This document shows, piece by piece, positions 1 to 64,000 of a DNA stretch of 64,000 bases. The stretch's first letter is position 1, and every line of letters starts with the position of its first letter. This stretch comes from Massilia putida (GTDB taxonomy: Bacteria; Pseudomonadota; Gammaproteobacteria; Burkholderiales; Burkholderiaceae_D): NCBI RefSeq assembly GCF_001941825.1, contig NZ_CP019038.1, forward strand, positions 5,208,001 to 5,272,000. The letters are read 5' to 3'. The translations under genes and the position numbers were made by a program. The notes beneath the pieces were generated by a model. That model made no database searches. It saw only the letters and a list, made by a program, of their open reading frames with translations, and was not told where the DNA came from.

Positions 1-1550
1 ACGCCGACCTGGACGCGGCCGTCGAAGGTCTCGTCGATTCGATCTGGTTCAACCAGGGCCAGGTCTGCTGCGCCGGTTCGCGCCTGCTCGTGCAGGAATC
101 CGTCTACCCGCGCTTCATCGAGAAGGTCAAGGCGCGCATGCGCAATCTGCGCGTCGGCTCGCCGCTGGATAAGTCGAACGACATCGGCGCGCTGGTCGAC
201 CCGGTGCAGCAGCAGCGCATCCACGGCCTCGTGGAATCGGCGCGCGCCGAAGGCTGCGAGATCTGGCAACCGGAAGCGGAGACGCCGCAAGCCGGTGCCT
301 GGTATCTGCCGACCCTGATCACGGGCGCGTCGACGTCGGCGACCGTAGCGCAGACGGAAATCTTCGGCCCCGTGCTCGTCGCGTCGAGCTTCCGCACGCC
401 GGGCGAAGCGGTGCAGCTCGCGAACAATACCGTGTACGGCCTCGCCGCGTGCGTGTGGAGCGAATCGATCAGCCTCGCGCTGGACGTCGCCCCGCAGATC
501 AAGGCCGGCGTCGTGTGGATCAACACGGCCAACCAGTTCGACGCCGCGTGCGGCTTCGGCGGCTACAAGGAATCGGGTTTCGGCCGCGAGGGCGGCAAAG
601 AGGGCATGGTTGAATACCTGATGCCGCTGGCGGAAGATGCGCGTCCCGCCGCGCCGGTCGTCGCGGAAAAGGGTAAGGTGAAGCTGGCGAGCGGCGACAA
701 CCCGTTCGCGGTCGACCGCACGGCCAAGCTGTACATCGGCGGCAAGCAGGCGCGCCCGGACGGCGCGTACAGCCGCGCGATCGTGGGCGCGAACGGCGAG
801 TTCCTGGCCGACGTGGGCGAGGGCAACCGCAAGGACATCCGCAATGCCGTCGAGGCGGCGCACAAGGCGTCCGGCTGGGCGAAAGCGACCGCGCACAACC
901 GCGCGCAGGTGCTGTACTACATCGCTGAAAACCTGGCCGTGCGCGCCGACGAATTCGCCGCGCGCATCGCCGCGCAGACGGGCGCCAGGGATGCGGCACG
1001 CGAAGTGCAGGCATCGATCGAGCGCCTGTTCTACTGGGCCGCCTGGGCCGACAAATACGACGGCCTGGCGCACCAGCCGCCGATGCACGGCATCACCGTC
1101 GCGCTGAACGAACCGGTGGGCGTGATCGGCATCGTGTGCCCGAACGAGAACCCGCTGCTGGGCTTCATCTCGCTCGTGGCGCCCGCGCTGGCGCTGGGCA
1201 ACCGCGTGATCGCGGTGCCGTCGGAAGTGCATCCGCTCTCGAGCGTGGACCTGTACCAGGTGCTCGATACGTCCGACCTGCCGGGCGGCGCGCTGAACAT
1301 CGTCACCGGCAGCCACGACGAACTGGCGCGCACCCTGGCGTCGCACTTCGACGTGGATGCCGTGTGGCGCCACGACGGTTCGGCGGAAGGGTGCGCGGAA
1401 GTGGAGCGCCTGGCGGCCGAGTCGCTGAAGCGCACGTGGACGGGCGGCGCGAAAGGGCGCGACTGGTTCGATGCGAAGCAGGCGGGTGGGCGCACGGTGC
1501 TGCAACATGCGAGCCAGGTGAAAAACGTGTGGATTCCGTACGGCGTTTAA
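1..1550 (+). CDS. Aldehyde dehydrogenase, tandem-domain type (5' end outside window)
   Basis: The reading frame is open from the left edge (frame starting at base 3) and ends at TAA 1548-1550. The first visible residues contain the catalytic cysteine motif GQVCCAGSR, so the NAD-binding part of the first domain lies outside the window. After about residue 230 a second aldehyde-dehydrogenase-like segment starts (VDRTAKLYIGGK) and runs through a Rossmann-like part, but it ends without a second catalytic cysteine. The protein is therefore one active domain fused to an inactive partial copy. It precedes deoA and cdd, so a role in deoxyribose breakdown, for example oxidising the acetaldehyde released by DeoC, is a reasonable inference. 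Substrate is not proven by sequence. Confidence 0.85.
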   Translation, partial: ADLDAAVEGLVDSIWFNQGQVCCAGSRLLVQESVYPRFIEKVKARMRNLRVGSPLDKSNDIGALVDPVQQQRIHGLVESARAEGCEIWQPEAETPQAGAWYLPTLITGASTSATVAQTEIFGPVLVASSFRTPGEAVQLANNTVYGLAACVWSESISLALDVAPQIKAGVVWINTANQFDAACGFGGYKESGFGREGGKEGMVEYLMPLAEDARPAAPVVAEKGKVKLASGDNPFAVDRTAKLYIGGKQARPDGAYSRAIVGANGEFLADVGEGNRKDIRNAVEAAHKASGWAKATAHNRAQVLYYIAENLAVRADEFAARIAAQTGARDAAREVQASIERLFYWAAWADKYDGLAHQPPMHGITVALNEPVGVIGIVCPNENPLLGFISLVAPALALGNRVIAVPSEVHPLSSVDLYQVLDTSDLPGGALNIVTGSHDELARTLASHFDVDAVWRHDGSAEGCAEVERLAAESLKRTWTGGAKGRDWFDAKQAGGRTVLQHASQVKNVWIPYGV

Positions 1551-1568
1551 GGCCCGGAACCCCGAAAC

Positions 1569-1687
1569 CGTCATTCCCGCGCAGGCGGGAATCCATACGG
1601 AAGCGCCGAAGTCGGTCGACTGCGTATCGTCGCGCCTGAGCGGACTTCGACAGCTCAGCATGGGTTCCCGCTTCCGCGGGAACGACG
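1569..1687. repeat. Composite palindromic repeat, dRS3-like core
   Basis: Two short hairpin units in inverted orientation frame about 60 bp of less conserved DNA. The left unit reads ATTCCCGC-GCAG-GCGGGAAT and the right unit TTCCCGC-TTC-CGCGGGAA, ending GACG. It fills the gap between the aldehyde dehydrogenase gene and deoA. The core ATTCCC-N8-GGGAAT matches the neisserial dRS3 motif. Confidence 0.85.
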
Positions 1688-1717
1688 TGTAGAGATCACT
1701 CTTATACGGGAAATATC

Positions 1718-3040
1718 ATGTTCCTCCCCCAAGAAATCGTCCGCAAAAAGCGCGACGGTGGCACGCTCACCGCGGAAGAGATCCGCTTCTTCGTACGCGG
1801 CATCCCCGACGGCAGCGTCACCGAAGGCCAGATCGCCGCGCTCGCGATGGCCGTCTACTTCAACGACATGACGATGGACGAGCGCGTCGCCTTCACGCTG
1901 GCGATGCGCGATTCCGGCCAAGTCATGGAATGGAAATCGCTGAACCTGCCCGGTCCCGTGGTCGACAAGCACTCGACGGGCGGCGTGGGCGACGTCGTCT
2001 CGCTGATGCTCGGCCCGATGATCGCGGCATGCGGCGGTTTCGTGCCGATGATTTCCGGCCGCGGCCTCGGCCACACGGGCGGCACGCTCGACAAATTCGA
2101 TTCGATTCCCGGCTATTGCACCGTGCCGGACCCGGAACTGTTCCGCAAGGTGGTGAAGGAGATCGGCGTCGCCATCATCGGCCAGACCGCGCAGCTGGCG
2201 CCGGCCGACAAGCGTTTCTACAGCATCCGCGACACGACGGCCACCGTGGAATCCGTCGCCATGATCACCGGCTCGATCCTGTCGAAGAAGCTGGCGGCCG
2301 GCCTGGACGCGCTCGTCATGGACGTCAAGGCCGGCAGCGGCGCGTTCATGCCGACGTATGAAAAATCCGTCGAGCTGGCCGAATCCATCGTCCACGTCGG
2401 CAACGGCGCCGGCACCCGCACGTCCGCGATCCTGACCGGCATGAACGAGTCGCTGTGCCCGGCGGCCGGCAATGCCGTCGAGGTGCGCGTGGCGATCGAT
2501 TACCTGACCGGCGCAGCGCGTCCGGCGCGCCTGCACGAGGTGACGATGGCCCTGTGCGCCGAGATGCTCGTGCTGTCCGGCCTCGCGGCCACCGAGGAGG
2601 CGGCGCGCGCGAAACTGCAGCATGCGCTCGATTCGGGCGAAGCGGCCGAGCGTTTCGCGCGCATGGTGACCGCATTGGGCGGCCCGGCCGACCTGATGGA
2701 CAATCCGGATGCGCACCTCGCCAAGGCCCCGATCGTCGTGCCCGTGCCCGCGCTGGAAAGCGGCTATGCGTACGCGACGGATTGCCGCGGCCTGGGCCTG
2801 GCCGTCGTCGGCCTGGGCGGCGGGCGTATCCGTCCGCAAGACCCGATCGACTTCGCCGTCGGCCTCACGGGCCTCGTCGAGCTGGGCACGAAGATCGAAG
2901 CCGGCCAGCCGCTGGCGCTCGTGCACGCGCGCACGCAGGATGCCGCCGAACGGGCCGTGCGCGAAGTGCAGGCGGCGTATCGCATCGCGCAAGAACAACC
3001 GGCTGCGCAGCCGATGATCTACAAAACGATTCGTCCGTAA
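1718..3040 (+). CDS. deoA: Thymidine phosphorylase
   Basis: The 440-residue product has the length of DeoA and starts [15 protein letters not shown], a typical opening for the family. The phosphate- and nucleoside-binding region is visible as [11 protein letters not shown] (about residues 83-93), followed by [14 protein letters not shown] and [12 protein letters not shown]. The enzyme cleaves thymidine or deoxyuridine with phosphate to the free base and 2-deoxyribose 1-phosphate in the cytoplasm. It lies between an aldehyde dehydrogenase and cdd, the expected deoxynucleoside salvage set. The thymine and uracil released could feed the reductive pyrimidine pathway encoded about 8 kb downstream. 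Confidence 0.96.
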
Positions 3041-3056
3041 TCGACAGCATGGTCAC

Positions 3057-3179
3057 CGTCGCTCCCACGCAGGCGGGAACAGCCCAGCGGGCTGTTCCCG
3101 CCAAGTCTGCCGGCGTCTCGACAGCGCGAGCAAATTGGGGCGAGCGCCGGTGGCGCTACCCGCCTCCGCGGGGACCACG
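3057..3179. repeat. Composite palindromic repeat, degenerate copy
   Basis: It begins CGTCGCTCCC-ACGCAGGCGGGAA and ends CGCCTCCGCGGGGACCACG, the same end-to-end architecture as the copy at 1569 but with more substitutions. An internal hairpin (AACAGCCC / GGGCTGTT) follows the left unit, as in the 14211 copy. It occupies the deoA-cdd gap. Confidence 0.75.
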
Positions 3180-3194
3180 TTTCCAGGAGCTCCC

Positions 3195-3599
3195 ATGAAA
3201 TACGAAAAACTGATCGCCGAAGCCCGCGCCGCGCGCGATGTGGCCTACACGCCGTACTCGCGCTTCAAGGTGGGCGCCGCCCTCGAAACGAAGGACGGCC
3301 GCGTGTTCCGCGGCTGTAACGTCGAGAATGCGTCCTACGGCCTGTGCAACTGCGCCGAGCGCACGGCGTTCTTTTCCGCCATCGCCCTCGGCTACGTGCC
3401 GGGCGACTTCGCGGCGCTGGCCGTGATCGGCGACACGGACGGGCCGATCGCGCCGTGCGGCGCCTGCCGCCAGGTGATCCTGGAACTGGGCGGCAACGAC
3501 CTGCCGGTCGTGCTGACGAACCTGAAAGGCGACGTGATGGAAACGACGGCCGCCGCGCAACTGCCGAACGCCTTCGGCGGCCGGGACCTTCAAAAATAA
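3195..3599 (+). CDS. cdd: Cytidine deaminase
   Basis: The 134-residue protein is a homotetrameric-type cytidine deaminase. The zinc site is complete: NCAERTAFF supplies the cysteine and the catalytic glutamate, and PCGACRQV supplies the two other cysteines. It converts cytidine and deoxycytidine to the uridine forms, which then enter phosphorolysis. The ATG at 3195 was chosen because AGGAGC lies just upstream and the family start MKYEKLI fits; an in-frame TTG at 3135 would translate the repeat element. It completes the deo-type salvage operon. Confidence 0.96.
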   Translation: MKYEKLIAEARAARDVAYTPYSRFKVGAALETKDGRVFRGCNVENASYGLCNCAERTAFFSAIALGYVPGDFAALAVIGDTDGPIAPCGACRQVILELGGNDLPVVLTNLKGDVMETTAAAQLPNAFGGRDLQK

Positions 3600-3658
3600 T
3601 CCCGCGGGGCGCACGGTTCAGCGCCGTTTAAGGCAATCTTGCCCGGATGCTGTCAAAC

Positions 3659-3711
3659 TTGAATTCACGGACATGCCCACAACATGTGGGCTATCCGTCA
3701 ATTCAAAGGAG
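3659..3711 (+). promoter_or_regulatory. Long imperfect stem-loop touching the ribosome-binding site of the DUF2076 gene
   Basis: The left arm (3659-3681, beginning TTGAATTCACGGA) pairs with the right arm (3685-3706, ending CCGTCAATTCAA) around a 3-nt loop. About 20 pairs form, with a mismatch and a small internal loop. The AGGAG Shine-Dalgarno sequence at 3707-3711 follows the stem immediately. A role in translation control is possible but only inferred. Confidence 0.55.
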
Positions 3712-3719
3712 CAGATGTC

Positions 3720-4457
3720 ATGAGCCCGCAAGATTCGCAGATGTTGCACGATTTCCTGAGCCAGCTGATCCAGGCCCGCGGGATCCAGAAGGACCCGGAA
3801 GCGGATGCCCTGATCCAGCGTGCCGTGGCCCAGCAGCCGGATGCCGCCTACCTGCTGGTGCAAAGGGCATTGCTGCTCGAACAAGCCCTGAACAACGCCA
3901 AGGACCGCATCGCCGGCCTGGAAAGCCAGTTGCAGCAGGCACGTTCCGGTCAGCAAGGCGGCGACGGTAAATTCCTCGACGCAAATTCCTGGGGCAATAG
4001 CGGCAGGACGCAGCCGTCCCAGTCCTACCAGCGCGATACCCAGCAACCGTATCAAACCCAGCCGCCGTATCAGCCTCAATACCAGCCGCAATACCAGAGC
4101 GCGCCGTCGTCCGGCTTTTTGCGCGGCGGCTTGGGCGGCACGCTCGGTTCGATCGCGGCGACGGCAGCCGGTGTCGCGGCCGGCGGCTTCCTGTTCCAGG
4201 GGCTGGAAAACATGTTCAGCCACCACGACCACGGCGGCGGCAACCGCCTGCTGAACAGCGACGATCCGTCCAACAACCTGTTCAGCGACCAGTCCGGCAG
4301 TTCGCTGGCCGACCAGGCGGGGCTGGGCGATGTCGACCGGGTGCTGGACGATGGCCCGTCGGAAGGGTTGTTCGACAGCAGTGTCGACAATGGCAGCCTG
4401 GATGGCGGCCAGGGGTTCTTCGATGGGGATGGGTCGGACGAAGGGCTGTTCAGCTGA
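3720..4457 (+). CDS. DUF2076 family protein
   Basis: The 245-residue protein starts MSPQDSQMLHDFLSQL at an ATG 8 bp after AGGAG. Residues 1-90 form a helical domain rich in Gln and Glu, typical of DUF2076. A low-complexity Gln/Tyr/Pro linker follows (repeats of YQPQYQPQYQ near residues 115-130), then a Gly/Ala-rich hydrophobic patch (FLRGGLGGTLGSIAATAAG, about 135-165) and an acidic, Asp/Gly/Ser-rich tail. No signal peptide is evident. The function of the family is unknown. The gene stands alone between a repeat-free spacer and a solo repeat. Confidence 0.8.
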   Translation: MSPQDSQMLHDFLSQLIQARGIQKDPEADALIQRAVAQQPDAAYLLVQRALLLEQALNNAKDRIAGLESQLQQARSGQQGGDGKFLDANSWGNSGRTQPSQSYQRDTQQPYQTQPPYQPQYQPQYQSAPSSGFLRGGLGGTLGSIAATAAGVAAGGFLFQGLENMFSHHDHGGGNRLLNSDDPSNNLFSDQSGSSLADQAGLGDVDRVLDDGPSEGLFDSSVDNGSLDGGQGFFDGDGSDEGLFS

Positions 4458-4465
4458 ACCAAGCC

Positions 4466-4493
4466 CGTCGTTCCCGCACAGGCGGGAACGACG
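4466..4493. repeat. Solo palindromic repeat unit
   Basis: A single perfect hairpin, CGTCGTTCCCGC-ACAG-GCGGGAACGACG, lies between two convergent genes. It looks like the two outer ends of the composite element joined directly. It could also act as a bidirectional transcription terminator. Confidence 0.8.
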
Positions 4494-4928
4494 CTAGGCG
4501 TTCGTGGCGAACAAATCCTCCGGCTTCCACGGATCATACGTCCCGACATTCCACACATGCCCCTCGGGATCGCGGCACATGAAGCCGCGGCTGCCGAATT
4601 CCGTGTCGGCCGGTTCCTGCAGGATGACGGCCCCCGCATTGCGCGCCCGCTCGCAGACGCGGTCGGCGTCGTTCACCTGCAGGTAGACGGTCTGGGTCTG
4701 GCGGCCCTTGATCTCGTCCGGCTGCACGAGCACCTTGCCATATTCCCCTTCGTCGCTGACCGAACCCAGCATGATCATGCCGTCGCCGAGCGTCAGTTGC
4801 GCGTGGGCGATGGCGCCGTCGATGCCGGGCACGGCGACCTGGCAGGCGAAGCCGAAGACTTCGCACAGCCAGTCGATGGCGGCGGGGGTGTCGCGATAGC
4901 GCAGGCAGGGGATGGCGATCGAGGGCAT
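4494..4928 (-). CDS. VOC (glyoxalase/bleomycin resistance) family protein
   Basis: The 144-residue protein starts MPSIAIPCLRYRDTPAA, with AGGAG upstream of the ATG at 4928. It shows the PhnB-like VOC layout: an N-terminal beta-alpha unit (AIDWLCEVFGF), an acidic middle and the closing motif FMCRDPEGHVWNVGTYDPW near the C terminus. Such proteins form a metal-binding barrel used by many different enzymes, so no substrate can be named. Its 3' end abuts the solo repeat, with DUF2076 converging from the other side. Confidence 0.8.
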   Translation of the reverse strand: MPSIAIPCLRYRDTPAAIDWLCEVFGFACQVAVPGIDGAIAHAQLTLGDGMIMLGSVSDEGEYGKVLVQPDEIKGRQTQTVYLQVNDADRVCERARNAGAVILQEPADTEFGSRGFMCRDPEGHVWNVGTYDPWKPEDLFATNA

Positions 4929-4978
4929 GGCAGGCTCCTGTCGGGTGGAGCCCTCATCGTAACAGCCGCACGATGGAT

Positions 4979-5776
4979 TCACATCTGCTGGAACAGATAG
5001 CTGTGGTTGCGGCTGACTTCCAGCTCGCCCGGATAGCCGCGCACCTTGAGCATCTGGCGCCCGCGCAGGTCGCGCTTGACCTCGGCGATGGCGTCCACGC
5101 GCACGAGCGTGGAGCGGTGGATGCGCCAGAACTCGTCCGGGTCGAGCTCGTCCAGCAATTCCTTCAACGTCTTGCGGATCAGAAACTCCGCGCCGACCGT
5201 CTGCACGCGCGTGTATTTTTCGTCGGACTGGAAGAACAGGATCTCGCGCGTGCTCACCATGCGCAGGCTGGAACCGACCTGGGCCTGGATCCAGCGCAGA
5301 TAAGCCGGCGTCGTAGGCTTGCCCTTGTTTTCCAGCAGGGCCGTCAGCTTCGCCAGCTCGCGGCCGATGTCCTGCGGCGCCGCCTCCGCCTTTTCACGTG
5401 CGCGTATCCGCGCCTGCAGCCGCGCGCACGTGGTCGCGAGCCGTTCCGCCGACACGGGTTTCAACAGGTAGTCGAGCGCGCCCTGGGCGAACGCGTCCAG
5501 CGCGTACTGGTCGTAGGCCGTGGCGAACACGATGTGCGAGCGTTCGTACAGCCTGCGCGCCGCCTCGATGCCGGACAGGCCCGGCATGCGGATGTCGAGG
5601 AAGGCGATGTCGGGTTGGAAGCGTTCGCCCAGTTCGACGGCTTCCACGCCGTTCGCCGCCTCGGCCACGATCTGCAGGTCCGGCCACACGCTTGCCAGGC
5701 GCGACCGCAGCAGGTCGCGCATGGGCGCTTCGTCGTCGGCGATCAGGGCGGTCACCGGGCGAACTTCGGGGCTCAT
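4979..5776 (-). CDS. LytTR family response regulator
   Basis: The 265-residue protein has a receiver domain at about 1-125, with acidic pair DDEAP and phospho-acceptor Asp61 in FLDIRMPG. A LytTR DNA-binding domain follows from about residue 165, with REILFFQSDEKYTRV and the closing FWRIHRSTLVRVDAI region. The ATG at 5776 overlaps the stop of the upstream kinase gene by 4 bp (ATGA), so the pair is translationally coupled. It belongs to the AlgR/LytR class, which activates by binding imperfect direct repeats. The targets are unknown. Confidence 0.92.
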   Translation of the reverse strand: MSPEVRPVTALIADDEAPMRDLLRSRLASVWPDLQIVAEAANGVEAVELGERFQPDIAFLDIRMPGLSGIEAARRLYERSHIVFATAYDQYALDAFAQGALDYLLKPVSAERLATTCARLQARIRAREKAEAAPQDIGRELAKLTALLENKGKPTTPAYLRWIQAQVGSSLRMVSTREILFFQSDEKYTRVQTVGAEFLIRKTLKELLDELDPDEFWRIHRSTLVRVDAIAEVKRDLRGRQMLKVRGYPGELEVSRNHSYLFQQM

Positions 5777-6663
5777 GCGTCCTCCATCATCTTGTAGGGC
5801 AGCCGGATCGTGGCGCAGGCGCCGCCGCCCGGCGGGGTGGTGATGTCCAGCGCGGCATCGGCGCCGTACAGCAGCTGCAGGCGCTCGCGGATGTTGGCGA
5901 GGCCGACGCCGTCGTCCGCGTGCGGGTCGATGCCGACGCCATCGTCGCACACTTCCACGTGCAGGTCCGCCCCCACCACGTGCGCGCGCACGGCGACGGT
6001 GCCGCCTTCGATCTTCGGCTCCAGGCCGTGCTTGATGGCGTTCTCGATCAGGGTCTGCAGCATCATCGGCGGGAACGGCGCGCTGCCGAGGAAGTCGGGC
6101 ACGTCGAAGCGCACGTGCAGCCGTTCCTTCATCCGCGCCTGCATGATGGCGAGGTAGGCCCGCGACAGTTCCACTTGCTTGCCGAGCGTGGCGCCGCCGC
6201 GCTGGCGCATCTGCGGCAGGGTGGAACGCAGGTAGTCGATCAGGTGGGCGTGCACGCGCGCCGCTTCCTTCGGGTCGGTCTCGATCAGCTGGCCGATCAG
6301 CGCCAGCGTGTTGAACAGGAAGTGCGGTTCGACCTGGGCCTGCAGCGCGGCCATCCGGGCTTCCATCAGGCGGCGCTCCAGCGTCGCCACGTTGGCCTGC
6401 GCCGTCGCCTCGCGCGCCGTCAGCTCGGCCTTGCGCTTGCCGCCCGCGAGCACTTTGACGGCGAACGAGATGAAGATGTACCAGACTCCCGGCTCAGGCG
6501 TGTTCAGCATCCCGAAGAAGATCAGGACGAAGAACCACGTGAGGAACAGCTGGCGCCACTCGACGACGGCGAGCCAGTCGAAGAAGCGCCACCACAGCTT
6601 GCTGGCTTCGTTGAAGGCGTCGCGTACGAAGTCGAGTACGCGGTTGATGTCGCTGGCGCGCAT
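5773..6663 (-). CDS. LytS/YehU-type sensor histidine kinase
   Basis: This 296-residue membrane kinase has two hydrophobic segments (about 37-52 and 58-73), a short coiled region, then a His_kinase domain with QVEPHFLFNTL (His114 is the likely phospho-acceptor) and an HATPase region with NAIKHGLEP, DDGVGI and GVGLANIRERL. It has no recognisable extracellular sensor domain, so the signal is probably read in or near the membrane. It is the second gene of a three-gene minus-strand operon, 12 bp after the small membrane protein gene and overlapping the LytTR regulator gene. Confidence 0.92.
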   Translation of the reverse strand: MRASDINRVLDFVRDAFNEASKLWWRFFDWLAVVEWRQLFLTWFFVLIFFGMLNTPEPGVWYIFISFAVKVLAGGKRKAELTAREATAQANVATLERRLMEARMAALQAQVEPHFLFNTLALIGQLIETDPKEAARVHAHLIDYLRSTLPQMRQRGGATLGKQVELSRAYLAIMQARMKERLHVRFDVPDFLGSAPFPPMMLQTLIENAIKHGLEPKIEGGTVAVRAHVVGADLHVEVCDDGVGIDPHADDGVGLANIRERLQLLYGADAALDITTPPGGGACATIRLPYKMMEDA

Positions 6664-6675
6664 GGCGTTCCTTGC

Positions 6676-6954
6676 TTATTGCTTGCCGTAGTGCTCGCCG
6701 AATTGTTCCCGATTCGTACGGCGGTGATCGACGACGAAGGCGCCGACGATCACCTTGAGGCCCATGAACAGGACGAACAGGAACAGCGCCAGCGGTAGGA
6801 TGCTGATCACGAAGGCGAGGGCGATGCAGCAGGCCAGCATCGCCGGCCACGGCATGGCGGCGATGGTGCGCACGGCGCGGCGGCACGCGTCGACGATGTC
6901 GCGGGCGAGGTCTTCCATCGTGGCGGCGAAACTGCGGAAATTAGACTTGGTCAT
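6676..6954 (-). CDS. Small membrane protein upstream of the LytS-like kinase
   Basis: The 92-residue product starts MTKSNFRSFAATMEDL, with AGGAG upstream of the ATG at 6954. An amphipathic N-terminal helix with several Arg residues is followed by one long or two short hydrophobic segments (about 35-75, AMLACCIALAFVISILPLA). The C terminus is hydrophilic (HRRTNREQFGEHYGKQ). I recognise no family. Its position as first gene of the kinase-regulator operon suggests it may modulate that system. Confidence 0.7.
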   Translation of the reverse strand: MTKSNFRSFAATMEDLARDIVDACRRAVRTIAAMPWPAMLACCIALAFVISILPLALFLFVLFMGLKVIVGAFVVDHRRTNREQFGEHYGKQ

Positions 6955-7159
6955 GATGACTCCTGGGGCGGTAACGTGTTGTGATGGAGTCACTCTACAT
7001 CCCAGGCTGCATGGTGGCCACAGGGTGCCGACGAACTGCCGAAAACGCGGGATGAGGGGTCGTGCGGCCGGATGGGCGGTCGGTCTGGACCCGGCGGGCC
7101 CGGCGTAATATGATGTCGTTCATGAAACTGCTTAGCCCGCGCCCGGATCGCCGCACACC

Positions 7160-7852
7160 ATGAGCCGCACCGGACGCCTGTTCCAATTGATGGATGCCCT
7201 GCGCGGCCACCGCCGCCCGGTGACGGCCTGCGCGCTGGCCGAGCGTCTCGGCGTGTCCGAACGCACCATCTACCGCGACATCCAGACGCTTGTCCAGCTG
7301 GGCGCGCCCGTCGACGGCTCGGCGGGCGTCGGCTACGTGCTGCGCACCGGGTTCTTCCTGCCGCCGCTGATGTTCGACGCCGACGAACTGGAAGCCCTCG
7401 TGCTGGGCGCGCGCTGGGTGCGCCAGCAGGGCGACCCGGCGCTGTCCGCCGCAGCCGACCGCACGCTGGCCAAGATCGCGACCGCCACGCCGCGCGACCT
7501 GCGCGACCACATGGCCGAGACGAGCCTGTGGGTGCCGGCCTTTCCGGCCGCGGCGCCGGTCGAGGCATTCATCCAGCCCACGCGCGAGGCGATCCGGCGC
7601 CAGTGCAAGCTGCGCATCGCCTACCGCGACGAACGCGACACGGCGACGGAACGCATCGTATGGCCGTTCGCGCTCGCCTTTTTCGAGGGCAAGCGGGTGA
7701 TGGCGGCGTGGTGCGAACTGCGCGCGGCGATCCGCCACTTCCGCGTCGACCGGATCGTGCGCGCCGAAACCAGTACGGAACGCTATCCGTCGCCGCGCCA
7801 TCAACTGCTGCGGCGCTGGCGGAAGGAGTACGACATCCCGGAATACTCCTGA
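7160..7852 (+). CDS. YafY-type transcriptional regulator (HTH_11 plus WYL)
   Basis: The 230-residue protein has an N-terminal DeoR-like winged helix (residues 1-60; ALAERLGVSERTIYRDIQTL is the recognition region) and a C-terminal WYL-type ligand-binding domain (about 130-215). The family usually represses or activates a neighbouring gene in response to a small molecule. The next gene, a glutathione transferase 61 bp downstream on the same strand, is the obvious candidate target. Confidence 0.9.
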   Translation: MSRTGRLFQLMDALRGHRRPVTACALAERLGVSERTIYRDIQTLVQLGAPVDGSAGVGYVLRTGFFLPPLMFDADELEALVLGARWVRQQGDPALSAAADRTLAKIATATPRDLRDHMAETSLWVPAFPAAAPVEAFIQPTREAIRRQCKLRIAYRDERDTATERIVWPFALAFFEGKRVMAAWCELRAAIRHFRVDRIVRAETSTERYPSPRHQLLRRWRKEYDIPEYS

Positions 7853-7913
7853 CAGAATCTGTCAGGGCAGGGCCTTACTATTGTTGCATCAACCAACCCA
7901 CCAGGAGACGGCA

Positions 7914-8531
7914 ATGCAGCTCTACTACAACCACTACTCGTCCAACACCCGCCGCGTGCTGCTGGCGGCCGCCCACCTCGACATCGCGTTCGATCTCGTC
8001 GAGATCAACCTGGCCAGCCAGGACGACCGGCGCCGCCTCGAGGAAGTCAACCCCAACAGCAAGCTCCCCGTGCTGATCGACGGCGACTTCGCCCTGTGGG
8101 AATCGTGCGCGATCATGCAATACCTGGCCGACGGCACGCCGGGCCAGACCGTGTGGCCGCAGGAGCGCCGGGCGCGGGCGGACGTGAGCCGCTGGATGTT
8201 CTGGGCCTGCCAGCATTTTGCCCCGGCCATCGGCGTGCTCACGTGGGAACATATCTGGAAGAAATTCGTCACCGGCCAGGATGCGGATCCGAAGGAAGTG
8301 GCGCGCGGCGAATCCGACCTGGCGGAGGCGGCCCGCGTGCTGGACCGGCACCTGGCCACGCGCCGCTGGCTCGTCGGCGACGACGTGACCCTGGCCGACT
8401 ACGCCGTCGTGGCGCCGCTCATGTACAAGGAGAAGTCGCGGCTGCCGCTGGACGCCTATCCGCACCTGCTGGCGTGGTTCGAGCGCATCCAGGCGCTGCC
8501 GGCGTGGCAGCGCACGGCGCACGAGTGGTGA
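7914..8531 (+). CDS. Glutathione S-transferase family protein
   Basis: The 205-residue protein starts MQLYYNHYSSNTRRVLLA at an ATG preceded by AGGAGACGGCA. The thioredoxin-like N-terminal domain (1-78) holds the glutathione-binding NPNSKLPVLIDGDFALWESCAI, seen in parts as NSKLPVL and ESCAIMQYLA. The all-helical C-terminal domain (90-205) includes FLVGDDVTLADY-like sequence at LVGDDVTLADYAVVAP. A catalytic role in conjugating glutathione to electrophiles is typical. It is probably controlled by the adjacent WYL regulator. Confidence 0.9.
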   Translation: MQLYYNHYSSNTRRVLLAAAHLDIAFDLVEINLASQDDRRRLEEVNPNSKLPVLIDGDFALWESCAIMQYLADGTPGQTVWPQERRARADVSRWMFWACQHFAPAIGVLTWEHIWKKFVTGQDADPKEVARGESDLAEAARVLDRHLATRRWLVGDDVTLADYAVVAPLMYKEKSRLPLDAYPHLLAWFERIQALPAWQRTAHEW

Positions 8532-8538
8532 TGGTCGT

Positions 8539-9090
8539 TCAGCCGTTCCAGTGCCGGCGCAGCAGGCCGTAGTAGACGGTGTCCGCCGGCTCGCCCTGCA
8601 CGATCCACCGCTCCGGCATGTAGCCTTCCTTTTGAAACCCGAGCTTTTCCAGCACCCGCGCCGACGCCTCGTTGCGCGGGTCCACGTCGGCCTCGACGCG
8701 GTTCAGGTCCAGCGTGGAAAAGCCATAGCCCAGCAATGCCCGCAGCGCTTCGCTGACGTAGCCGGCGCCCCAGTGCGCCCGCGCCAGCGCGTAGCCCAGT
8801 TCGCAGCGCCGGCTCGCGTCGACGAAGCGGTGCAGGCTGACGTTGCCGATCAATTCTCCCGTCCCGATCACCTCGACGCCGAGGCGCAGACCGCTGCCGT
8901 CGGCATACGCGGCTTGCGTGGCCGCGATGTTGTCGCGCGACTGGTCCAGCGACGTCCACGGGCCGCTGCTCCAGTAGCGGGCCACTTCCGGGTCGGAAAA
9001 CACGGCGTAGTGGGCCTCGATGTCGCGTTCATCCATCCAGCGCAGTTTCAGGCGCGGCGTGAACAGTTCGACGGGGCTCAAGGCGGGCAT
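8539..9090 (-). CDS. GNAT family N-acetyltransferase (RimJ/RimL type)
   Basis: The 183-residue protein starts MPALSPVELFTPRLKLRWM at ATG 9090. It has the typical RimJ/RimL pattern: LKLRWMDERDIEAHYAVFSD, then ELIGNVSLH, the acetyl-CoA loop GYALARAHWGAGYVSEAL, and NEASARVLEKLGFQKEG. The family acetylates N-terminal amines or small molecules; the substrate here is unknown. Its start overlaps the end of the TetR gene by 13 bp, so it is the last gene of the MocR-TetR-GNAT minus-strand operon. Confidence 0.88.
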   Translation of the reverse strand: MPALSPVELFTPRLKLRWMDERDIEAHYAVFSDPEVARYWSSGPWTSLDQSRDNIAATQAAYADGSGLRLGVEVIGTGELIGNVSLHRFVDASRRCELGYALARAHWGAGYVSEALRALLGYGFSTLDLNRVEADVDPRNEASARVLEKLGFQKEGYMPERWIVQGEPADTVYYGLLRRHWNG

Positions 9091-9740
9091 GGCTTCTCCT
9101 GAAGGCCGACGGCGGCGAGCACCATGCCGGTGATCAGGCGCTCGGCGTCGTCGAAGTCGGAAGGCTGCAGCTGGTCGCGGTCGAGCACGAGCGTCATCTG
9201 CGCGGCGAAGTCGGCGTACGACTGCGTCATGGCCCAGACGGCGAACAGCAGGTGGGTGGCGTTGACGGGGGCGATTTTTCCTTCCGCGATCCAGCGCTCG
9301 AACACGGCGATGTCGGCGCGCAGCAGCGGGATCACGCGGCGGCGGATCTGGTCGGCGTACAGCTTGGCGCCGCCGATCACTTCCATCGCATACACGCGCG
9401 AGGCCAGCGGCTGCTCGCGCGAGAAGTTCAGCTTCGCGCGCACGTAGGCGCGCAGGACGTCGCCCGGGTCCTTGCCAGGATCGGCCAGGCAGGCCATGCG
9501 CGCGAGCCAGTCGTCCAGCACGTTGTCGAGCACGCGCTGGTACAAGACCTGCTTGGTCGGGAAGTAGTACATCAGGTTCTGCTTCGACAGTCCCGCGCGC
9601 TCGGCGACGGTGGCGATCGACGTGCCTTCGTAGCCGCATTCGGCGAACTGGCGTACGGCTTCGGCCAGGATCGCCGTTTCGACCTTGTCTCTGTGACTGA
9701 TGCGGTGGCCGACGCGGTATTTGACGGGCGCGATGGTCAT
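9078..9740 (-). CDS. TetR family regulator, RutR-like
   Basis: The 220-residue protein has an N-terminal HTH (about 20-65; TSIATVAERAGLSKQNLMYYFPTK) and a C-terminal domain of the YcdC/RutR type (about 85-205, with FSREQPLASRVYAMEVIGG). RutR binds uracil or thymine and controls pyrimidine degradation genes in Escherichia coli. Here the gene lies next to a complete reductive pyrimidine operon, so the same effector is likely, but it is inferred. Its ATG overlaps the stop of the MocR gene by 4 bp. Confidence 0.85.
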   Translation of the reverse strand: MTIAPVKYRVGHRISHRDKVETAILAEAVRQFAECGYEGTSIATVAERAGLSKQNLMYYFPTKQVLYQRVLDNVLDDWLARMACLADPGKDPGDVLRAYVRAKLNFSREQPLASRVYAMEVIGGAKLYADQIRRRVIPLLRADIAVFERWIAEGKIAPVNATHLLFAVWAMTQSYADFAAQMTLVLDRDQLQPSDFDDAERLITGMVLAAVGLQEKPCPP

Positions 9741-11176
9741 GGGTGTTCTCCTCGGATCGAACGCAGGAAGTCGAGCAGCGCAGGCTCGAAGGCATAGGCG
9801 ACGTTGAAGCGGAACCAGGCCGTGTCGGGCGGATGCAGCGAAAAGAATTCGCCCGGCGCCAGCAGGATGCCGGCGCGCAGCGCCCGTTCGGCGATGGCGC
9901 GGCCGTTGTGTTTCGTATCCGTCCAGCCGGCGCTGACGAACATCCCGCCGCGCGGTTTCGCCAGCGGCACGAGGCCCGCGTCGCCGAGGCGTTCCAGGGC
10001 CCGTTCGCGCGCGCCGTCGAGTTGCAGGATCAGGCGCTCGACCTGCTTGCGGTAGGCGCGGCTGCTGACGGCGTCGTACACGGCGCGCTCGTTCACTTCC
10101 GACGTCGTCAGGCCCGTGAGCATCTTGACGCGCACCAGTTCCGGGATCAGCGAGCCGGACGCGCAGATCGAGCCCACGCGCAGCACCGGCGACAGGGTCT
10201 TGGAAAAGCTGCCGATGCGGATCACGCGGCGCAATCCATCCATCGCAGCCAGCGACGAGTCGCCGCGCGCGGCCAGTTCGCGGTAGATGTCGTCTTCGAC
10301 GAGCCAGAAATCGAATTGCTCGGACAGCGCCAGCAGCCGATGCGCCTGCGTCTGCGACAGCGACGTGCCGAGGGGATTCTGCAGCACCGTGTTGACGAAC
10401 ATGAGCTTGGGCTGGCGCGCCTGGGCCTCGCGCGCGAGCACGTCCATATCCAGGCCGTGCGCGCCGCGCGGGATGCCGACGGGGATGCACCCGTGATGGC
10501 GCACGAGCGCGAGCAGGTTGCTGTAGCCGGGATCTTCGACGAACACGACGTCGCCCGGCCGGGTGAGCGTCCGCAGCACGAGGTCGAACGCGTGCGTCGC
10601 GCCGTGCGTGAGCAGGATCTGTTCCGGCTCCACCGCGCACAGGTCGGCCGACAGCGTGGCGGCGAGATGCTGGCGCAGGCTGGGAAAGCCGAGCGGGTGG
10701 CCGTAGCCGCGCAGCCGGCCAGCCGGGATCTTCATCGCGTGGCGCACGGCGTCCAGGATCGTCGATTCGCCATACCACTCGGGCGGCAGCCAGCCGGCGC
10801 CGACGGGCAGCGCATCCGACTGGCCGGAATACAGATCGGGCGTGAGCGTGTCGACGACGCTCGCGGAGACGGGCAGGGAAGCCTGCTGCGCCGGCGCCTC
10901 CATGCCGCGCGCGACGAAGAAGCCGGAGCCGCGCCGCGACGACAGCAGGCCCAGGTGCAGCAGGCGGTCGTACGATTCGACGACCGTGAAGGTGCTGACG
11001 CCGTTTACTTTTGCGAATTGTCGAACGGACGGCATCTTCGTCCCGGCGGGCAGCGTGCGCCGATTTACCATCTCGGCGATGGCCGCGACGATCTGGTCGA
11101 CCAGGCTGCCGCGGCGCTGGCGGTCGATCGCCAGCACGGGCCAGTCGCCACTGCCGTTTTTTTCCATTGCTTCCAT
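9737..11176 (-). CDS. MocR-type regulator (GntR HTH fused to aminotransferase-like domain)
   Basis: The 479-residue protein has a GntR winged helix at the N terminus (MVNRRTLPAGTKMPSVRQFA, about 35-55, and VVESYDRLLHLGLLSSRRGSGFF) and a fold-type-I aminotransferase-like domain (about 110-470). The PLP lysine lies in GSFSKTLSPVLRVG and the cofactor-stacking region in HGATHAFDLVLRTL. MocR proteins use PLP adducts of amino compounds as signals; beta-alanine would suit the divergent operon. The ATG at 11176 has GGAG 5 nt upstream and was preferred to a GTG at 11251. Confidence 0.9.
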   Translation of the reverse strand: MEAMEKNGSGDWPVLAIDRQRRGSLVDQIVAAIAEMVNRRTLPAGTKMPSVRQFAKVNGVSTFTVVESYDRLLHLGLLSSRRGSGFFVARGMEAPAQQASLPVSASVVDTLTPDLYSGQSDALPVGAGWLPPEWYGESTILDAVRHAMKIPAGRLRGYGHPLGFPSLRQHLAATLSADLCAVEPEQILLTHGATHAFDLVLRTLTRPGDVVFVEDPGYSNLLALVRHHGCIPVGIPRGAHGLDMDVLAREAQARQPKLMFVNTVLQNPLGTSLSQTQAHRLLALSEQFDFWLVEDDIYRELAARGDSSLAAMDGLRRVIRIGSFSKTLSPVLRVGSICASGSLIPELVRVKMLTGLTTSEVNERAVYDAVSSRAYRKQVERLILQLDGARERALERLGDAGLVPLAKPRGGMFVSAGWTDTKHNGRAIAERALRAGILLAPGEFFSLHPPDTAWFRFNVAYAFEPALLDFLRSIRGEHP

Positions 11177-11384
11177 CGCCACTCCATCACTGCTGCGCGC
11201 GCGTACGACGCCGAAAACTGTACAGGCTATGCTACCAGTACGGTTGGCCACATTTGCTGATTGTGTATATGTGCCACTGTTGTTCTGCTGTCTATTATTG
11301 CATCATTGTTTTTGCCAGTTGGTAAATTTGTAGGGCGGACGGCATAGCCGTCCACCCTACGGGCCACCAAATAAAGGAAGTCGC
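11177..11384. promoter_or_regulatory. Divergent control region between the MocR gene and the pyrimidine operon
   Basis: This 208-bp spacer is clearly more AT-rich than its surroundings. It contains the palindrome CTGTACAG (11217-11224), the related half-sites GGCCAC and GTGCCAC, and a TATTAT hexamer at 11294-11299 that could be a -10 element for the plus strand. No -35 stands out. It is the likely binding region for the MocR and/or RutR-like regulator. Confidence 0.45.
11331..11361 (+). repeat. Hairpin of a second repeat family in the operon leader
   Basis: GTAGGGCGGACGGC-ATA-GCCGTCCACCCTAC is an almost perfect inverted repeat ending 23 bp before the aminotransferase ATG. It is related in sequence to elements near 29541 and 33354 that also begin TAGGG(C/T)GGGC. 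Confidence 0.6.
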
Positions 11385-12701
11385 ATGAACGAATCCAGAC
11401 CCGAATCGATGTCATCCTTCTGGATGCCATTCACCAACAACCGCGACTTCAAGGCGCATCCGCGCCTCCTCGTCTCGGCACAAGGGATGTATTACAAGGA
11501 CGTCGACGGCAACGCCGTGCTCGACGGCACCGCCGGCCTGTGGTGCGTACCGTGCGGCCACGCGCAGCCGAAGATCGTCGCCGCCGTCAGCGAGATGGTC
11601 GGCCAGCTCGACTTCGCCCCGACCTTCCAGATGGGCCACCCGGCCGCCTTCGACCTGGCGGAACGGCTGATGGACTACACGAACCACAAGTTCGGCCACG
11701 TGTTCTACACCAACTCCGGATCGGAAGCGGTGGATACCGCCCTCAAGATCGCACTTGCCTACCACAAGGCGCGCGGCGAGGGCGGGCGTACCCGCCTGAT
11801 CGGGCGCGAACGGGGCTATCACGGCGTCGGTTTCGGCGGCCTGTCCGTCGGCGGCATCGGGCCGAACCGCAAAGCCTTCGGGCCGCTGCTGCCGGGTGTC
11901 GACCACCTGCCGCACACGCACAACCTTCAAAAGAACGCGTTCTCGCGCGGCGAGCCGGACTTCGGCGTCGAACTGGCGGATGAACTGGAACGCATCGTCG
12001 CGCTGCACGACCCGTCCACCATCGCCGCCGTGATCGTCGAACCGGTGTCCGGATCGACGGGCGTGCTGGTGCCGCCCAAGGGTTATCTGAAACGCCTGCG
12101 CGAGATCTGCAGCAAGCACGGCATCCTCTTGATCTTCGACGAAGTGATCACGGGCTTCGGCCGCCTGACGACGCCGTTCGCCGCCGATTACTTCGACGTC
12201 GAGCCGGACATGATGACGACGGCGAAAGGCCTCACGAACGGCGTCGTGCCGATGGGTGCCGTGTTCTCGAAAAAATTCATCCACGACGCGTTCATGGACG
12301 CGCCGGCCGGCATCGAACTGGCCCACGGCTACACGTATTCCGGCCACCCGCTCGCGTGCGCCGCGTCGCTCGCCACGCTGGAGGTGTTCAAGGAGCAGGG
12401 CATCCTCGACAACGCGAAGTCGCTGCAACCGTACTGGGAAGACGCCGTGCACAGCCTGCGCGGCCTGCCGCACGTGATCGACATCCGCACCATCGGCCTC
12501 GTCGCCGGCATCGAACTGGAAAGCATCCCCGGCAAGGTCGGGGCGCGCGCCTTCGCCGCGTTCAAGCAGGCCTTCGCGGACGGCATCCTGATCCGCGTGA
12601 CGGGCGACATCATCGCGCTGTCGCCGCCGCTCGTGCTGGAGAAGAAGCATATCGACGAATTGTTCGGCAAGCTGGCTGCCGTCCTGAAGAACCTCGACTG
12701 A
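11385..12701 (+). CDS. Omega-amino acid:pyruvate aminotransferase (beta-alanine aminotransferase)
   Basis: The 438-residue protein is a class-III aminotransferase. The PLP-binding aspartate is in [12 protein letters not shown] and the Schiff-base lysine in [16 protein letters not shown]. Further family marks are [36 protein letters not shown] and [17 protein letters not shown]. In this operon it should move the amino group of beta-alanine (or 3-aminoisobutyrate) to pyruvate, giving malonate semialdehyde. It is the first gene of the operon, 8 bp before mmsA, and is divergent from the MocR regulator. Confidence 0.92.
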
Positions 12702-12709
12702 AAGAGACC

Positions 12710-14203
12710 ATGGAGACCATCAATCACTACGTCAACGGCAGCGCGTTCGGCGGTACCAGCGGACGCTTCGCCGACGTCTACAACCCGGCACTGGGCGAGC
12801 CCTGCGCGCGCGTGGCGCTGGCCAGTGGCGACGACGTGAACGCGGCCGTCGCCGCGGCGAGCGCCGCATTTCCGGCCTGGGCCGCGACGCCCCCGCTGTC
12901 CCGCGCCCGCGTGCTGTTCAACTACCTGCAGCTGTGCCAGCGCCACACGGACGATTTCGCGGCGATGGTCGTGCGCGAACACGGCAAGACGTTCGCCGAT
13001 GCACGCGGCGAAGTCGCACGCGGCATCGAGGTGGTCGAATTCGCGGTGGGCATTCCGCAACTGCTCAAGGGCGAGTTCACGGACCAGATCGCGCGCGGCA
13101 TCGACGCGTGGTCGATGCGCCAGCCGCTGGGCGTCGTCGCGGGCATCACGCCGTTCAACTTCCCCGTGATGGTGCCGATGTGGATGTTCCCCGTCGCCAT
13201 CGCATGCGGCAACACGTTCATCCTGAAGCCGTCCGAGCGCGACCCGTCGGCGTCGCTGCTGCATGCGCAGCTGCTCAAGGAAGCGGGGCTGCCGGACGGC
13301 GTGTTCAACGTCGTGCAGGGCGACAAGGGCGCGGTCGACGCGCTGCTCGATCATCCGGACATCCAGGCCGTCAGCTTCGTCGGCTCGACGCCGATCGCGG
13401 AATACATCTATGCGCGCGGTTCGGCATCCGGCAAGCGCGTGCAGGCGCTGGGCGGCGCCAAAAACCACATGGTCGTGATGCCGGACGCCGACATGGACAT
13501 GGCCGTCGACGCCCTCATCGGCGCCGCGTACGGCTCGGCCGGCGAGCGCTGCATGGCGATCTCGGTGGCGGTGGCCATCGGCGACGCGGGCGATGCGCTG
13601 GTCGCCCGGCTGGCCGAGCGCACGCGCGCCTTGAAAATCGCGGACGGCATGGCGGACGGCGCCGAGATGGGACCGGTCGTCACGCTCGCGGCCAAGCAGC
13701 GCATCGAAAAGCTGATCGGCGAAGGCGTGGAGCAGGGCGCGACCCTCGTCGTCGACGGCCGCGGCTTCAAGGTGCCGGGACGCGACAACGGCTTCTTCGT
13801 GGGCGGCACGCTGTTCGACCACGTGCAGCCATCCATGTCGATCTATCGGGAAGAAATCTTCGGGCCCGTGCTGTGCGTCGTGCGCCTGCCGGACGTGGGC
13901 AGCGCGTTGGAACTCATCAACCGCAACGAGTACGGCAACGGCGTGGCCGTGTTCACCCGCGACGGCGGCGTGGCGCGCGAATTCGTCCGCCAGGTGCAAG
14001 TGGGCATGGTGGGCGTGAACGTGCCGCTGCCGGTGCCGATGGCATTCAACAGCTTCGGCGGGTGGAAGAAAAGCCTGTTCGGCGACCACCACGCGTACGG
14101 GCCGGAGGGCGTGCGGTTTTATACGCGGCACAAGGCGGTCATGCAGCGGTGGCCGAATACGGCGAGCAGCGGAGTGGAGTTCGCGTTTCCGCAGATGAAA
14201 TAA
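12710..14203 (+). CDS. mmsA: CoA-acylating (methyl)malonate-semialdehyde dehydrogenase
   Basis: The 497-residue protein starts [15 protein letters not shown], the normal MmsA opening. It carries the NAD-binding [30 protein letters not shown] and the catalytic cysteine in [14 protein letters not shown]. The enzyme converts malonate semialdehyde or methylmalonate semialdehyde to acetyl-CoA or propionyl-CoA, NADH and CO2. It therefore completes breakdown of the beta-alanine produced by the later genes of this cluster. The start at 12710 overlaps nothing and follows the aminotransferase stop by 8 bp. A composite repeat separates it from preT. Confidence 0.95.
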
Positions 14204-14210
14204 ATCGATA

Positions 14211-14344
14211 CGTCGTCTCCGCGCAGGCGGGAATAGCCCACCGGGCTGTTCCCCCCATGCTGAGGTGCCGGCAATCGTATCGCAAGATGTCGGTGAGCCT
14301 CAGCGTGAGACTCAGTATGGATTCCCGCCTGCGCGGGAATGACG
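14211..14344. repeat. Composite palindromic repeat inside the pyrimidine operon
   Basis: The element runs from CGTCGTCTCCGCGCAGGCGGGAA to TTCCCGCCTGCGCGGGAATGACG. It contains the internal hairpin AGCCCACCGGGCT and a second pair CTGAGG / CCTCAG. It lies between mmsA and preT, genes expected to be co-transcribed. Confidence 0.85.
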
Positions 14345-14404
14345 GTCTTAAAGCCGCGTAATTCGAAGTCGTGTTCGCACCATCACGATAAGAAGGGATG
14401 CCAA

Positions 14405-15769
14405 ATGATCGAGTCACTCCAGCACCTGCCCCACGCCACCGGCACGCACGGCGCGTTGTCCGAGCGCTTCACCGACCTGGCCCCGGCGCTGACCGCCCGC
14501 CAGGCCGCCATCGAGAGCGCCCGTTGCCTGTACTGTTATGACGCGCCCTGTACCCGCGCCTGCCCGACGGGCATCGACGTCGCGAGCTTCATCCGCAACA
14601 TCCACGAGGGCAACGTGGATGGTGCCGCCGTCAACATCCTCAAGCAGAACATCTTCGGCGGCAGCTGTTCGCGCGTGTGCCCGACGGAGATCCTGTGCGA
14701 GGACGCCTGCGTGCGCAACCATGACGCCGAGGGCCAGCCGGTGAAAATCGGCCTGCTGCAGCGCCACGCCATCGACAACGCCCACTTCGCCGGCCATCCG
14801 TTCCAGCGCGCCTCTGCGACCGGCAAGACCATCGCCGTCGTCGGTGCCGGTCCGGCCGGGCTGTCGTGCGCGCACCGGCTGGCGATGCTGGGCCATGACG
14901 TCGTCGTGTTCGAGGCGCGCGAGAAGGCCGGAGGGCTCAACGAATACGGCATCGCCAAGTACAAGCTGCCGGGCGATTTCGCGCAGCGGGAGGTCGACTT
15001 CCTGCTGTCGATCGGCGGGATCGAGATCCAGTACGGCCGCATCCTGGGCGCCAACCTGCACCTGCAGGACCTGCACACGCGCTACGACGCCGTGTTCCTC
15101 GGCCTGGGCCTGGGTGCGAGCCGCCGTCTCGGCCTGACGGGCGAGGACGCGCCCGGCCTCGCGGCCGCCGTCGACTACATCGCCACCTTGCGCCAGGCGG
15201 CCGACCTGGCGGCGCTGCCGGTGCCGAAGCGCGCCGTCGTGATCGGCGCCGGCAACACGGCCGTCGACATGGCCGTGCAGATCGGACGTCTCGGCGCGGA
15301 GGAAGTCACGCTCGTTTACCGCCGCGGCGTCGAGGCGATGAGCGCCACCGGCCACGAGATCGAGATCGCGAAGACGAACGGCGTGCGCATCCGCACGTGG
15401 GCCGCGCCGCATGACATCCTGCTGGACGATGCGGGACGCGTGCGCGGCATGCGCTTCGAAGAGACGCGCCTGATCGAGGGCCGCCTCGCCGGCACGGGCG
15501 CCTTCGTCGACATCGCCGCGGATGCCGTGTTCAAGGCCATCGGCCAGCACATGGACAACGATGCGCTGTCCGATCCGCTCGCCGGCGAACTGGAACGCAG
15601 CGGCGACAAAATCAATGTCGATGCCCATTTCCGGACCAAGCTGCCGGGCGTGTACGCGGGCGGCGACTGCGTGGCGCCGGGGCAGGACCTGACGGTGCAT
15701 GCCGTCCAGCACGGCAAGCTGGCCGCGCTGGCGATTCATAACGACATCCTTTCCAAAGCGGGGGCATGA
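14405..15769 (+). CDS. preT: NAD-dependent dihydropyrimidine dehydrogenase, PreT subunit
   Basis: The 454-residue protein is a GltD-like flavoprotein. Its N terminus holds two iron-sulfur clusters (cysteine runs CLYCYDAPCTRACPTG and CSRVCPTEILCEDACV), followed by an FAD-binding site (VVGAGPAGLSCAHRLAMLG) and an NAD-binding site (VVIGAGNTAVDMAVQIGRLG). With PreA it interconverts uracil/thymine and their dihydro forms using NAD(H). The stop overlaps the preA start (ATGA at 15766), so the two subunits are translationally coupled. In Escherichia coli the PreTA pair has the same activity. Confidence 0.95.
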   Translation: MIESLQHLPHATGTHGALSERFTDLAPALTARQAAIESARCLYCYDAPCTRACPTGIDVASFIRNIHEGNVDGAAVNILKQNIFGGSCSRVCPTEILCEDACVRNHDAEGQPVKIGLLQRHAIDNAHFAGHPFQRASATGKTIAVVGAGPAGLSCAHRLAMLGHDVVVFEAREKAGGLNEYGIAKYKLPGDFAQREVDFLLSIGGIEIQYGRILGANLHLQDLHTRYDAVFLGLGLGASRRLGLTGEDAPGLAAAVDYIATLRQAADLAALPVPKRAVVIGAGNTAVDMAVQIGRLGAEEVTLVYRRGVEAMSATGHEIEIAKTNGVRIRTWAAPHDILLDDAGRVRGMRFEETRLIEGRLAGTGAFVDIAADAVFKAIGQHMDNDALSDPLAGELERSGDKINVDAHFRTKLPGVYAGGDCVAPGQDLTVHAVQHGKLAALAIHNDILSKAGA

Positions 15770-17052
15770 TGGCCGACCTGAGCATCGATTTCTGCGGCAT
15801 CAAGTCGCCGAACCCTTTCTGGCTGGCGTCCGCACCGCCGACCGACAAGGCCTGTAACGTCGTGCGCGCCTTCGAGGCGGGGTGGGGCGGCGTCGTGTGG
15901 AAGACGCTCGGCGAGGATCCGCCGGCCGTCAACGTGTCGTCGCGCTACTCGGCGCTGCACGGGAAGAACCGCGAAGTCATCGGCTTCAACAACATCGAGC
16001 TGATCACGGACCGCAGCCTGGAGATCAACCTGCGCGAGATCACGCAGGTCAAGAAGGATTGGCCGGACCGTGCGCTGGTCGTGTCGATGATGCTGCCGTG
16101 CGAGGAAGCGCCGTGGCGCGAGATCCTGCCGCTCGTCGAGGCGACGGGTGCGGACGGCATCGAACTGAACTTCGGCTGCCCGCACGGCATGCCCGAGCGC
16201 GGCATGGGCGCGGCCGTGGGCCAGCAGCCGGACCTGATCGAGCAGGTCACGCGCTGGTGCAAGATGTACACGCGGCTGCCGGTGATCGTCAAGCTGACGC
16301 CGAACATCACGGACGTGCGCGCCCCCGCACGCGCGGCGCTGGCGGGCGGGGCGGATGCCGTCTCGCTGATCAACACGATCAATTCGATCACGCACCTCGA
16401 TCTGGACCGCATGGTCGCATTCCCCGCCGTCGGCAACGCCAGCACGCACGGCGGCTATTGCGGCACGGCCGTCAAACCCATCGCGCTGAACATGGTGGCC
16501 GAGATCGCGCGCGATCCGGTGACGAAAGGCCTGCCGATCTCCGGCATCGGCGGCATCGGCAACTGGCGCGACGCGGCCGAATTCATCGCGCTGGGCGCCG
16601 GATCGGTGCAGGTGTGCACCGCCGCGATGCTGCACGGCTTCCGGATCGTCGAGGAGATGAAGGACGGGCTGTCGCGCTGGATGGACAGCAAGGGCTACGA
16701 CAACATCGCCGCGTTCTCGCGCAAGGCCGTGCCCAACACGACGGACTGGAAATACCTGGACATGAACTACCAGGTCATCGCGCGCATCGACCAGGACAAG
16801 TGCATCCAGTGCGGGCGCTGCCACGTGGCGTGCGAGGATACGTCGCACCAGGCCATCGCCCGGCTCGTCGACGGGAATGCGCGGCGTTACGAGGTGATCG
16901 ACCAGGAATGCGTCGGGTGCAATCTGTGCGAGATCACCTGTCCGGTCGAAGGGTGCATCACGATGGTGCCGCAGCAGACGGGCAAACCGTACATGAACTG
17001 GACGCAGGATCCCCGCAATCCGCGGGCGGAGGTAGTATTGGACGGTGCATGA
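15766..17052 (+). CDS. preA: NAD-dependent dihydropyrimidine dehydrogenase, PreA subunit
   Basis: The 428-residue protein has an FMN barrel related to dihydroorotate dehydrogenase (SIDFCGIKSPNPFWLASAPP at the start; NFGCPHGMPERGMGAAVGQ and ISGIGGIGNWRDAAEF in the barrel). The C-terminal ferredoxin-like domain carries two 4Fe-4S sites (CIQCGRCHVAC and CVGCNLCEITCPVEGC). It holds the pyrimidine-binding active site, with a catalytic cysteine expected in NFGCPHG. Two adjacent ATG codons (15766 and 15769) are possible starts. It works as a complex with PreT. Confidence 0.95.
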   Translation: MMADLSIDFCGIKSPNPFWLASAPPTDKACNVVRAFEAGWGGVVWKTLGEDPPAVNVSSRYSALHGKNREVIGFNNIELITDRSLEINLREITQVKKDWPDRALVVSMMLPCEEAPWREILPLVEATGADGIELNFGCPHGMPERGMGAAVGQQPDLIEQVTRWCKMYTRLPVIVKLTPNITDVRAPARAALAGGADAVSLINTINSITHLDLDRMVAFPAVGNASTHGGYCGTAVKPIALNMVAEIARDPVTKGLPISGIGGIGNWRDAAEFIALGAGSVQVCTAAMLHGFRIVEEMKDGLSRWMDSKGYDNIAAFSRKAVPNTTDWKYLDMNYQVIARIDQDKCIQCGRCHVACEDTSHQAIARLVDGNARRYEVIDQECVGCNLCEITCPVEGCITMVPQQTGKPYMNWTQDPRNPRAEVVLDGA

Positions 17053-17100
17053 CGCGATTCGGTTGGCATCGCTCTTGCTAATAACACTACCACCGCAACG

Positions 17101-18603
17101 ATGGAGACCGCCCCGATGAGCCCCGACCCGGCAACCCACCAGGACCTCTGGAACGAAGACCTCGCGCCCACCGGCGCCGCGCAGCGCACGTGGCGCTGGT
17201 ATCACTTCGCCGCCCTGTGGGTCGGCATGGTGATGTGCATCCCGGCCTATACGCTGTCGGCCAGCCTGATCGAGGCCGGCATGTCCGCGTACCAGGCCGT
17301 GTTCACCGTGTTCCTCGCGAACGCCATCGTGCTGCTGCCGATGCTGCTGATCGGTCACGCCGGCACCAAGTACGGCATCCCGTACGCCGTGCTGGCGCGC
17401 GCCGCGTTCGGCACGCGCGGGGCGCGGCTGCCGGCGCTGATGCGCGCGATCGTCGCGTGCGGCTGGTACGGCATCCAGACGTGGTTCGGCGGCAGCATGA
17501 TCTACACCTTGCTGGGCGTGCTGGCCGGGCACGCCATCGGCGGCGCCAAACTCGCCGGCCTGGGCATCAACGGCGCGCAGCTGCTGTGCTTCCTCGCGTT
17601 CTGGGCCATCCAGTTCTGGTTCATCGTGCACGGCATGGATGCGATCCGCAAGCTGGAGACGTACACGGCGCCGCTCAAGATCGCGATCTGCTTCGTGCTG
17701 CTCGGCTGGGTCTACGAAAAAGCCGGCGGCTTCGGTCCGCTCTTGGCCGCGCCGTCGCAATTCGTCGAGGGCGGCAAGAAGGCCGGCCAGTTCTGGCCCA
17801 CGTTCTGGCCGTCGCTGACGGCGATGGTCGGCTTCTGGGCCACGCTCGCGCTGAACATCCCCGACTTCACCCGCTTCGCGCGCACGCAGCGCGACCAGGT
17901 GCTGGGCCAGTCCATCGGCCTGCCCGTGCCGATGGGCCTGCTGGCCGCGCTGGCCGTCATCGTCACGTCGGCCACCGTCGTCCTGTACGGCAAGGCACTG
18001 TGGGACCCGGTCGACCTGGCCAGCCGCATGACGGGCGCCGCGGTGCTGATCGCGCTGATCGTTCTGCTGGTCGACACCGTCAGCGTCAACCTGGCCGCGA
18101 ACCTCGTCGGTCCGGCGTACGACTTTTCCGCGCTGGCGCCGCGCCACATCTCGTACCGCACGGGCGGCTACATCACGGCCGGCATCGCGCTCGTCATGAT
18201 GCCGTGGAAGATCCTCGAATCGACGCAGGGCTATATCTTCACGTGGCTGATCGGTTACTCCGCGCTGCTGGGCCCCATCGCCGGCGTGCTGATCATCGAT
18301 TACTACCTGATCCGCCGCACGGAACTGGCCGTCGACCAGCTGTACCGCGACGACGGCATCTACGGCTATCGCGGCGGCTGGAACCCGGCCGCCATCGTGG
18401 CGTTCGTCGCCGGCGTGCTGCCGAATATACCGGGCTTCATGAACGCGGCGTTTCCGGAATCGTTCCCGGATGTGGGCGCCGGTTTCAAGACCCTCTACAC
18501 CTATGCCTGGTTCGTCGGGATCGCGATTTCCGCGCTCGTGTACGGCCTCATGATGAAGGGCAGGGCGGCGCCGGCGCTGCAGCCGGCCCGTTCGCTCGAT
18601 TGA
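17101..18603 (+). CDS. NCS1 family nucleobase/hydantoin:cation symporter
   Basis: The 500-residue protein has about 12 hydrophobic segments and the NCS1 motifs HQDLWNEDLAPTGAAQRTW, RTWRWYHFAALWVGM (start of helix 1) and WYGIQTWFGGSMIY (helix 3). NCS1 carriers import uracil, thymine, allantoin or hydantoins with Na+ or H+. Lying between preA and dihydropyrimidinase, this one probably brings in the pyrimidine base. The start may be 17101 or the next Met at 17116. Confidence 0.92.
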   Translation: METAPMSPDPATHQDLWNEDLAPTGAAQRTWRWYHFAALWVGMVMCIPAYTLSASLIEAGMSAYQAVFTVFLANAIVLLPMLLIGHAGTKYGIPYAVLARAAFGTRGARLPALMRAIVACGWYGIQTWFGGSMIYTLLGVLAGHAIGGAKLAGLGINGAQLLCFLAFWAIQFWFIVHGMDAIRKLETYTAPLKIAICFVLLGWVYEKAGGFGPLLAAPSQFVEGGKKAGQFWPTFWPSLTAMVGFWATLALNIPDFTRFARTQRDQVLGQSIGLPVPMGLLAALAVIVTSATVVLYGKALWDPVDLASRMTGAAVLIALIVLLVDTVSVNLAANLVGPAYDFSALAPRHISYRTGGYITAGIALVMMPWKILESTQGYIFTWLIGYSALLGPIAGVLIIDYYLIRRTELAVDQLYRDDGIYGYRGGWNPAAIVAFVAGVLPNIPGFMNAAFPESFPDVGAGFKTLYTYAWFVGIAISALVYGLMMKGRAAPALQPARSLD

Positions 18604-20007
<1,404 letters not shown>

Positions 20008-20017
20008 ACGTTACGAA

Positions 20018-20132
20018 CGTCGTTCCCGCGCAAGCGGGAATCCATACACGGGCTCCGCAAGTCGCAACCTACGATTCGTCGTCAGCGCCTTCCGGTAATT
20101 CAGTATGGGTTCCCGCCTGCGCGGGGACGACG
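20018..20132. repeat. Composite palindromic repeat between hydA and ureidopropionase
   Basis: Left unit CGTTCCCGCGCAAGCGGGAATCC, right unit GGGTTCCCGCCTGCGCGGGGACGACG, with about 65 bp between. This is the second copy lying inside the pyrimidine operon. Confidence 0.85.
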
Positions 20133-20155
20133 GTTTATTCAACCGGAGAACAACC

Positions 20156-21427
20156 ATGAACGACCTGCGCATCAACGGCACCCGCCTGTGGAACTCCCTA
20201 ATGGAACTGGCCCGCATCGGCGCCACCGACAAGGGCGGCGTGAAGCGCCTCGCCCTGACGGACCTCGACCGCCAGGGCCGCGACCTCGTGGTCCAGTGGG
20301 CGAAGGCCGAGGGCCTGGCCGTCACCGTGGACAAGATCGGCAACGTGTTCATGCGCCGCGAGGGCGCGAATCCCGGCCTGCCGCCGGTCGTCACGGGCAG
20401 CCACATCGACACCCAGCCGACCGGCGGCAAGTTCGACGGCAACTACGGCGTGCTGGCCGGGCTGGAAGTCGTGCGCACGCTGAACGAGCGCGGCGTCCGC
20501 ACGGAAGCGCCGATCGAAGTCGCGTTCTGGACGAACGAGGAAGGCTCGCGCTTCGTGCCCGTGATGATGGGCTCCGGCGTGTTCTGCGGCGCCTTCACCC
20601 TGGAGACGGCGTATGCCGCGCGCGACGTCGACGGCAAGTCGGTGGGCGAGGAACTCGAACGGATCGGCTACCGCGGGGACCAGACCCCGGGCATGCACCC
20701 GATCGGCGCGTATTTCGAAGCGCACATCGAGCAGGGTCCCGTGCTGGAGGATGCGAACAAGGTGATCGGCGTCGTGCCCGCCGTGATGGGCCTGTCGTGG
20801 TACGACTGCACGGTGACCGGCATGGAGGCGCACGCGGGCCCCACGCCGATGCATCTGCGCCGCGACGCGCTGCAGGTATCGACGGCCATCATGCAGGAAG
20901 TGGTGGCGATCGCCAACCGCTATCCGCCGTACGGCCGCGGGACGGTCGGCATGGTGCAGGTCTTCCCGAACAGCCGCAACGTGATCCCCGGCCGCGTGAA
21001 ATTCAGCATCGACCTGCGCAACGTGACGGACGACCTCTTGAACACGATGCACGGCGAGATCGAGGCCTTCATCGACCGCACGCGGCGCGAGACGGGCCTC
21101 TCCATCGAACTCGAGCGCGTGTCGTATTACCCGCCGTGCCCGTTCCACCCGGATTGCGTGGACGCCGTGCGCGCCGCCACCGACAAGCTGGGCTACTCGA
21201 CGATGGACGTGGTGTCGGGCGCCGGCCACGATGCCATCTATGTCGCGCGGCTGGCGCCGGCCGGGATGATCTTCGTGCCGTGCAAGGACGGCATCAGCCA
21301 CAACGAGATCGAAGACGCCCAGCCGGGGCACCTGGAAGCCGGCTGCAACGTCTTGCTGCACGCGATGCTGGAACGGGCCGGGATCGCTGCCGTACCGGCA
21401 GAGAAGGAAATTGTTGCACAAAATTAA
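20156..21427 (+). CDS. Zn-dependent M20 amidohydrolase, probable beta-ureidopropionase
   Basis: The 423-residue protein belongs to the M20 hydantoinase/carbamoylase family. The two-metal site is seen in GSHIDTQPTGGKFDGNYG, FWTNEEGSRFVPVMMGSG, HIEQGPVLE and SGAGHDAIYVAR. Family members hydrolyse N-carbamoyl-beta-alanine, allantoate or N-carbamoyl amino acids. The context after dihydropyrimidinase points to beta-ureidopropionase, yielding beta-alanine, CO2 and ammonia. The ATG at 20156 is preceded by GGAG; an in-frame ATG at 20105 lies inside the repeat and was not used. It is the last gene of the operon. Confidence 0.92.
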   Translation: MNDLRINGTRLWNSLMELARIGATDKGGVKRLALTDLDRQGRDLVVQWAKAEGLAVTVDKIGNVFMRREGANPGLPPVVTGSHIDTQPTGGKFDGNYGVLAGLEVVRTLNERGVRTEAPIEVAFWTNEEGSRFVPVMMGSGVFCGAFTLETAYAARDVDGKSVGEELERIGYRGDQTPGMHPIGAYFEAHIEQGPVLEDANKVIGVVPAVMGLSWYDCTVTGMEAHAGPTPMHLRRDALQVSTAIMQEVVAIANRYPPYGRGTVGMVQVFPNSRNVIPGRVKFSIDLRNVTDDLLNTMHGEIEAFIDRTRRETGLSIELERVSYYPPCPFHPDCVDAVRAATDKLGYSTMDVVSGAGHDAIYVARLAPAGMIFVPCKDGISHNEIEDAQPGHLEAGCNVLLHAMLERAGIAAVPAEKEIVAQN

Positions 21428-21524
21428 CATCCTGTAATTTCTCTTTGGATTCTGGCTGAATCCGCGCGCCGGTAGCATACTGTGGACCGAAGCCGCCCGC
21501 CGGGCGGCATGCGTCTGGCCGACG

Positions 21525-23519
21525 ATGCTGACCGGATACTATGAAACCCCGCTGGTCCTGATCTCGATCCTGGTTGCGATCGTCGCGTCCTATTCGGCGC
21601 TCAGCCTGGCCGGCCGGGTGACGGAAGCCGCCGGGCGCACCAAGTTCGCCTGGATTCTGGGCGGCGCGATCGCGATGGGCTCCGGGATCTGGGCCATGCA
21701 TTTCGTCGGGATGCTGGCGTTCCGCCTGCCGATCCCGATCGCCTTCGACATTCCCATCACCCTGGTCTCCCTGGTGCTGCCGATCGCCGCGTCCGGCCTC
21801 GCGCTGTGGCAGGTGAGCCGCGCCGACCTCGGCCCCGTGCGCCTGGGCGCCAGCGCCCTGATCATGGGCATCGGCATCAATGCGATGCATTACACGGGCA
21901 TGGCCGCCATGCGCATGCAGCCGGGGATCGTGTACGACCCGCTGCTGTTCGCGCTGTCGGTGCTGATCGCCGTCGTGGCGTCGGCGCTGGCGCTGTGGAT
22001 CGCGTTCCGGCTGCGCCGCGGCACGCCGCACGTGTGGGTGCCGCGCGTCGGCGCCGCCGTCGTGATGGGCTTCGCCATCGTCGGCATGCATTACACGGGC
22101 ATGGCGGCCGCGAACTTCCCGGCCGACAGCGTGTGCATGGCCGCGCGCGTCGGCGTGCACCGCGACAGCCTCGCCACGCTCGTCGCGCTGGCCACGTTCT
22201 GCGTGCTCGGCCTCGCCCTCATCGCCTCCGTGTTCGACGCCCGGCTGGAAACGAACGCGCGCATCCTCGCGATATCGCAGGCGACGGCGGCGGAGCGCCA
22301 GGACCTGCTCGAACGCGAGCGCATCGCGCGCGACCAGGCCGAGCGCCTGTCGGCGCTGAAGGACGAATTCCTGGCCACGCTGTCGCACGAACTGCGCACG
22401 CCCCTCAACGCCATCCTCGGCTGGGCCGGCATGCTGCAGCGGGGCGTGAAGGACGAGGCGACCTTGCGGCGTGCGCTGGAGACGATCGAACGCAACGCGC
22501 GCGCCCAGGGCCAGCTGATCGACGACCTGCTAGACATGAGCCGCATCATTTCCGGCACCGTGCGCCTGGACGTCCAGTCGGTCGATCCGGCGCGGATCAT
22601 CGAGGCGGCGCTGGGCACCGTGCATCCGGCCGCGGCCGCCAAGAAGATCGCCCTGCGCTCCGACCTGGGACGCGAGGCCGGCGTCCTGCCCCTCGAGGTG
22701 CGCGCCGATCCGGGCCGGCCGCAGCAGGTGCTGTGGAATCTGCTGGCCAACGCGGTCAAATTCACGCCGACCGGCGGCAACGTGCAGGTGTTGCTGGGGC
22801 GCGACGGCAACGACGCGGTGATCCGCGTGATCGATTCCGGCATCGGCATCGATCCAAGTTTCCTGCCGTACGTGTTCGACCGCTTCCGCCAGCAGGACGC
22901 GTCGATCTCGCGCCAGCACGGCGGCCTCGGGTTGGGGCTGTCGATCGCCAAGCAGCTCGTCGAACTGCACGGCGGCACCATTGCCGTCGACAGCGCCGGC
23001 GCCCACGCGGGCACGACGTTCACCGTGCGCCTGCCGCTGGCGCGCCAGCCGGCGGCCGTCACGACGGCGGCGGACACGCGCCCGGCCGGGGCGGCCGCGC
23101 CGCGCGACCTGGCCGATCTGTCGGGCGTGCGGGTCCTGGTGGTCGACGACGCGCCCGATACGCTCGACGTGCTGGAACAGATCCTGTCGTACAGCGGCGC
23201 GGCCACGAGGACGGCGCCCGGCGCCGGCGCGGCGCTGGCGTTGCTGGAGGAGGAGGTGCCGGACGTGATCGTGAGCGACGTGGGAATGCCCGGAGTCGAC
23301 GGCTTCGAACTGATGCGGCGCGTCCGCCGGCGCGCCACCACGGCGGACATTCCCGCCATCGCCCTGACGGCGTTTACGCGCGAGGACGACCGAGCCAAGG
23401 CGCTGCAGGCCGGCTTTACGGATTACCTGGCCAAGCCGGTCGAGCCGGCGGCGCTGGCGGCCGCGATCCTGCGCGCGGTGACGCGCGGCGGCGAGGCTGC
23501 GGCCGCGCGCGAGGCGTGA
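21525..23519 (+). CDS. MHYT-domain hybrid sensor histidine kinase/response regulator
   Basis: The 664-residue protein starts with a seven-helix MHYT sensor whose repeats MHFVGM, MHYTGM and MHYTGM are spaced about 65-70 residues apart (near 65, 124 and 190). These motifs are thought to bind copper and sense a diatomic gas. A short coiled coil follows, then HisKA with LSHELRTPLNAI (about 285), HATPase (NAVKFTPTGGN, IDSGIGID, GLGLGLSIAKQLVELHGG) and a C-terminal receiver (VLVVDDAPDT, VIVSDVGMPGVDG). No output domain or partner regulator gene is adjacent. It converges on amtB. Confidence 0.92.
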   Translation: MLTGYYETPLVLISILVAIVASYSALSLAGRVTEAAGRTKFAWILGGAIAMGSGIWAMHFVGMLAFRLPIPIAFDIPITLVSLVLPIAASGLALWQVSRADLGPVRLGASALIMGIGINAMHYTGMAAMRMQPGIVYDPLLFALSVLIAVVASALALWIAFRLRRGTPHVWVPRVGAAVVMGFAIVGMHYTGMAAANFPADSVCMAARVGVHRDSLATLVALATFCVLGLALIASVFDARLETNARILAISQATAAERQDLLERERIARDQAERLSALKDEFLATLSHELRTPLNAILGWAGMLQRGVKDEATLRRALETIERNARAQGQLIDDLLDMSRIISGTVRLDVQSVDPARIIEAALGTVHPAAAAKKIALRSDLGREAGVLPLEVRADPGRPQQVLWNLLANAVKFTPTGGNVQVLLGRDGNDAVIRVIDSGIGIDPSFLPYVFDRFRQQDASISRQHGGLGLGLSIAKQLVELHGGTIAVDSAGAHAGTTFTVRLPLARQPAAVTTAADTRPAGAAAPRDLADLSGVRVLVVDDAPDTLDVLEQILSYSGAATRTAPGAGAALALLEEEVPDVIVSDVGMPGVDGFELMRRVRRRATTADIPAIALTAFTREDDRAKALQAGFTDYLAKPVEPAALAAAILRAVTRGGEAAAAREA

Positions 23520-23534
23520 GTCTGACTGGAACGT

Positions 23535-24740
23535 TTATTGGAACGTGGTTTCGCGTTCCGGCGTGGCGCTGATGCGGTGGATGGCCAGGTCGGCGCCGTC
23601 GAATTCCTCCTCGGCGTCCAGGCGCAGCCCGACGGTGGCCTTGAGCAGGCCGTAGACGATGATGCCGCCGATGCCGGCGACGGCGATGCCCAACAGGGTG
23701 CCGATCAGCTGCGATACCATGGACACGCCGCCGAGGCCTCCCAGCGCCTGGCTGCCGAAGATGCCGGCCGCGATGCCGCCCCACGCGCCGCACAGGCCGT
23801 GCAGGGGCCACACGCCCAGCACGTCGTCGATCTTCCAGCGGTTCTGCGCCAAGGTGAACATCATGACGAAGATCGCGCCGGCGACGGCACCCGTCACGAG
23901 CGCCCCCAGCGGGTGCATCAGGTCCGAACCGGCGCACACGGCGACGAGGCCGGCCAGCGGGCCGTTGTAGACGAAGCCTGGGTCGTTCTTGCCCATCACG
24001 AAGGCGGTCAAGGTGCCGCCCACGAGGGCCATCAGCGAGTTGACGGCGACGAGGCCGTTCATCTTGTCCAGCGTCTGCGCGCTCATCACGTTGAAACCGA
24101 ACCAGCCGACGGTGAGGATCCAGGCGCCCAGCGCGAGGAACGGGATGTTCGACGGCGGGTGCGCCGAGATGCGGCCATCCTTGGTGTAGCGGCCGCGGCG
24201 CGCGCCCAGCAGCAGCACGGCCGGCAGCGCGGCCCAGCCGCCGACGGCGTGCACGACCACGGAACCGGCGAAGTCGTGGAACGCCGCGCCGAAGCTCGAC
24301 GTGAGCCAGTCCTGGATGCCGAAGCGGTTATTCCAGGCGATGCCTTCGAACAGCGGGTACACGAGGCCCACGAGCAGGGCGGTCGCGGCCATCTGCGGGT
24401 GGAACTTGGCGCGCTCGGCGATGCCGCCCGAGATGATGGCCGGGATCGCGGCGGCGAACGTCAGCAGGAAGAAGAACTTCACCAGCTCGTAGCCGTTCTT
24501 GGCGACGAGCGTGCTCGTGGCGCCCATGAAGTGGATGCCGTAGGCGATGCCATAGCCGACGAAGAAATAGGCGATGGTGGAGACGGCGAAGTCGATCAGG
24601 ATCTTGACCAGGGCGTTCACCTGGTTCTTGCGGCGTACCGTACCCAGTTCGAGGAAGGCGAAGCCGGCGTGCATCGCCAGGATCATGATCCCGCCGAGCA
24701 AGATGAAGAGCGCGTCGGCTCCGCTTTTGTATGCATCCAT
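23535..24740 (-). CDS. amtB: Ammonium transporter
   Basis: The 401-residue protein starts MDAYKSGADALFILLGG, with GGAG 10 nt upstream of ATG 24740. It has 11 predicted membrane helices and the twin-histidine pore: one His in DFAGSVVVHAVGGWAALP and the second in VWPLHGLCGAWGG. The Amt signature GGIAERAKFHPQ is also present. It conducts ammonium across the inner membrane. No glnK gene sits next to it, which is unusual because amtB is most often paired with glnK. Regulation is clear from the promoter: a sigma-54 element and two NtrC sites lie upstream. Confidence 0.95.
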   Translation of the reverse strand: MDAYKSGADALFILLGGIMILAMHAGFAFLELGTVRRKNQVNALVKILIDFAVSTIAYFFVGYGIAYGIHFMGATSTLVAKNGYELVKFFFLLTFAAAIPAIISGGIAERAKFHPQMAATALLVGLVYPLFEGIAWNNRFGIQDWLTSSFGAAFHDFAGSVVVHAVGGWAALPAVLLLGARRGRYTKDGRISAHPPSNIPFLALGAWILTVGWFGFNVMSAQTLDKMNGLVAVNSLMALVGGTLTAFVMGKNDPGFVYNGPLAGLVAVCAGSDLMHPLGALVTGAVAGAIFVMMFTLAQNRWKIDDVLGVWPLHGLCGAWGGIAAGIFGSQALGGLGGVSMVSQLIGTLLGIAVAGIGGIIVYGLLKATVGLRLDAEEEFDGADLAIHRISATPERETTFQ

Positions 24741-24789
24741 GCGTACTACTCCAAAAAAGTGCAAGTTGGTCTGATAAGCACTTCTTCGT

Positions 24790-24805
24790 AGCAATAAACG
24801 TTCCA
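24790..24805 (-). promoter_or_regulatory. Sigma-54 promoter of amtB
   Basis: On the minus strand the element reads TGGAACGTTTATTGCT against the consensus TGGCACG-N4-TTGCW: one mismatch, GG and GC correctly spaced. The predicted start of transcription is near 24779, giving a leader of about 39 nt before the amtB ATG. Confidence 0.8.
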
Positions 24806-24867
24806 ATTTGGTGAAACGGTGCACCCAAGGCGAGCATGTCATGTGCATTGCCCCGTAAGCGTGCAAA

Positions 24868-24906
24868 AGCACCGCGACGGTGCACGGAATGCGCCAAAAT
24901 GGGGCC
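24868..24906. promoter_or_regulatory. Two tandem NtrC-like binding sites upstream of amtB
   Basis: Site one (24868-24884) contains GCAC-N7-GTGC, read as GCACCGCGACGGTGC, a perfect dyad. Site two (24890-24906) reads TGCGCCAAAATGGGGCC and keeps the CAAAATGG centre of the NtrC consensus. Centres are 22 bp apart (two helical turns) and lie about 75-110 bp upstream of the sigma-54 element, the usual enhancer position. Confidence 0.7.
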
Positions 24907-24972
24907 CTTTGTTGGTGTGATCAATTCGGCAAGTCGTAGTATGCTTGCGGGCAAACCTCACAAAGGAGACCC

Positions 24973-26784
24973 ATGAACCGCACCCTGAACGCCGCCATCC
25001 TCGCGGCCTTTGTGGCGGCCGGCGCACCTATCCTGTCCGCCCATACCGCCACGACGCCGGGAACCCAGACCGCATCCGCCGCCGAGCGCCAGGTGGACCG
25101 CGTGGCCGCCCGCTTCTACGATGCGCGCGCCCGTTTCGATCCGCTGCTGTACGCGACGGCCAACGGCGACAGCCGCTACGACGACCAGATCGGGATGGCG
25201 ATCGCCCCGAAGGTCCGCGCCCGCTACTTCGCCGCCAACCATCGGCTGTTGAACGAGCTGCAGAAGATCGACCGTGCGCGCCTCTCGGACAAGGCCCGGC
25301 TGAACTACGACATCCTCGTCTCCGAGATCCGCAGCCAGCTCGACCTGGAACGCTTCCCCGAGCACCTGCTGCCGCTGAACCACTTCGACAATATTCCGAG
25401 CACGCTGGCCAACTACGCGAGCGGCACGGGTTCGCAGCCGCTGGCGACGCCGGCCCAGTACCGTGCCTATCTCTCCCGGCTGGAACAGCTGCCGGCCTGG
25501 ATCGACCAGGCCATCGCCAACATGAAAGAGGGCATGCGCACGGGCGTCGTGCAGCCCAAGGCGATCACGGCGAAGATGCTGCCGCAGTTCCGCCAGCTAG
25601 CCGCGAACGATGCGGAAGCGAGCATTTTTTATACGCCTATCAAGAATCTGCCGGCCGGCTTCTCCGACCAGGACAAGAAGACGCTCACCGCCGGCTATCG
25701 CCAGGCCGCGCAAAAGATCGACGCCGCGCTCGCGCGCCTGAACAGCTTCCTCGAAAAGGACTACCTGCCCGCGGGCCGCGCGACGGCCGGCTACGGCGCG
25801 TTGCCGAACGGGGCCGCGTGGTACCAGGCGCGCATCCGCGACAACACGAACCTCGACCTGACGCCCGCCGAGATCCACGCGCTGGGCGAGAAGGAAGTGG
25901 CGCGCATCCAGCAGCAGATGGCGGCGTTGGCGCCGAAGCTGGGCTACGACGGACCTTTGAAATCCTTCCCGCAATGGGTGGCCGCCCAACCGCGCTTCAA
26001 ACCGTTCAAGACCGACCGCGAAGTGCTGGACCGCTACCGCGCCATCTACGGCGCCGTCGAGGCGAAGCTGCCTGAGTATTTCACCTTGCTGCCCAAGGCG
26101 AAGCTGGACATCCAGCTGGAGCCGGAGCTGACGCGCGCCACCGCGTCCGACCACTACACGCCCGTCGCGGCCGACGGTTCGCATCCGGGCGTGTTCTGGG
26201 CCGTCGTCAACGACCCGAAGGATTACAGCACGGTCGGCATGACGAGCCTGTTCCTGCACGAAGGCGTGCCGGGCCACCACCTGCACGCGGCGCTGCTGAA
26301 GGAATTGCCGTTGCCGGACTTCCGCAAATTCTTCACGGAGCACCCGAGCGCCGCCGCGTACACGGAAGGGTGGGCGCTGTACTGCGAGACGCTGGGCCGC
26401 GAATTCGGCCTGTACGACGATCCGGCTGCGTACTACGGCCACCTGAACGACGAATTGTTGCGCGCCGTGCGCCTCGTCGTCGACACGGGCATGCATGCGC
26501 AGGGCTGGTCGCGCGAGCAGGCGGTCGCGTACATGATGGACAACCTTGGCTACAGCGAGGCGCGCGCTGCGAACCAGGTCGAGCGCTACATGGTGTGGCC
26601 GGGCCAGGCGCTGGCGTACAAGATCGGCGCCCTGAAGATCCTCGACCTGCGCGCGCGGGCGCAGAAGGAACTGGGGCCGAAGTTCAGCTATGCCAAGTTC
26701 CACGAGGTGGTGCTGGGGGACGGGACGCTGCCGCTGCCTATCCTGCAGGCGCAGGTGGAGAAGTGGATCCGGTCGGAGAAGTGA
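24973..26784 (+). CDS. DUF885 family secreted metalloprotein
   Basis: The 603-residue protein has a signal peptide (MNRTLNAAILAAFVAAGAP... with cleavage after about residue 23). The conserved metal-site sequence is LFLHEGVPGHHLHAALL (about 432-448), an HExxxH-type variant with neighbouring histidines. EGWALYCETLGREFG and YMMDNLGYSEARAANQVERY are also typical of DUF885. These proteins resemble M2/M3-like zinc peptidases and are often annotated as periplasmic dipeptidyl carboxypeptidases; activity here is unproven. AAAGGAGACCC precedes the start. Confidence 0.88.
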   Translation: MNRTLNAAILAAFVAAGAPILSAHTATTPGTQTASAAERQVDRVAARFYDARARFDPLLYATANGDSRYDDQIGMAIAPKVRARYFAANHRLLNELQKIDRARLSDKARLNYDILVSEIRSQLDLERFPEHLLPLNHFDNIPSTLANYASGTGSQPLATPAQYRAYLSRLEQLPAWIDQAIANMKEGMRTGVVQPKAITAKMLPQFRQLAANDAEASIFYTPIKNLPAGFSDQDKKTLTAGYRQAAQKIDAALARLNSFLEKDYLPAGRATAGYGALPNGAAWYQARIRDNTNLDLTPAEIHALGEKEVARIQQQMAALAPKLGYDGPLKSFPQWVAAQPRFKPFKTDREVLDRYRAIYGAVEAKLPEYFTLLPKAKLDIQLEPELTRATASDHYTPVAADGSHPGVFWAVVNDPKDYSTVGMTSLFLHEGVPGHHLHAALLKELPLPDFRKFFTEHPSAAAYTEGWALYCETLGREFGLYDDPAAYYGHLNDELLRAVRLVVDTGMHAQGWSREQAVAYMMDNLGYSEARAANQVERYMVWPGQALAYKIGALKILDLRARAQKELGPKFSYAKFHEVVLGDGTLPLPILQAQVEKWIRSEK

Positions 26785-26789
26785 TCTAC

Positions 26790-26924
26790 CGTCGTTCCCG
26801 CCATGCTGAGTGACAGAATTCGATACGTCGGAAACACCGTACGATATTTCCGACATTCGGCTCCGGAAACTCAGCATGGCGGGAATCGTGCCGGGGCACT
26901 ATTCCCGCGTGCGCGGGAATGACG
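26790..26924. repeat. Composite palindromic repeat, rearranged copy
   Basis: Ends CGTCGTTCCCGCCATGCTGAG and ATTCCCGCGTGCGCGGGAATGACG. The interior has its own inverted pair (CCATGCTGAGT ... ACTCAGCATGG), so the inner arms of the two units form a larger hairpin than in the other copies. Confidence 0.8.
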
Positions 26925-27002
26925 AAGGCCGGACATTACGGCCCATGCATAGTGTGCGCAAGCGTACATATTGCCGTTGCCTCCCGGTGCATGATGGCCT
27001 GC

Positions 27003-28307
27003 ATGAAACCTGAAGACACCAAGGATGCCGACCGTACCATCGCCCCGCCGTCGCCGGAAGCGTCGACCTGGCTCTCGAAGCTGGGGCCGGGCCTCATCAC
27101 CGGCGCGGCCGACGACGATCCGAGCGGCATCGCCACGTATTCGCAGGCCGGCGCCCAGTTCGGGTTCAACCTGCTGTGGACGCTGCTGCTGACGTATCCG
27201 CTGATGGCCGCGATCCAGGTCATCAGCGCCAATATCGGCCGCGTGACGGGCCGCGGGCTCGCCACCAACCTGCAGCGCTATGCGCCGCGCCAGGTGGTGT
27301 GGGGCATCGTCGGCCTGCTGCTCGTCGCGAACGTCATCAATATCGCGGCCGACGTGGCGGCGATGGGCGAGGCGATGGCGCTCGTCGCACCGGGACGGCC
27401 GCACTGGTATGCGGTCGGTTTCGGCGTGCTGTCGGTGCTGCTGCAGGTGTTCGTGCCTTACCAGCGCTACGTGAACCTGCTCAAGTGGCTCACGCTCGTG
27501 CTGCTTGCGTACGTGGCCACCGTGTTCGTCGTCCACGTGCCGTGGGGCGAGGTGCTGGCGGCGACCGTGTGGCCGCGCATCGCGTGGAACAAGGATTACC
27601 TGACCACCATCGTCGCCGTGTTCGGCACGACGATCAGTCCCTATCTGTTCTTCTGGCAGGCGTCGCAGGAAGTCGAGGAGCTGCGCGCGGACGACGCTGC
27701 CCAGCCGCTGCGCCACGCGCCGGAGCAGGTGGAGCGCCAGTTCAGCCGCATCCGTTTCGACACGCTCGTCGGCATGGGCGTGTCGAACGCCGTCGCGTTC
27801 TTCATCATGCTGACGACGGCCGCGACCCTGCACACGCAGGGCGTGCGCGACCTGCAGACGGCGGCGCAGGCGGCATCGGCGCTCAAACCCGTCGCGGGCG
27901 AACTCGCGTTCGTCCTGTTCGCGCTGGGCATCGTCGGCACGGGCCTGCTGGCGATCCCCGTGCTGGCCGGTTCCGCCGCGTACGCGATGGCCGGCACGTT
28001 CCACTGGAAGAGCAGCCTGGGCGCCGAATTCTCGGCGGCGCGCAAGTTCTACGCCATCATCATCGTCGCCACCCTGGCCGGCGTCGGCATCAACTTCATG
28101 CCGCTCGACCCGATCAAGGCCCTGTACTGGAGCGCGGTGCTGAACGGCGTCATCGCCGTGCCCGTGATGGCGATCATGATGCTGGTCGCATCGAGTTCAC
28201 GCATCATGGGCCACCTGACGATCACGCCGCGCCTTTCCGTCATGGGCTGGCTGTGCACCGGCGTGATGGCGGCGGCGGCCGTCGCCATGTTCGCGTCCTT
28301 CCTCTGA
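27003..28307 (+). CDS. NRAMP family divalent metal transporter, divergent metal site
   Basis: The protein has about 434 residues and 11 predicted helices. Helix 1 carries DDDPSGIATYSQAG, equivalent to the NRAMP DPGN motif with Asp kept and Asn changed. Helix 6 reads GTTISPYLFFWQASQEVEE where canonical members have an MPH motif, so the methionine and histidine are missing. This belongs to a broad NRAMP-related group whose substrates are poorly known; Mg2+ or Mn2+ are possible. Three in-frame starts (26991, 26994, 27003) exist without a strong ribosome site. It converges on the TIGR03118 gene. Confidence 0.85.
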   Translation: MKPEDTKDADRTIAPPSPEASTWLSKLGPGLITGAADDDPSGIATYSQAGAQFGFNLLWTLLLTYPLMAAIQVISANIGRVTGRGLATNLQRYAPRQVVWGIVGLLLVANVINIAADVAAMGEAMALVAPGRPHWYAVGFGVLSVLLQVFVPYQRYVNLLKWLTLVLLAYVATVFVVHVPWGEVLAATVWPRIAWNKDYLTTIVAVFGTTISPYLFFWQASQEVEELRADDAAQPLRHAPEQVERQFSRIRFDTLVGMGVSNAVAFFIMLTTAATLHTQGVRDLQTAAQAASALKPVAGELAFVLFALGIVGTGLLAIPVLAGSAAYAMAGTFHWKSSLGAEFSAARKFYAIIIVATLAGVGINFMPLDPIKALYWSAVLNGVIAVPVMAIMMLVASSSRIMGHLTITPRLSVMGWLCTGVMAAAAVAMFASFL

Positions 28308-28323
28308 CCCCGCATATCTCATC

Positions 28324-29454
28324 TCATTTGAGGTCGATGCGTCCGTAGATGCCGTGGGCTTCGTCGTTAGGCCCGGCGGTGTAGAACAGCGTGTTCGTCG
28401 GCTGGTTGTTCACGCCGTTGCCGAAGGCGATGCCCCACAGGCCGTCGATCACGATGGGCGTGCGGTCGGCCTTCGACAAGGTGCCGATGAAGGCGCCGGT
28501 GGACGGGTTGTAGGCGTTGATCTTGCCGTCGCCGAAGTTCCCGACCAGGAGCGCATTGCCGAAGTCCCCGAAGTTCGCCGGCGCCATCGCGAGGCCCCAT
28601 GGCGCGTTCAGCGCGCCGCCCGCCGCCAGCCGGTGCAAGAACGTGCCTCCCATGTCATACACGTCGACGACGCCCAGCCCCGCGCCCTTGACCTCGTCGT
28701 TCCCGCTCGTCTCGCGCTGGGCGTACGCCACGTAGATGCGGTCGCCGATGGCCTGGATGCCGAACGGCCCGTAGCCGGCCGGCAGGTTCGGATCGACGAA
28801 GCCGCCGGGCAGCGTGGCCTTCTGGAAGCTGGCGTTGTAGACGTCGATGCGGTTGTTGCGGAAGTCGGCCGCGTACAGGTAGTTGGCGCCCGCGAACGCG
28901 CCGATCGCGAGGCCCTTGTAGACGGCGGTACCGTTCGTGTCGACGGCCGTCACGGCATTCGTGCGGTTGACGCCGGGCGACCAGCCCGCCACCGTGCCCG
29001 CCTCGCCCACGAAGATGAAGGGGCTGGCGCCCGTCACGCCGTTCTGCGTGACCTTGAAGTCGGTGGTGCCGTTGAAGACGATGCCCGTGACGCCGGCCGC
29101 GCCGGCGGTGCCGGCCGGAATGGCGACGACGAGCGTCTGCGGCACGCCGTTGCCGTCGTACAGGGTCGACGTCGACGTGCCGTTGTTGGCGACCCAGACG
29201 AAGGCCGTCGGGTTGAACGCGAGGCCCCAGGCGTTGACGAGGTGGGTGTCGGTATGCGCGGCGCCGCTGGCCTGGTCGGTGACGAGGGCCGTGGTCGTGA
29301 ATGCGCTCGCCACCACGGGCGGCATGACGACTGGTGGCGTCGTCATCGGATGGTCGTCGCCACCGCCGCCGCACGACGCGACGACGGCGCCGAGAACGAT
29401 GCCGGACAAGCCGGCCTTGAGCAGGCGGACGGCCGCTTTCGATTGCAGGTTCAT
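28324..29454 (-). CDS. TIGR03118 family lipoprotein (beta-propeller-like)
   Basis: The 376-residue protein starts MNLQSKAAVRLLKAGLSG and has a lipobox ending VVASC near residue 28, followed by GGGGDDHP, so it should be a lipidated envelope protein. The body carries repeated propeller-like blades (NAWGLAFNPT, GLAIGAFAGANYLYAADF, GPFGIQAIGDRIYVAYAQ, APWGLAMAPANFGDFG, GLWGIAFGNG). This pattern defines the TIGR03118 family. No function has been assigned to it. It is transcribed alone on the minus strand. Confidence 0.85.
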   Translation of the reverse strand: MNLQSKAAVRLLKAGLSGIVLGAVVASCGGGGDDHPMTTPPVVMPPVVASAFTTTALVTDQASGAAHTDTHLVNAWGLAFNPTAFVWVANNGTSTSTLYDGNGVPQTLVVAIPAGTAGAAGVTGIVFNGTTDFKVTQNGVTGASPFIFVGEAGTVAGWSPGVNRTNAVTAVDTNGTAVYKGLAIGAFAGANYLYAADFRNNRIDVYNASFQKATLPGGFVDPNLPAGYGPFGIQAIGDRIYVAYAQRETSGNDEVKGAGLGVVDVYDMGGTFLHRLAAGGALNAPWGLAMAPANFGDFGNALLVGNFGDGKINAYNPSTGAFIGTLSKADRTPIVIDGLWGIAFGNGVNNQPTNTLFYTAGPNDEAHGIYGRIDLK

Positions 29455-29540
29455 GATTGCTCCTCAGTAGGACGCGTCGGGAAGGGACGACGTTAATGCC
29501 CCCGTCCGCGTGCAAGGTTCAATCGAATCGCAGGTTTTTT

Positions 29541-29567
29541 AGGGCGGGCACTCGGTGCCCACGCGGA
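29541..29567. repeat. Short hairpin related to the second repeat family
   Basis: AGGGCGGGCA-CTCGG-TGCCCACGCGG contains the stem GGGCA / TGCCC and shares its TAGGGCGGGC opening with elements at 11331 and 33354. It lies just beyond the 3' end of the TorF-like porin gene. Confidence 0.45.
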
Positions 29568-29570
29568 TGC

Positions 29571-30281
29571 TTAAAAGCGCCGGCTGACGCTTGCGACGAG
29601 GGCGCGGGCGCGGGGGAAGCCGCTGTCCGACCCGTGCACGAGGGTTTGCCAGCCGGCCTGCAGGCGCCAGTCGTCCTTGTCGTAGGCGAGCGTGGCACGC
29701 AGGTCGGCGCGGTCGCGCGGGGCCTGGTGATAATCGGTGCTGAACGGATGCAGCAGGCCGGCATGCAGGGCAAGCGCCAGGCGTTCGCTCAGCGGGATGC
29801 CGCCGTTCAGGTCGAGGTAGACCGCGCTGCCTGCGCCGTAATAGGCGGGTGAATAGGACAGGCGCGCGTTGACCCGATCCAGCGTCAGGCCGGCGTAGAA
29901 CTCGTGGTAGTCGGCCTCGCGGTTGCGCAGATAGATCGTGCGGATGATGCCGGCATCCCAGGACAAGCTCGACGTCAGCGGCAGCGCGCGGCCGCCGTAG
30001 ACGATCAAGAGACCCTGGCCGCGGCCATACAATGAGATGGGCGAGGCGAAGGCACCGGCGTACCAGCCGGCATCGAAGTCATGGTCCACGCGCAGCTGCA
30101 GGGCGGGACGGGGGCCCATGGAGACGCCGCGCATCGCATATTCGGACACGAGGGTGACGTCGGCACTGGTCTGGGCAACGGCCCCGGGTGCCGCGGCGAT
30201 CGCGGCGAGGCAGAATGCGAGCGCGCCCGTCAACGCGGGCGCGGGGGAGGAAGGCTGGCGGTCGTTGTCGTCGATGGGCAT
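29571..30281 (-). CDS. TorF family putative outer-membrane porin
   Basis: The protein has about 236 residues, with a signal-peptide-like segment ending AAPGAVAQ followed by TSADVTLVSEYAMRGVSMGPRPALQ, the opening of the TIGR02001/TorF family. Alternating hydrophobic strands follow and the chain ends VSRRF with a C-terminal phenylalanine, as expected for a beta-barrel recognised by BAM. The substrate is unknown. Start choice is open: ATG 30281 overlaps the S8 protease gene by 52 bp, TTG 30287 has GGAG at 7 nt, and TTG 30233 would give a 4-bp TTGA overlap. Confidence 0.8.
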   Translation of the reverse strand: MPIDDNDRQPSSPAPALTGALAFCLAAIAAAPGAVAQTSADVTLVSEYAMRGVSMGPRPALQLRVDHDFDAGWYAGAFASPISLYGRGQGLLIVYGGRALPLTSSLSWDAGIIRTIYLRNREADYHEFYAGLTLDRVNARLSYSPAYYGAGSAVYLDLNGGIPLSERLALALHAGLLHPFSTDYHQAPRDRADLRATLAYDKDDWRLQAGWQTLVHGSDSGFPRARALVASVSRRF

Positions 30282-31531
30282 AGGCAAACGCAGGCTCCGG
30301 CGGCGCGCGCGATGGCCGCGCAGGCGTTTATGCTACCAGCTTGTCCGGGCCCTGACGCCAACGCGGCAGGGAATATGCGGACGCCCCCGTCGAGGTCGGC
30401 CCGCAGCCGGGCCGGCGCCGTGCCTGGACGCAGTTCGAGGATCAGCGCGGCCAGCCCCGCCACGTGGGCCGCCGCGTACGACGAGCCGGACACCAGCCCA
30501 TAGCGCGCTCCCGGCAGCGAGGTCGGCACGTCCGTTCCCGGCGCGCGCAGCGATCCGGGCGGCGCCGCGCGCTGCGTGTCGGACGCCACCGCGATCACGC
30601 CCGGGTGCGAGGCGGGAAAGCCGCCGTCGGGCTGCGCCGGATCGGCCGCGCCGACGAGCGCCACGCCGCGCGACAGGGCGGCGTCGAGCAGGGCCTGCAG
30701 CAGCCGGTCCTTCGGTCCGCCCAGGCTCATATTGATGATGCCCACGTCGTTCATCAGCGCGAAATTGATGGCCTTGCCGAGCGTGAAGCTGTTGCAGCGC
30801 GCGGGCGGCCCGGCCGTTTCCCAGCACGCGCGCAGCGCCAGCAGCTTCGCGCCGGGCGCGATGCCCGCGATGCCCTGGCCGTTGCCTTCGCGCGCGGCGA
30901 TGATGCCGGCGACGGCCGTGCCGTGCGCTTCGGCCGCATCCGGATACGCATCGACGAAGTTGCGCCGCAGTTTGATTTGTCCCGCGAGGTCGGGGTGGTT
31001 TGCGTCGACGCCGCTGTCGACGACGGCCACCGTCACCCCGCGTCCCGTGCTGGCGTGGTGCAGCGTCGTCAGCTGCCACAGTTGCGCGGCCGGCTGCACG
31101 GGCAGCAGCGGATCGCCGCCGTCGAGTCCCCGGTATTCCTGGATCGCCTGGGCCCAGGCGACGCGGGGATCGTGCGCCAAGGTGTCGAGCAGCCGCTCGA
31201 CCTGCCCGCCGTCCTTATTTTGGGTGTCTTCCATCACGAAGCAGTCGATGCCGATGGCGGGCATCGGCCAGTCGTCGACGACGCGCAGGCCGTAGGCGGC
31301 GGCGAGCTCGCGCGCGACGCGGCGGCGCGCGGCGCGGGTGCTGTCGTCCGTGTAGCCGCCGCCGTACGCGCCGTCGGGACGGAAGTGCGGCGACGGCATG
31401 CGCAGCATCACGAGCACCTGATGGGCGGCGGGCGCCGGCGCCGCGTGCGGATCGGGCGGGTCCGCGCTCGCGCGCGGGACCGCGCACGCGAAGGCGCACA
31501 GGGCGAGCAGGCAGGCGAGGAGCCGTCTCAC
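30230..31531 (-). CDS. S8 (subtilisin-like) serine peptidase of the ECF sigma module
   Basis: The 433-residue protein begins with GTG 31531, which overlaps the anti-sigma stop (GTGA). A signal peptide (RRLLACLLALCAFACAVPRASA) is followed by a propeptide-like region (about 40-140; VLVMLRMP, RRRVARELAAAYGLRVVDDW, VERLLDTLAHDPRVAWAQAI). The catalytic triad is intact: Asp in VAVVDSGVDANHPDL, His in EAHGTAVAGIIA, Ser in VSGSSYAAAHVAGLAALIL; the oxyanion Asn position reads VALVGAADP, with Ala or Asp instead of Asn. It should act in the periplasm or outside. Coupling to the anti-sigma gene suggests a regulatory role in releasing the sigma factor, which is inference. Confidence 0.9.
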   Translation of the reverse strand: MRRLLACLLALCAFACAVPRASADPPDPHAAPAPAAHQVLVMLRMPSPHFRPDGAYGGGYTDDSTRAARRRVARELAAAYGLRVVDDWPMPAIGIDCFVMEDTQNKDGGQVERLLDTLAHDPRVAWAQAIQEYRGLDGGDPLLPVQPAAQLWQLTTLHHASTGRGVTVAVVDSGVDANHPDLAGQIKLRRNFVDAYPDAAEAHGTAVAGIIAAREGNGQGIAGIAPGAKLLALRACWETAGPPARCNSFTLGKAINFALMNDVGIINMSLGGPKDRLLQALLDAALSRGVALVGAADPAQPDGGFPASHPGVIAVASDTQRAAPPGSLRAPGTDVPTSLPGARYGLVSGSSYAAAHVAGLAALILELRPGTAPARLRADLDGGVRIFPAALASGPGQAGSINACAAIARAAGACVCLCPSTTTTASLPPPRPR

Positions 31532-32196
31532 GGCTGCCCGATCGCGGACAACGGTTCGGCCAGCGTCACGGCCGGTTCCGCGCGCAGCCGGGCCAGCACG
31601 GGGTCCAGCTGGCCGTCCGCGCCGACCAGCCAGGCATCCGTGACGGTCGGGCCGCCGACGATGCGTGCGCCACTGCCGCGCACGATGCGGCGCAGTTCGG
31701 CCTCGGGCGTGTCGGGCCGGAAGGTGACGACGAGTCTTGCCATGCCGTTGGCGCCGGCGGCGCCCAGCGCGCGGTAGTCGGGCGCCGCGTCCGGTCGGGC
31801 AGCGGGGCGCGCCAGCATGGCGGCCAGCACGGCGATCGCGCAGAACTGCGCGGCGACGGCGGCGCGCAGCCAGGTGCGGTCGTTGGCGGCGAGGCGGTTG
31901 CGCCAGCGCTGCAGCAGGCCGGGCGTCTCCGGCACCGCGCACGGCACCGGGACGTCGTCGTCCACCGGCGCGGCGTCCAGGCGCGGCATCAGGCGGGCCA
32001 GTGCGCGGTCCGGATCGAAGTCGAGGCTCGGCCCCGGCCCGGCCGCGTGCACCGTACGCAGCAGCGCGAGGTCGGCGCGGCAGTCGGCGCAGGTTGCCAC
32101 ATGGGCCTGCACGCGTTCCAGTTCCGCGCCAGCGAGGGTGCCGTTGGCGAGCCAGGGCAGGGCGTCCTGGGCTTCGGGGTGGCTGTACGGGTTCAT
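31528..32196 (-). CDS. Zinc-binding anti-sigma factor with periplasmic propeptide-like domain
   Basis: The 222-residue protein starts MNPYSHPEAQDALPWLANG at an ATG overlapping the sigma stop (ATGA). The N-terminal zf-HC2/ZAS domain has HVATCADC (H-x3-C-x2-C, about residues 32-39). One membrane helix (about 118-136; AVAAQFCAIAVLAAMLA) separates it from a C-terminal domain (about 150-222; ARLVVTFRPDTPEAELRRI, GARIVGGPTVTDAWLVG, DPVLARLRAEPAVTLAEPL). That domain has the order of elements seen in the propeptide of the adjacent S8 protease. Its topology places it in the periplasm. It presumably holds the ECF sigma factor inactive at the membrane. Confidence 0.9.
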   Translation of the reverse strand: MNPYSHPEAQDALPWLANGTLAGAELERVQAHVATCADCRADLALLRTVHAAGPGPSLDFDPDRALARLMPRLDAAPVDDDVPVPCAVPETPGLLQRWRNRLAANDRTWLRAAVAAQFCAIAVLAAMLARPAARPDAAPDYRALGAAGANGMARLVVTFRPDTPEAELRRIVRGSGARIVGGPTVTDAWLVGADGQLDPVLARLRAEPAVTLAEPLSAIGQP

Positions 32197-32780
32197 GGCC
32201 GGATCTCCAGCTGGTCTTCCAGCAGTGTTGCCAGGCGGCGGCGCGCGTGGAACAGGCGCGTTTTGACGGTGTTGACGGGACATTCCATGATTTCTGCGAT
32301 TTCTGCGTAACCCATGTCGTGATAGAAGGTCAGCTGGAACGCGGCCCGCTGCGCCAGCGGCAAGGTGGCGACGGCCGCGTCGACGGCGTGCGCGAGGCGC
32401 TGCTGTTCGAAGCGCCAGTCGGGCCGGCCGGCGTCGTCGCCCACGCACTCGTCGGCGGCATCGCCCGCCGGCTCGTCCAGCGCGTGCAGCGCCTTGCAGG
32501 CCTTGCGGTAGGCGATCGCGAAGACCCAGGTCGAGACCTTGCAGCTGCCGTCGAACGTGGCGGCCTTCTGCCAGACGACGAGCAGCGTGTCGTTGACGAT
32601 TTCCTCGATCAGCGGCACGCTGCGCGTCATCCTTTGCAGGAAGCGCGCCAGGCGCGGGAAATACACGCGGTACAGCATCTCGAAGGCGCGCCGGTCCCCG
32701 GCCGCGACACGGCCGAGCAGGCTGGCTTCGCCCTCGGCCGTTCCGACCGCCGAAGCCGGTTCTTCGATTCTCCTATCCAC
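32193..32780 (-). CDS. ECF-type RNA polymerase sigma factor
   Basis: The 195-residue sigma factor has region 2 (about 25-95; FEMLYRVYFPRLARFLQRM, IEEIVNDTLLVVWQKAATF, VSTWVFAIAYRKACKAL) and region 4 (about 130-185; LPLAQRAAFQLTFYHDMGY, AEIAEIMECPVNTVKTRLFHARRRL). It lacks regions 1 and 3, as ECF members do. GTG 32780 is the only plausible start in this frame. It is the first of three overlapping genes and probably controls its own promoter (see the candidate at 32807-32834). Confidence 0.93.
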   Translation of the reverse strand: MDRRIEEPASAVGTAEGEASLLGRVAAGDRRAFEMLYRVYFPRLARFLQRMTRSVPLIEEIVNDTLLVVWQKAATFDGSCKVSTWVFAIAYRKACKALHALDEPAGDAADECVGDDAGRPDWRFEQQRLAHAVDAAVATLPLAQRAAFQLTFYHDMGYAEIAEIMECPVNTVKTRLFHARRRLATLLEDQLEIRP

Positions 32781-32806
32781 GCATGCGCTCTCTACTGTTT
32801 TGCCGT

Positions 32807-32834
32807 GAATACCCGCCCACCGTGCAAAGGTTCA
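32807..32834 (-). promoter_or_regulatory. Candidate ECF-type autoregulated promoter
   Basis: On the minus strand TGAACCTTT (32834-32826) and GTATTC (32812-32807) are separated so that GAACC and GTATTC are 16 nt apart. A GAAC-type -35 and such spacing are typical for ECF sigma promoters, and the element lies 26 bp upstream of the sigma start codon. Recognition by this sigma factor is inference. Confidence 0.4.
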
Positions 32835-32956
32835 TGCGCGGCGCAACTATTTTTTGCCGCACCCGATTCTCACACGGATCGGCGCCGGGCGCGAATCGTG
32901 TTGCCGGGAACATCCAGGCATGTCACGATGTCACCATGTCAACCACATCGTGTCCC

Positions 32957-33355
32957 ATGAAACGATTTGCCATTCCCTTCATCGCCGCCGCGCTGACCCT
33001 GGCCGGCCCCGCCCACGCGCAGATGCGCAACGCCGACGCGCCCCGTCCGCTCGGCTACACCCGCGTCGCCGACGCCCTGGCCGCGGTGCAGAAAAGCCCG
33101 GACGCGAAGATCACCCATCCGGACGGCTGGACCGTCGTCACCGTCCCCAAACCGGAACTGGCCGTCTGGTCGTTCGTGCCGGAAGGGCACGAGGCGTACC
33201 CCGCCGTCGTGCGGCGCCTGATCCGCAAGACCGACAAGGGGACGTTCGTCGAGATGAAAGTGCTGTGCGAAGCGAAGCAGGAACCGTGCCGCAGGCTGGC
33301 GCTGCAGTTCCAGCAGATGACGGCGCAGATGCAGCAGGCGCTGCAGGGCAAGTAG
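32957..33355 (+). CDS. Small secreted protein of unknown function
   Basis: The 132-residue product starts MKRFAIPFIAAALTLAGPAHAQ, a clear signal peptide with cleavage after Ala21. The mature part is basic and mostly hydrophilic, with two cysteines (VLCEAKQEPCRRLALQFQQ) spaced for a disulfide and a Gln-rich amphipathic end (QQMTAQMQQALQ). I recognise no family. An upstream in-frame ATG at 32936 is possible but would bury the signal peptide. It is divergent from the ECF sigma gene and shares its control region. Confidence 0.65.
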   Translation: MKRFAIPFIAAALTLAGPAHAQMRNADAPRPLGYTRVADALAAVQKSPDAKITHPDGWTVVTVPKPELAVWSFVPEGHEAYPAVVRRLIRKTDKGTFVEMKVLCEAKQEPCRRLALQFQQMTAQMQQALQGK

Positions 33356-33417
33356 GGTGGGCGGCCCTCCGCCCGCGCGCAACGTTCGCATTGTGTTGGC
33401 GTAACGCGCGGGCACGT
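33354..33417. repeat. Repeat/hairpin region after the secreted-protein gene
   Basis: GTAGGGTGGGCGG-CCCT-CCGCCC opens the segment and GCCCGCGCG pairs with CGCGCGGGC 40 bp further on. The opening is related to elements at 11331 and 29541. It may double as a terminator between two convergent genes. Confidence 0.5.
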
Positions 33418-33453
33418 TTCATTCGGGCCCGAATGCCACTCAACGGACAGTAT

Positions 33454-34392
33454 CTACCGGTTGACGACCACCTTGGCCGCGGCCGTCACCTGGTCGCGCA
33501 ACCACTTGTGCTCGGGCGACTGGTGCACGCGCTGGTGCCACAGCTGGTAGAAGCGCATCGGCGGGAATTTGATCGGGACCGTGAAGTTTTTCAGCGGCAG
33601 CGTCTTTTCGTAGAAGCGGATGAACTGGCGGCCCGTCGTCAGCACGAGGTCCGTCTGCGTGAGCATGTACGGGATCAGGCCGAAATAGGGCGACTCGACG
33701 GCCACCTTGCGGTGCAGGCCCTGGCGTTCGAGGAAGGCGTCGATGACGCCGTGGTAGCCCGGCAGCATGGCGGTCGGCGCGATGTGGGGCAGCGTGAGGT
33801 AGTCCTCGACCGTCATCGCGTCGGACGCCGTGCGCTTGGCGTAGGCGCTGTCGGCGCGCATCGTGCAGATGATCGGGTCTTCGAACAGTTTCGAGATATG
33901 CAGGTGCGACGGCGGCTCGTCCCAGTTGGCGATCACGAGGTCCATCTCGCCGTCGGACAGCATGCGCAGGTAGTCCGTGCCGGGCCCGAGGTGGTGGATC
34001 GTCACCCGGCTGTTCGGCGCGCCGCGCCGGATCGCTGCGACGACGCCCGGCAGGAATTGGGTGTCGAGGTAGTCGGGCGCGGCGATGTGGAACGTGCGGT
34101 CGGCCTGTTCCGGCACGAACGGCGACTTGCGCACGAACAGGCCCTCCGTCTCGTCGAGGATGCGCTTGGCCGGCTTGAGCAGGCTTTCGCCGTGCTGCGT
34201 CGGCACCATGCCGCGCGCGCCGCGCACGAGCAGCGGGTCGCCCGTCAGCTCGCGCAGCTTGCGCAGCGAGGCCGAGATCGACGGCTGCGGCTGGTTCAAC
34301 TTGAGGGCGACGCGCGAGACGTTCTTTTCCACCAGCAGCAGGTAGAGAATGCGGATCAGGTGCAGATCGAGGTGCTGGGGCAGGGAGGACAT
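33454..34392 (-). CDS. LysR family regulator divergent from puuD
   Basis: The 312-residue protein starts MSSLPQHLDLHLIRILYLL at ATG 34392. Its N-terminal winged helix has VSRVALKLNQPQPSISASLRKL (about 25-45); the effector domain follows from about residue 90 (TFHIAAPDYLDTQFLPGV). The region between it and the urate hydroxylase gene holds three ATAC repeats and is very AT-rich. Control of urate or purine catabolism is a likely role, inferred from position. Confidence 0.9.
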   Translation of the reverse strand: MSSLPQHLDLHLIRILYLLLVEKNVSRVALKLNQPQPSISASLRKLRELTGDPLLVRGARGMVPTQHGESLLKPAKRILDETEGLFVRKSPFVPEQADRTFHIAAPDYLDTQFLPGVVAAIRRGAPNSRVTIHHLGPGTDYLRMLSDGEMDLVIANWDEPPSHLHISKLFEDPIICTMRADSAYAKRTASDAMTVEDYLTLPHIAPTAMLPGYHGVIDAFLERQGLHRKVAVESPYFGLIPYMLTQTDLVLTTGRQFIRFYEKTLPLKNFTVPIKFPPMRFYQLWHQRVHQSPEHKWLRDQVTAAAKVVVNR

Positions 34393-34404
34393 GGCGGATG
34401 AGGT

Positions 34405-34452
34405 ATATACGAAGTCTGATTTTAAATATACGTTATTTTTCATGTTGAATAC
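34405..34452. promoter_or_regulatory. Three evenly spaced ATAC motifs in the lysR-puuD spacer
   Basis: ATATAC at 34405 and 34426 and GAATAC at 34447 lie exactly 21 bp apart, about two helical turns. They sit in a short AT-rich spacer between divergent genes. A LysR operator array is the simplest reading. Confidence 0.45.
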
Positions 34453-34502
34453 AATAAATCGAAGCCGGTGTCGCCTGCCGGTCACGCTCTGAAGGAGTCG
34501 TC

Positions 34503-35714
34503 ATGCAAGCTGTTGGATATCTCGTCCCATACGTCCTCGAATGGATGAACATGCTGGTGCGCTGGCTGCACGTCATCACGGGCATCGCCTGGATCGGCGC
34601 CTCGTTCTACTTCGTCTGGCTGGACAATTCCCTGCGCCCGCCGGCGGCCGGCTCCGACCTCGCGAAAAAGGGCGTGGCGGGCGAGTTGTGGGCCGTGCAC
34701 GGCGGCGGCTTCTACAACCCGCAGAAATACCTCGTCGCGCCGGCCGAATTGCCGGACGAGCTGCACTGGTTCAAGTGGGAGGCGTATTCGACGTGGCTGT
34801 CGGGCTTCGCGCTGCTGCTCATCGTCTACTGGTTCAACGCCCAGGCCATGATGGTCGACCGCAGCGTGGCCGATCTGTCGTCCTGGCAGGCCATCGGCCT
34901 CGGGGCGGGGAGTCTCGTCGCGGGCTGGATCGTGTACGACCTGCTGTGCCGCTCAAGGCTCGGCCGGCACGACCTGGGGTTCGGCGTCGTGATCTTCGCG
35001 CTGCTCGTCGGCGCGGCCTGGGTGCTGACGCACTTCCTCAGCGGCCGCGCGGCGTATATCCACGTGGGGGCGATGATCGGCACGATCATGGTCGCGAACG
35101 TGGCGATGGTGATCATTCCCGGCCAGCGCAGGATGGTCGAGGCGATGCGCGCGGGCAGCAAGCCCGATCCGGTCTACGGCATCCGCGGCAAGCAGCGCAG
35201 CGTCCACAACAACTACTTCACGTTGCCGGTGCTGTTCATCATGATCAGCAACCACTTCGCGATGACGTATCGGCACCCGCATGCGTGGGCCGTGCTGGGC
35301 ACCATCATGGCGGCGGGCGTCTTCATCCGCCACTTCTTCAACCTGCGCCACAAGGGCCGCGTGGAATGGATCTGGCCGGCGATCGGCGTGGCACTGCTGC
35401 TGGGGCTCGCGGTCGCGCTGGCGCCGGCCCGGCCCGGCGCGTCGGCAGGGGCGGTCGGTTTCGCGCAGGTCCAGACGATCATCCGCCAGCGCTGCGTGTC
35501 GTGCCACGCGGCGCATCCCACGCAGCCCGGATTCGCGAGCGCGCCGGCCGGCGTGATGCTGGACGACGCGCACGGCATCGCGCAGAACGCGCCGCGCATC
35601 TATCAGCAGGCCGTCCAGCTGAAGGCGATGCCGCTGGCGAACATGACCAATATGACCGATGCGGAGCGGGCGCAGTTGGGAGCGTGGTTCGAGGCGGGGG
35701 CGAAGACCGACTGA
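34503..35714 (+). CDS. puuD: Urate hydroxylase PuuD (membrane-bound, cytochrome c fused)
   Basis: The 403-residue protein has an N-terminal membrane domain of about eight or nine helices (MNMLVRWLHVITGIAWIGASF at the start, histidines in WLHVITG and NHFAMTYRH) and a C-terminal cytochrome c domain with the heme motif CVSCH (about 327-331). This layout defines PuuD, which oxidises urate and passes electrons to the respiratory chain. AAGGAG lies upstream of the ATG. The genes for later purine steps are not visible next to it; the gene stands alone, divergent from lysR. Confidence 0.9.
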   Translation: MQAVGYLVPYVLEWMNMLVRWLHVITGIAWIGASFYFVWLDNSLRPPAAGSDLAKKGVAGELWAVHGGGFYNPQKYLVAPAELPDELHWFKWEAYSTWLSGFALLLIVYWFNAQAMMVDRSVADLSSWQAIGLGAGSLVAGWIVYDLLCRSRLGRHDLGFGVVIFALLVGAAWVLTHFLSGRAAYIHVGAMIGTIMVANVAMVIIPGQRRMVEAMRAGSKPDPVYGIRGKQRSVHNNYFTLPVLFIMISNHFAMTYRHPHAWAVLGTIMAAGVFIRHFFNLRHKGRVEWIWPAIGVALLLGLAVALAPARPGASAGAVGFAQVQTIIRQRCVSCHAAHPTQPGFASAPAGVMLDDAHGIAQNAPRIYQQAVQLKAMPLANMTNMTDAERAQLGAWFEAGAKTD

Positions 35715-35715
35715 C

Positions 35716-35743
35716 CGTCGTTCCCGCTTTCGCGGGGACGACG
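35716..35743. repeat. Solo palindromic repeat between convergent genes
   Basis: CGTCGTTCCCGC-TTT-CGCGGGGACGACG forms a hairpin of 12 pairs with one G-T pair. It occupies nearly the whole gap between puuD and the S9 peptidase gene, so it may end transcription from both sides. Confidence 0.8.
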
Positions 35744-35749
35744 TGGTTC

Positions 35750-38113
35750 TTATTTCAGCGTTCTTTCAAACAGCTGATAAATGCGCCGATACTCGTCGTA
35801 CCACGCCTCCGGCTGCACGAACGAATGCCGCTCCAGCGGGTACGGCGCCAGCTCCCAATGGTCCTTCTTCAATTCGATCAGGCGCTCCGCCATGCGCACG
35901 GAGTCCTGGAAGAACACGTTATCGTCGATCATGCCGTGCGCGATCAGCAGGTGGCCCTTGAGGTTCTGCGCATACTCGATCGGCGATGACGTTTTGTAGG
36001 CATCCGGGTCCAGGTCCGGCGTATTCAGGATGTTGGCCGTGTACTCGTGGTTGTACGAGGTCCAGTCGGACACGGGCCGCAGCGCCGCGCCGGCCTTGAA
36101 CACGTCGGGCGCGCGCAGCATGCCCATCAGGGTCATGAAGCCGCCGTAGCTGCCGCCGTAGATGCCCACGCGGGCCGGGTCGCCCTGTTCGTTCGCGACC
36201 ATCCAGTTCACGCCGTCGAGGTAATCGTCCAGTTCCGGGTGGCCCATCTGGCGGTAGATCGCCGTGCGCCATTTGACGCCATAACCCTTCGACGCGCGGT
36301 AATCCATGTCGAGGACGACGTAGCCGTTCTGCACGAGCAGATTATGAAACATCTGCTCGCGGAAGTAGGGCGTGTAGCGCTGCGTGACGTTCTGCAGATA
36401 GCCCGCGCCGTGCACGAACATCACGACCGGATATTGTTTGCCCGGTTCGAACTGCGCGGGGCGGTACAGCTTCGCCCAGATGGGCCCCGCGCCGTGCGTC
36501 GACGGGATCGTCACGAACTGCGGCTGGATCCACTCGTGCGCCTTGAATTCGGCCGTGCGGGTGTCGGTCAGCTTGACGGCGTCGCCGCCGTTCGACGGCA
36601 CGGTCGCGATCTGCGGCGGCAGGTAAGGGCCGGAATAATGCACGAGCAGCCTGCGCTGGTCCGGCGACAGGCGGAAATCCTGCACGCCGGCCAGGTTGCT
36701 CACCTCGCGCGTGGCGCCGTCGCGCGCCGACACGGCGCAGACTTCGTATGCGCCCGGCGTCTTGCGGTTGCATAGCAGCCAGGCCGTCTGGCCGTCCGCC
36801 GACCAGGCCACGTCCGATGCTTCCCACTGGCCCTGCGTGAGCGCGCGCGTGCGCCCGGCGGCGTCGCGGACGTACAGGTGCGAATAACCCGTTTCCTCGG
36901 ACAGATACCACAGCGTCGTGCTGTCCGGCAGCCAGCCGAATTCATTGTTGTCGTAGTTGACCCAGGCCTCGTCCGTCAGGCGGTGCACGGGTGTCAACGC
37001 GGCGCGCGGCAGGTCGACGGTGGCGATCCAGCGGTCCTTGTTGTCGACCGAGCGGAACATCACGGCCGCGTTGGCGCCGTTCTGGCTCCATGTGATCGCC
37101 TCGCCGTCGAAGCCGATCATCACCGCGCGGTTGCCCTTGAGCGGGTCGAGCTTGTGCTCCGCGCGCAGCTTGGCCAGCGGGTCGACGGCGATCCCGGGCA
37201 GGGCGTCCAGCGCCACGTCTTTCACCTCGCGCGTCGCGAGATTCACGAGCTTGAGGCCGTGGCCCACCGGCGTGTTGCGGCCCACGCGTGTGCGCTCGTC
37301 CGAGAATTCCTCGTAGCCGCTTTCCGTCACGTAGCGGGGCATCTTGCCGACGCGCCCCTTGTCCGCGTTCTTCGGGCCCGTCACGACGAGCAGCCAGCGG
37401 CCGTCCGGCGACAGCGCGCTGTTCAGGATCGCGACCTTGTCGCCCAGGTAGACCGGCGCCGGGGCGCGGGTCGGATCGGCGTGGCGCAGTGCCTCGGCGT
37501 GGGCGTGCGTCGCGTCGCGCTCGTCCTTCTGGCGTTTCAGGATGGTCGACAGGCGCAGTTGCATGTCGCGCAGCGGATCGGGTTCCGCCGCGTTCGGGTC
37601 CTTGGCGGCGCGCGGCAGGGCGACGGGGCCCAGGACGCGCTCGTTGCGATCCCAGGCGAACCAGTCGTCGCCGATGCGGAACTGCACGCCGCGCTCGTCG
37701 GCCGAGTACTGTACGGCCGCGATCGCGACGCCGTTGCTGCGCGTGATCTGCACGAGGGCGCCTGTTTTGAGGTCGCGCTCGAACAGGTCGCCGTTGCGCA
37801 CGACGATGGCGCGGGTGCGGGCGCGGTTGTACAGCATTTCCGGGCTGTCCAGCTTCGCCTGGTCGGCATCAAGCACCAACGCCGCATTGCCGGCTTGCGC
37901 CGCATGCACGCGCCACGTGTCGCGCAGCGGCGAGCCGGTGCGCTTCTGTCGATAGAAGACCTGCTTGCCGTCCCAGTTCCACCACGCCGCTTCCACGGGG
38001 GTGCCGATCCAGTCGGGGTTGGCCATGGCCTGGTCGAGGGTCACGGGCGTGGAGGCGAAGGCTGGTAGCGCCAGCAGCGCGGCGAAAACGGTCAGGGCGG
38101 GAAGTCGCATCAT
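35750..38113 (-). CDS. S9 family prolyl oligopeptidase / dipeptidyl peptidase IV-like
   Basis: The 787-residue secreted enzyme starts MMRLPALTVFAALLALPAFAS, a signal peptide. A beta-propeller region (about 30-540) is followed by the alpha/beta hydrolase domain. The nucleophile lies in GIYGGSYGGFMTLMGML (Ser in G-G-S-Y-G), the acid in LIAHGMIDDNVFF and the histidine in LERHSFVQPE. DPP-IV-like enzymes remove dipeptides after proline or alanine. Start could be 38113 or 38110. An 11-bp inverted repeat lies 26-64 bp upstream. Confidence 0.9.
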   Translation of the reverse strand: MMRLPALTVFAALLALPAFASTPVTLDQAMANPDWIGTPVEAAWWNWDGKQVFYRQKRTGSPLRDTWRVHAAQAGNAALVLDADQAKLDSPEMLYNRARTRAIVVRNGDLFERDLKTGALVQITRSNGVAIAAVQYSADERGVQFRIGDDWFAWDRNERVLGPVALPRAAKDPNAAEPDPLRDMQLRLSTILKRQKDERDATHAHAEALRHADPTRAPAPVYLGDKVAILNSALSPDGRWLLVVTGPKNADKGRVGKMPRYVTESGYEEFSDERTRVGRNTPVGHGLKLVNLATREVKDVALDALPGIAVDPLAKLRAEHKLDPLKGNRAVMIGFDGEAITWSQNGANAAVMFRSVDNKDRWIATVDLPRAALTPVHRLTDEAWVNYDNNEFGWLPDSTTLWYLSEETGYSHLYVRDAAGRTRALTQGQWEASDVAWSADGQTAWLLCNRKTPGAYEVCAVSARDGATREVSNLAGVQDFRLSPDQRRLLVHYSGPYLPPQIATVPSNGGDAVKLTDTRTAEFKAHEWIQPQFVTIPSTHGAGPIWAKLYRPAQFEPGKQYPVVMFVHGAGYLQNVTQRYTPYFREQMFHNLLVQNGYVVLDMDYRASKGYGVKWRTAIYRQMGHPELDDYLDGVNWMVANEQGDPARVGIYGGSYGGFMTLMGMLRAPDVFKAGAALRPVSDWTSYNHEYTANILNTPDLDPDAYKTSSPIEYAQNLKGHLLIAHGMIDDNVFFQDSVRMAERLIELKKDHWELAPYPLERHSFVQPEAWYDEYRRIYQLFERTLK

Positions 38114-38138
38114 CAGTCGGGTGGATAAATGAAGAACA

Positions 38139-38177
38139 AGAATGCTTTTCTTGGTGAGAATTGCAAAAAAGCATTCT
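38139..38177. promoter_or_regulatory. Inverted repeat upstream of the S9 peptidase gene
   Basis: AGAATGCTTTT (38139-38149) and AAAAGCATTCT (38167-38177) are perfect complements 17 nt apart. It could be an operator or an mRNA hairpin. Its regulator is unknown. Confidence 0.45.
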
Positions 38178-38267
38178 AGCTCAGCCGACAATGAGGCTGG
38201 GTAGATTCGCGAGGGAAGTGGCGCGCGTGCGTAAGTACGGCGAAGTCAGACGGGAATGTTGCGGCGC

Positions 38268-38299
38268 ACAAAAGACAACGCCCGGCCAATGCCGGGCGT
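38268..38299 (-). terminator. Rho-independent terminator of the small-protein operon
   Basis: The stem ACGCCCGGC / GCCGGGCGT (38278-38299, loop CAAT) is perfect. On the minus strand it is followed by GTTGTCTTTTGTG, a T-rich run. It lies 31 bp after the stop of the 56-residue small protein. Confidence 0.8.
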
Positions 38300-38329
38300 G
38301 TGGAGACGTCGTGACAACCGGGAGGTGGT

Positions 38330-38500
38330 TTATGCGGCGGCCTTCGGTTTTGCGTACTCGCCCATCCACAGTTCGGTCGGCGCGTCGGCCAGCCACAGTT
38401 CCGTCGGGGTAGTGACCGTCGGGTTGCGGATGAACATCACGATGCGGGTGACGATGGCGGCGGCGGAGATGGCGACGGTGAGGTATTCGATTGGGGTCAT
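38330..38500 (-). CDS. 56-residue small membrane-anchored protein with repeated PTELW motif
   Basis: The frame ATG 38500 to TAA 38330 encodes MTPIEYLTVAISAAAIVTRI... and ends YAKPKAAA. Residues 5-24 form one hydrophobic segment; PTELWLADA and PTELWMGEY occur in tandem at about 32-48. AAGGAT lies 8 nt before the ATG, supporting translation. A terminator follows, and the 82-residue gene lies upstream on the same strand 25 bp away. I recognise no family. Confidence 0.6.
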   Translation of the reverse strand: MTPIEYLTVAISAAAIVTRIVMFIRNPTVTTPTELWLADAPTELWMGEYAKPKAAA

Positions 38501-38525
38501 GATCTTTATCCTTGCGTTTGCGTGA

Positions 38526-38774
38526 TTAGTTCGACGATTTGCGTGCCAGGTCGGCGTTCAGGGCCGATGCGCAGAACGGACCAAGGATGACGCGGTCGGT
38601 CAGATTCTTATTGCGGGCGAAGGCGCCACTCGCGGGCTGGGCGGCGTCGTGAGCGAACCAGCCGCCGTGCGCGGTGTACAGTTCGATCGCAAAGTCGCGG
38701 ATCTTGCCGAAGGCGTCGGCGAGATGGTGGCGCAGACCTTTGTCGTGCGCCTGGGTGATCGTTGCGGTGTTCAT
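38526..38774 (-). CDS. 82-residue protein of unknown function
   Basis: The protein starts MNTATITQAHDKGLRHHLAD at ATG 38774, with GGAG 6 nt upstream (an ATG at 38780 would touch the ribosome site). It is largely helical and amphipathic (AFGKIRDFAIELYTAHGGW) with no membrane segment or signal peptide. The C terminus is polar (LTDRVILGPFCASALNADLARKSSN). I recognise no family. It forms a likely operon with the 56-residue gene and is divergent from nasT. Confidence 0.6.
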   Translation of the reverse strand: MNTATITQAHDKGLRHHLADAFGKIRDFAIELYTAHGGWFAHDAAQPASGAFARNKNLTDRVILGPFCASALNADLARKSSN

Positions 38775-38941
38775 GGTCATCTCCGGTAAAAATCTGTCGT
38801 GTTGCGATGCAGTATAGGGACAACCGCGTCATAAATGAACTTTCGATTTGTGATGCTCCCCATCTGTTTTGTGAATATTTTCTGTGCGACAACTAAGCGG
38901 CTACGCACTCTTGTCATTCATCTGATAAATATCTTGAGTTC

Positions 38942-38957
38942 TGGCCCGGAACTTGCA
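38942..38957 (+). promoter_or_regulatory. Sigma-54-like element directly before nasT
   Basis: TGGCCCG-GAAC-TTGCA differs from consensus at one position, and the GG/GC spacing is correct. Transcription would begin near 38968, two bases before the ATG at 38970. That would make a nearly leaderless mRNA, so either translation is leaderless or the match is coincidental. Confidence 0.5.
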
Positions 38958-38969
38958 TACCCCAAGGGC

Positions 38970-39611
38970 ATGAAACCGCCGTCCAAGGTCCAGCGCACCC
39001 TGCGCATCGTCGTCGTCAACACCGCGTCCAGCCACGCCGCGGACGAGGCCGCGCTCGCCGCCCAGGCGCAACGCAACACGGCGCTGCGCATCGGCCTGCT
39101 GGAATCCGGCTACGACATCGTCGCGTCGCTGCCCGCCGATATCTTCCTGCCCGAGCGGATCGCCCAGATCCAGCCGGACATGATCATCATCGACAGTGAA
39201 TCGGACGCGCGCGACGTCCTCGAACACATCGTCATCGCCACGCGCGACGAGCCGCGCCCCATCGTCCTGTTTACGGACGACCAGACGCCGTCCAGCATGG
39301 ACGCCGCGATCGAGGCGGGCGTCTCCGCCTACATCGTGGCCGGGCTGCACGCCGAGCGCGTGAAACCCGTGCTGGACGTGGCCTTGAAGCGCTTCAAGCG
39401 CGAACAAAAGCTGCTGGACGAGTTGTCCGACACGCGCCGCCAGCTGGCCGACCGCAAGCTGATCGAACGCGCCAAGGGCGTCCTCATGGCGCGCAACAAG
39501 CTGACGGAGGACGAGGCCTACCAGCGGCTGCGCAGCATGGCGATGAACAAGAAACTCAAGCTGGCCGACGTCGCCCAGCGCATCCTCGACGTCGAGGATC
39601 TATTAGGGTAA
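38970..39611 (+). CDS. nasT: ANTAR-domain antiterminator NasT
   Basis: The 213-residue protein has an N-terminal receiver-like domain (about 15-140; LRIVVVNTASSHAADE, PDMIIIDSESDARD, VLFTDDQTPSSMDAAIEAGVSAYIVAGL) and a C-terminal ANTAR domain (about 155-210; LADRKLIERAKGVLMARNKL, EDEAYQRLRSMAMNKKLKLADVA). ANTAR proteins bind twin hexaloop hairpins in leader RNA and prevent termination. NasT is held by NasS until nitrate or nitrite is present. Its expected target RNA is found at 40979-41032. The nasS gene follows 12 bp downstream. Confidence 0.93.
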   Translation: MKPPSKVQRTLRIVVVNTASSHAADEAALAAQAQRNTALRIGLLESGYDIVASLPADIFLPERIAQIQPDMIIIDSESDARDVLEHIVIATRDEPRPIVLFTDDQTPSSMDAAIEAGVSAYIVAGLHAERVKPVLDVALKRFKREQKLLDELSDTRRQLADRKLIERAKGVLMARNKLTEDEAYQRLRSMAMNKKLKLADVAQRILDVEDLLG

Positions 39612-39623
39612 GCAAAGGAAACG

Positions 39624-40799
39624 ATGGCACACGCATTCACAGCCGGCTCGGACCGACCGGAAAAGACCGTGATCAGGGCCGGCTTCATGCCTCTGACGGA
39701 TTGCGCGTCGCTCGTGATGGCATCAAGGCTGGGGCTGGACGAGAAATACGGCATCAAGCTGGAACTCAGCCGCCAGCATTCGTGGTCGAGCATGCGCGAC
39801 CGCCTGGTGCTGGGCGAGATCGACGCGGCCCACGCTTTATACGGCTTGCTGTACGGCGTCGAAATGGGCATCGGCACGGCGCCCGCGCGCATGGCCGTGC
39901 TGATGAATTTGTCGCGCAACGGCCAGGCCATCACCTTGTCGCGCGCACTCGCAAGCCAGGGCGTGACGGACCTGGGCACGCTGGCCGCCGCCATGCGCAA
40001 GGGCGGGCGCCGCTTCACGTTCGCGCACACGTTCCCGACCGGGAACCACGCGATGTTCCTCTATTACTGGCTGGCGGCCGGCGGCATCGATCCCGTGCGC
40101 GACGCGCAGGTGGTCACCGTCCCGCCCAGCCAGATGGCCGTGAACCTGGCGGCGGGCCACATGGACGGCTTTTGCGCGGGCGAGCCGTGGAGCGCCCGCG
40201 CCCAGCTGGACGGCAGCGGCTTCACGGTCGCGACGAGCCAGGACATCTGGCCCGACCATCCCGGCAAGGCGCTCGGCGCGACGGCCGCCTTCGTCGACGC
40301 CCATCCGCATGCATGCCGCTCGCTGATCGCGGCCGTGCTGGATGCGGGGCGCTGGCTCGACGCGTCGGCGGCGAACCGCGACGCCGCGGCCGAAATCCTG
40401 TCCAGTCCCGCCTACGTAAACGCGGACCGCCGCGCCATCGCCGCGCGCCTGCATGGCGAGTATGACAATGGCCTGGGCCGGCGCTGGATCGATCCCGATC
40501 CCGTGCGCTTTTATGACGAGGGCGAGGCCGTGTTCCCCTACCTGTCCGACGGCATGTGGTTCATGACCCAGCACCGGCGCTGGGGCCTGCTGCGCGACGA
40601 CGTCGATTACGCGGCGGTGGCCGCCCGCGTGAACCGCGTGGGCCTGTACCGCGAGGCGGCCGTGCTGGCCGGCGTGCCGGCACCGTCGGGCGTGATGCGC
40701 CGCTCGGTGCTCATGGACGGCAAGGTCTGGGATGGTACGGACCCCGACGCCTATATCTCATCCTTTTCCATTCGCCGGCCCGCCCTGGCCGGTGCGTAG
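39624..40799 (+). CDS. nasS: Cytoplasmic nitrate/nitrite sensor NasS (NrtA/CmpA-like)
   Basis: The 391-residue protein resembles periplasmic nitrate-binding proteins (IRAGFMPLTDCASLVMASRLGL, GRRFTFAHTFPTGNHAMFLYYWL, MDGFCAGEPWSARAQL) but has no signal peptide, as expected for NasS. It binds NasT without nitrate and lets it go when nitrate or nitrite binds. It follows nasT by 12 bp. No ABC transporter genes are adjacent, which supports a sensor rather than an uptake role. Confidence 0.92.
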   Translation: MAHAFTAGSDRPEKTVIRAGFMPLTDCASLVMASRLGLDEKYGIKLELSRQHSWSSMRDRLVLGEIDAAHALYGLLYGVEMGIGTAPARMAVLMNLSRNGQAITLSRALASQGVTDLGTLAAAMRKGGRRFTFAHTFPTGNHAMFLYYWLAAGGIDPVRDAQVVTVPPSQMAVNLAAGHMDGFCAGEPWSARAQLDGSGFTVATSQDIWPDHPGKALGATAAFVDAHPHACRSLIAAVLDAGRWLDASAANRDAAAEILSSPAYVNADRRAIAARLHGEYDNGLGRRWIDPDPVRFYDEGEAVFPYLSDGMWFMTQHRRWGLLRDDVDYAAVAARVNRVGLYREAAVLAGVPAPSGVMRRSVLMDGKVWDGTDPDAYISSFSIRRPALAGA

Positions 40800-40808
40800 C
40801 GCCTCGAA

Positions 40809-40835
40809 CGTCGTTCCCGCTGCGCGGGAACGACG
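40809..40835. repeat. Solo palindromic repeat after nasS
   Basis: CGTCGTTCCCGC-TGC-GCGGGAACGACG is a perfect hairpin. It lies 9 bp after the nasS stop and may terminate the nasT-nasS transcript before the sigma-54 promoter of the next operon. Confidence 0.8.
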
Positions 40836-40858
40836 CCGGGATACTTCACGTTTCGGAA

Positions 40859-40908
40859 CGCTTCATTTATGTGCCTCATTAGCGTGCATGGTGCACTGCA
40901 ATGAAGCG
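40859..40908. promoter_or_regulatory. Inverted repeats upstream of the nitrate operon promoter
   Basis: CGCTTCAT (40859-40866) and ATGAAGCG (40901-40908) are complementary 34 nt apart. Inside lies the dyad GTGCA-TGG-TGCAC. The block is about 40-90 bp before the sigma-54 element, a usual place for an activator, but it does not match the NtrC consensus well. Confidence 0.4.
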
Positions 40909-40949
40909 TCCGAGGCCGCGTAAATACGGTCTTTACCCCTGAAACCATC

Positions 40950-40965
40950 TGGCACGGGTCTTGCA
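40950..40965 (+). promoter_or_regulatory. Sigma-54 promoter of the nitrate assimilation operon
   Basis: TGGCACG-GGTC-TTGCA is a perfect match to the consensus. The predicted start is near 40976, giving a leader of about 156 nt that begins just before the first ANTAR hairpin. Confidence 0.85.
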
Positions 40966-40978
40966 ATTACCCGGGTAA

Positions 40979-41032
40979 GGGATCAACGGCGATTCCCGAG
41001 TAAAACAAATGCCGGTCCAACGGAGGGCCGGC
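40979..41032 (+). promoter_or_regulatory. ANTAR-binding RNA motif (two hexaloop hairpins)
   Basis: Hairpin one (40979-40997) has stem GGGATC / GATTCCC with one bulged T and loop AACGGC. Hairpin two (41011-41032) has stem GCCGGTCC / GGGCCGGC and loop AACGGA. Both loops have A at position 1 and G at position 4, the ANTAR signature, and the linker is 13 nt. This is the expected binding site for NasT. Confidence 0.85.
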
Positions 41033-41044
41033 GAACAGGACAAC

Positions 41045-41116
41045 GGCGTCCGCTGCACCACGTACCCGATCGCATCGATCGCGTCTGTGGCACGCAGCGG
41101 GCGCCTTTTCGTTTTT
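41045..41116 (+). terminator. Attenuator terminator in the nitrate operon leader
   Basis: The arm GGCGTCCGCTGC (41045-41056) pairs with GCAGCGGGCGCC (41094-41105) with one G-T pair, followed by TTTTCGTTTTT. It stands 16 bp before the transporter ATG and 12 nt after the second ANTAR hairpin. NasT binding upstream would be expected to prevent its formation. Confidence 0.85.
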
Positions 41117-41131
41117 AAGAAGGGAACAAAC

Positions 41132-42427
41132 ATGGCCGGCAAAGCAAACAGCATCAAGCTATTCTCCTTTGATACGCCCCAGATGCGCGCGTTCCACCTG
41201 ACCTGGGTGGCCTTCTTCGTCTGCTTTTACGCCTGGTTCGCCTGCGCACCGCTGATGCCGGTGATCAAGGGCGTGTTCCACCTGTCGGTCAGCCAGATCG
41301 CCGACATCAACATCGCCGCCGTCGCCATCACCATCGTCGTGCGCCTGCTCGTCGGTCCGCTGTGCGACCGCTTCGGCCCGCGCAAGACCTATACGGGTCT
41401 GCTGGCGCTGGGCGCGATCCCCGTGCTGGGCGTGGCCATGTCCCAGAGCTACGAAAGCTTCCTGCTGTTCCGCCTCGGCATCGGCGCGGTCGGTGCCAGC
41501 TTCGTGATCACCCAGTACCACACCTCGGTCATGTTCGGCCCGAAGGTCGTCGGCACCGCCAACGCGGCATCGGCCGGCTGGGGCAACAGCGGCGGCGGCG
41601 TCGCGCAAGCCACGATGCCGCTGCTGCTGGGCGCCGTGATCATGGCCGGCGTCAGCGAAACGATGGGCTGGCGCGTCGCCCTGCTGGTGCCGGGCGTGCT
41701 GATGCTGATCATGTCGGTCGTCTACTACAAGTTCACCCAGGACTGCCCGGAAGGCAACTTCGCCGAACTGCGCGCCGCAGGCGTGGCGTTCGAGGGCGGC
41801 GGCAAGGGCGGCTGGTCGAGCTTCTTCGAAGCCTGCCGCAACTACCGCGCCTGGCTGCTGTTCATCACCTACGGCGCCTGCTTCGGCATCGAACTGTTCA
41901 TCCACAACGTCGCCGCCACTTATTACGTCGACCACTTCGGCCTGTCGCTGAAAGGCGCCGGCATGGCCGCCGGCAGCTTCGGCCTGCTGGCCCTGTTCGC
42001 CCGTGCCCTCGGCGGCTGGATCTCGGACAAGGCGGCCGCCCGCGGCGATTTGAACAGCCGCGTGAACCTGCTGTTCATCCTGATGATCGGCGAAGGCCTG
42101 GGCCTGCTGTGGTTCTCGCAGACGACCGACGTGACGATGGCCATCGTCGCCATGCTCGCCTTCGGCCTGTGCACCCACATGGCGTGCGGCTCGACCTACG
42201 CTCTGGTGCCGTTCGTGAGCCGCAAGGCGCTGGGCGGCGTGGCCGGCATCGTCGGCGCGGGCGGCAACGTCGGTGCCGTGCTGGCCGGCTTCCTGATGAA
42301 GGCGACCGGCGACGTGCGCCAGACCCTGATGATCCTCGGCGGCGCCGTCCTCGTCTCGGCACTGTGCGCCATTGGTGTGCGCTTCTCGCTCACCGCCCCT
42401 GAAACGCCGGCACCCGCCGCCGCCTGA
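41132..42427 (+). CDS. NNP-family nitrate/nitrite transporter
   Basis: The 431-residue protein has 12 predicted membrane helices and both nitrate signatures (AGWGNSGGGVAQATMP in helix 5 and GAGGNVGAVLAGF in helix 11). Arginines in VVRLLVGPLCDRFGPRKTY agree with the substrate-binding site of NarK/NasA-like carriers. The ATG at 41132 has GAAGGGAAC upstream. It is the first gene of the assimilation operon, directly after the attenuator, so uptake and reduction are controlled together. Confidence 0.94.
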   Translation: MAGKANSIKLFSFDTPQMRAFHLTWVAFFVCFYAWFACAPLMPVIKGVFHLSVSQIADINIAAVAITIVVRLLVGPLCDRFGPRKTYTGLLALGAIPVLGVAMSQSYESFLLFRLGIGAVGASFVITQYHTSVMFGPKVVGTANAASAGWGNSGGGVAQATMPLLLGAVIMAGVSETMGWRVALLVPGVLMLIMSVVYYKFTQDCPEGNFAELRAAGVAFEGGGKGGWSSFFEACRNYRAWLLFITYGACFGIELFIHNVAATYYVDHFGLSLKGAGMAAGSFGLLALFARALGGWISDKAAARGDLNSRVNLLFILMIGEGLGLLWFSQTTDVTMAIVAMLAFGLCTHMACGSTYALVPFVSRKALGGVAGIVGAGGNVGAVLAGFLMKATGDVRQTLMILGGAVLVSALCAIGVRFSLTAPETPAPAAA

Positions 42428-42456
42428 ACAAGTTACCGCTGTATAGGAGTCGCAAT

Positions 42457-44994
42457 ATGAAACTGATCGTCATCGGCCACGGCATGGTGGGCCACAAATT
42501 CCTCGAGACCCTGTTCGCGGATGCCGCGCAAGCGTCCAACTTCAAGGTGACCGTCCTGTGCGAGGAACCGCGTCCCGCCTACGACCGCGTGCACCTGTCC
42601 TCGTACTTCTCGGGCACGACGGCCGAGCAGCTGTCGCTCGTCGCGCCGGGCTTCTTCGAGAAGCACGCCGCCAACATCGACCTGAAGCTGAACGCGCAGG
42701 CCGTCGCCGTCGATCGCGATGCGAAGACCGTCACGCTGGCCGACGGTGAAGTGCTGGCCTACGACAAGCTGGTGTTCGCGACCGGTTCGTACCCGTTCGT
42801 GCCGCCGGTCCCGGGCAAGGAGCGCGACGATATCTTCGTCTACCGCACCATCGAAGACCTGGAAAAGATGACGGAATGCGGCGCCCGTTCGAAGTCGGGC
42901 GTCGTCGTCGGCGGCGGCCTGCTGGGCCTCGAATGCGCCAAGGCCCTGCGCGACATGAACCTCGACACGCACGTCGTCGAATTCGCGCCGCGCCTGATGG
43001 CCGTGCAGGTCGACGACCTGGGCGGCCGCGTCCTGCGCAACAAGATCGCGGCGCTGGGCGTCTCGGTCCACACGCAAAAGAACACGCTGCGCATCGTCGA
43101 CGGCGAGACGGCCACGCACCGCATGGAATTCGCCGACGGCACGCACCTGGAAGCCGACATGATCGTGTTCTCGGCCGGCATCCGCCCGCGCGACGAACTG
43201 GCCAAGGCTTGCGGCCTGACGCTCGGCCCGCGCGGCGGCATCGCCATCGACGACGCCTGCCTCGCGTCCGACCCGCATGTCTACGCCATCGGCGAATGCG
43301 CGTCGTGGGGCGGCCAGACCTTCGGCCTCGTCGCACCGGGCTACGAGATGGCCCGCATCGTCGCCCGTGCGTTGCTCGGCCAGGAAGCCGCGTTTGCCGG
43401 CGCCGACATGAGCACGAAACTGAAGCTGATGGGCGTGGACGTCGCGTCGATCGGCGACGCCCACGGCAACACGCCGGGCGCACGCAGCTTCCAGTTCACG
43501 GACGAGCGCAAGCAAGTGTATAAGAAGATCGTCGTCTCCGACTGCGGCAAGAAGCTGCTGGGCGCCGTGCTGATCGGCGACGCGGCCGAATACGGCAGCC
43601 TGCTGCAGATGATGCTCAACGATATGGAGCTGCCGGAGTCGCCGGAATTCCTGATCCTGCCGCAGGTCGAAGGTGGTGCCCGTCCGGCGCTGGGCGTCGA
43701 GGCGCTGCCGGCGTCCGCGCAGGTCTGCTCGTGCAATGCCGTCAGCAAGGGCGTCATCGCCGACGCCGTCGCCGGCGGTGCCTGCGACATCGGCGCGATC
43801 AAGTCGTGCACCAACGCCGGCACGTCGTGCGGCGGCTGCGTGCCGCTCGTCACGCAGATCATGAAGGCCGAGATGGCGAAAGCCGGCATGGCCGTCAACA
43901 ATCACGTGTGCGAACACTTCGCGTACTCGCGCCAGGAACTGCACCACCTGATCCGCGTGGGCGGCATCAAGAGCTTCGGCGAACTGCTGCACAAGCACGG
44001 CAAGGGCCTCGGCTGCGACATCTGCAAACCGGTGGTCGCCAACATCCTCGCGTCGACGTGGAACGATTTCGTGCTCAAGCCCGAGCACGCGAGCCTGCAG
44101 GACTCGAACGACTACTTCCTCGGCAACATCCAGAAGGACGGCACCTATTCCGTCGTGCCGCGCATGCCGGGCGGCGAAGTGACGCCGGACGGCCTGATCG
44201 CCGTCGGCCAGGTCGCGAAGAAATACGGCCTGTACACCAAGATCACGGGCGGCCAGCGCGTCGATCTGTTCGGCGCCCGCGTGGACCAGCTGCCGGCGAT
44301 CTGGGAAGAGCTGATCGCGGCCGGCTTCGAATCGGGCCACGCCTACGGCAAGTCGCTGCGCACGGTGAAATCGTGCGTGGGTTCGACGTGGTGCCGCTAC
44401 GGCGTGGGCGACTCCGTCGGCTTCGCCATCGCGCTGGAAAACCGCTACAAGGGCCTGCGCGCGCCGCACAAGATCAAGTTCGGCGTCTCCGGCTGCACCC
44501 GCGAATGCGCCGAGGCGCAGGGCAAGGACGTGGGCCTGATCGCCACCGAGAAGGGCTGGAACCTGTACGTGTGCGGTAACGGCGGCATGAAGCCCCGCCA
44601 CGCCGAGCTGATCGCGTCGGACCTGGACGAAGCGACGGTCGTGAAACTGGTCGACCGCTTCCTGATGTTCTACGTGCGCACCGCCGACCGCCTGCAGCGC
44701 ACGAGCACGTGGCGCGAAAACCTGGAAGGCGGCCTGGAGTACCTGAAGCAGGTCGTCGTCGACGACAAGCTGGGTATCGCGGCCGAACTGGAAGCGGACA
44801 TGCAGCGCGTGGTCGACACGTATGCCGACGAGTGGAAGAACGCCGTCGAAGACCCGGCCGTGCGCCAGCGCTTCCGCAGCTTCGTCAACACCGACGGCAC
44901 GGACGACAACGTCGTGTTCATGCCGGAGCGCGGCCAGATCCGTCCGGCCACGCCGGAGGAACGCCGCCGCACCATCCCGATTGCCGTCGCTTGA
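42457..44994 (+). CDS. nirB: Assimilatory nitrite reductase, large subunit
   Basis: The 845-residue protein has an N-terminal FAD/NAD(P)H module (KLIVIGHGMVGHKFLETLF; GVVVGGGLLGLECAKAL), a BFD-like 2Fe-2S site (VCSCNAVSKGVIADA and CTNAGTSCGGCVP, about 425-470), a ferredoxin-like nitrite/sulfite reductase repeat, and a 4Fe-4S/siroheme site (CVGSTWC and SGCTRECAEAQG). It reduces nitrite to ammonium with NAD(P)H. Length and domain order match NirB. It lies 29 bp after the transporter stop and 27 bp before nirD. Confidence 0.96.
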   Translation: MKLIVIGHGMVGHKFLETLFADAAQASNFKVTVLCEEPRPAYDRVHLSSYFSGTTAEQLSLVAPGFFEKHAANIDLKLNAQAVAVDRDAKTVTLADGEVLAYDKLVFATGSYPFVPPVPGKERDDIFVYRTIEDLEKMTECGARSKSGVVVGGGLLGLECAKALRDMNLDTHVVEFAPRLMAVQVDDLGGRVLRNKIAALGVSVHTQKNTLRIVDGETATHRMEFADGTHLEADMIVFSAGIRPRDELAKACGLTLGPRGGIAIDDACLASDPHVYAIGECASWGGQTFGLVAPGYEMARIVARALLGQEAAFAGADMSTKLKLMGVDVASIGDAHGNTPGARSFQFTDERKQVYKKIVVSDCGKKLLGAVLIGDAAEYGSLLQMMLNDMELPESPEFLILPQVEGGARPALGVEALPASAQVCSCNAVSKGVIADAVAGGACDIGAIKSCTNAGTSCGGCVPLVTQIMKAEMAKAGMAVNNHVCEHFAYSRQELHHLIRVGGIKSFGELLHKHGKGLGCDICKPVVANILASTWNDFVLKPEHASLQDSNDYFLGNIQKDGTYSVVPRMPGGEVTPDGLIAVGQVAKKYGLYTKITGGQRVDLFGARVDQLPAIWEELIAAGFESGHAYGKSLRTVKSCVGSTWCRYGVGDSVGFAIALENRYKGLRAPHKIKFGVSGCTRECAEAQGKDVGLIATEKGWNLYVCGNGGMKPRHAELIASDLDEATVVKLVDRFLMFYVRTADRLQRTSTWRENLEGGLEYLKQVVVDDKLGIAAELEADMQRVVDTYADEWKNAVEDPAVRQRFRSFVNTDGTDDNVVFMPERGQIRPATPEERRRTIPIAVA

Positions 44995-45021
44995 TTTATT
45001 GACCTGAACAAGGAGAACACC

Positions 45022-45369
45022 ATGCATCGCGATATCCAACTGAATCAGTGGAATGCCGTCTGCTCGCTCGACCAGATCGTCCCGGACACCGGCGTGGCCG
45101 CATTGCTGAACGGTCGCCAGGTGGCCGTGTTCCGCGTGGGCGCCGAGTCCCCGCGCCTGTTCGCCATCGATAACTACGATCCGAATTCGGACGCGGCCGT
45201 GCTGTCGCGCGGCCTGGTCGGCAGCATCGGCGAGCGCGTCGTCGTCGCCTCGCCGATCTACAAGCAGCACTTCGACCTGCAGACGGGCGAATGCCTGGAA
45301 GCGCCGCACCACTCGGTGTCCAGCTATCCGGTCCGTGTCGAAGACGGCAAGGTCTGGGTGGGGGCGTAA
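45022..45369 (+). CDS. nirD: Nitrite reductase small subunit
   Basis: The 115-residue protein has a Rieske-like fold pattern (WNAVCSLDQIVPDTGVAALL, VAVFRV, FAIDNYDPNSDAAVLSRG, SYPVRVEDGKVWVGA) without the cysteine-histidine ligand pairs of a true Rieske cluster, as is normal for NirD. It is needed for full NirB activity. AAGGAG lies upstream of the ATG. The next gene begins at 45370 directly after the stop. Confidence 0.95.
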   Translation: MHRDIQLNQWNAVCSLDQIVPDTGVAALLNGRQVAVFRVGAESPRLFAIDNYDPNSDAAVLSRGLVGSIGERVVVASPIYKQHFDLQTGECLEAPHHSVSSYPVRVEDGKVWVGA

Positions 45370-46611
45370 ATGAAAGCCCCACATGCGCATCCGCGGCTCG
45401 TCGTCATCGGCAACGGCATGGCGGGCATGCGCACGGTCGAGGAGCTCCTGAAACTCGCGCCCCACATGTACCGCATCACCGTGTTCGGCGCGGAGCCGCA
45501 CGGGAATTACAACCGCATCCTGCTGTCGCCCGTGCTGGCCGGCGAGAAGACCGTCGACGACATCATGCTCAACACGCGTGAGTGGTACGACGCCAACGGC
45601 ATCACCCTGCACGCGGGCGACCCGGTCGTGCGCATCGACCGCAAGAAGCGCGTCGTGCATGCGGCATCGGGCCTCACGGTGGCGTACGACCGCCTGTTGA
45701 TCGCAACGGGTTCGAAGCCGTTCATCGTGCCGGTGCCGGGCAACCAGCTGCCCGGCGTGATCGGCTTCCGCGACATCAGCGACGTCGACACGATGCTTGC
45801 GGCCGCGCGTGCGGGCGGCAAGGCCGTCGTCATCGGCGGCGGCCTGCTCGGCCTGGAGGCGGCCAACGGCCTGCTGCGCCAGGGGATGGAAGTCGCGGTC
45901 GTCCACGTGATGGGCAGCCTGATGAACCAGCAGCTCGATCCGCCCGCGGCCGAACTGCTGCGCGCCAGCCTGGAACTGCGCGGCCTGCGCATCCTGCTGA
46001 ACCGCCAGACCATCGCCATCGAAGGCGACGAGCGCGTTTCCGCCGTGCGCTTCGACGATGGCGAGACGGTAGCCGCCGACCTCGTCGTGATGGCCGCAGG
46101 CGTGCGTCCGAACGTCGAACTGGCGAAAGAAGCGGGCCTGCACTGCGAGCGCGCGATCGTCGTCGACGACACCCTGCAGACCTACGACCCGCGCGTGTAC
46201 GCCGTCGGCGAATGCGTGCAGCACCGCCGCGCCACGTTCGGCCTCGTCGCGCCAATCTGGGACCAGGCACGCGTCGCCGCCGCCCATCTGGCGGGCGCCG
46301 GCCACCGCCGCTACGTGCAGCAGGCCACCGCGACGAAGCTGAAGGTGACGGGCGTGGACCTGTACTCGGCCGGCGACATCGTCGGCGGCGAGGGCAGCGA
46401 AGACCTGGTGCTGCGCGACCGCCGCGGCGGCATCTATAAACGTCTCGTCGTCGCGGGCAACCGCCTGACGGGCGCCGTGTTGTACGGGGACGTCGCGGAC
46501 GGCCCGTGGTACTTCGACCTGATTCAACAGCGGACGGACATCTCGTCCATCCGCGACCAGTTGCTGTTCGGGCGCGCGCACGCGGACGACACCGCTGCGC
46601 AGGCGGCCTGA
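45370..46611 (+). CDS. FAD/NAD(P)H oxidoreductase, probable electron donor for nitrate reductase
   Basis: The 413-residue flavoprotein has an N-terminal FAD site (RLVVIGNGMAGMRTVEELL), an NAD(P)H site (KAVVIGGGLLGLEAANGLL) and the closing FAD motif (DDTLQTYDPRVYAVGECVQH). It resembles the N-terminal half of NirB and the NasB-type reductase that feeds assimilatory nitrate reductase. The ATG follows the nirD stop without a gap. Its place between nirD and the molybdopterin reductase supports an electron-transfer role, though that is inferred. Confidence 0.85.
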   Translation: MKAPHAHPRLVVIGNGMAGMRTVEELLKLAPHMYRITVFGAEPHGNYNRILLSPVLAGEKTVDDIMLNTREWYDANGITLHAGDPVVRIDRKKRVVHAASGLTVAYDRLLIATGSKPFIVPVPGNQLPGVIGFRDISDVDTMLAAARAGGKAVVIGGGLLGLEAANGLLRQGMEVAVVHVMGSLMNQQLDPPAAELLRASLELRGLRILLNRQTIAIEGDERVSAVRFDDGETVAADLVVMAAGVRPNVELAKEAGLHCERAIVVDDTLQTYDPRVYAVGECVQHRRATFGLVAPIWDQARVAAAHLAGAGHRRYVQQATATKLKVTGVDLYSAGDIVGGEGSEDLVLRDRRGGIYKRLVVAGNRLTGAVLYGDVADGPWYFDLIQQRTDISSIRDQLLFGRAHADDTAAQAA

Positions 46612-46623
46612 CGAGGAGTTTTC

Positions 46624-49332
46624 ATGAAGTTGTCAGCCATCCCCACTACCGTCCGTACGACCTGCCCGTATTGCGGCGTCGGCTGCGGCGTCAATGCCCA
46701 GGTCGGGCAGGACGGCGCGATTGCCATCGCGGGCGACGTGGCCCACCCGGCCAGCCAGGGCCGCCTGTGCGTGAAGGGTTCCGCGCTGGGCGAGACGCTC
46801 GGCAACCATGGCCGGCTGCTCGCGCCGATGGTGCGCGAGGATGGGAAACCGAGAGGCACGCTGCGCGAAGCCTCCTGGGACGAAGCGCTGGACAAGGTCG
46901 CGCAGGGCTTCGCGCGCGTCATCGCCGAACACGGCCCGGAAGCCGTCGCGCTGTACGTCTCCGGCCAGCTGCTGACCGAGGACTACTACGTCGCCAACAA
47001 GTTCATGAAGGGCTATGTGGGCAGCGCGAACATCGACACGAATTCGCGCCTGTGCATGTCGTCGGCCGTGGCCGGCCACAAGCGCGCGTTCGGCGAGGAC
47101 GTCGTGCCGGGCAACTACGAGGATTTCGAACTGGCCGACCTGATCGTGCTCGTCGGCTCGAACGCGGCCTGGTGCCACCCGACCTTGTACCAGCGCATCG
47201 CGCGCGCGAAGCAGGAGCGGCCGGAACTCAAGGTCGTCGTCATCGACCCGCGCCGCACGGCCACGTGCGACATCGCCGACCTGCACCTGCCCGTCAAGCC
47301 GGGCACGGACGTGTGGTTGTTCGACGGCCTGTTCGGCCACCTGGCCGGGCATGCGGCCGACGAGGGTTTCGTCGACGCGCACACGACCGGCCTCGCGGAC
47401 GCGCTGGATGCGGCCGCCAAAGCCGGTTCGCCGGCCGACGTGGCCAGGACCTGCCGCGTCGATCCGCGCGACCTGGAGCGCTTCTACGACCTGTTCGCGA
47501 ATACGGAGAAGGTCGTGACGGCCTTCACGATGGGCGTGAACCAGTCGACGAGCGGCGCCGACAAGGTCAACGCGATCATCAACTGCCACCTGATCACGGG
47601 CCGCATCGGCCGTCCGGGCATGGGCCCGTTCTCGCTGACGGGCCAGCCGAACGCGATGGGCGGGCGCGAAGTGGGCGGCCTCGCGAACATGCTGGCCGCG
47701 CACATGGATCTCGACGATGCCGCGCAGCGCGCCGCGCTGCAGGACTTCTGGGGTTCGCCGCGCGTGGCGGACAAGCCGGGCCTGAAAGCCGTCGACCTGT
47801 TCCGCGCCATCGAGGAGGGCAAAGTCAAGGCCGTGTGGATCATGGCGACCAACCCGCTCGTGAGCCTGCCCGATGCCGACCAGGCGCGCCGCGCGCTCGA
47901 GAAGTGCGAGCTGGTGGTGGCCTCCGACATCGTTCTCGGCACGGATACGAACGAGGCGGCCCACGTGCTGCTGCCGGCCCTCGGCTGGGGCGAGAAGGAT
48001 GGCACGGTCACCAATTCGGAGCGCTGCATCTCGCGCCAGCGCGCCTTCCTGTCCGCGCCGGGCAGCGCGCGCGCCGACTGGGACATCATCTGCGACGTCG
48101 CGCGCCGCATGGGTTATGCGGGTTTCGAGTTCACCTCCGCGCACGAGATCTTCGACGAGCACGCGCGCCTGTCCGGGTGGAAGAACGGCACCGACGGCCA
48201 GCGCCGCCGCGTGTTCGACATCAAGGGCCTGGCCGGCATGACGCGCGCCGACTACGACGCGCTCGATCCCGTCCAGTGGCCCGTGCGCACGCCGGGCGAG
48301 GCCACGGCCCGGCTGTTCGGCGACGGCCATTTTGCCCACGGCGACGGCCGCGCGCGCTTCGTGCCGACGGTACCGCGCGCACCCGCCTACCTGCCCGGCG
48401 GCGACTACCCGCTCGTGCTGAACACGGGCCGCGTGCGCGACCAGTGGCACACGATGACGCGCACGGGCCGCTCGCAGAAACTCGCGGAACACGTCCCGGA
48501 ACCGTTCATCGACATGCACCCGCAGGATGCCCTGCTGTGCGGCGTGAAGGCGGGCGAACTGGCGCGCGTGACGAGCGACTGGGGCGCCGTCGTGGCGCGC
48601 GTGCAGCACGGCGGCGGCATCGCGCGCGGCAGCGTGTTCATGCCGATCCACTGGAGCGGCCAGACGGCGTCCGACGCGCGCGTGGGCACCGTCGTCAACC
48701 CGGCCGTCGACCCCGTGTCCGGCGAGCCGGAATTCAAGCACACGCCGGTGCGCATCGAGCCGTTCGGCGTCACGTGGTACGGCTTCATCCTGTCGCGCAC
48801 GGAACTGCCGCTGCGCGAGGCCGCGAACTGGACGCGCATCCAGGGCAAGGATTTCATCCGCTACGAACTGGCCGGGCGCAAGCCCTTCGCCGACGCCGCG
48901 GCCTGGACGCGGCGCCTGCTGGACGTGCACGACGAGGACGCCGACTGGATCGAGGTGGAAGACAAGAACGGCGGCATGGTACGCGCCGCGCATCTCGTCG
49001 ACGGCCGCATCGAATCCTGCCTGTTCGTCGCGCAGCGCGCCGACCTGCCGGCCCGCGCCTGGCTCGCGAGCATGTTCGACAAGGACAAGCTGGAACCCGC
49101 CGACCGCATCAGCCTCCTGGCGGGCCGCGCGAAAGAGAAGGGCTTCGACGCGGGACCGACCGTGTGCTCGTGCTTCGGCGTGGGCCGCAAGACGATCGAA
49201 ATCGCGATCCGCCAGAACAATCTGTGCGACGCGGCCGCCGTCACGGCGTGCACGAAGGCGGGCGGCAATTGCGGGTCGTGCATTCCGGAGATCCGGTCGC
49301 TGCTGGCCGAGGCGCAGGTGGCTGAAGCCTGA
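46624..49332 (+). CDS. nasA: Assimilatory nitrate reductase, catalytic subunit
   Basis: The 902-residue molybdopterin enzyme begins with a 4Fe-4S site (TTCPYCGVGCGVNAQ plus GRLCVKG). Molybdopterin-binding sequence follows (NIDTNSRLCMSSAVAGHKRAFG, where the Cys is the likely Mo ligand; SNAAWCHPTLYQRI; MGVNQSTSGADKVNAIIN). The C-terminal 60 residues carry a BFD-like 2Fe-2S domain (VCSCFGVGRKTIEIAIRQ and CTKAGGNCGSCIPEI), found in NADH- or ferredoxin-linked assimilatory enzymes. It reduces nitrate to nitrite in the cytoplasm. It is the last gene of the operon; a repeat follows. Confidence 0.95.
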   Translation: MKLSAIPTTVRTTCPYCGVGCGVNAQVGQDGAIAIAGDVAHPASQGRLCVKGSALGETLGNHGRLLAPMVREDGKPRGTLREASWDEALDKVAQGFARVIAEHGPEAVALYVSGQLLTEDYYVANKFMKGYVGSANIDTNSRLCMSSAVAGHKRAFGEDVVPGNYEDFELADLIVLVGSNAAWCHPTLYQRIARAKQERPELKVVVIDPRRTATCDIADLHLPVKPGTDVWLFDGLFGHLAGHAADEGFVDAHTTGLADALDAAAKAGSPADVARTCRVDPRDLERFYDLFANTEKVVTAFTMGVNQSTSGADKVNAIINCHLITGRIGRPGMGPFSLTGQPNAMGGREVGGLANMLAAHMDLDDAAQRAALQDFWGSPRVADKPGLKAVDLFRAIEEGKVKAVWIMATNPLVSLPDADQARRALEKCELVVASDIVLGTDTNEAAHVLLPALGWGEKDGTVTNSERCISRQRAFLSAPGSARADWDIICDVARRMGYAGFEFTSAHEIFDEHARLSGWKNGTDGQRRRVFDIKGLAGMTRADYDALDPVQWPVRTPGEATARLFGDGHFAHGDGRARFVPTVPRAPAYLPGGDYPLVLNTGRVRDQWHTMTRTGRSQKLAEHVPEPFIDMHPQDALLCGVKAGELARVTSDWGAVVARVQHGGGIARGSVFMPIHWSGQTASDARVGTVVNPAVDPVSGEPEFKHTPVRIEPFGVTWYGFILSRTELPLREAANWTRIQGKDFIRYELAGRKPFADAAAWTRRLLDVHDEDADWIEVEDKNGGMVRAAHLVDGRIESCLFVAQRADLPARAWLASMFDKDKLEPADRISLLAGRAKEKGFDAGPTVCSCFGVGRKTIEIAIRQNNLCDAAAVTACTKAGGNCGSCIPEIRSLLAEAQVAEA

Positions 49333-49335
49333 CCA

Positions 49336-49478
49336 CGTCGTTGCCGCGCAGGCGGAACAGCCCGCTGGCTGTTCCTCCATGCCGGGCAACGGAATTCGGT
49401 ATCTCGGAAACCGTACGGTAGGTTTGCGAAACCTACTTCGTGCGCTCAGAATGGGTTCCCGCCTGCGCGGGAACGACG
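49336..49478. repeat. Composite palindromic repeat overlapping a gene end
   Basis: Left unit CGTCGTTGCCGCGCAGGCGGAAC is degenerate; right unit GGGTTCCCGCCTGCGCGGGAACGACG is intact. An internal inverted pair CGGTAGGTTT / AAACCTACTT is present. The right half lies inside the C-terminal codons of the LysR gene. Confidence 0.8.
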
Positions 49479-50428
49479 GCTGATGGTCGCGGCGCCACGA
49501 TGCCGAACGCCCGCGGCACCGCCACCCGCATGATGTCGATGAAGCGCCGCAGCCGCGCCGGATAAAAACGCGCCGGCGGGTAGATCAGCCAGATCGGCAG
49601 CGGCGACGCCTGCCATTCCGGCACGAGCTGCACCAGGCGGCCCGCGTCCAGTTCCTCGCGCAGCGCCCAGCGCGAACCGATCGCCGCGCCCACACCCAGC
49701 ACGACGGCGTTGCGCATCGCGTACAGGTTGTCCGTGTACAGGCGCGGCCGGATGTTCACGCGTACGGCCTCGGCGCGCTGCGCATGCGTCAGCGCCACCT
49801 CGTCCCGATAGAAATGGCTGACCGAAATCCAGGGCAGGCGCGCCAGCTCGTCCGGATGCGCGGGCACGGCGCCGCCCTCGAGCAGGGCGGGCGACCCGAC
49901 GACGATGCGGGGCACGTCGCCCAGCCGGATCGCCACGACGGACGGATCGTCGATCTCCCCCACGCGGATCGCGCAATCGATGCCTTCGCCGATGAAGTCG
50001 GGCGTGCGGTCGTGCAGCGTCCAGTCCACCGTCATGCGCGGATAGCGGGCCAGGTATTCGGCCAGCGGCGCCACCAGCTGCTGCTGGCCGAACGCGTGCG
50101 GCGCGACGACGCGCAGCATCCCGACCGGTTCGTCCACGGCGCCCCGGATCTCGCTTTCGAACTCCTGCCACCCCGCGATCAATTCCTTCGCCCGCGCATA
50201 GCAGCGCATGCCGTCGTCCGTCAGCTTCATCGCGTGCGTGGACCGCTGCAGCAGGCGCACCCCCAGCGATTTCTCCAACGCTTTCAGGCGCCGGCTGATC
50301 GTCGGCTGCGTCGTCGCGAGCGCCCGCGCGGCGGCGGACAGGCTGCCGGCATCGACGATCCGGACGAAGGTTTCGACCAGCATCATACGGTCGGCAGTAG
50401 GATTGATGCCCGAAAAATCTGTGCTCAT
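49433..50428 (-). CDS. LysR family regulator with repeat-derived C-terminal tail
   Basis: The 331-residue protein starts MSTDFSGINPTADRMMLVE. The winged helix is at about 17-75 (GSLSAAARALATTQPTISRRL) and the effector domain at about 105-305. The last 15 residues, AVVPAQAGTHSERTK, are translated from the repeat element, which puts the stop inside the repeat. The gene is divergent from an MFS exporter gene, its likely target. The family is well defined; the effector is unknown. Confidence 0.9.
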   Translation of the reverse strand: MSTDFSGINPTADRMMLVETFVRIVDAGSLSAAARALATTQPTISRRLKALEKSLGVRLLQRSTHAMKLTDDGMRCYARAKELIAGWQEFESEIRGAVDEPVGMLRVVAPHAFGQQQLVAPLAEYLARYPRMTVDWTLHDRTPDFIGEGIDCAIRVGEIDDPSVVAIRLGDVPRIVVGSPALLEGGAVPAHPDELARLPWISVSHFYRDEVALTHAQRAEAVRVNIRPRLYTDNLYAMRNAVVLGVGAAIGSRWALREELDAGRLVQLVPEWQASPLPIWLIYPPARFYPARLRRFIDIMRVAVPRAFGIVAPRPSAVVPAQAGTHSERTK

Positions 50429-50525
50429 ACGCGCATCGTATAACAGTTTGACGTCGGCCGCTGCTACACGCCCGGCACGCCCACCTTCATAATGCGCTGC
50501 AACATCACTCAACGGAGTCAACACC

Positions 50526-51740
50526 ATGAGCATCGCACACACCGCCGCGACTGCCGTACCGGTCCAAACGAGGCTGACCTCGCCTCTGATCTTCCTGCTG
50601 GCCGCAAGCACCGGCCTGTCCGTCGCCGCCCTCTACTACAGCCAGCCCACGCTCGGCATCCTGGCCTCCGACCTGCACGCCAGCAACCGGGCCGTTGGCT
50701 GGATCCCGACCCTGACGCAATTCGGCTACGCCCTCGGCTTGCTGTTCCTGGCGCCGCTGGGCGACCGCTTCGACCGCCGCACCATCATCGTCGCGAAATC
50801 GCTGCTGCTGGCCGCCGCGCTGCTGGCCATCGGCGCCGCACCGAACCTGACCGTGCTGTTGGGCGCGAGCCTCGCCGTCGGCCTGCTGGCCACCGTCGCC
50901 CAGGACATCGTCCCGGCGGCCGCCACCCTGGCCCCGGCCGAGCACCGCGGCCGCATCGTCGGCACCGTCATGACGGGGCTGCTGCTGGGCATCCTGCTGT
51001 CGCGCGTCGTCGGCGGCTTCGTCGCCGAAGCGTTCGGCTGGCGCGCCGTGTTCGTCGGCGCCGCCGCCGTCGCCGGCCTGACGACTGCGGTCCTGGCCCG
51101 CTGGCTGCCGAACTTCAAGCCGACGAGCGCCAATGCCTATCCGGCCCTGCTGGCGTCGCTGGCCGGGCTGTGGAAACAGCACCGCGCCCTGCGCCTCGCC
51201 GCGACGGCCCAGGGCCTGCTGGCGATCGGCTTCTCGGCCTTCTGGTCCACGCTGGCCGTGATGCTGCATGGCGCCCCGTTCCACCTCGGTTCCGCCGCTG
51301 CCGGTTCGTTCGGCCTGGCCGGTGCCGTCGGTGCCCTGGCGGCCCCGTTCGCCGGCCGCCTGGCCGACCGCCGCGGCCCGCAGTGGGTGACCCGCCTCGG
51401 CGCCACCCTGAGCGTCGCCTCGTTCGCCGTCATGTTCGCCATGCCGCACCTGTCGAGCGCAGCGCAGCTGGTGCTGCTGGCCCTGGCCACCGTCGGCTTC
51501 GACCTGGGCGTGCAAGCCACGCTGATCGCCCACCAGACGATCGTTTACGGCATCGCACCGGAAGCCCGCAGCCGCCTGAACGCGATCCTGATGACGACCA
51601 TGTTCGTCGGCATGGCCGCCGGCGGTGCCCTCGGCGCCCAGGCGCTGGCCGCGTGGGGCTGGAACGGCATCGTGGCCCTGGCCGTCGGCTCGAGCGTGGC
51701 CGCGCTGGCGGTGCGCATGCGGGCAGCGTCGGGCAAGTAA
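50526..51740 (+). CDS. MFS transporter
   Basis: The 404-residue protein has 12 predicted helices and the MFS loop motif LGDRFDRRTIIV between helices 2 and 3, with GRIVGTVMTGLLLGILLSR further along. It resembles the YnfM/AraJ group of drug or sugar efflux carriers. It is divergent from the LysR gene by 97 bp, a usual arrangement for a regulator and its exporter target. The substrate cannot be told from sequence. Confidence 0.9.
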   Translation: MSIAHTAATAVPVQTRLTSPLIFLLAASTGLSVAALYYSQPTLGILASDLHASNRAVGWIPTLTQFGYALGLLFLAPLGDRFDRRTIIVAKSLLLAAALLAIGAAPNLTVLLGASLAVGLLATVAQDIVPAAATLAPAEHRGRIVGTVMTGLLLGILLSRVVGGFVAEAFGWRAVFVGAAAVAGLTTAVLARWLPNFKPTSANAYPALLASLAGLWKQHRALRLAATAQGLLAIGFSAFWSTLAVMLHGAPFHLGSAAAGSFGLAGAVGALAAPFAGRLADRRGPQWVTRLGATLSVASFAVMFAMPHLSSAAQLVLLALATVGFDLGVQATLIAHQTIVYGIAPEARSRLNAILMTTMFVGMAAGGALGAQALAAWGWNGIVALAVGSSVAALAVRMRAASGK

Positions 51741-51757
51741 GCCACATCGAGGTCGAC

Positions 51758-51799
51758 CAGCGCCAGGCCACGGCAACGCGGCCTGGCGCTGTGCTTGTT
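51758..51799. terminator. Terminator hairpin between MFS and PAAR genes
   Basis: CAGCGCCAGGCC (51758-51769) and GGCCTGGCGCTG (51780-51791) form a perfect 12-bp stem, followed by TGCTTGTTA. It separates two convergent genes and may work in both directions. Confidence 0.65.
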
Positions 51800-52094
51800 A
51801 GAAGGCGCCGACGATCTGCCTGGACAGCGTCTGGCTGGCGACCAGGCGCGGCGGCGGGTCACACTTGCAGCGGCACACATCGTCGCTGAGTGCCTTCTCC
51901 CTGCCGTCGAAGCGGTCGCTGAGGCGCGGCCCGTCCGGCTCGATCACGCCCGTGGCGTGGCATTGCGGGCACGAGACCGGATCGCCCGCACAGGCGACGC
52001 GTGCGCCGTCGATCGAATCGGTCGAACTGCCCGACAGGACTTTGCCGCCGGCCGTCGTGCCGGCGCCGGCCGTGATGTGGTATCGGATGACCAT
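51798..52094 (-). CDS. PAAR domain protein
   Basis: The 98-residue protein starts MVIRYHITAGAGTTAGGKVL at ATG 52094. The chain has the PAAR pattern of glycine turns and cysteine/histidine positions (GGKVLSGSSTDSIDG, VACAGDPVSCPQC, CRCKCDPPPRLVAS), which folds into a small metal-binding cone. PAAR proteins tip the type VI secretion spike. No other type VI gene is nearby, so it may be an orphan tip. It converges on the MFS gene. Confidence 0.75.
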   Translation of the reverse strand: MVIRYHITAGAGTTAGGKVLSGSSTDSIDGARVACAGDPVSCPQCHATGVIEPDGPRLSDRFDGREKALSDDVCRCKCDPPPRLVASQTLSRQIVGAF

Positions 52095-52252
52095 GGCATC
52101 CAATCTAGTCACCGATGGGGATGCCGCTTTGACGAGCCACAACGGCCGTCCCCGCGCATTGTCGAGTTGCGTCGTGGTGCGCAAGAAGAACCAGGTCGCG
52201 GCCTATGTCAGCAACACCGCGCAGGCGCGCTTCGACGCGTTCCACGTTCCGC

Positions 52253-52814
52253 AGCGGGTTCTCGGACGAGAACACGAAGGTGCGGTATGCCGTGCAGCCG
52301 GGCGCGATCAGCGCGGCGGCGGGCGTGCGCTAGCGCCAGTTTACGAACCCCGTGGACGTGACGCTGGCGGGCGATCCGTTCAAGGTCGGCGGTGCGGACA
52401 ACAAGGCGCGCTGGTGGCTGGAGTTCCTCGAGCCGACCACCGCCCAGGTCATCGCCCGCTTCCGGCATCCATCCAGGCCGGGCTATGCGGCCGTCACGCG
52501 CAACGCGTATGGCGGCGGGGAGGTGGGTTGCGTCGGCTTCATGCCGCTCGGTGCGGTCATCGACGAGATCATGGCCGACCAGGTCAAGCGCGCGGGCATC
52601 GCGCTGCCGAGCGTACGCTTCCCGCTCATCGTCCGCGGCGGCACGCTGCAGGACGGTCATCGGGGGCGGTATGTGCTGAACTATTCCGCCACGCCGCAGC
52701 GCCTCGGCTATGGTTTTGCGAGCGGTACGGAACTGTTGTCCGGCCGTCAGGTGGCCGCGCGGCCAGCAGCTGGCGCTGAAGCCCTGGGGCGTGGCGATCG
52801 TCGAAGAGGAATAG
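52253..52814 (+). pseudogene. Remnant of a GH42-type beta-galactosidase C terminus
   Basis: Plus-strand codons from about 52253 read SGFSDENTKVRYAVQPGAIS and continue NPVDVTLAGDPFKVGGADN, ARWWLEFLEP and LNYSATPQRLGYGFASGTEL, the C-terminal pattern of GH42 beta-galactosidases. An in-frame TAG stands at 52331, and a shift near 52755 moves the natural ending LKPWGVAIVEEE (stop 52812-52814) to another frame. About 500 upstream codons expected for the enzyme are absent. The 158 bp between the PAAR gene and this remnant hold nothing recognisable. Confidence 0.75.
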
Positions 52815-52827
52815 GGAGGTATAAACG

Positions 52828-52855
52828 AAAACAGCGGCCATCGAGCCGCTGTTTT
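52828..52855 (-). terminator. Terminator after the tRNA-Pro genes
   Basis: AAAACAGCGGC / GCCGCTGTTTT around loop CATCGA is a perfect 11-bp stem with A and T runs on both sides. On the minus strand it follows the first tRNA copy by 13 bp and ends in TTTT. Confidence 0.8.
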
Positions 52856-52867
52856 GCAGGAATTCTG

Positions 52868-52944
52868 TGGTCGGGGTGAGAGGATTCGAACCTCCGGCCT
52901 CTACGTCCCGAACGTAGCGCTCTACCGGGCTAAGCTACACCCCG
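52868..52944 (-). tRNA. tRNA-Pro (CGG), copy 1
   Basis: The 77-nt gene folds into a full cloverleaf on the minus strand. The acceptor stem is CGGGGTG / CACCCCG with discriminator A and encoded CCA. The anticodon stem CTACG / CGTAG holds loop TTCGGGA, so the anticodon is CGG, reading CCG. The T-loop GGTTCGAATCC is standard. It is identical to the second copy. Confidence 0.95.
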
Positions 52945-53021
52945 ACGGTAGGTAGTCTTTGACGCAGCTGCTCGACCCGGAAGGGCGTTGCGTAGGGCGC
53001 TGCAAACAAGGGGAAAAAACA

Positions 53022-53100
<79 letters not shown>

Positions 53101-53152
53101 ACTGTTTGAGACTTCGTCGCCGAAATCTCGGGAAGGCATTACTATAGTTGCC

Positions 53153-54142
53153 TCAATGGTTCCTGTCAACAGCGAAGGTGCATAACTGCAGCAGGCTCGC
53201 CTTGTATTCGCTCTCCGGCAGGTCGGCGATGGCGGCGGCGGCGCGACGGGCGGCGGCCTCCGCTTCGCGGCGCGTAAAGTCCAGCGCGCCGCTGCTCGTG
53301 ACGGCTGCCAGCACGGCGTTGAAATGGGTTTCGTCGCCCTGTTCGATGCAGGTGCGGATCAGTTCGCGCTGCTCGGTCGTACCGTTTTCCATCACGTAGA
53401 TCAGCGGCAAGGTCGGCTTGCCTTCGCGCAGGTCGTCGCCCACGTTCTTGCCGATCTCGGCGGCGTCGCCCGCGTAGTCGAGCACGTCGTCGATCAGCTG
53501 GAACGCGGTGCCCAGCGAGCGGCCGTATTCGCCGGCCGCTTCGATCTGGCCGTCGTTCGCGCCGGCCACGAGGGCGCCCAGCTGGGCGGCGGCTTCGAAC
53601 AGCTTGGCGGTCTTGGAGCGGATCACGCGCAGATAGCTTTCCTGCGTGACGTCCGGATCGTGCATGTTCAGCAGCTGCAGCACTTCACCTTCCGCGATGA
53701 CGGTCGTCGCGCGCGACAGGATCTGCATGACGCGCATATTGTCCAGGCTCGTCATCATCTCGAACGCACGCGAGTACAGGTAGTCGCCGACCAGCACCGA
53801 CGCCGCGTTGCCGAACATGGCATTGGCCGTCTGGCGGCCGCGGCGCATCGAGGATTCGTCGACGACGTCGTCGTGCAGCAGGGTGGCGGTGTGGATGAAT
53901 TCGACGACGGCCGCCAGCTCGTGATGGCCGGTGCCTTGATAGCCGTAGGCGTTCGCCAGCAGCAGCACCAGCACGGGACGGATCCGCTTGCCGCCGGCAC
54001 TGATGATGTACTCGGCGATCTGGTTCACCAGCGCGACTTCGGACTGCAGCCGCTGCCGGATCACCGTGTTGACGGCCTCCATGTCGGCTGCGATCGTGCG
54101 GGTGAGGGAGTTCTGTTGTGCGATTTGGGTGGCGGCGGACAA
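53153..54142 (-). CDS. ispB: Polyprenyl (octaprenyl) diphosphate synthase
   Basis: The protein has about 329 residues if it starts at TTG 54142, or 309 from ATG 54082. Both aspartate-rich motifs are present: LLHDDVVDESSMRRGR and QLIDDVLDYAGDA. GGKRIRPVLVLLLANAYGY is the first conserved block. The longer start keeps QIAQQNSLTRTIAADMEAVN, whose DMEAVN part aligns with residue 14 of Escherichia coli IspB. It makes the ubiquinone side chain. It is divergent from rplU, the usual betaproteobacterial neighbour. Confidence 0.92.
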   Translation of the reverse strand: MSAATQIAQQNSLTRTIAADMEAVNTVIRQRLQSEVALVNQIAEYIISAGGKRIRPVLVLLLANAYGYQGTGHHELAAVVEFIHTATLLHDDVVDESSMRRGRQTANAMFGNAASVLVGDYLYSRAFEMMTSLDNMRVMQILSRATTVIAEGEVLQLLNMHDPDVTQESYLRVIRSKTAKLFEAAAQLGALVAGANDGQIEAAGEYGRSLGTAFQLIDDVLDYAGDAAEIGKNVGDDLREGKPTLPLIYVMENGTTEQRELIRTCIEQGDETHFNAVLAAVTSSGALDFTRREAEAAARRAAAAIADLPESEYKASLLQLCTFAVDRNH

Positions 54143-54257
54143 GGCGGACCTGCTGACGTTGGATGCGGATAGATTTTGTTGAGTCGCGATTATACGACAT
54201 GCAAGCAAAAGTCGCCCTTTTTCCCAGCGGTAGTGCGGGACGCCGGCAAGAGCATGC

Positions 54258-54383
54258 CATTCCCGCGCAGGCGGGAACAGTGCCCCGGCACTATTCCTTC
54301 TATGCTGAAGTACCGAAGTCGCCAACCTTGGAACAGCCGCGATTTCTCATGCGGGCGTGTTCCTGATTCTCAACATGCGGGAA
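54258..54383. repeat. Degenerate composite repeat in the ispB-rplU spacer
   Basis: The left unit CATTCCCGCGCAGGCGGGAAC is intact and followed by AGTGCCCCGGCACT, a small hairpin. The right unit is reduced to CAACATGCGGGAAC. It fills much of the 365-bp spacer between ispB and rplU; the rest holds the rplU promoter and leader. Confidence 0.7.
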
Positions 54384-54398
54384 CAGCGCTCATAGGTT

Positions 54399-54427
54399 TT
54401 GACGCCCCGCAGCATCCCATGTATAAT
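54399..54427 (+). promoter_or_regulatory. Sigma-70 promoter of rplU-rpmA
   Basis: TTGACG (54399-54404) and TATAAT (54422-54427) are separated by 17 bp, a near-ideal housekeeping promoter. Transcription would begin near 54434, leaving a leader of about 74 nt. Confidence 0.85.
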
Positions 54428-54507
54428 CCTCTGTTCCCTGAATCCCTGGCTGTTCCTTTCGCTGGCTCACGGGAATATTTCTTAACAATCAACGAGGTTT
54501 CTCAATC

Positions 54508-54819
54508 ATGTACGCGGTCATAAAAACCGGTGGCAAGCAATACAAAGTTGTCGCTGGCGAAAAACTCAAAGTAGAACAGATACCGGCAGACATTGGTTCC
54601 GAACTCACTATCGATCAGGTTCTCGCCGTCGGCGAGGGCGAGAGCATCAAATTTGGTGCTCCGCTGGTGGAAGGTGCTTCGGTTCGCGTGACTGTGGTTT
54701 CGCATGGTCGTCACGACAAAGTGCGTATCTTCAAGATGCGTCGTCGTAAGCACTACCAGAAGCGTCAAGGCCATCGCCAGAACTACACCGAAATCCAAGT
54801 GGTTGCGATCAACGGCTAA
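54508..54819 (+). CDS. rplU: 50S ribosomal protein L21
   Basis: The 103-residue protein starts [20 protein letters not shown] and ends [15 protein letters not shown], the full L21 pattern. It binds 23S rRNA in the large subunit. A sigma-70 promoter lies 81 bp upstream; rpmA follows after 42 bp. Codon use is less G/C-biased at the third base than in neighbouring genes, as usual for highly expressed ribosomal genes. Confidence 0.98.
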
Positions 54820-54861
54820 TCGCCGCGCGTCCCTTCTTCAGCTAATCAAGGAGCATTTGAA

Positions 54862-55134
54862 ATGGCACACAAAAAAGGCGGCGGCACTACGCGAAACGGC
54901 CGTGACTCAGAAAGCAAACGCCTCGGCGTGAAAGTCTACGGCGGCCAGGCGATCAACGCCGGCGGCATCATCGTGCGTCAGCGCGGTACCCAGGTTCGTC
55001 CGGGCACCAACGTTGGCCTGGGCAAGGATCACACCCTGTTCGCCCTGGTCGATGGCACGGTCAAGTTCGTCAAGCAAGGCGTCGGTTCGAAGCAGTACGT
55101 GACCGTCGTAGCAAGCGAAGCAGTCGCTGCTTAA
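54862..55134 (+). CDS. rpmA: 50S ribosomal protein L27
   Basis: The 90-residue protein starts [20 protein letters not shown] and contains [15 protein letters not shown], the normal L27 sequence. Its N-terminal tail reaches the peptidyl-transferase centre. AAGGAG lies before the ATG. Three hairpins follow the stop, the last with a T run. Confidence 0.98.
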
Positions 55135-55145
55135 TTCAAGCGGCA

Positions 55146-56448
<1,303 letters not shown>

Positions 56449-56451
56449 GCG

Positions 56452-56892
56452 TTGGCAGTCTCCATCGCCCACATCGCAAGCAGCATGCTGCGCGCGCGGC
56501 TGCGCAGCCGGCTGCTGTCGGCCTGCGCCACGGCGCAGTCGCTGGCCGCGCTCGCGGCCCTGCTGAATCCGGACTGGATGGCGGATGCGATGGGACTGTT
56601 CCTCGTCGGCGTGAACGGCTACAGCCAGTTCTACGCCCTCTACGTCGGAGTGCGCCTCGCCACCGCGGGGCTGGCTCTGCTGGCGGCCAGGCAGGGCGAC
56701 CAGCCCCTCCTCGGCGACCTCGCAGCATTGTTCATCCTGGCGCAGCCGCTCGGCCGCTTCGTCGCGGCCTTCGCGATCGGCCTGCCCCAGGGCTTATTGT
56801 TCGTCGTCAGCGGGATCGAGCTGGCGGTCGGCCTGGCGCTGATCGGCCTGCGCCCGCAAGGACGCTTCCTGTCAATCCGACCGTCGCCATGA
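56452..56892 (+). CDS. Membrane protein between obgE and proB
   Basis: The protein has about 146 residues from TTG 56452, or 135 from ATG 56485. It contains four hydrophobic segments ([75 protein letters not shown]). This resembles the small DUF4345-type membrane proteins, an assignment I cannot confirm. Its stop overlaps the proB start by 4 bp (ATGA), so the two are translationally coupled. Confidence 0.65.
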
Positions 56893-58019
56893 ACTCCGTC
56901 CTTAAATCCGCCATCTTCCAAGCCAGCCGCATCATCGTCAAAGTAGGGTCTTCGCTCGTCACCGACGAAGGCCGGGGCCTCGACCACGGCGCCATCGCGC
57001 GCTGGGCCGCGCAAATCTCCTCGCTGCGTTCGCTCGGCAAGGAAGTCGTGCTCGTGTCGTCCGGCGCCATCGCCGAAGGCATGCTGCGCCTCGGTTTTAC
57101 TTCGCGCCCGACCGACATCCACGAACTGCAGGCCTGCGCCGCCTGCGGCCAGATGGGCCTCGCGCAGATCTACGAAACGAGCTTCCGCAGCCACGGCGTC
57201 AAGACGGCGCAGGTGCTGCTCACGCACGCCGACCTCGCCGACCGCGAACGCTACCTGAACGCGCGCTCCACGCTCACGACGCTGCTGCGCCTGGGCGTCG
57301 TCCCGATCATCAACGAGAACGACACCGTCGTCACGGACGAGATCAAGTTCGGCGACAACGACACCTTGGGCGCCCTGGTCGCCAACCTGATCGAGGCGGA
57401 TGCCCTCGTCATCCTGACCGACCAGAAGGGCCTGTACTCGGCCGACCCGCGCAAGGACCCCTCCGCGCGCCTGATCGAAGAAGCGCAGGCCGGCGATGTC
57501 ACTCTTGAGGCGATGGCCGGCGGCGCCGGCAGCAGCATCGGACGGGGCGGCATGCTGACGAAGGTGCTGGCCGCCAAGCGCGCGGCCCGTTCTGGCGCGC
57601 ATACCGTGATCGCCTGGGGCCGCGAGGACAACGTCCTGACGCGTCTCGCGCATGGCGAAGCGATCGGCACGCAGCTGACCGCGCCGACCGCGCGCCTGAC
57701 CGCGCGCCGCCAGTGGATGATCGACCATCTGCACACGGCCGGCCAGCTCGTGCTGGACGCCGGCGCCGTGAACAAGCTGCTGAAAGAAGGGAAGTCGCTG
57801 CTGCCGATCGGCGTCACGGGCGTGCGCGGCGAATTCGGCCGCGGCGCCCTCGTGAGCTGCGTGGACGAGGCGGGGAGCGAGATCGCGCGCGGCCTCACCA
57901 ACTACACGAGCGGCGAAGTCAAACGCATCATGCGCCACGCGTCCAGCGAGATCGAAAGCATCCTCGGTTACGTCGAGGCGCCCGAGCTCGTGCATCGGGA
58001 TAATCTGGTTCTGCTTTGA
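56889..58019 (+). CDS. proB: Glutamate 5-kinase
   Basis: The 376-residue protein has an amino acid kinase domain (about 12-265; [68 protein letters not shown]) and a C-terminal PUA domain (about 285-370). It makes glutamyl 5-phosphate for proline synthesis. Its overlap with the membrane-protein gene suggests read-through from the obgE side. proA is not adjacent. Confidence 0.96.
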
Positions 58020-58037
58020 TCCTGCCGGGGCCGGCGC

Positions 58038-58577
58038 TCAGTCGGCCTTGAGCACGGCCGCATCGGCAACCACGATTTTTTCCTTGTCGGGACGGACGGT
58101 AACGCGCAACGCGGTGATGTCATGTCCGCCGGACGGGAACGTTTGCGCCAATTTCACGAATTCGCAACCGGCCGGCGCACCGTTCTGCGCACCGGTCCAG
58201 GCCACGCTCCATGTGCCGTGGGCGTCACGGCTTTCCACTTGCTCCAGTTTTTGCAGGGCTTTCGGATTCAGTGCGATACGGAAGGCTCCGCTCTGGACGG
58301 GCTCCTTGAACGTGAAGACAAACGCGTACGGCTGACCGGGGACGGGCGCGGCATTCGACGTGGCAAGCCAATGTCCGGCCGCGCCCGCGGCATTGCCGAG
58401 CGTGCATCGGGACGGCAGCGCCGCAAGCCTGACTTCCAGCTGTTGCGCTTCGCGGCGCGCGTCGTCGATGGTCTTGCGGAGATCCGCCGGCGGCTCCTGG
58501 CTCTGCGCGGCGCCGGTACCGCACAGGGCAAGAAGAATGGATGGGATGGCGCGGACGCGCAGGGAAAACAGGGTCAT
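58038..58577 (-). CDS. Secreted protein of unknown function
   Basis: The 179-residue protein starts MTLFSLRVRAIPSILLALCG with a signal peptide ending near AAQSQ. A short coiled segment (ADLRKTIDDARREAQQLEVRL less its ends) precedes a beta-rich domain with two cysteines (SRCTLGNAAG and AGCEFVKLAQTF). I recognise no family. It converges on proB and is the only gene of its transcript. Confidence 0.65.
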   Translation of the reverse strand: MTLFSLRVRAIPSILLALCGTGAAQSQEPPADLRKTIDDARREAQQLEVRLAALPSRCTLGNAAGAAGHWLATSNAAPVPGQPYAFVFTFKEPVQSGAFRIALNPKALQKLEQVESRDAHGTWSVAWTGAQNGAPAGCEFVKLAQTFPSGGHDITALRVTVRPDKEKIVVADAAVLKAD

Positions 58578-58661
58578 AGAGTCTCGGCGGTTTGTTGTAA
58601 GTGCGGCGCGACTTTAGCACGCCGCCCTCTGCCATAAATACGCAGATTGTCACCTCCGGCT

Positions 58662-59279
58662 TCAGCGCCCCTGGCTCGCGAGCAGCATGCGCACGCCCGC
58701 GTACGCGAACACGCCGGCCAGCATGGCGTTCACCCAGCGCTCGCCGGCACGGTAGGCGCGCCGCGCCGCGTGGGTGGAAAACGCCAGCGCGTAGCAGCAG
58801 AAGATCGATGCGCTGAGCGCCGCGCAGGACACGACGAACGCCAGCGCATCGGCCTGGCGCGCGCCGGCGGGCAGGGCCAGCGACACCACCGACAGCCAGA
58901 CGACGATCGACTTCGGATTCGTCAGGTGCATGGCCAGCCCGCGCGCGCACGTGCGCGCGTAGCCCTCGGCCACCGGCCTGACCGCTGCCGTATCGGCAGC
59001 ACCGCGCACCTTGCGTGCCGCCTGCCAGGCCATCCACAGCAGGTACAGCCCACCGATCGCCTTGACGACGGCCAGCGTGCCGGACCAGCGTTCCATCAAC
59101 GCGGCCAGGCCGAACGCGGCGCACAGGCCCCACCACAGCGAACCGCAGACGATGCCGGCCGTCAGCGCCAACGCCCGCGCGCGGCCATGGGCCATCGCCG
59201 TGCCCATGACGGCGAGGACGCTCGGTCCGGGACTCGCGACGCCGACCGCGAACGCCGTGTAGGCGAGGATTGCATGCAT
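58662..59279 (-). CDS. LysE family amino-acid exporter
   Basis: The 205-residue protein starts MHAILAYTAFAVGVASPGPS at ATG 59279. The SPGPSVLAVMGTAMAHGRARAL region is the LysE/RhtB signature, and LTNPKSIVVWLSVVSL is the second conserved block. Six hydrophobic segments are predicted. Members export amino acids such as homoserine, threonine or lysine; the substrate is unknown. It follows a VOC gene on the same strand with an 11-bp gap. Confidence 0.88.
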   Translation of the reverse strand: MHAILAYTAFAVGVASPGPSVLAVMGTAMAHGRARALALTAGIVCGSLWWGLCAAFGLAALMERWSGTLAVVKAIGGLYLLWMAWQAARKVRGAADTAAVRPVAEGYARTCARGLAMHLTNPKSIVVWLSVVSLALPAGARQADALAFVVSCAALSASIFCCYALAFSTHAARRAYRAGERWVNAMLAGVFAYAGVRMLLASQGR

Positions 59280-59290
59280 ATCGTGTTCCT

Positions 59291-59683
59291 TCACACAGGA
59301 TCGTGGCAGACCACGCACAGCTTGTTGCCGTCCGGGTCGCGCAGGTAAGCGCCGTAATAATGCGCGTGGTACTCGGGCCGCAGTCCCGGCGCGCCGTCGT
59401 CGCTGCCGCCGTGGGCCAGCGCGATGCCGTACGCCGCGTCGACGGCCGCGCGGCTTGGTGCGAGCAGGGCCGTCATCTGGCCATTGCCCGGCGCATGCGG
59501 CCGACCGTCGTACGGGGCACCGATCAGAAAGAGAGGGCGCGCCTGGCCAGGGACCTGCCAGCCGGCCCAGGGGCGCGACCGGTCGCAAAAACGTGCTTCC
59601 AGGCCCAGGGCCGTCATCAAGGGACCGTAGAACGCGAGCGCCCGTTCAAAGTCGCCGACGCCAATATAGACATGGGAAAACAT
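59291..59683 (-). CDS. VOC family protein
   Basis: The 130-residue protein starts MFSHVYIGVGDFERALAFYG at ATG 59683 and ends YLRDPDGNKLCVVCHDPV, both usual glyoxalase-like ends. Metal ligands could be the His in FSHVYIG, the His in EYHAHYYG and the Glu/Asp near GNKLCVV. No substrate can be named. It is the first gene of a two-gene operon with the LysE exporter. Confidence 0.82.
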   Translation of the reverse strand: MFSHVYIGVGDFERALAFYGPLMTALGLEARFCDRSRPWAGWQVPGQARPLFLIGAPYDGRPHAPGNGQMTALLAPSRAAVDAAYGIALAHGGSDDGAPGLRPEYHAHYYGAYLRDPDGNKLCVVCHDPV

Positions 59684-59859
59684 CGTGGCCTCATCGTCGA
59701 AAAAAAATGACAAATCCTTACAATAAACCCTCGGCACGCAAGGCTGAAATCAATAAGTTGTTCATATTGCTCGGTTATAATACTGAACTTTTGCTATTAA
59801 GTATTTCACAGTGTCTGGCAATAACACATGAGTTCGCCAGCATCCTGCAGGACATTCAA
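59684..59859 (+). promoter_or_regulatory. AT-rich promoter region of the arabinofuranose-type cluster
   Basis: This 176-bp spacer is the most AT-rich stretch in this part of the window. It holds a good -10 hexamer TATAAT at 59776-59781 (GGTTATAATAC), but no -35 at the usual distance. It separates the VOC gene from the HAD-UbiA gene. Confidence 0.45.
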
Positions 59860-61293
59860 TTGAACACGGCTCCCCTCATCGTCGACCTGGACGGTACGCT
59901 GATCCATACCGACATGCTGCACGAATCCGCGCTGCGGGTATCGCGCGACCGTCCCTTGGACGTGTTGCGCATCCCGCTATGGCTTCTGCAGGGCAAGGCC
60001 GTCCTCAAGAGCCAGCTGGCCAGCCGCAGCAGTTTCGACGCGGCGCTGCTGCCGTATAACGAATCGCTGCTGGACTGGCTCAAGGAAGAGCGCGCGGCCG
60101 GCCGTCGCATCGTGCTGTGCACCGCGTCCGACCGTTCCATCGCGCAAGCCGTGGCCGACCACCTGGGCGTGTTCGACGACGTCCTGGCCAGCGACGGCGA
60201 CGTCAACCTGGCCGGCGACCACAAGGCCGACGCGCTGGAGAAGCACTACGGCCACGGCAATTTCGACTATGTCGGCAATTCCAGCGCCGACCTGAAAGTG
60301 TGGCGGCGCGCGCGCCGCGCCATCGTCGTCAACGGCGGCCGCGGGCTCGCGCGCAAGGCGGCGGCACTGTGCAACGTCGAGCGCGAATTCCCGCCGCAGA
60401 AACGCGGCCTCGCGGCGTGGCGCAAGGTCTTGCGCGTGCATCAGTGGATGAAGAACCTGCTGCTGTTCGTGCCGCTGCTGGCCGCGCACCGCGTGATGGA
60501 CATCGACGGCTGGCTGACCCTCGCGCTGGCCTTCGTCTCGTTCAGCCTGTGCGCATCGACCGTCTACATCGCCAACGACCTGCTCGACCTGGAAAGCGAC
60601 CGCGCCCACCCGCGCAAGCGCCTGCGCCCGTTCGCGTCGGGCGCCGTGCCCGCGTGGCAGGGCGTCGTGCTGGCGCCCGTGCTGCTTACCGTCAGCCTCG
60701 CGCTGGGCGCCTTCGTCGGCGGCACGTTCCTGCCGTGGCTCCTGTTTTATTTCGTGCTGACGTGCGTGTACTCGTGGGGCTTGAAGCGCGTGATCCTCCT
60801 CGACTGCATCACGCTCGCCATGCTGTACACGCTGCGCATCACGGCCGGCGCGGCGGCGCTGTCGATGCCGCTGTCGTTCTGGCTGCTGGCGTTCTCCGTG
60901 TTCCTGTTCCTGTCGCTGGCGTTCGTGAAGCGCTATGCCGAGCTGCAGACGCAGGCGCTGTCCGGCAAGCAGAAAGTGCATGGCCGCGGCTATTACACGA
61001 GCGACGAACCGCTCGTGCTGAACCTCGGCGTCACCGCGGGCTACGCTTCGGCCGTCGTGCTGGCGTTGTACCTGAACAGCGAAGTGGTGCTGGAGCTGTA
61101 TGCGCGGCCGGAAGCCGTGTGGGGCGCCGTGCCCGTGCTGATCTTCTGGATCAGCTGGATCTGGATGCAGGCGCACCGCGGCCTCATGCACGACGACCCC
61201 CTGGTGTTCGCCGTGAAGGACCGCGCCAGCCGGCTGGCCGGCCTCGCGTTCGGCGCCGCGCTCGTCATCGGTGCGCTCGGGTGGCCATGGTAA
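59860..61293 (+). CDS. HAD hydrolase-UbiA prenyltransferase fusion (probable polyprenyl-phosphate phosphoribosyltransferase)
   Basis: The 477-residue protein starts at TTG 59860 with AGGA 8 nt upstream. Residues 1-200 form a HAD domain (IVDLDGTLIHTDM with both aspartates, VLCTASDRS, then GNSSADLKVW). Residues 205-477 are a UbiA domain with about nine helices and the motif YIANDLLDLESDRAHPRKR, KRLRPFASGAVPAW, FVKRYAELQ and FAVKDRASRL. That pattern closely recalls mycobacterial Rv3806c, which makes decaprenyl-phosphoryl-5-phosphoribose. The HAD half could remove the 5-phosphate. It overlaps the next gene by 7 bp. Confidence 0.85.
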   Translation: MNTAPLIVDLDGTLIHTDMLHESALRVSRDRPLDVLRIPLWLLQGKAVLKSQLASRSSFDAALLPYNESLLDWLKEERAAGRRIVLCTASDRSIAQAVADHLGVFDDVLASDGDVNLAGDHKADALEKHYGHGNFDYVGNSSADLKVWRRARRAIVVNGGRGLARKAAALCNVEREFPPQKRGLAAWRKVLRVHQWMKNLLLFVPLLAAHRVMDIDGWLTLALAFVSFSLCASTVYIANDLLDLESDRAHPRKRLRPFASGAVPAWQGVVLAPVLLTVSLALGAFVGGTFLPWLLFYFVLTCVYSWGLKRVILLDCITLAMLYTLRITAGAAALSMPLSFWLLAFSVFLFLSLAFVKRYAELQTQALSGKQKVHGRGYYTSDEPLVLNLGVTAGYASAVVLALYLNSEVVLELYARPEAVWGAVPVLIFWISWIWMQAHRGLMHDDPLVFAVKDRASRLAGLAFGAALVIGALGWPW

Positions 61294-62582
61294 AAGTCTC
61301 GTCGTGGGGCCGGCTCGACAGCCACGAACACGACCTGGTGCCGCTCGCCGACCGCGACCAGGCCGTGCGGGCCGTCGCGGGCGGCCGCGGTCTCCCCCAG
61401 GGCAATGCGCGCAGCTACGGCGACGTCTGTCTGAATCCGGACGGCCGCCTGTGGCGCATGACGGGGCTGGATCGCTTCATCGCCTTCGATCCCGGCACCG
61501 GCCGCCTGCGCTGCGAAGCGGGCGTGCTGCTGCGCGACATCCAGCGCATGAGCATCGTCCACGGCTGGCTGCTGCCGGTGACGCCGGGTACGCAGATGAT
61601 CACGGTCGGCGGCGCCATCGCCAACGACGTCCACGGCAAGAACCACCACGTGCTGGGTTCCTTCGGCGACCACGTGTTGCAGCTGCGCCTCGCGCGCACG
61701 GACGGCCGCGTCATCGACTGCGGCCCGGACCTCGAAGCGGGCTGGTTCGCCGCCACCGTCGGCGGCATGGGCCTGACGGGCGTGATCGTCGAGGCCGAGC
61801 TGCAGCTGCGGCGCGTGGCGGGCCCCTGGCTCGTGACGGACACGGTCCCGTACCGCAACCTCGACGAATTCTTTCAGCTGGCCGACACCTCCGAAGCCGG
61901 CTGGGAACAGACCGTGTCGTGGGTGGACTGCCTGTCCGGCATCGGCCGCGGCCTGTTCTTCCGCGCGAACCTGGCCGCCATCCCGGACCGCGGCGCGGAA
62001 TCGGGCCGCAAGCCGAAGCGCGTGCCGTTCGTGCCGCCCGTGTCGCTGGTGAACGGCCTGTCGCTGCGCGCATTCAACGAGACCTACTTCCGCGCCAACA
62101 CGCTCAAGGCCGGCTACGCCGTCGCGCACTTCGAGAAATACACCTACCCGCTGGACAACCTGCACGACTGGAACCGCATGTACGGCCCGCGCGGCTTTTA
62201 TCAGTACCAGAGCGTCGTGCCGCGCGCGGCGGGGCAGGCCGCGATCCAGGCGATGCTGGCCGCGATCAAGGCGTCGGGGCAGGGCTCGTTCCTGGCCGTG
62301 CTGAAAACCTTCGGCGACCGCACGAGCCGCGGCATGATGAGTTTTCCGCGGCCCGGCGTCACCCTGGCGCTGGACTTTCCCAACCGCGGCGCGCAAACCG
62401 CTGCCTTGTTCGAGCGGCTGGACGCCATCGTGCGCGACGCGGGCGGGCGCATCTATGCCGCCAAGGATGCGCGCATGCCGCGCGACCTGTTCGAATCGGG
62501 CTACCCGCGCCTCGCCGAATTCTTGCAATACCGCGACCCGGGCATCAGCTCGGCGATGTCGCGCCGTCTGATAGGAAGCTGA
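61287..62582 (+). CDS. DprE1-like FAD-binding oxidoreductase
   Basis: The 431-residue protein starts MVKVSSWGRLDSHEHDLV inside the end of the UbiA gene. It has a PCMH-type FAD domain (RGLPQGNARSYGDVCLNPDG, TVGGAIANDVHGKNHH, FGDHVLQLRL) and a cap domain (HFEKYTYPLDN, GFYQYQSVVP, FLAVLKTFGDR). DprE1 oxidises decaprenyl-phosphoryl-ribose at C2. The gene order with an SDR partner directly downstream matches the DprE1-DprE2 pair. The exact polyprenyl length is not known. Confidence 0.85.
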   Translation: MVKVSSWGRLDSHEHDLVPLADRDQAVRAVAGGRGLPQGNARSYGDVCLNPDGRLWRMTGLDRFIAFDPGTGRLRCEAGVLLRDIQRMSIVHGWLLPVTPGTQMITVGGAIANDVHGKNHHVLGSFGDHVLQLRLARTDGRVIDCGPDLEAGWFAATVGGMGLTGVIVEAELQLRRVAGPWLVTDTVPYRNLDEFFQLADTSEAGWEQTVSWVDCLSGIGRGLFFRANLAAIPDRGAESGRKPKRVPFVPPVSLVNGLSLRAFNETYFRANTLKAGYAVAHFEKYTYPLDNLHDWNRMYGPRGFYQYQSVVPRAAGQAAIQAMLAAIKASGQGSFLAVLKTFGDRTSRGMMSFPRPGVTLALDFPNRGAQTAALFERLDAIVRDAGGRIYAAKDARMPRDLFESGYPRLAEFLQYRDPGISSAMSRRLIGS

Positions 62583-62583
62583 T

Positions 62584-63336
62584 ATGCCGGACTCCCTCCA
62601 ACGCATCGTGATCGTCGGTGCGACCTCTTCGATCGCCGAGCATTGCGCACGCCTGTGGGCGGCCAAAGGCGGCGTCGCGTTCACGCTCGTCGGCCGCGAT
62701 GCCGCCCGCCTGGAACGCGTGGCCGCCGACCTGCACGTGCGCGGCGCCGGCTCGACCGTCACGGTACGCACCGCCGACTTTTCCGACCCGCGCGCCATCC
62801 GCGCGCTGGCCGACGCCGTCGTCGCGGAGGGCATGCCGCACCAGGTGCTGATCGCGCACGGCTCGCTGCCCGACCAGCAGCAATGCCAGCGCGACCTCGA
62901 CGCCGCCTGCGAGGCGCTGGACGTGAACGGCGTGTCGCCCGTGCTGTTCGCGGAAGCGTTCGCGGGCCACATGGAACCCGTCGGCGGCGTCATCACGATC
63001 ATCGGTTCCGTCGCGGGCGACCGCGGGCGCCGCTCGAATTATGTGTACGGCGCGGCCAAGGGCCTCGTCACGCGCTATGCGCAAGGCTTGCAGCACCGGC
63101 TGGCGGGCAGCGGCAGCGCGTTGAAAGTCGTGCTGGTCAAGCCGGGGCCGACGGCGACCCCGATGACGGCGCACCTGCCGCAGCGCGGCCTCGCGCCCGT
63201 CGAACAGGTGGCGCGCCTGATCGTGGATGGGGCCAACGCCGGCAAACCGGTGGTGTACGCGCCGGGCAAGTGGGCGCTGATCATGATGGTGATCCGCCAT
63301 CTGCCGGCCGTCGTCTTCAACAAGATGAACATTTGA
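62584..63336 (+). CDS. DprE2-like short-chain dehydrogenase
   Basis: The 250-residue SDR starts MPDSLQRIVIVGATSSIAEH, has the catalytic pair in NYVYGAAKG and ends YAPGKWALIMMVIRHLPAVV then FNKMNI. This ending is close to that of mycobacterial DprE2. DprE2 reduces the keto intermediate to give polyprenyl-phosphoryl-arabinose. It begins 1 bp after the DprE1-like stop, so the two are one unit. Assignment rests on sequence resemblance recalled from the family and on context. Confidence 0.85.
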   Translation: MPDSLQRIVIVGATSSIAEHCARLWAAKGGVAFTLVGRDAARLERVAADLHVRGAGSTVTVRTADFSDPRAIRALADAVVAEGMPHQVLIAHGSLPDQQQCQRDLDAACEALDVNGVSPVLFAEAFAGHMEPVGGVITIIGSVAGDRGRRSNYVYGAAKGLVTRYAQGLQHRLAGSGSALKVVLVKPGPTATPMTAHLPQRGLAPVEQVARLIVDGANAGKPVVYAPGKWALIMMVIRHLPAVVFNKMNI

Positions 63337-63341
63337 CGGCG

Positions 63342-64000
63342 ATGCTCGATACCCCACGTTCGCGTCTCTGGGCCTGCGCGCTGCTGTTCGTGCTGGTCGC
63401 CGTCGCGCTGGTCGCCAGCCAGCTCGGGCCGATCCGTACGCTCAACCACGAAGTCGGCGACTTCGCGGCCAACAGCCTGTTGATCCAGGACGCCAAGCGC
63501 CTGCACCTCATCTACGGAAACTACTCGCGCGTCGGCTTCAACCATCCCGGCCCCGCGATCCTGTACGTGCTGGCGTTCGGCGAATTGATCTTCCACGACT
63601 GGCTGCACGTCGTGCCGTCGCCGCTGTCGGGCCAGCTGGTCGCCGGTTGCCTGTACAACGCCGCCTGGATCGTGCTGATCGTCGCGCTCGTGCGCCGCGC
63701 CGGCGCCGCGCTGCTGCCCGCGCTCCTGTTCGGCACCGTCGCCGTGCTGATGATCGCGCGCAGCGACCATGCGATCGTCAACGGCATCTGGTTCCCGCAT
63801 TTGTACGTGCTGCCGTATGCGGCCATGCTGGTGGCGATCTCGCGTCTCGTGCACGGCCATGCGGACAGCCTCAAGGCCCTCGCCGTCGCGAGCGGTTTCC
63901 TGATCAACGGCCACGTGTCGTTCGTGCCGATGCTGGGCGTGATCCTGATCGTGGTGCTGCTTGCCAACTGGCTCGCGTCGCATGACGACCGCGCGATCCG
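63342..64000 (+). CDS. GT-C-like integral membrane protein (3' end outside window)
   Basis: The frame from ATG 63342 is open to the right edge (219 codons visible). It starts MLDTPRSRLWACALLFVLVA, with a first membrane helix, then an extracytoplasmic loop holding EVGDFAANSLLIQDAKRLHL and YSRVGFNHPGPAILYVLAFG. Further helices follow (LYNAAWIVLIVALVRR; LLPALLFGTVAVLMIA; LYVLPYAAMLVAISRLV; LGVILIVVLLANWL). A long first loop with an acidic residue is typical of lipid-linked sugar glycosyltransferases. It may use the arabinose donor made by the preceding genes; this is inference. Confidence 0.7.
   Translation, partial: MLDTPRSRLWACALLFVLVAVALVASQLGPIRTLNHEVGDFAANSLLIQDAKRLHLIYGNYSRVGFNHPGPAILYVLAFGELIFHDWLHVVPSPLSGQLVAGCLYNAAWIVLIVALVRRAGAALLPALLFGTVAVLMIARSDHAIVNGIWFPHLYVLPYAAMLVAISRLVHGHADSLKALAVASGFLINGHVSFVPMLGVILIVVLLANWLASHDDRAI

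What the first reader, a model, noticed from the sequence alone, without database searches (positions are those of the whole stretch)
59860..64000. Arabinofuranose-donor-like pathway cluster in a Gram-negative genome
A UbiA-type transferase with the sequence pattern of mycobacterial Rv3806c, a DprE1-like FAD enzyme, a DprE2-like SDR and a GT-C-like membrane protein lie in one tight operon. The SDR C terminus (YAPGKWALIMMVIRHLPAVV) and the UbiA motifs (NDLLDLESDRAHPRKR, FVKRYAEL) match the mycobacterial set better than generic members. The known use of this pathway is mycobacterial arabinan, with D-arabinofuranose on some Pseudomonas pilins as a Gram-negative case. In this organism the acceptor is unknown and could be a pilin, an O-antigen or an exopolysaccharide.
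Basis: partly seen in the sequence, partly recalled or inferred. Interest (0 to 1): 0.75.

Follow-up and report, generated by a model that had tools for sequence, protein, structure and literature searches.

The report
Arabinofuranose donor-and-transfer operon
A bacterium related to Massilia carries an eight-gene operon that very probably makes a lipid-linked form of the rare sugar D-arabinofuranose and attaches it to something on the cell surface; the pathway is already known in other bacteria, but the swappable transfer enzymes and two extra enzymes here have no assigned role.

Summary

The donor interpretation is well supported (profile ranking, solved-structure hits, catalytic residues, reciprocal test, linkage in relatives). 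It is not new in kind: Kelly et al. 2024 (PMC11127046) described such three-component pentofuranose systems, and DprE1 relatives occur in 41 of 299 genomes sampled from the phylum.

Three points are unusual. The transferase slot varies: 52% identity between species whose other operon proteins are 91-96% identical; it is duplicated here and holds proteins without a profile hit elsewhere. Epim and FADox accompany some clusters but are absent from the PA7 cluster, the type for which D-Araf is documented. The GT-Cs are unrelated to the PA7 pilin-side transferase, and the only PF00114 pilin found here has a Wzy_C ligase beside it. A surface polysaccharide is therefore a likelier acceptor than the pilin; this is unproven.

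The parts
59776..59781 (+). conserved TATAAT, candidate -10 element upstream of the operon
   Evidence: GGTTATAATACTGAAC identical in the window and in L061, L062, L063, L070 (4 of 6 relatives shown); the consensus scan did not list this site
59860..61293 (+). HAD phosphatase (PRP) fused to UbiA-type polyprenyl-phosphate phosphoribosyltransferase, 477 aa
   Evidence: NF006088 679.9 bits (cut-off 351), Pfam HAD and UbiA; 8j8j E=4e-29; start
61287..62582 (+). DprE1-like FAD oxidase, 431 aa
   Evidence: NF053785 353.8 bits (cut-off 500), next model 40.6; 5oel E=6.4e-70
62584..63336 (+). DprE2-like SDR, 250 aa
   Evidence: PRK07102 230.5 (cut-off 267) and NF053786 (DprE2) 144.9 bits (cut-off 250), next 86.9; 21gq_C E=9.7e-24; reciprocal test
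63342..64000 (+). GT-C1, 524 aa membrane protein, cut by the window end (whole gene L009:5343-6917). Beyond the window on the same strand follow GT-C2 (L009:6914-8917, 667 aa), Epim (L009:8927-9871, 314 aa), FADox (L009:9872-11161, 429 aa) and GtrA (L009:11158-11559, 133 aa); L009 coordinate = window coordinate - 57999
   Evidence: GT-C1 is 52% identical to GT-C2 residues 27-535; neither has a Pfam/NCBIfam hit; E52, D55 and HPGP (83-86) of GT-C2 invariant over 20 homologues. Epim PF01370 1.3e-15, FADox PF01593 3.3e-34 and NF005560 561 bits (cut-off 252), GtrA PF04138 7.2e-14

Best explanation
This is one eight-gene operon for making and using polyprenyl-phosphate D-arabinofuranose. [quoted passage not shown] (2) The fused HAD domain removes the 5-phosphate. 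(3) DprE1 oxidises C2 and DprE2 reduces it again, giving polyprenyl-P-D-Araf. (4) GtrA carries it across the inner membrane. (5) Two paralogous GT-C enzymes transfer Araf in the periplasm to a surface glycan, most likely a lipid-linked polysaccharide such as the O-antigen. Epim and FADox are accessory enzymes, probably acting on the lipid-linked sugar or its carrier. Steps 1-3 rest on homology to characterised enzymes with catalytic residues kept; steps 4-5, the acceptor and the role of Epim/FADox are inferred.
For: Profile ranking and curated family for HAD-UbiA; solved-structure hits for all three donor enzymes. DprE1 keeps the first histidine of HGKNHH (41 of 41 census sequences) and the lysine of AKD (40 of 41); DprE2 keeps YxxxK and its C-terminal motif; UbiA keeps NDxxDxxxDRxHPxKRxRP and KRYAEL. 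Reciprocal test for DprE2. Linkage: 8 of 8 fetched relatives with HAD-UbiA at 68-95% carry DprE1 and DprE2 beside it, against 0 of 12 fetched loci with HAD-UbiA at 43-49%. In 299 sampled genomes 41 have DprE1; in the fetched stretches 29 of the 41 also have a fused HAD-UbiA and 36 of 41 have DprE2 (the window counted in). Published precedent: ORF15 (PRP plus PPPRS fusion), DprE1/E2 homologues for Araf, GT-C with an acceptor-binding domain (PMC11127046).
Against: DprE1 and DprE2 score below NCBI's curated cut-offs for those names. Mycobacterial DprE2 is not placed with support in the tree (0.126). No acceptor is shown. Epim and FADox do not fit a plain D-Araf pathway: the PA7 cluster has neither, and the module occurs without DprE1/E2 in its 20 kb in G019.
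Confidence: 0.75

Rival explanations
1. The system arabinosylates the type IV pilin, as in P. paraeruginosa (TfpW).
For: Same donor logic as the PA7/Pa5196 pilin system (PMC12369383, passages); the genome has one PF00114 pilin.
Against: The window's GT-Cs are unrelated to the protein beside pilA in PA7 (hhalign probability 0.4%). The pilin here has a Wzy_C ligase beside it, as in G040, where neither HAD-UbiA nor FADox was found. GT-C2 has an extra C-terminal domain; ORF12 and EmbC carry glycan-binding ones (PMC11127046).
Confidence: 0.12
2. The donor is modified beyond D-Araf: Epim and FADox act on the polyprenyl-linked pentose, giving another pentofuranose.
For: The PA7 cluster, the type with documented D-Araf, lacks Epim and FADox; an extended SDR converts undP-Ribf to undP-Xylf in Citrobacter (PMC11127046 section 11); both genes are tightly spaced in the operon.
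Against: The same Epim-FADox-GtrA module stands in a different sugar locus without DprE1/E2 in G019, so it may not be specific to pentoses; one near relative with the donor genes (G045) has no FADox at E<=1e-40 and no Epim/GtrA at the locus.
Confidence: 0.12
3. Epim and FADox modify the polyprenyl carrier or serve another sugar, and are unrelated to the pentose.
For: FADox matches HpnE, phytoene-desaturase and protoporphyrinogen-oxidase models below its own PRK07233 family; that several of these act on isoprenoids is recalled. G019 context.
Against: All 7 of 7 genomes of the phylum sample with FADox at 47% or more also carry DprE1/E2 and HAD-UbiA, more than independent inheritance would give.
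Confidence: 0.3

Closest known systems
Three-component pentofuranose systems (Citrobacter youngae ORF12-15; Kelly et al. 2024, PMC11127046)
   Same: HAD-PRP plus UbiA-type PPPRS in one protein, a periplasmic GT-C with an extra domain, a separate exporter; DprE1/E2 homologues named by the authors for the Araf version.
   Different: Here the exporter candidate is GtrA rather than a MATE protein, there are two GT-Cs of a family with no Pfam/NCBIfam model, and Epim and FADox are added.
P. paraeruginosa PA7/Pa5196 D-Araf cluster (PSPA7_6245-6251) with TfpW
   Same: UbiA, DprE1 and DprE2; D-Araf on the pilin documented in Pa5196 and the genes described in PA7 and Pa5196 (PMC12369383, passages).
   Different: PA7 has UbiA without HAD plus a separate divergent-PAP2 protein, and no Epim or FADox in the locus; its slot protein shares only a C-terminal region with GT-C2 (hhalign probability 70%), and the protein beside pilA is unrelated.
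Mycobacterial DPA pathway (Rv3806c, Rv3807c, DprE1, DprE2, Rv3789, Emb/Aft)
   Same: Same chemistry expected for the first steps; GtrA may correspond to Rv3789 (recalled as GtrA-like; PMC11127046 calls it SMR).
   Different: Phosphatase fused and of another family; the residue aligned with the benzothiazinone cysteine of DprE1 is alanine (role recalled); the GT-C profile has no match among PDB chains.
GtrABC-type serotype-conversion cassettes
   Same: Conserved donor and flippase genes with a changeable transferase gene (recall and PMC11127046 Fig. 1 legend).
   Different: Pentofuranose donor made from PRPP instead of undP-hexose from a UDP-sugar.

Membership tests
PPPRS with fused HAD phosphatase (NF006088 / ORF15 type) | score above the curated cut-off over nearly full length | tested here: met
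   679.9 bits against 351, positions 8-480 of 482
PPPRS with fused HAD phosphatase (NF006088 / ORF15 type) | phosphoribosyl transfer from PRPP to polyprenyl phosphate, and dephosphorylation | not testable with these tools
   needs an enzyme assay; the DLDGT nucleophile motif and NDxxDxxxD are present in the sequence
DprE1 | nearest named relative and catalytic residues | tested here: met
   the nine best PDB hits are all DprE1; His and Lys kept
DprE1 | NCBIfam equivalog cut-off (NF053785, 500 bits) | tested here: not met
   353.8 bits
DprE2 | reciprocal preference over other SDRs of the genome, and YxxxK | tested here: met
   five distinct other SDRs compared, of ten other matches
DprE2 | NCBIfam equivalog cut-off (NF053786, 250 bits) | tested here: not met
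   144.9 bits
DprE2 | grouping with mycobacterial DprE2 in a tree | tested here: inconclusive
   support 0.126 for its placement
Three-component pentofuranose system | donor synthesis, exporter and GT-C encoded together | tested here: met
   exporter and GT-C roles by family and context only
TfpW pilin arabinosylation | GT-C related to TfpW, encoded beside the pilin gene | tested here: not met
GT136 or other named CAZy GT-C family | sequence match to the family | not tested
   no CAZy library at hand; Pfam and NCBIfam scans of the two proteins and the PDB search with the profile were negative

The most novel reading that the evidence does not exclude
Epim, FADox and GtrA form a portable module that tailors and exports polyprenyl-phosphate sugars. 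Joined to DprE1/E2 here, it turns lipid-linked D-Araf into a further pentofuranose, for example by C3 inversion to D-lyxofuranose, which Kelly et al. [quoted passage not shown] (My paper search, listed one Coxiella O-polysaccharide paper that mentions lyxofuranose; I did not open it, and recall that sugar as a branched one of other origin.) The product would then be placed on a surface glycan by exchangeable GT-Cs.
Probability: 0.1. Interest if true: 0.75.

Novelty: new variant of a known kind. Interest (0 to 1): 0.42.

Why it matters
It adds a well-defined sub-type to the periplasmic pentofuranose systems and gives two testable points. First, the transferase gene is the fast-changing, exchangeable part of an otherwise conserved operon, the pattern expected where surface variation is selected. 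Second, two conserved enzymes travel with the pathway yet are absent from the PA7-type cluster, for which D-Araf is documented, so either the sugar or the carrier may differ. It would also extend D-arabinose glycans to Massilia-like Burkholderiales.

Tried and rejected
Structure prediction of GT-C2 was switched off, so no fold comparison was made. The PDB sequence search with the GT-C alignment gave nothing at E up to 1. Pfam at E up to 1 gave DUF7024 in 6 of 20 members of the GT-C alignment and nine other families in one member each. A strict tie of Epim-FADox-GtrA to D-Araf looked true (7 of 7 genomes in the phylum sample; 8 of 8 loci in 298 genomes of the Pseudomonas family, one split over two contigs) until G019 (85% FADox) showed the module without DprE1/E2 or HAD-UbiA in its 20 kb, and without HAD-UbiA at E<=1e-30 genome-wide; DprE1 was not searched genome-wide there. 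I therefore dropped that claim. The pilin acceptor was considered and lowered. Presence of the pilin-side ligase among relatives (E<=1e-20): 5 of 9 genomes with the cluster, 12 of 72 others; this leans towards the pilin reading but is confounded by kinship and small, and I did not use it. A UbiA-family tree was not built, for want of outgroup sequences; profile ranking was used instead. In the SDR comparison one of six paralogue loci repeated another (L004 and L005 gave the same protein). The two primary papers on PA7 pilin arabinosylation were not held. Paper searches on Massilia and D-Araf or O-antigen, on Azorhizobium arabinosylation and on P. syringae pilin arabinosylation were seen as listings only and gave nothing further used here.
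Full report
Place and organism. The window is G000:C3:5208001-5272000 of a 7.5 Mb, three-contig genome. The nearest named relatives of its proteins are Telluria mixta and Massilia, so I take it as a Burkholderiales bacterium of that group (inference). Genome samples below are unnamed; that the phylum is Pseudomonadota and the family of G209 Pseudomonadaceae is my inference from named hits.

The operon. Reading past the window end gives eight genes on one strand. HAD-UbiA overlaps DprE1 by 7 bp; DprE1-DprE2 1 bp apart; DprE2-GT-C1 5 bp; GT-C1/GT-C2 overlap 4 bp; GT-C2-Epim 9 bp; Epim-FADox 0 bp; FADox/GtrA overlap 4 bp. The ATG at 59707 opens a longer frame, but relatives have in-frame stops there (6 of 6 shown), and 4 of the 6 share an identical GGTTATAATACTGAAC with the window (TATAAT at 59776-59781), so I place the start at TTG 59860. 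The consensus scan did not report this site.

Identity of the donor enzymes. HAD-UbiA matches the curated family NF006088 at 680 bits, and its UbiA half matches three decaprenyl-phosphate phosphoribosyltransferase models at 121-144 bits, against 49 for the next model and 31 for UbiA_proteo. The best solved relative is 8j8j. DprE1 and DprE2 have the mycobacterial enzymes as best solved relatives and keep the catalytic residues I could locate (residue roles recalled; alignments). Both stay under NCBI's curated cut-offs. The mycobacterial DprE2 finds the window protein at 84.5 bits and the best of five other SDRs of the same genome at 39.5. A tree leaves the mycobacterial protein unplaced (support 0.126) but groups the window protein with DprE1-linked SDRs of other genomes and keeps the same-genome paralogues apart (0.990).

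Relatives. Among 81 related genomes, 37 have HAD-UbiA at E<=1e-30. Nine of these, the window's included, match at 68-100% (G013 in two pieces). I fetched the other eight: all 8 carry DprE1 and DprE2, 7 of 8 carry Epim, FADox and GtrA, and 7 of 8 carry a GT-C of this family. Of the remaining 28 genomes I fetched 12 loci from 11 genomes; none of the 12 shows hits to DprE1, DprE2, GT-C, Epim, FADox or GtrA (blastp 1e-8, ORFs of 90 aa or more, stretches of 16-20 kb). So HAD-UbiA alone does not mark D-Araf. A named-genome scan with the GT-C alignment gave 41 loci. In 11 of the 41 all seven families are present: Massilia (six loci), Pseudomonas viridiflava and californiensis, and MAGs labelled Legionella, Burkholderiales and Proteobacteria; in the last two the GT-C gene lies divergent from, or ahead of, the donor genes. 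One (Herbaspirillum sp. SJZ107) has the donor genes and GT-C only, and 29 show the GT-C without the donor genes.

How common. In 299 genomes of the phylum, DprE1 is found at E<=1e-40 in 41 and FADox at E<=1e-60 in 8, of which 7 at 47% identity or more. All 7 of these have DprE1, DprE2 and HAD-UbiA; in one (G225) the cluster is split over two contigs. Around the 41 DprE1 genes, the window's included, the fetched stretches show a fused HAD-UbiA in 29, unfused UbiA in 4, a partial or contig-edge match in 2 and none in 6. In 298 genomes of the Pseudomonas family, FADox occurs at E<=1e-60 in 10; in 7 of them (8 loci) at 72% or more, all 8 beside DprE1/E2 and HAD-UbiA, while the other 3 are at 28-30% and were not fetched. 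In a further genus sample 23 of 149 genomes have DprE1; I fetched 20 of the 25 loci and 6 of the 20 have Epim and FADox in the stretch. Of nine module-less Pseudomonas loci listed, five show a 322-336 aa membrane protein after DprE2 (the one scanned is PF03706), followed by another GT-C-like protein.

The exchangeable transferase slot. Between the window and Massilia sp. Root335 the other operon proteins are 91-96% identical, but the single GT-C there is 52% (to GT-C2) or 58% (to GT-C1); M. phosphatilytica has the Root335 type (87%); M. kyonggiensis has both window-type genes (85-86% each); M. rhizosphaerae keeps GT-C2 (84%) and only a 40-residue remnant of GT-C1. In G039, G303, G530, G480, G588 and G660 the slot holds other long ORFs without a hit to the GT-C profile, and in G209 and G643 nothing. 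The slot of G118 was not resolved by my ORF filter, and in G232 the order differs. G480 has two complete clusters with different slot proteins.

Comparison with the documented D-Araf cluster. G490 has one contig of 6,588,339 bases, the published length of PA7 (PMC2809737, abstract start in the listing), and DprE1 at 6.46 Mb. Its cluster has a PAP2-like protein, UbiA without HAD, DprE1, DprE2 and a 559-aa membrane protein, with no Epim or FADox in the locus and no FADox hit reported for this genome (G490 lies in the handle range that call drew). The 641-aa protein beside pilA, which by the layout in PMC12369383 is TfpW, has no detectable relation to the window's GT-Cs. Hence Epim and FADox seem not to be needed for D-Araf, and the pilin parallel is weak.

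Epim and FADox. Epim is an extended SDR and FADox an amine-oxidase-type flavoprotein. Both are more conserved than the donor enzymes between the window and two named Pseudomonas (76-77% against 43-47%), so modules may have been inherited apart. In two loci a methyltransferase sits between FADox and GtrA (L110, L161). In G019 the three genes occur without DprE1/E2 or HAD-UbiA, next to other nucleotide-sugar-type genes (one of these scanned). I infer a role on lipid-linked sugars or their carrier, without knowing the reaction.

Acceptor. The genome has one PF00114 pilin at E<=0.001, with a Wzy_C ligase beside it. The two GT-Cs are the only members of their family found here (E<=0.01). GT-C2 has an additional C-terminal region of about 130 residues absent from GT-C1; by analogy with ORF12 and EmbC (PMC11127046) it may bind the acceptor glycan. 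I rate a surface polysaccharide first, pilin second; neither is shown.

Verdict. Real, correctly read in its main point, and a new variant of a described kind of system.

Noticed in passing
window 61287-62582: The residue aligned with the benzothiazinone-reactive cysteine of mycobacterial DprE1 (role recalled) is alanine; in 41 census DprE1 sequences it is A in 34, T in 6, S in 1, never C.
   Followed up: yes
L189:10968-13801: Epim-FADox-GtrA module without DprE1/E2 or HAD-UbiA in the stretch (G019), beside other sugar-nucleotide-type genes, a second GtrA-like gene and a 728-aa membrane protein.
   Followed up: partly
L127:7715-12061 (HAD-UbiA and DprE1 without DprE2 also in L126, L128-L130): HAD-UbiA and DprE1 without a DprE2 hit in the fetched stretch; in L127 an extended-SDR epimerase lies nearby and might take its place.
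   Followed up: partly
L152 and L190: One genome (G480) has two complete clusters about 12 kb apart with different slot proteins.
   Followed up: no
L057, L060: HAD-UbiA without DprE1/E2 next to a large membrane protein, a GT2-like and a small GtrA-like protein (named by eye): possibly a ribofuranose version.
   Followed up: no
L050, L054: HAD-UbiA standing alone among apparent housekeeping genes (by eye).
   Followed up: no
L019 / L048 (G013): HAD-UbiA is split into two overlapping frames, by sequence error or real damage.
   Followed up: no
L080-L095, L097, L098, L100: Relatives of GT-C2 at 26-32% in records I take as Actinomycetota; none of the 19 loci has a DprE1 or HAD-UbiA hit in the stretch held.
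   Followed up: no
L112:7504-9504: The only PF00114 pilin gene found in the genome is followed by a Wzy_C-type ligase; the same pair is in G009, G048 and G040.
   Followed up: partly
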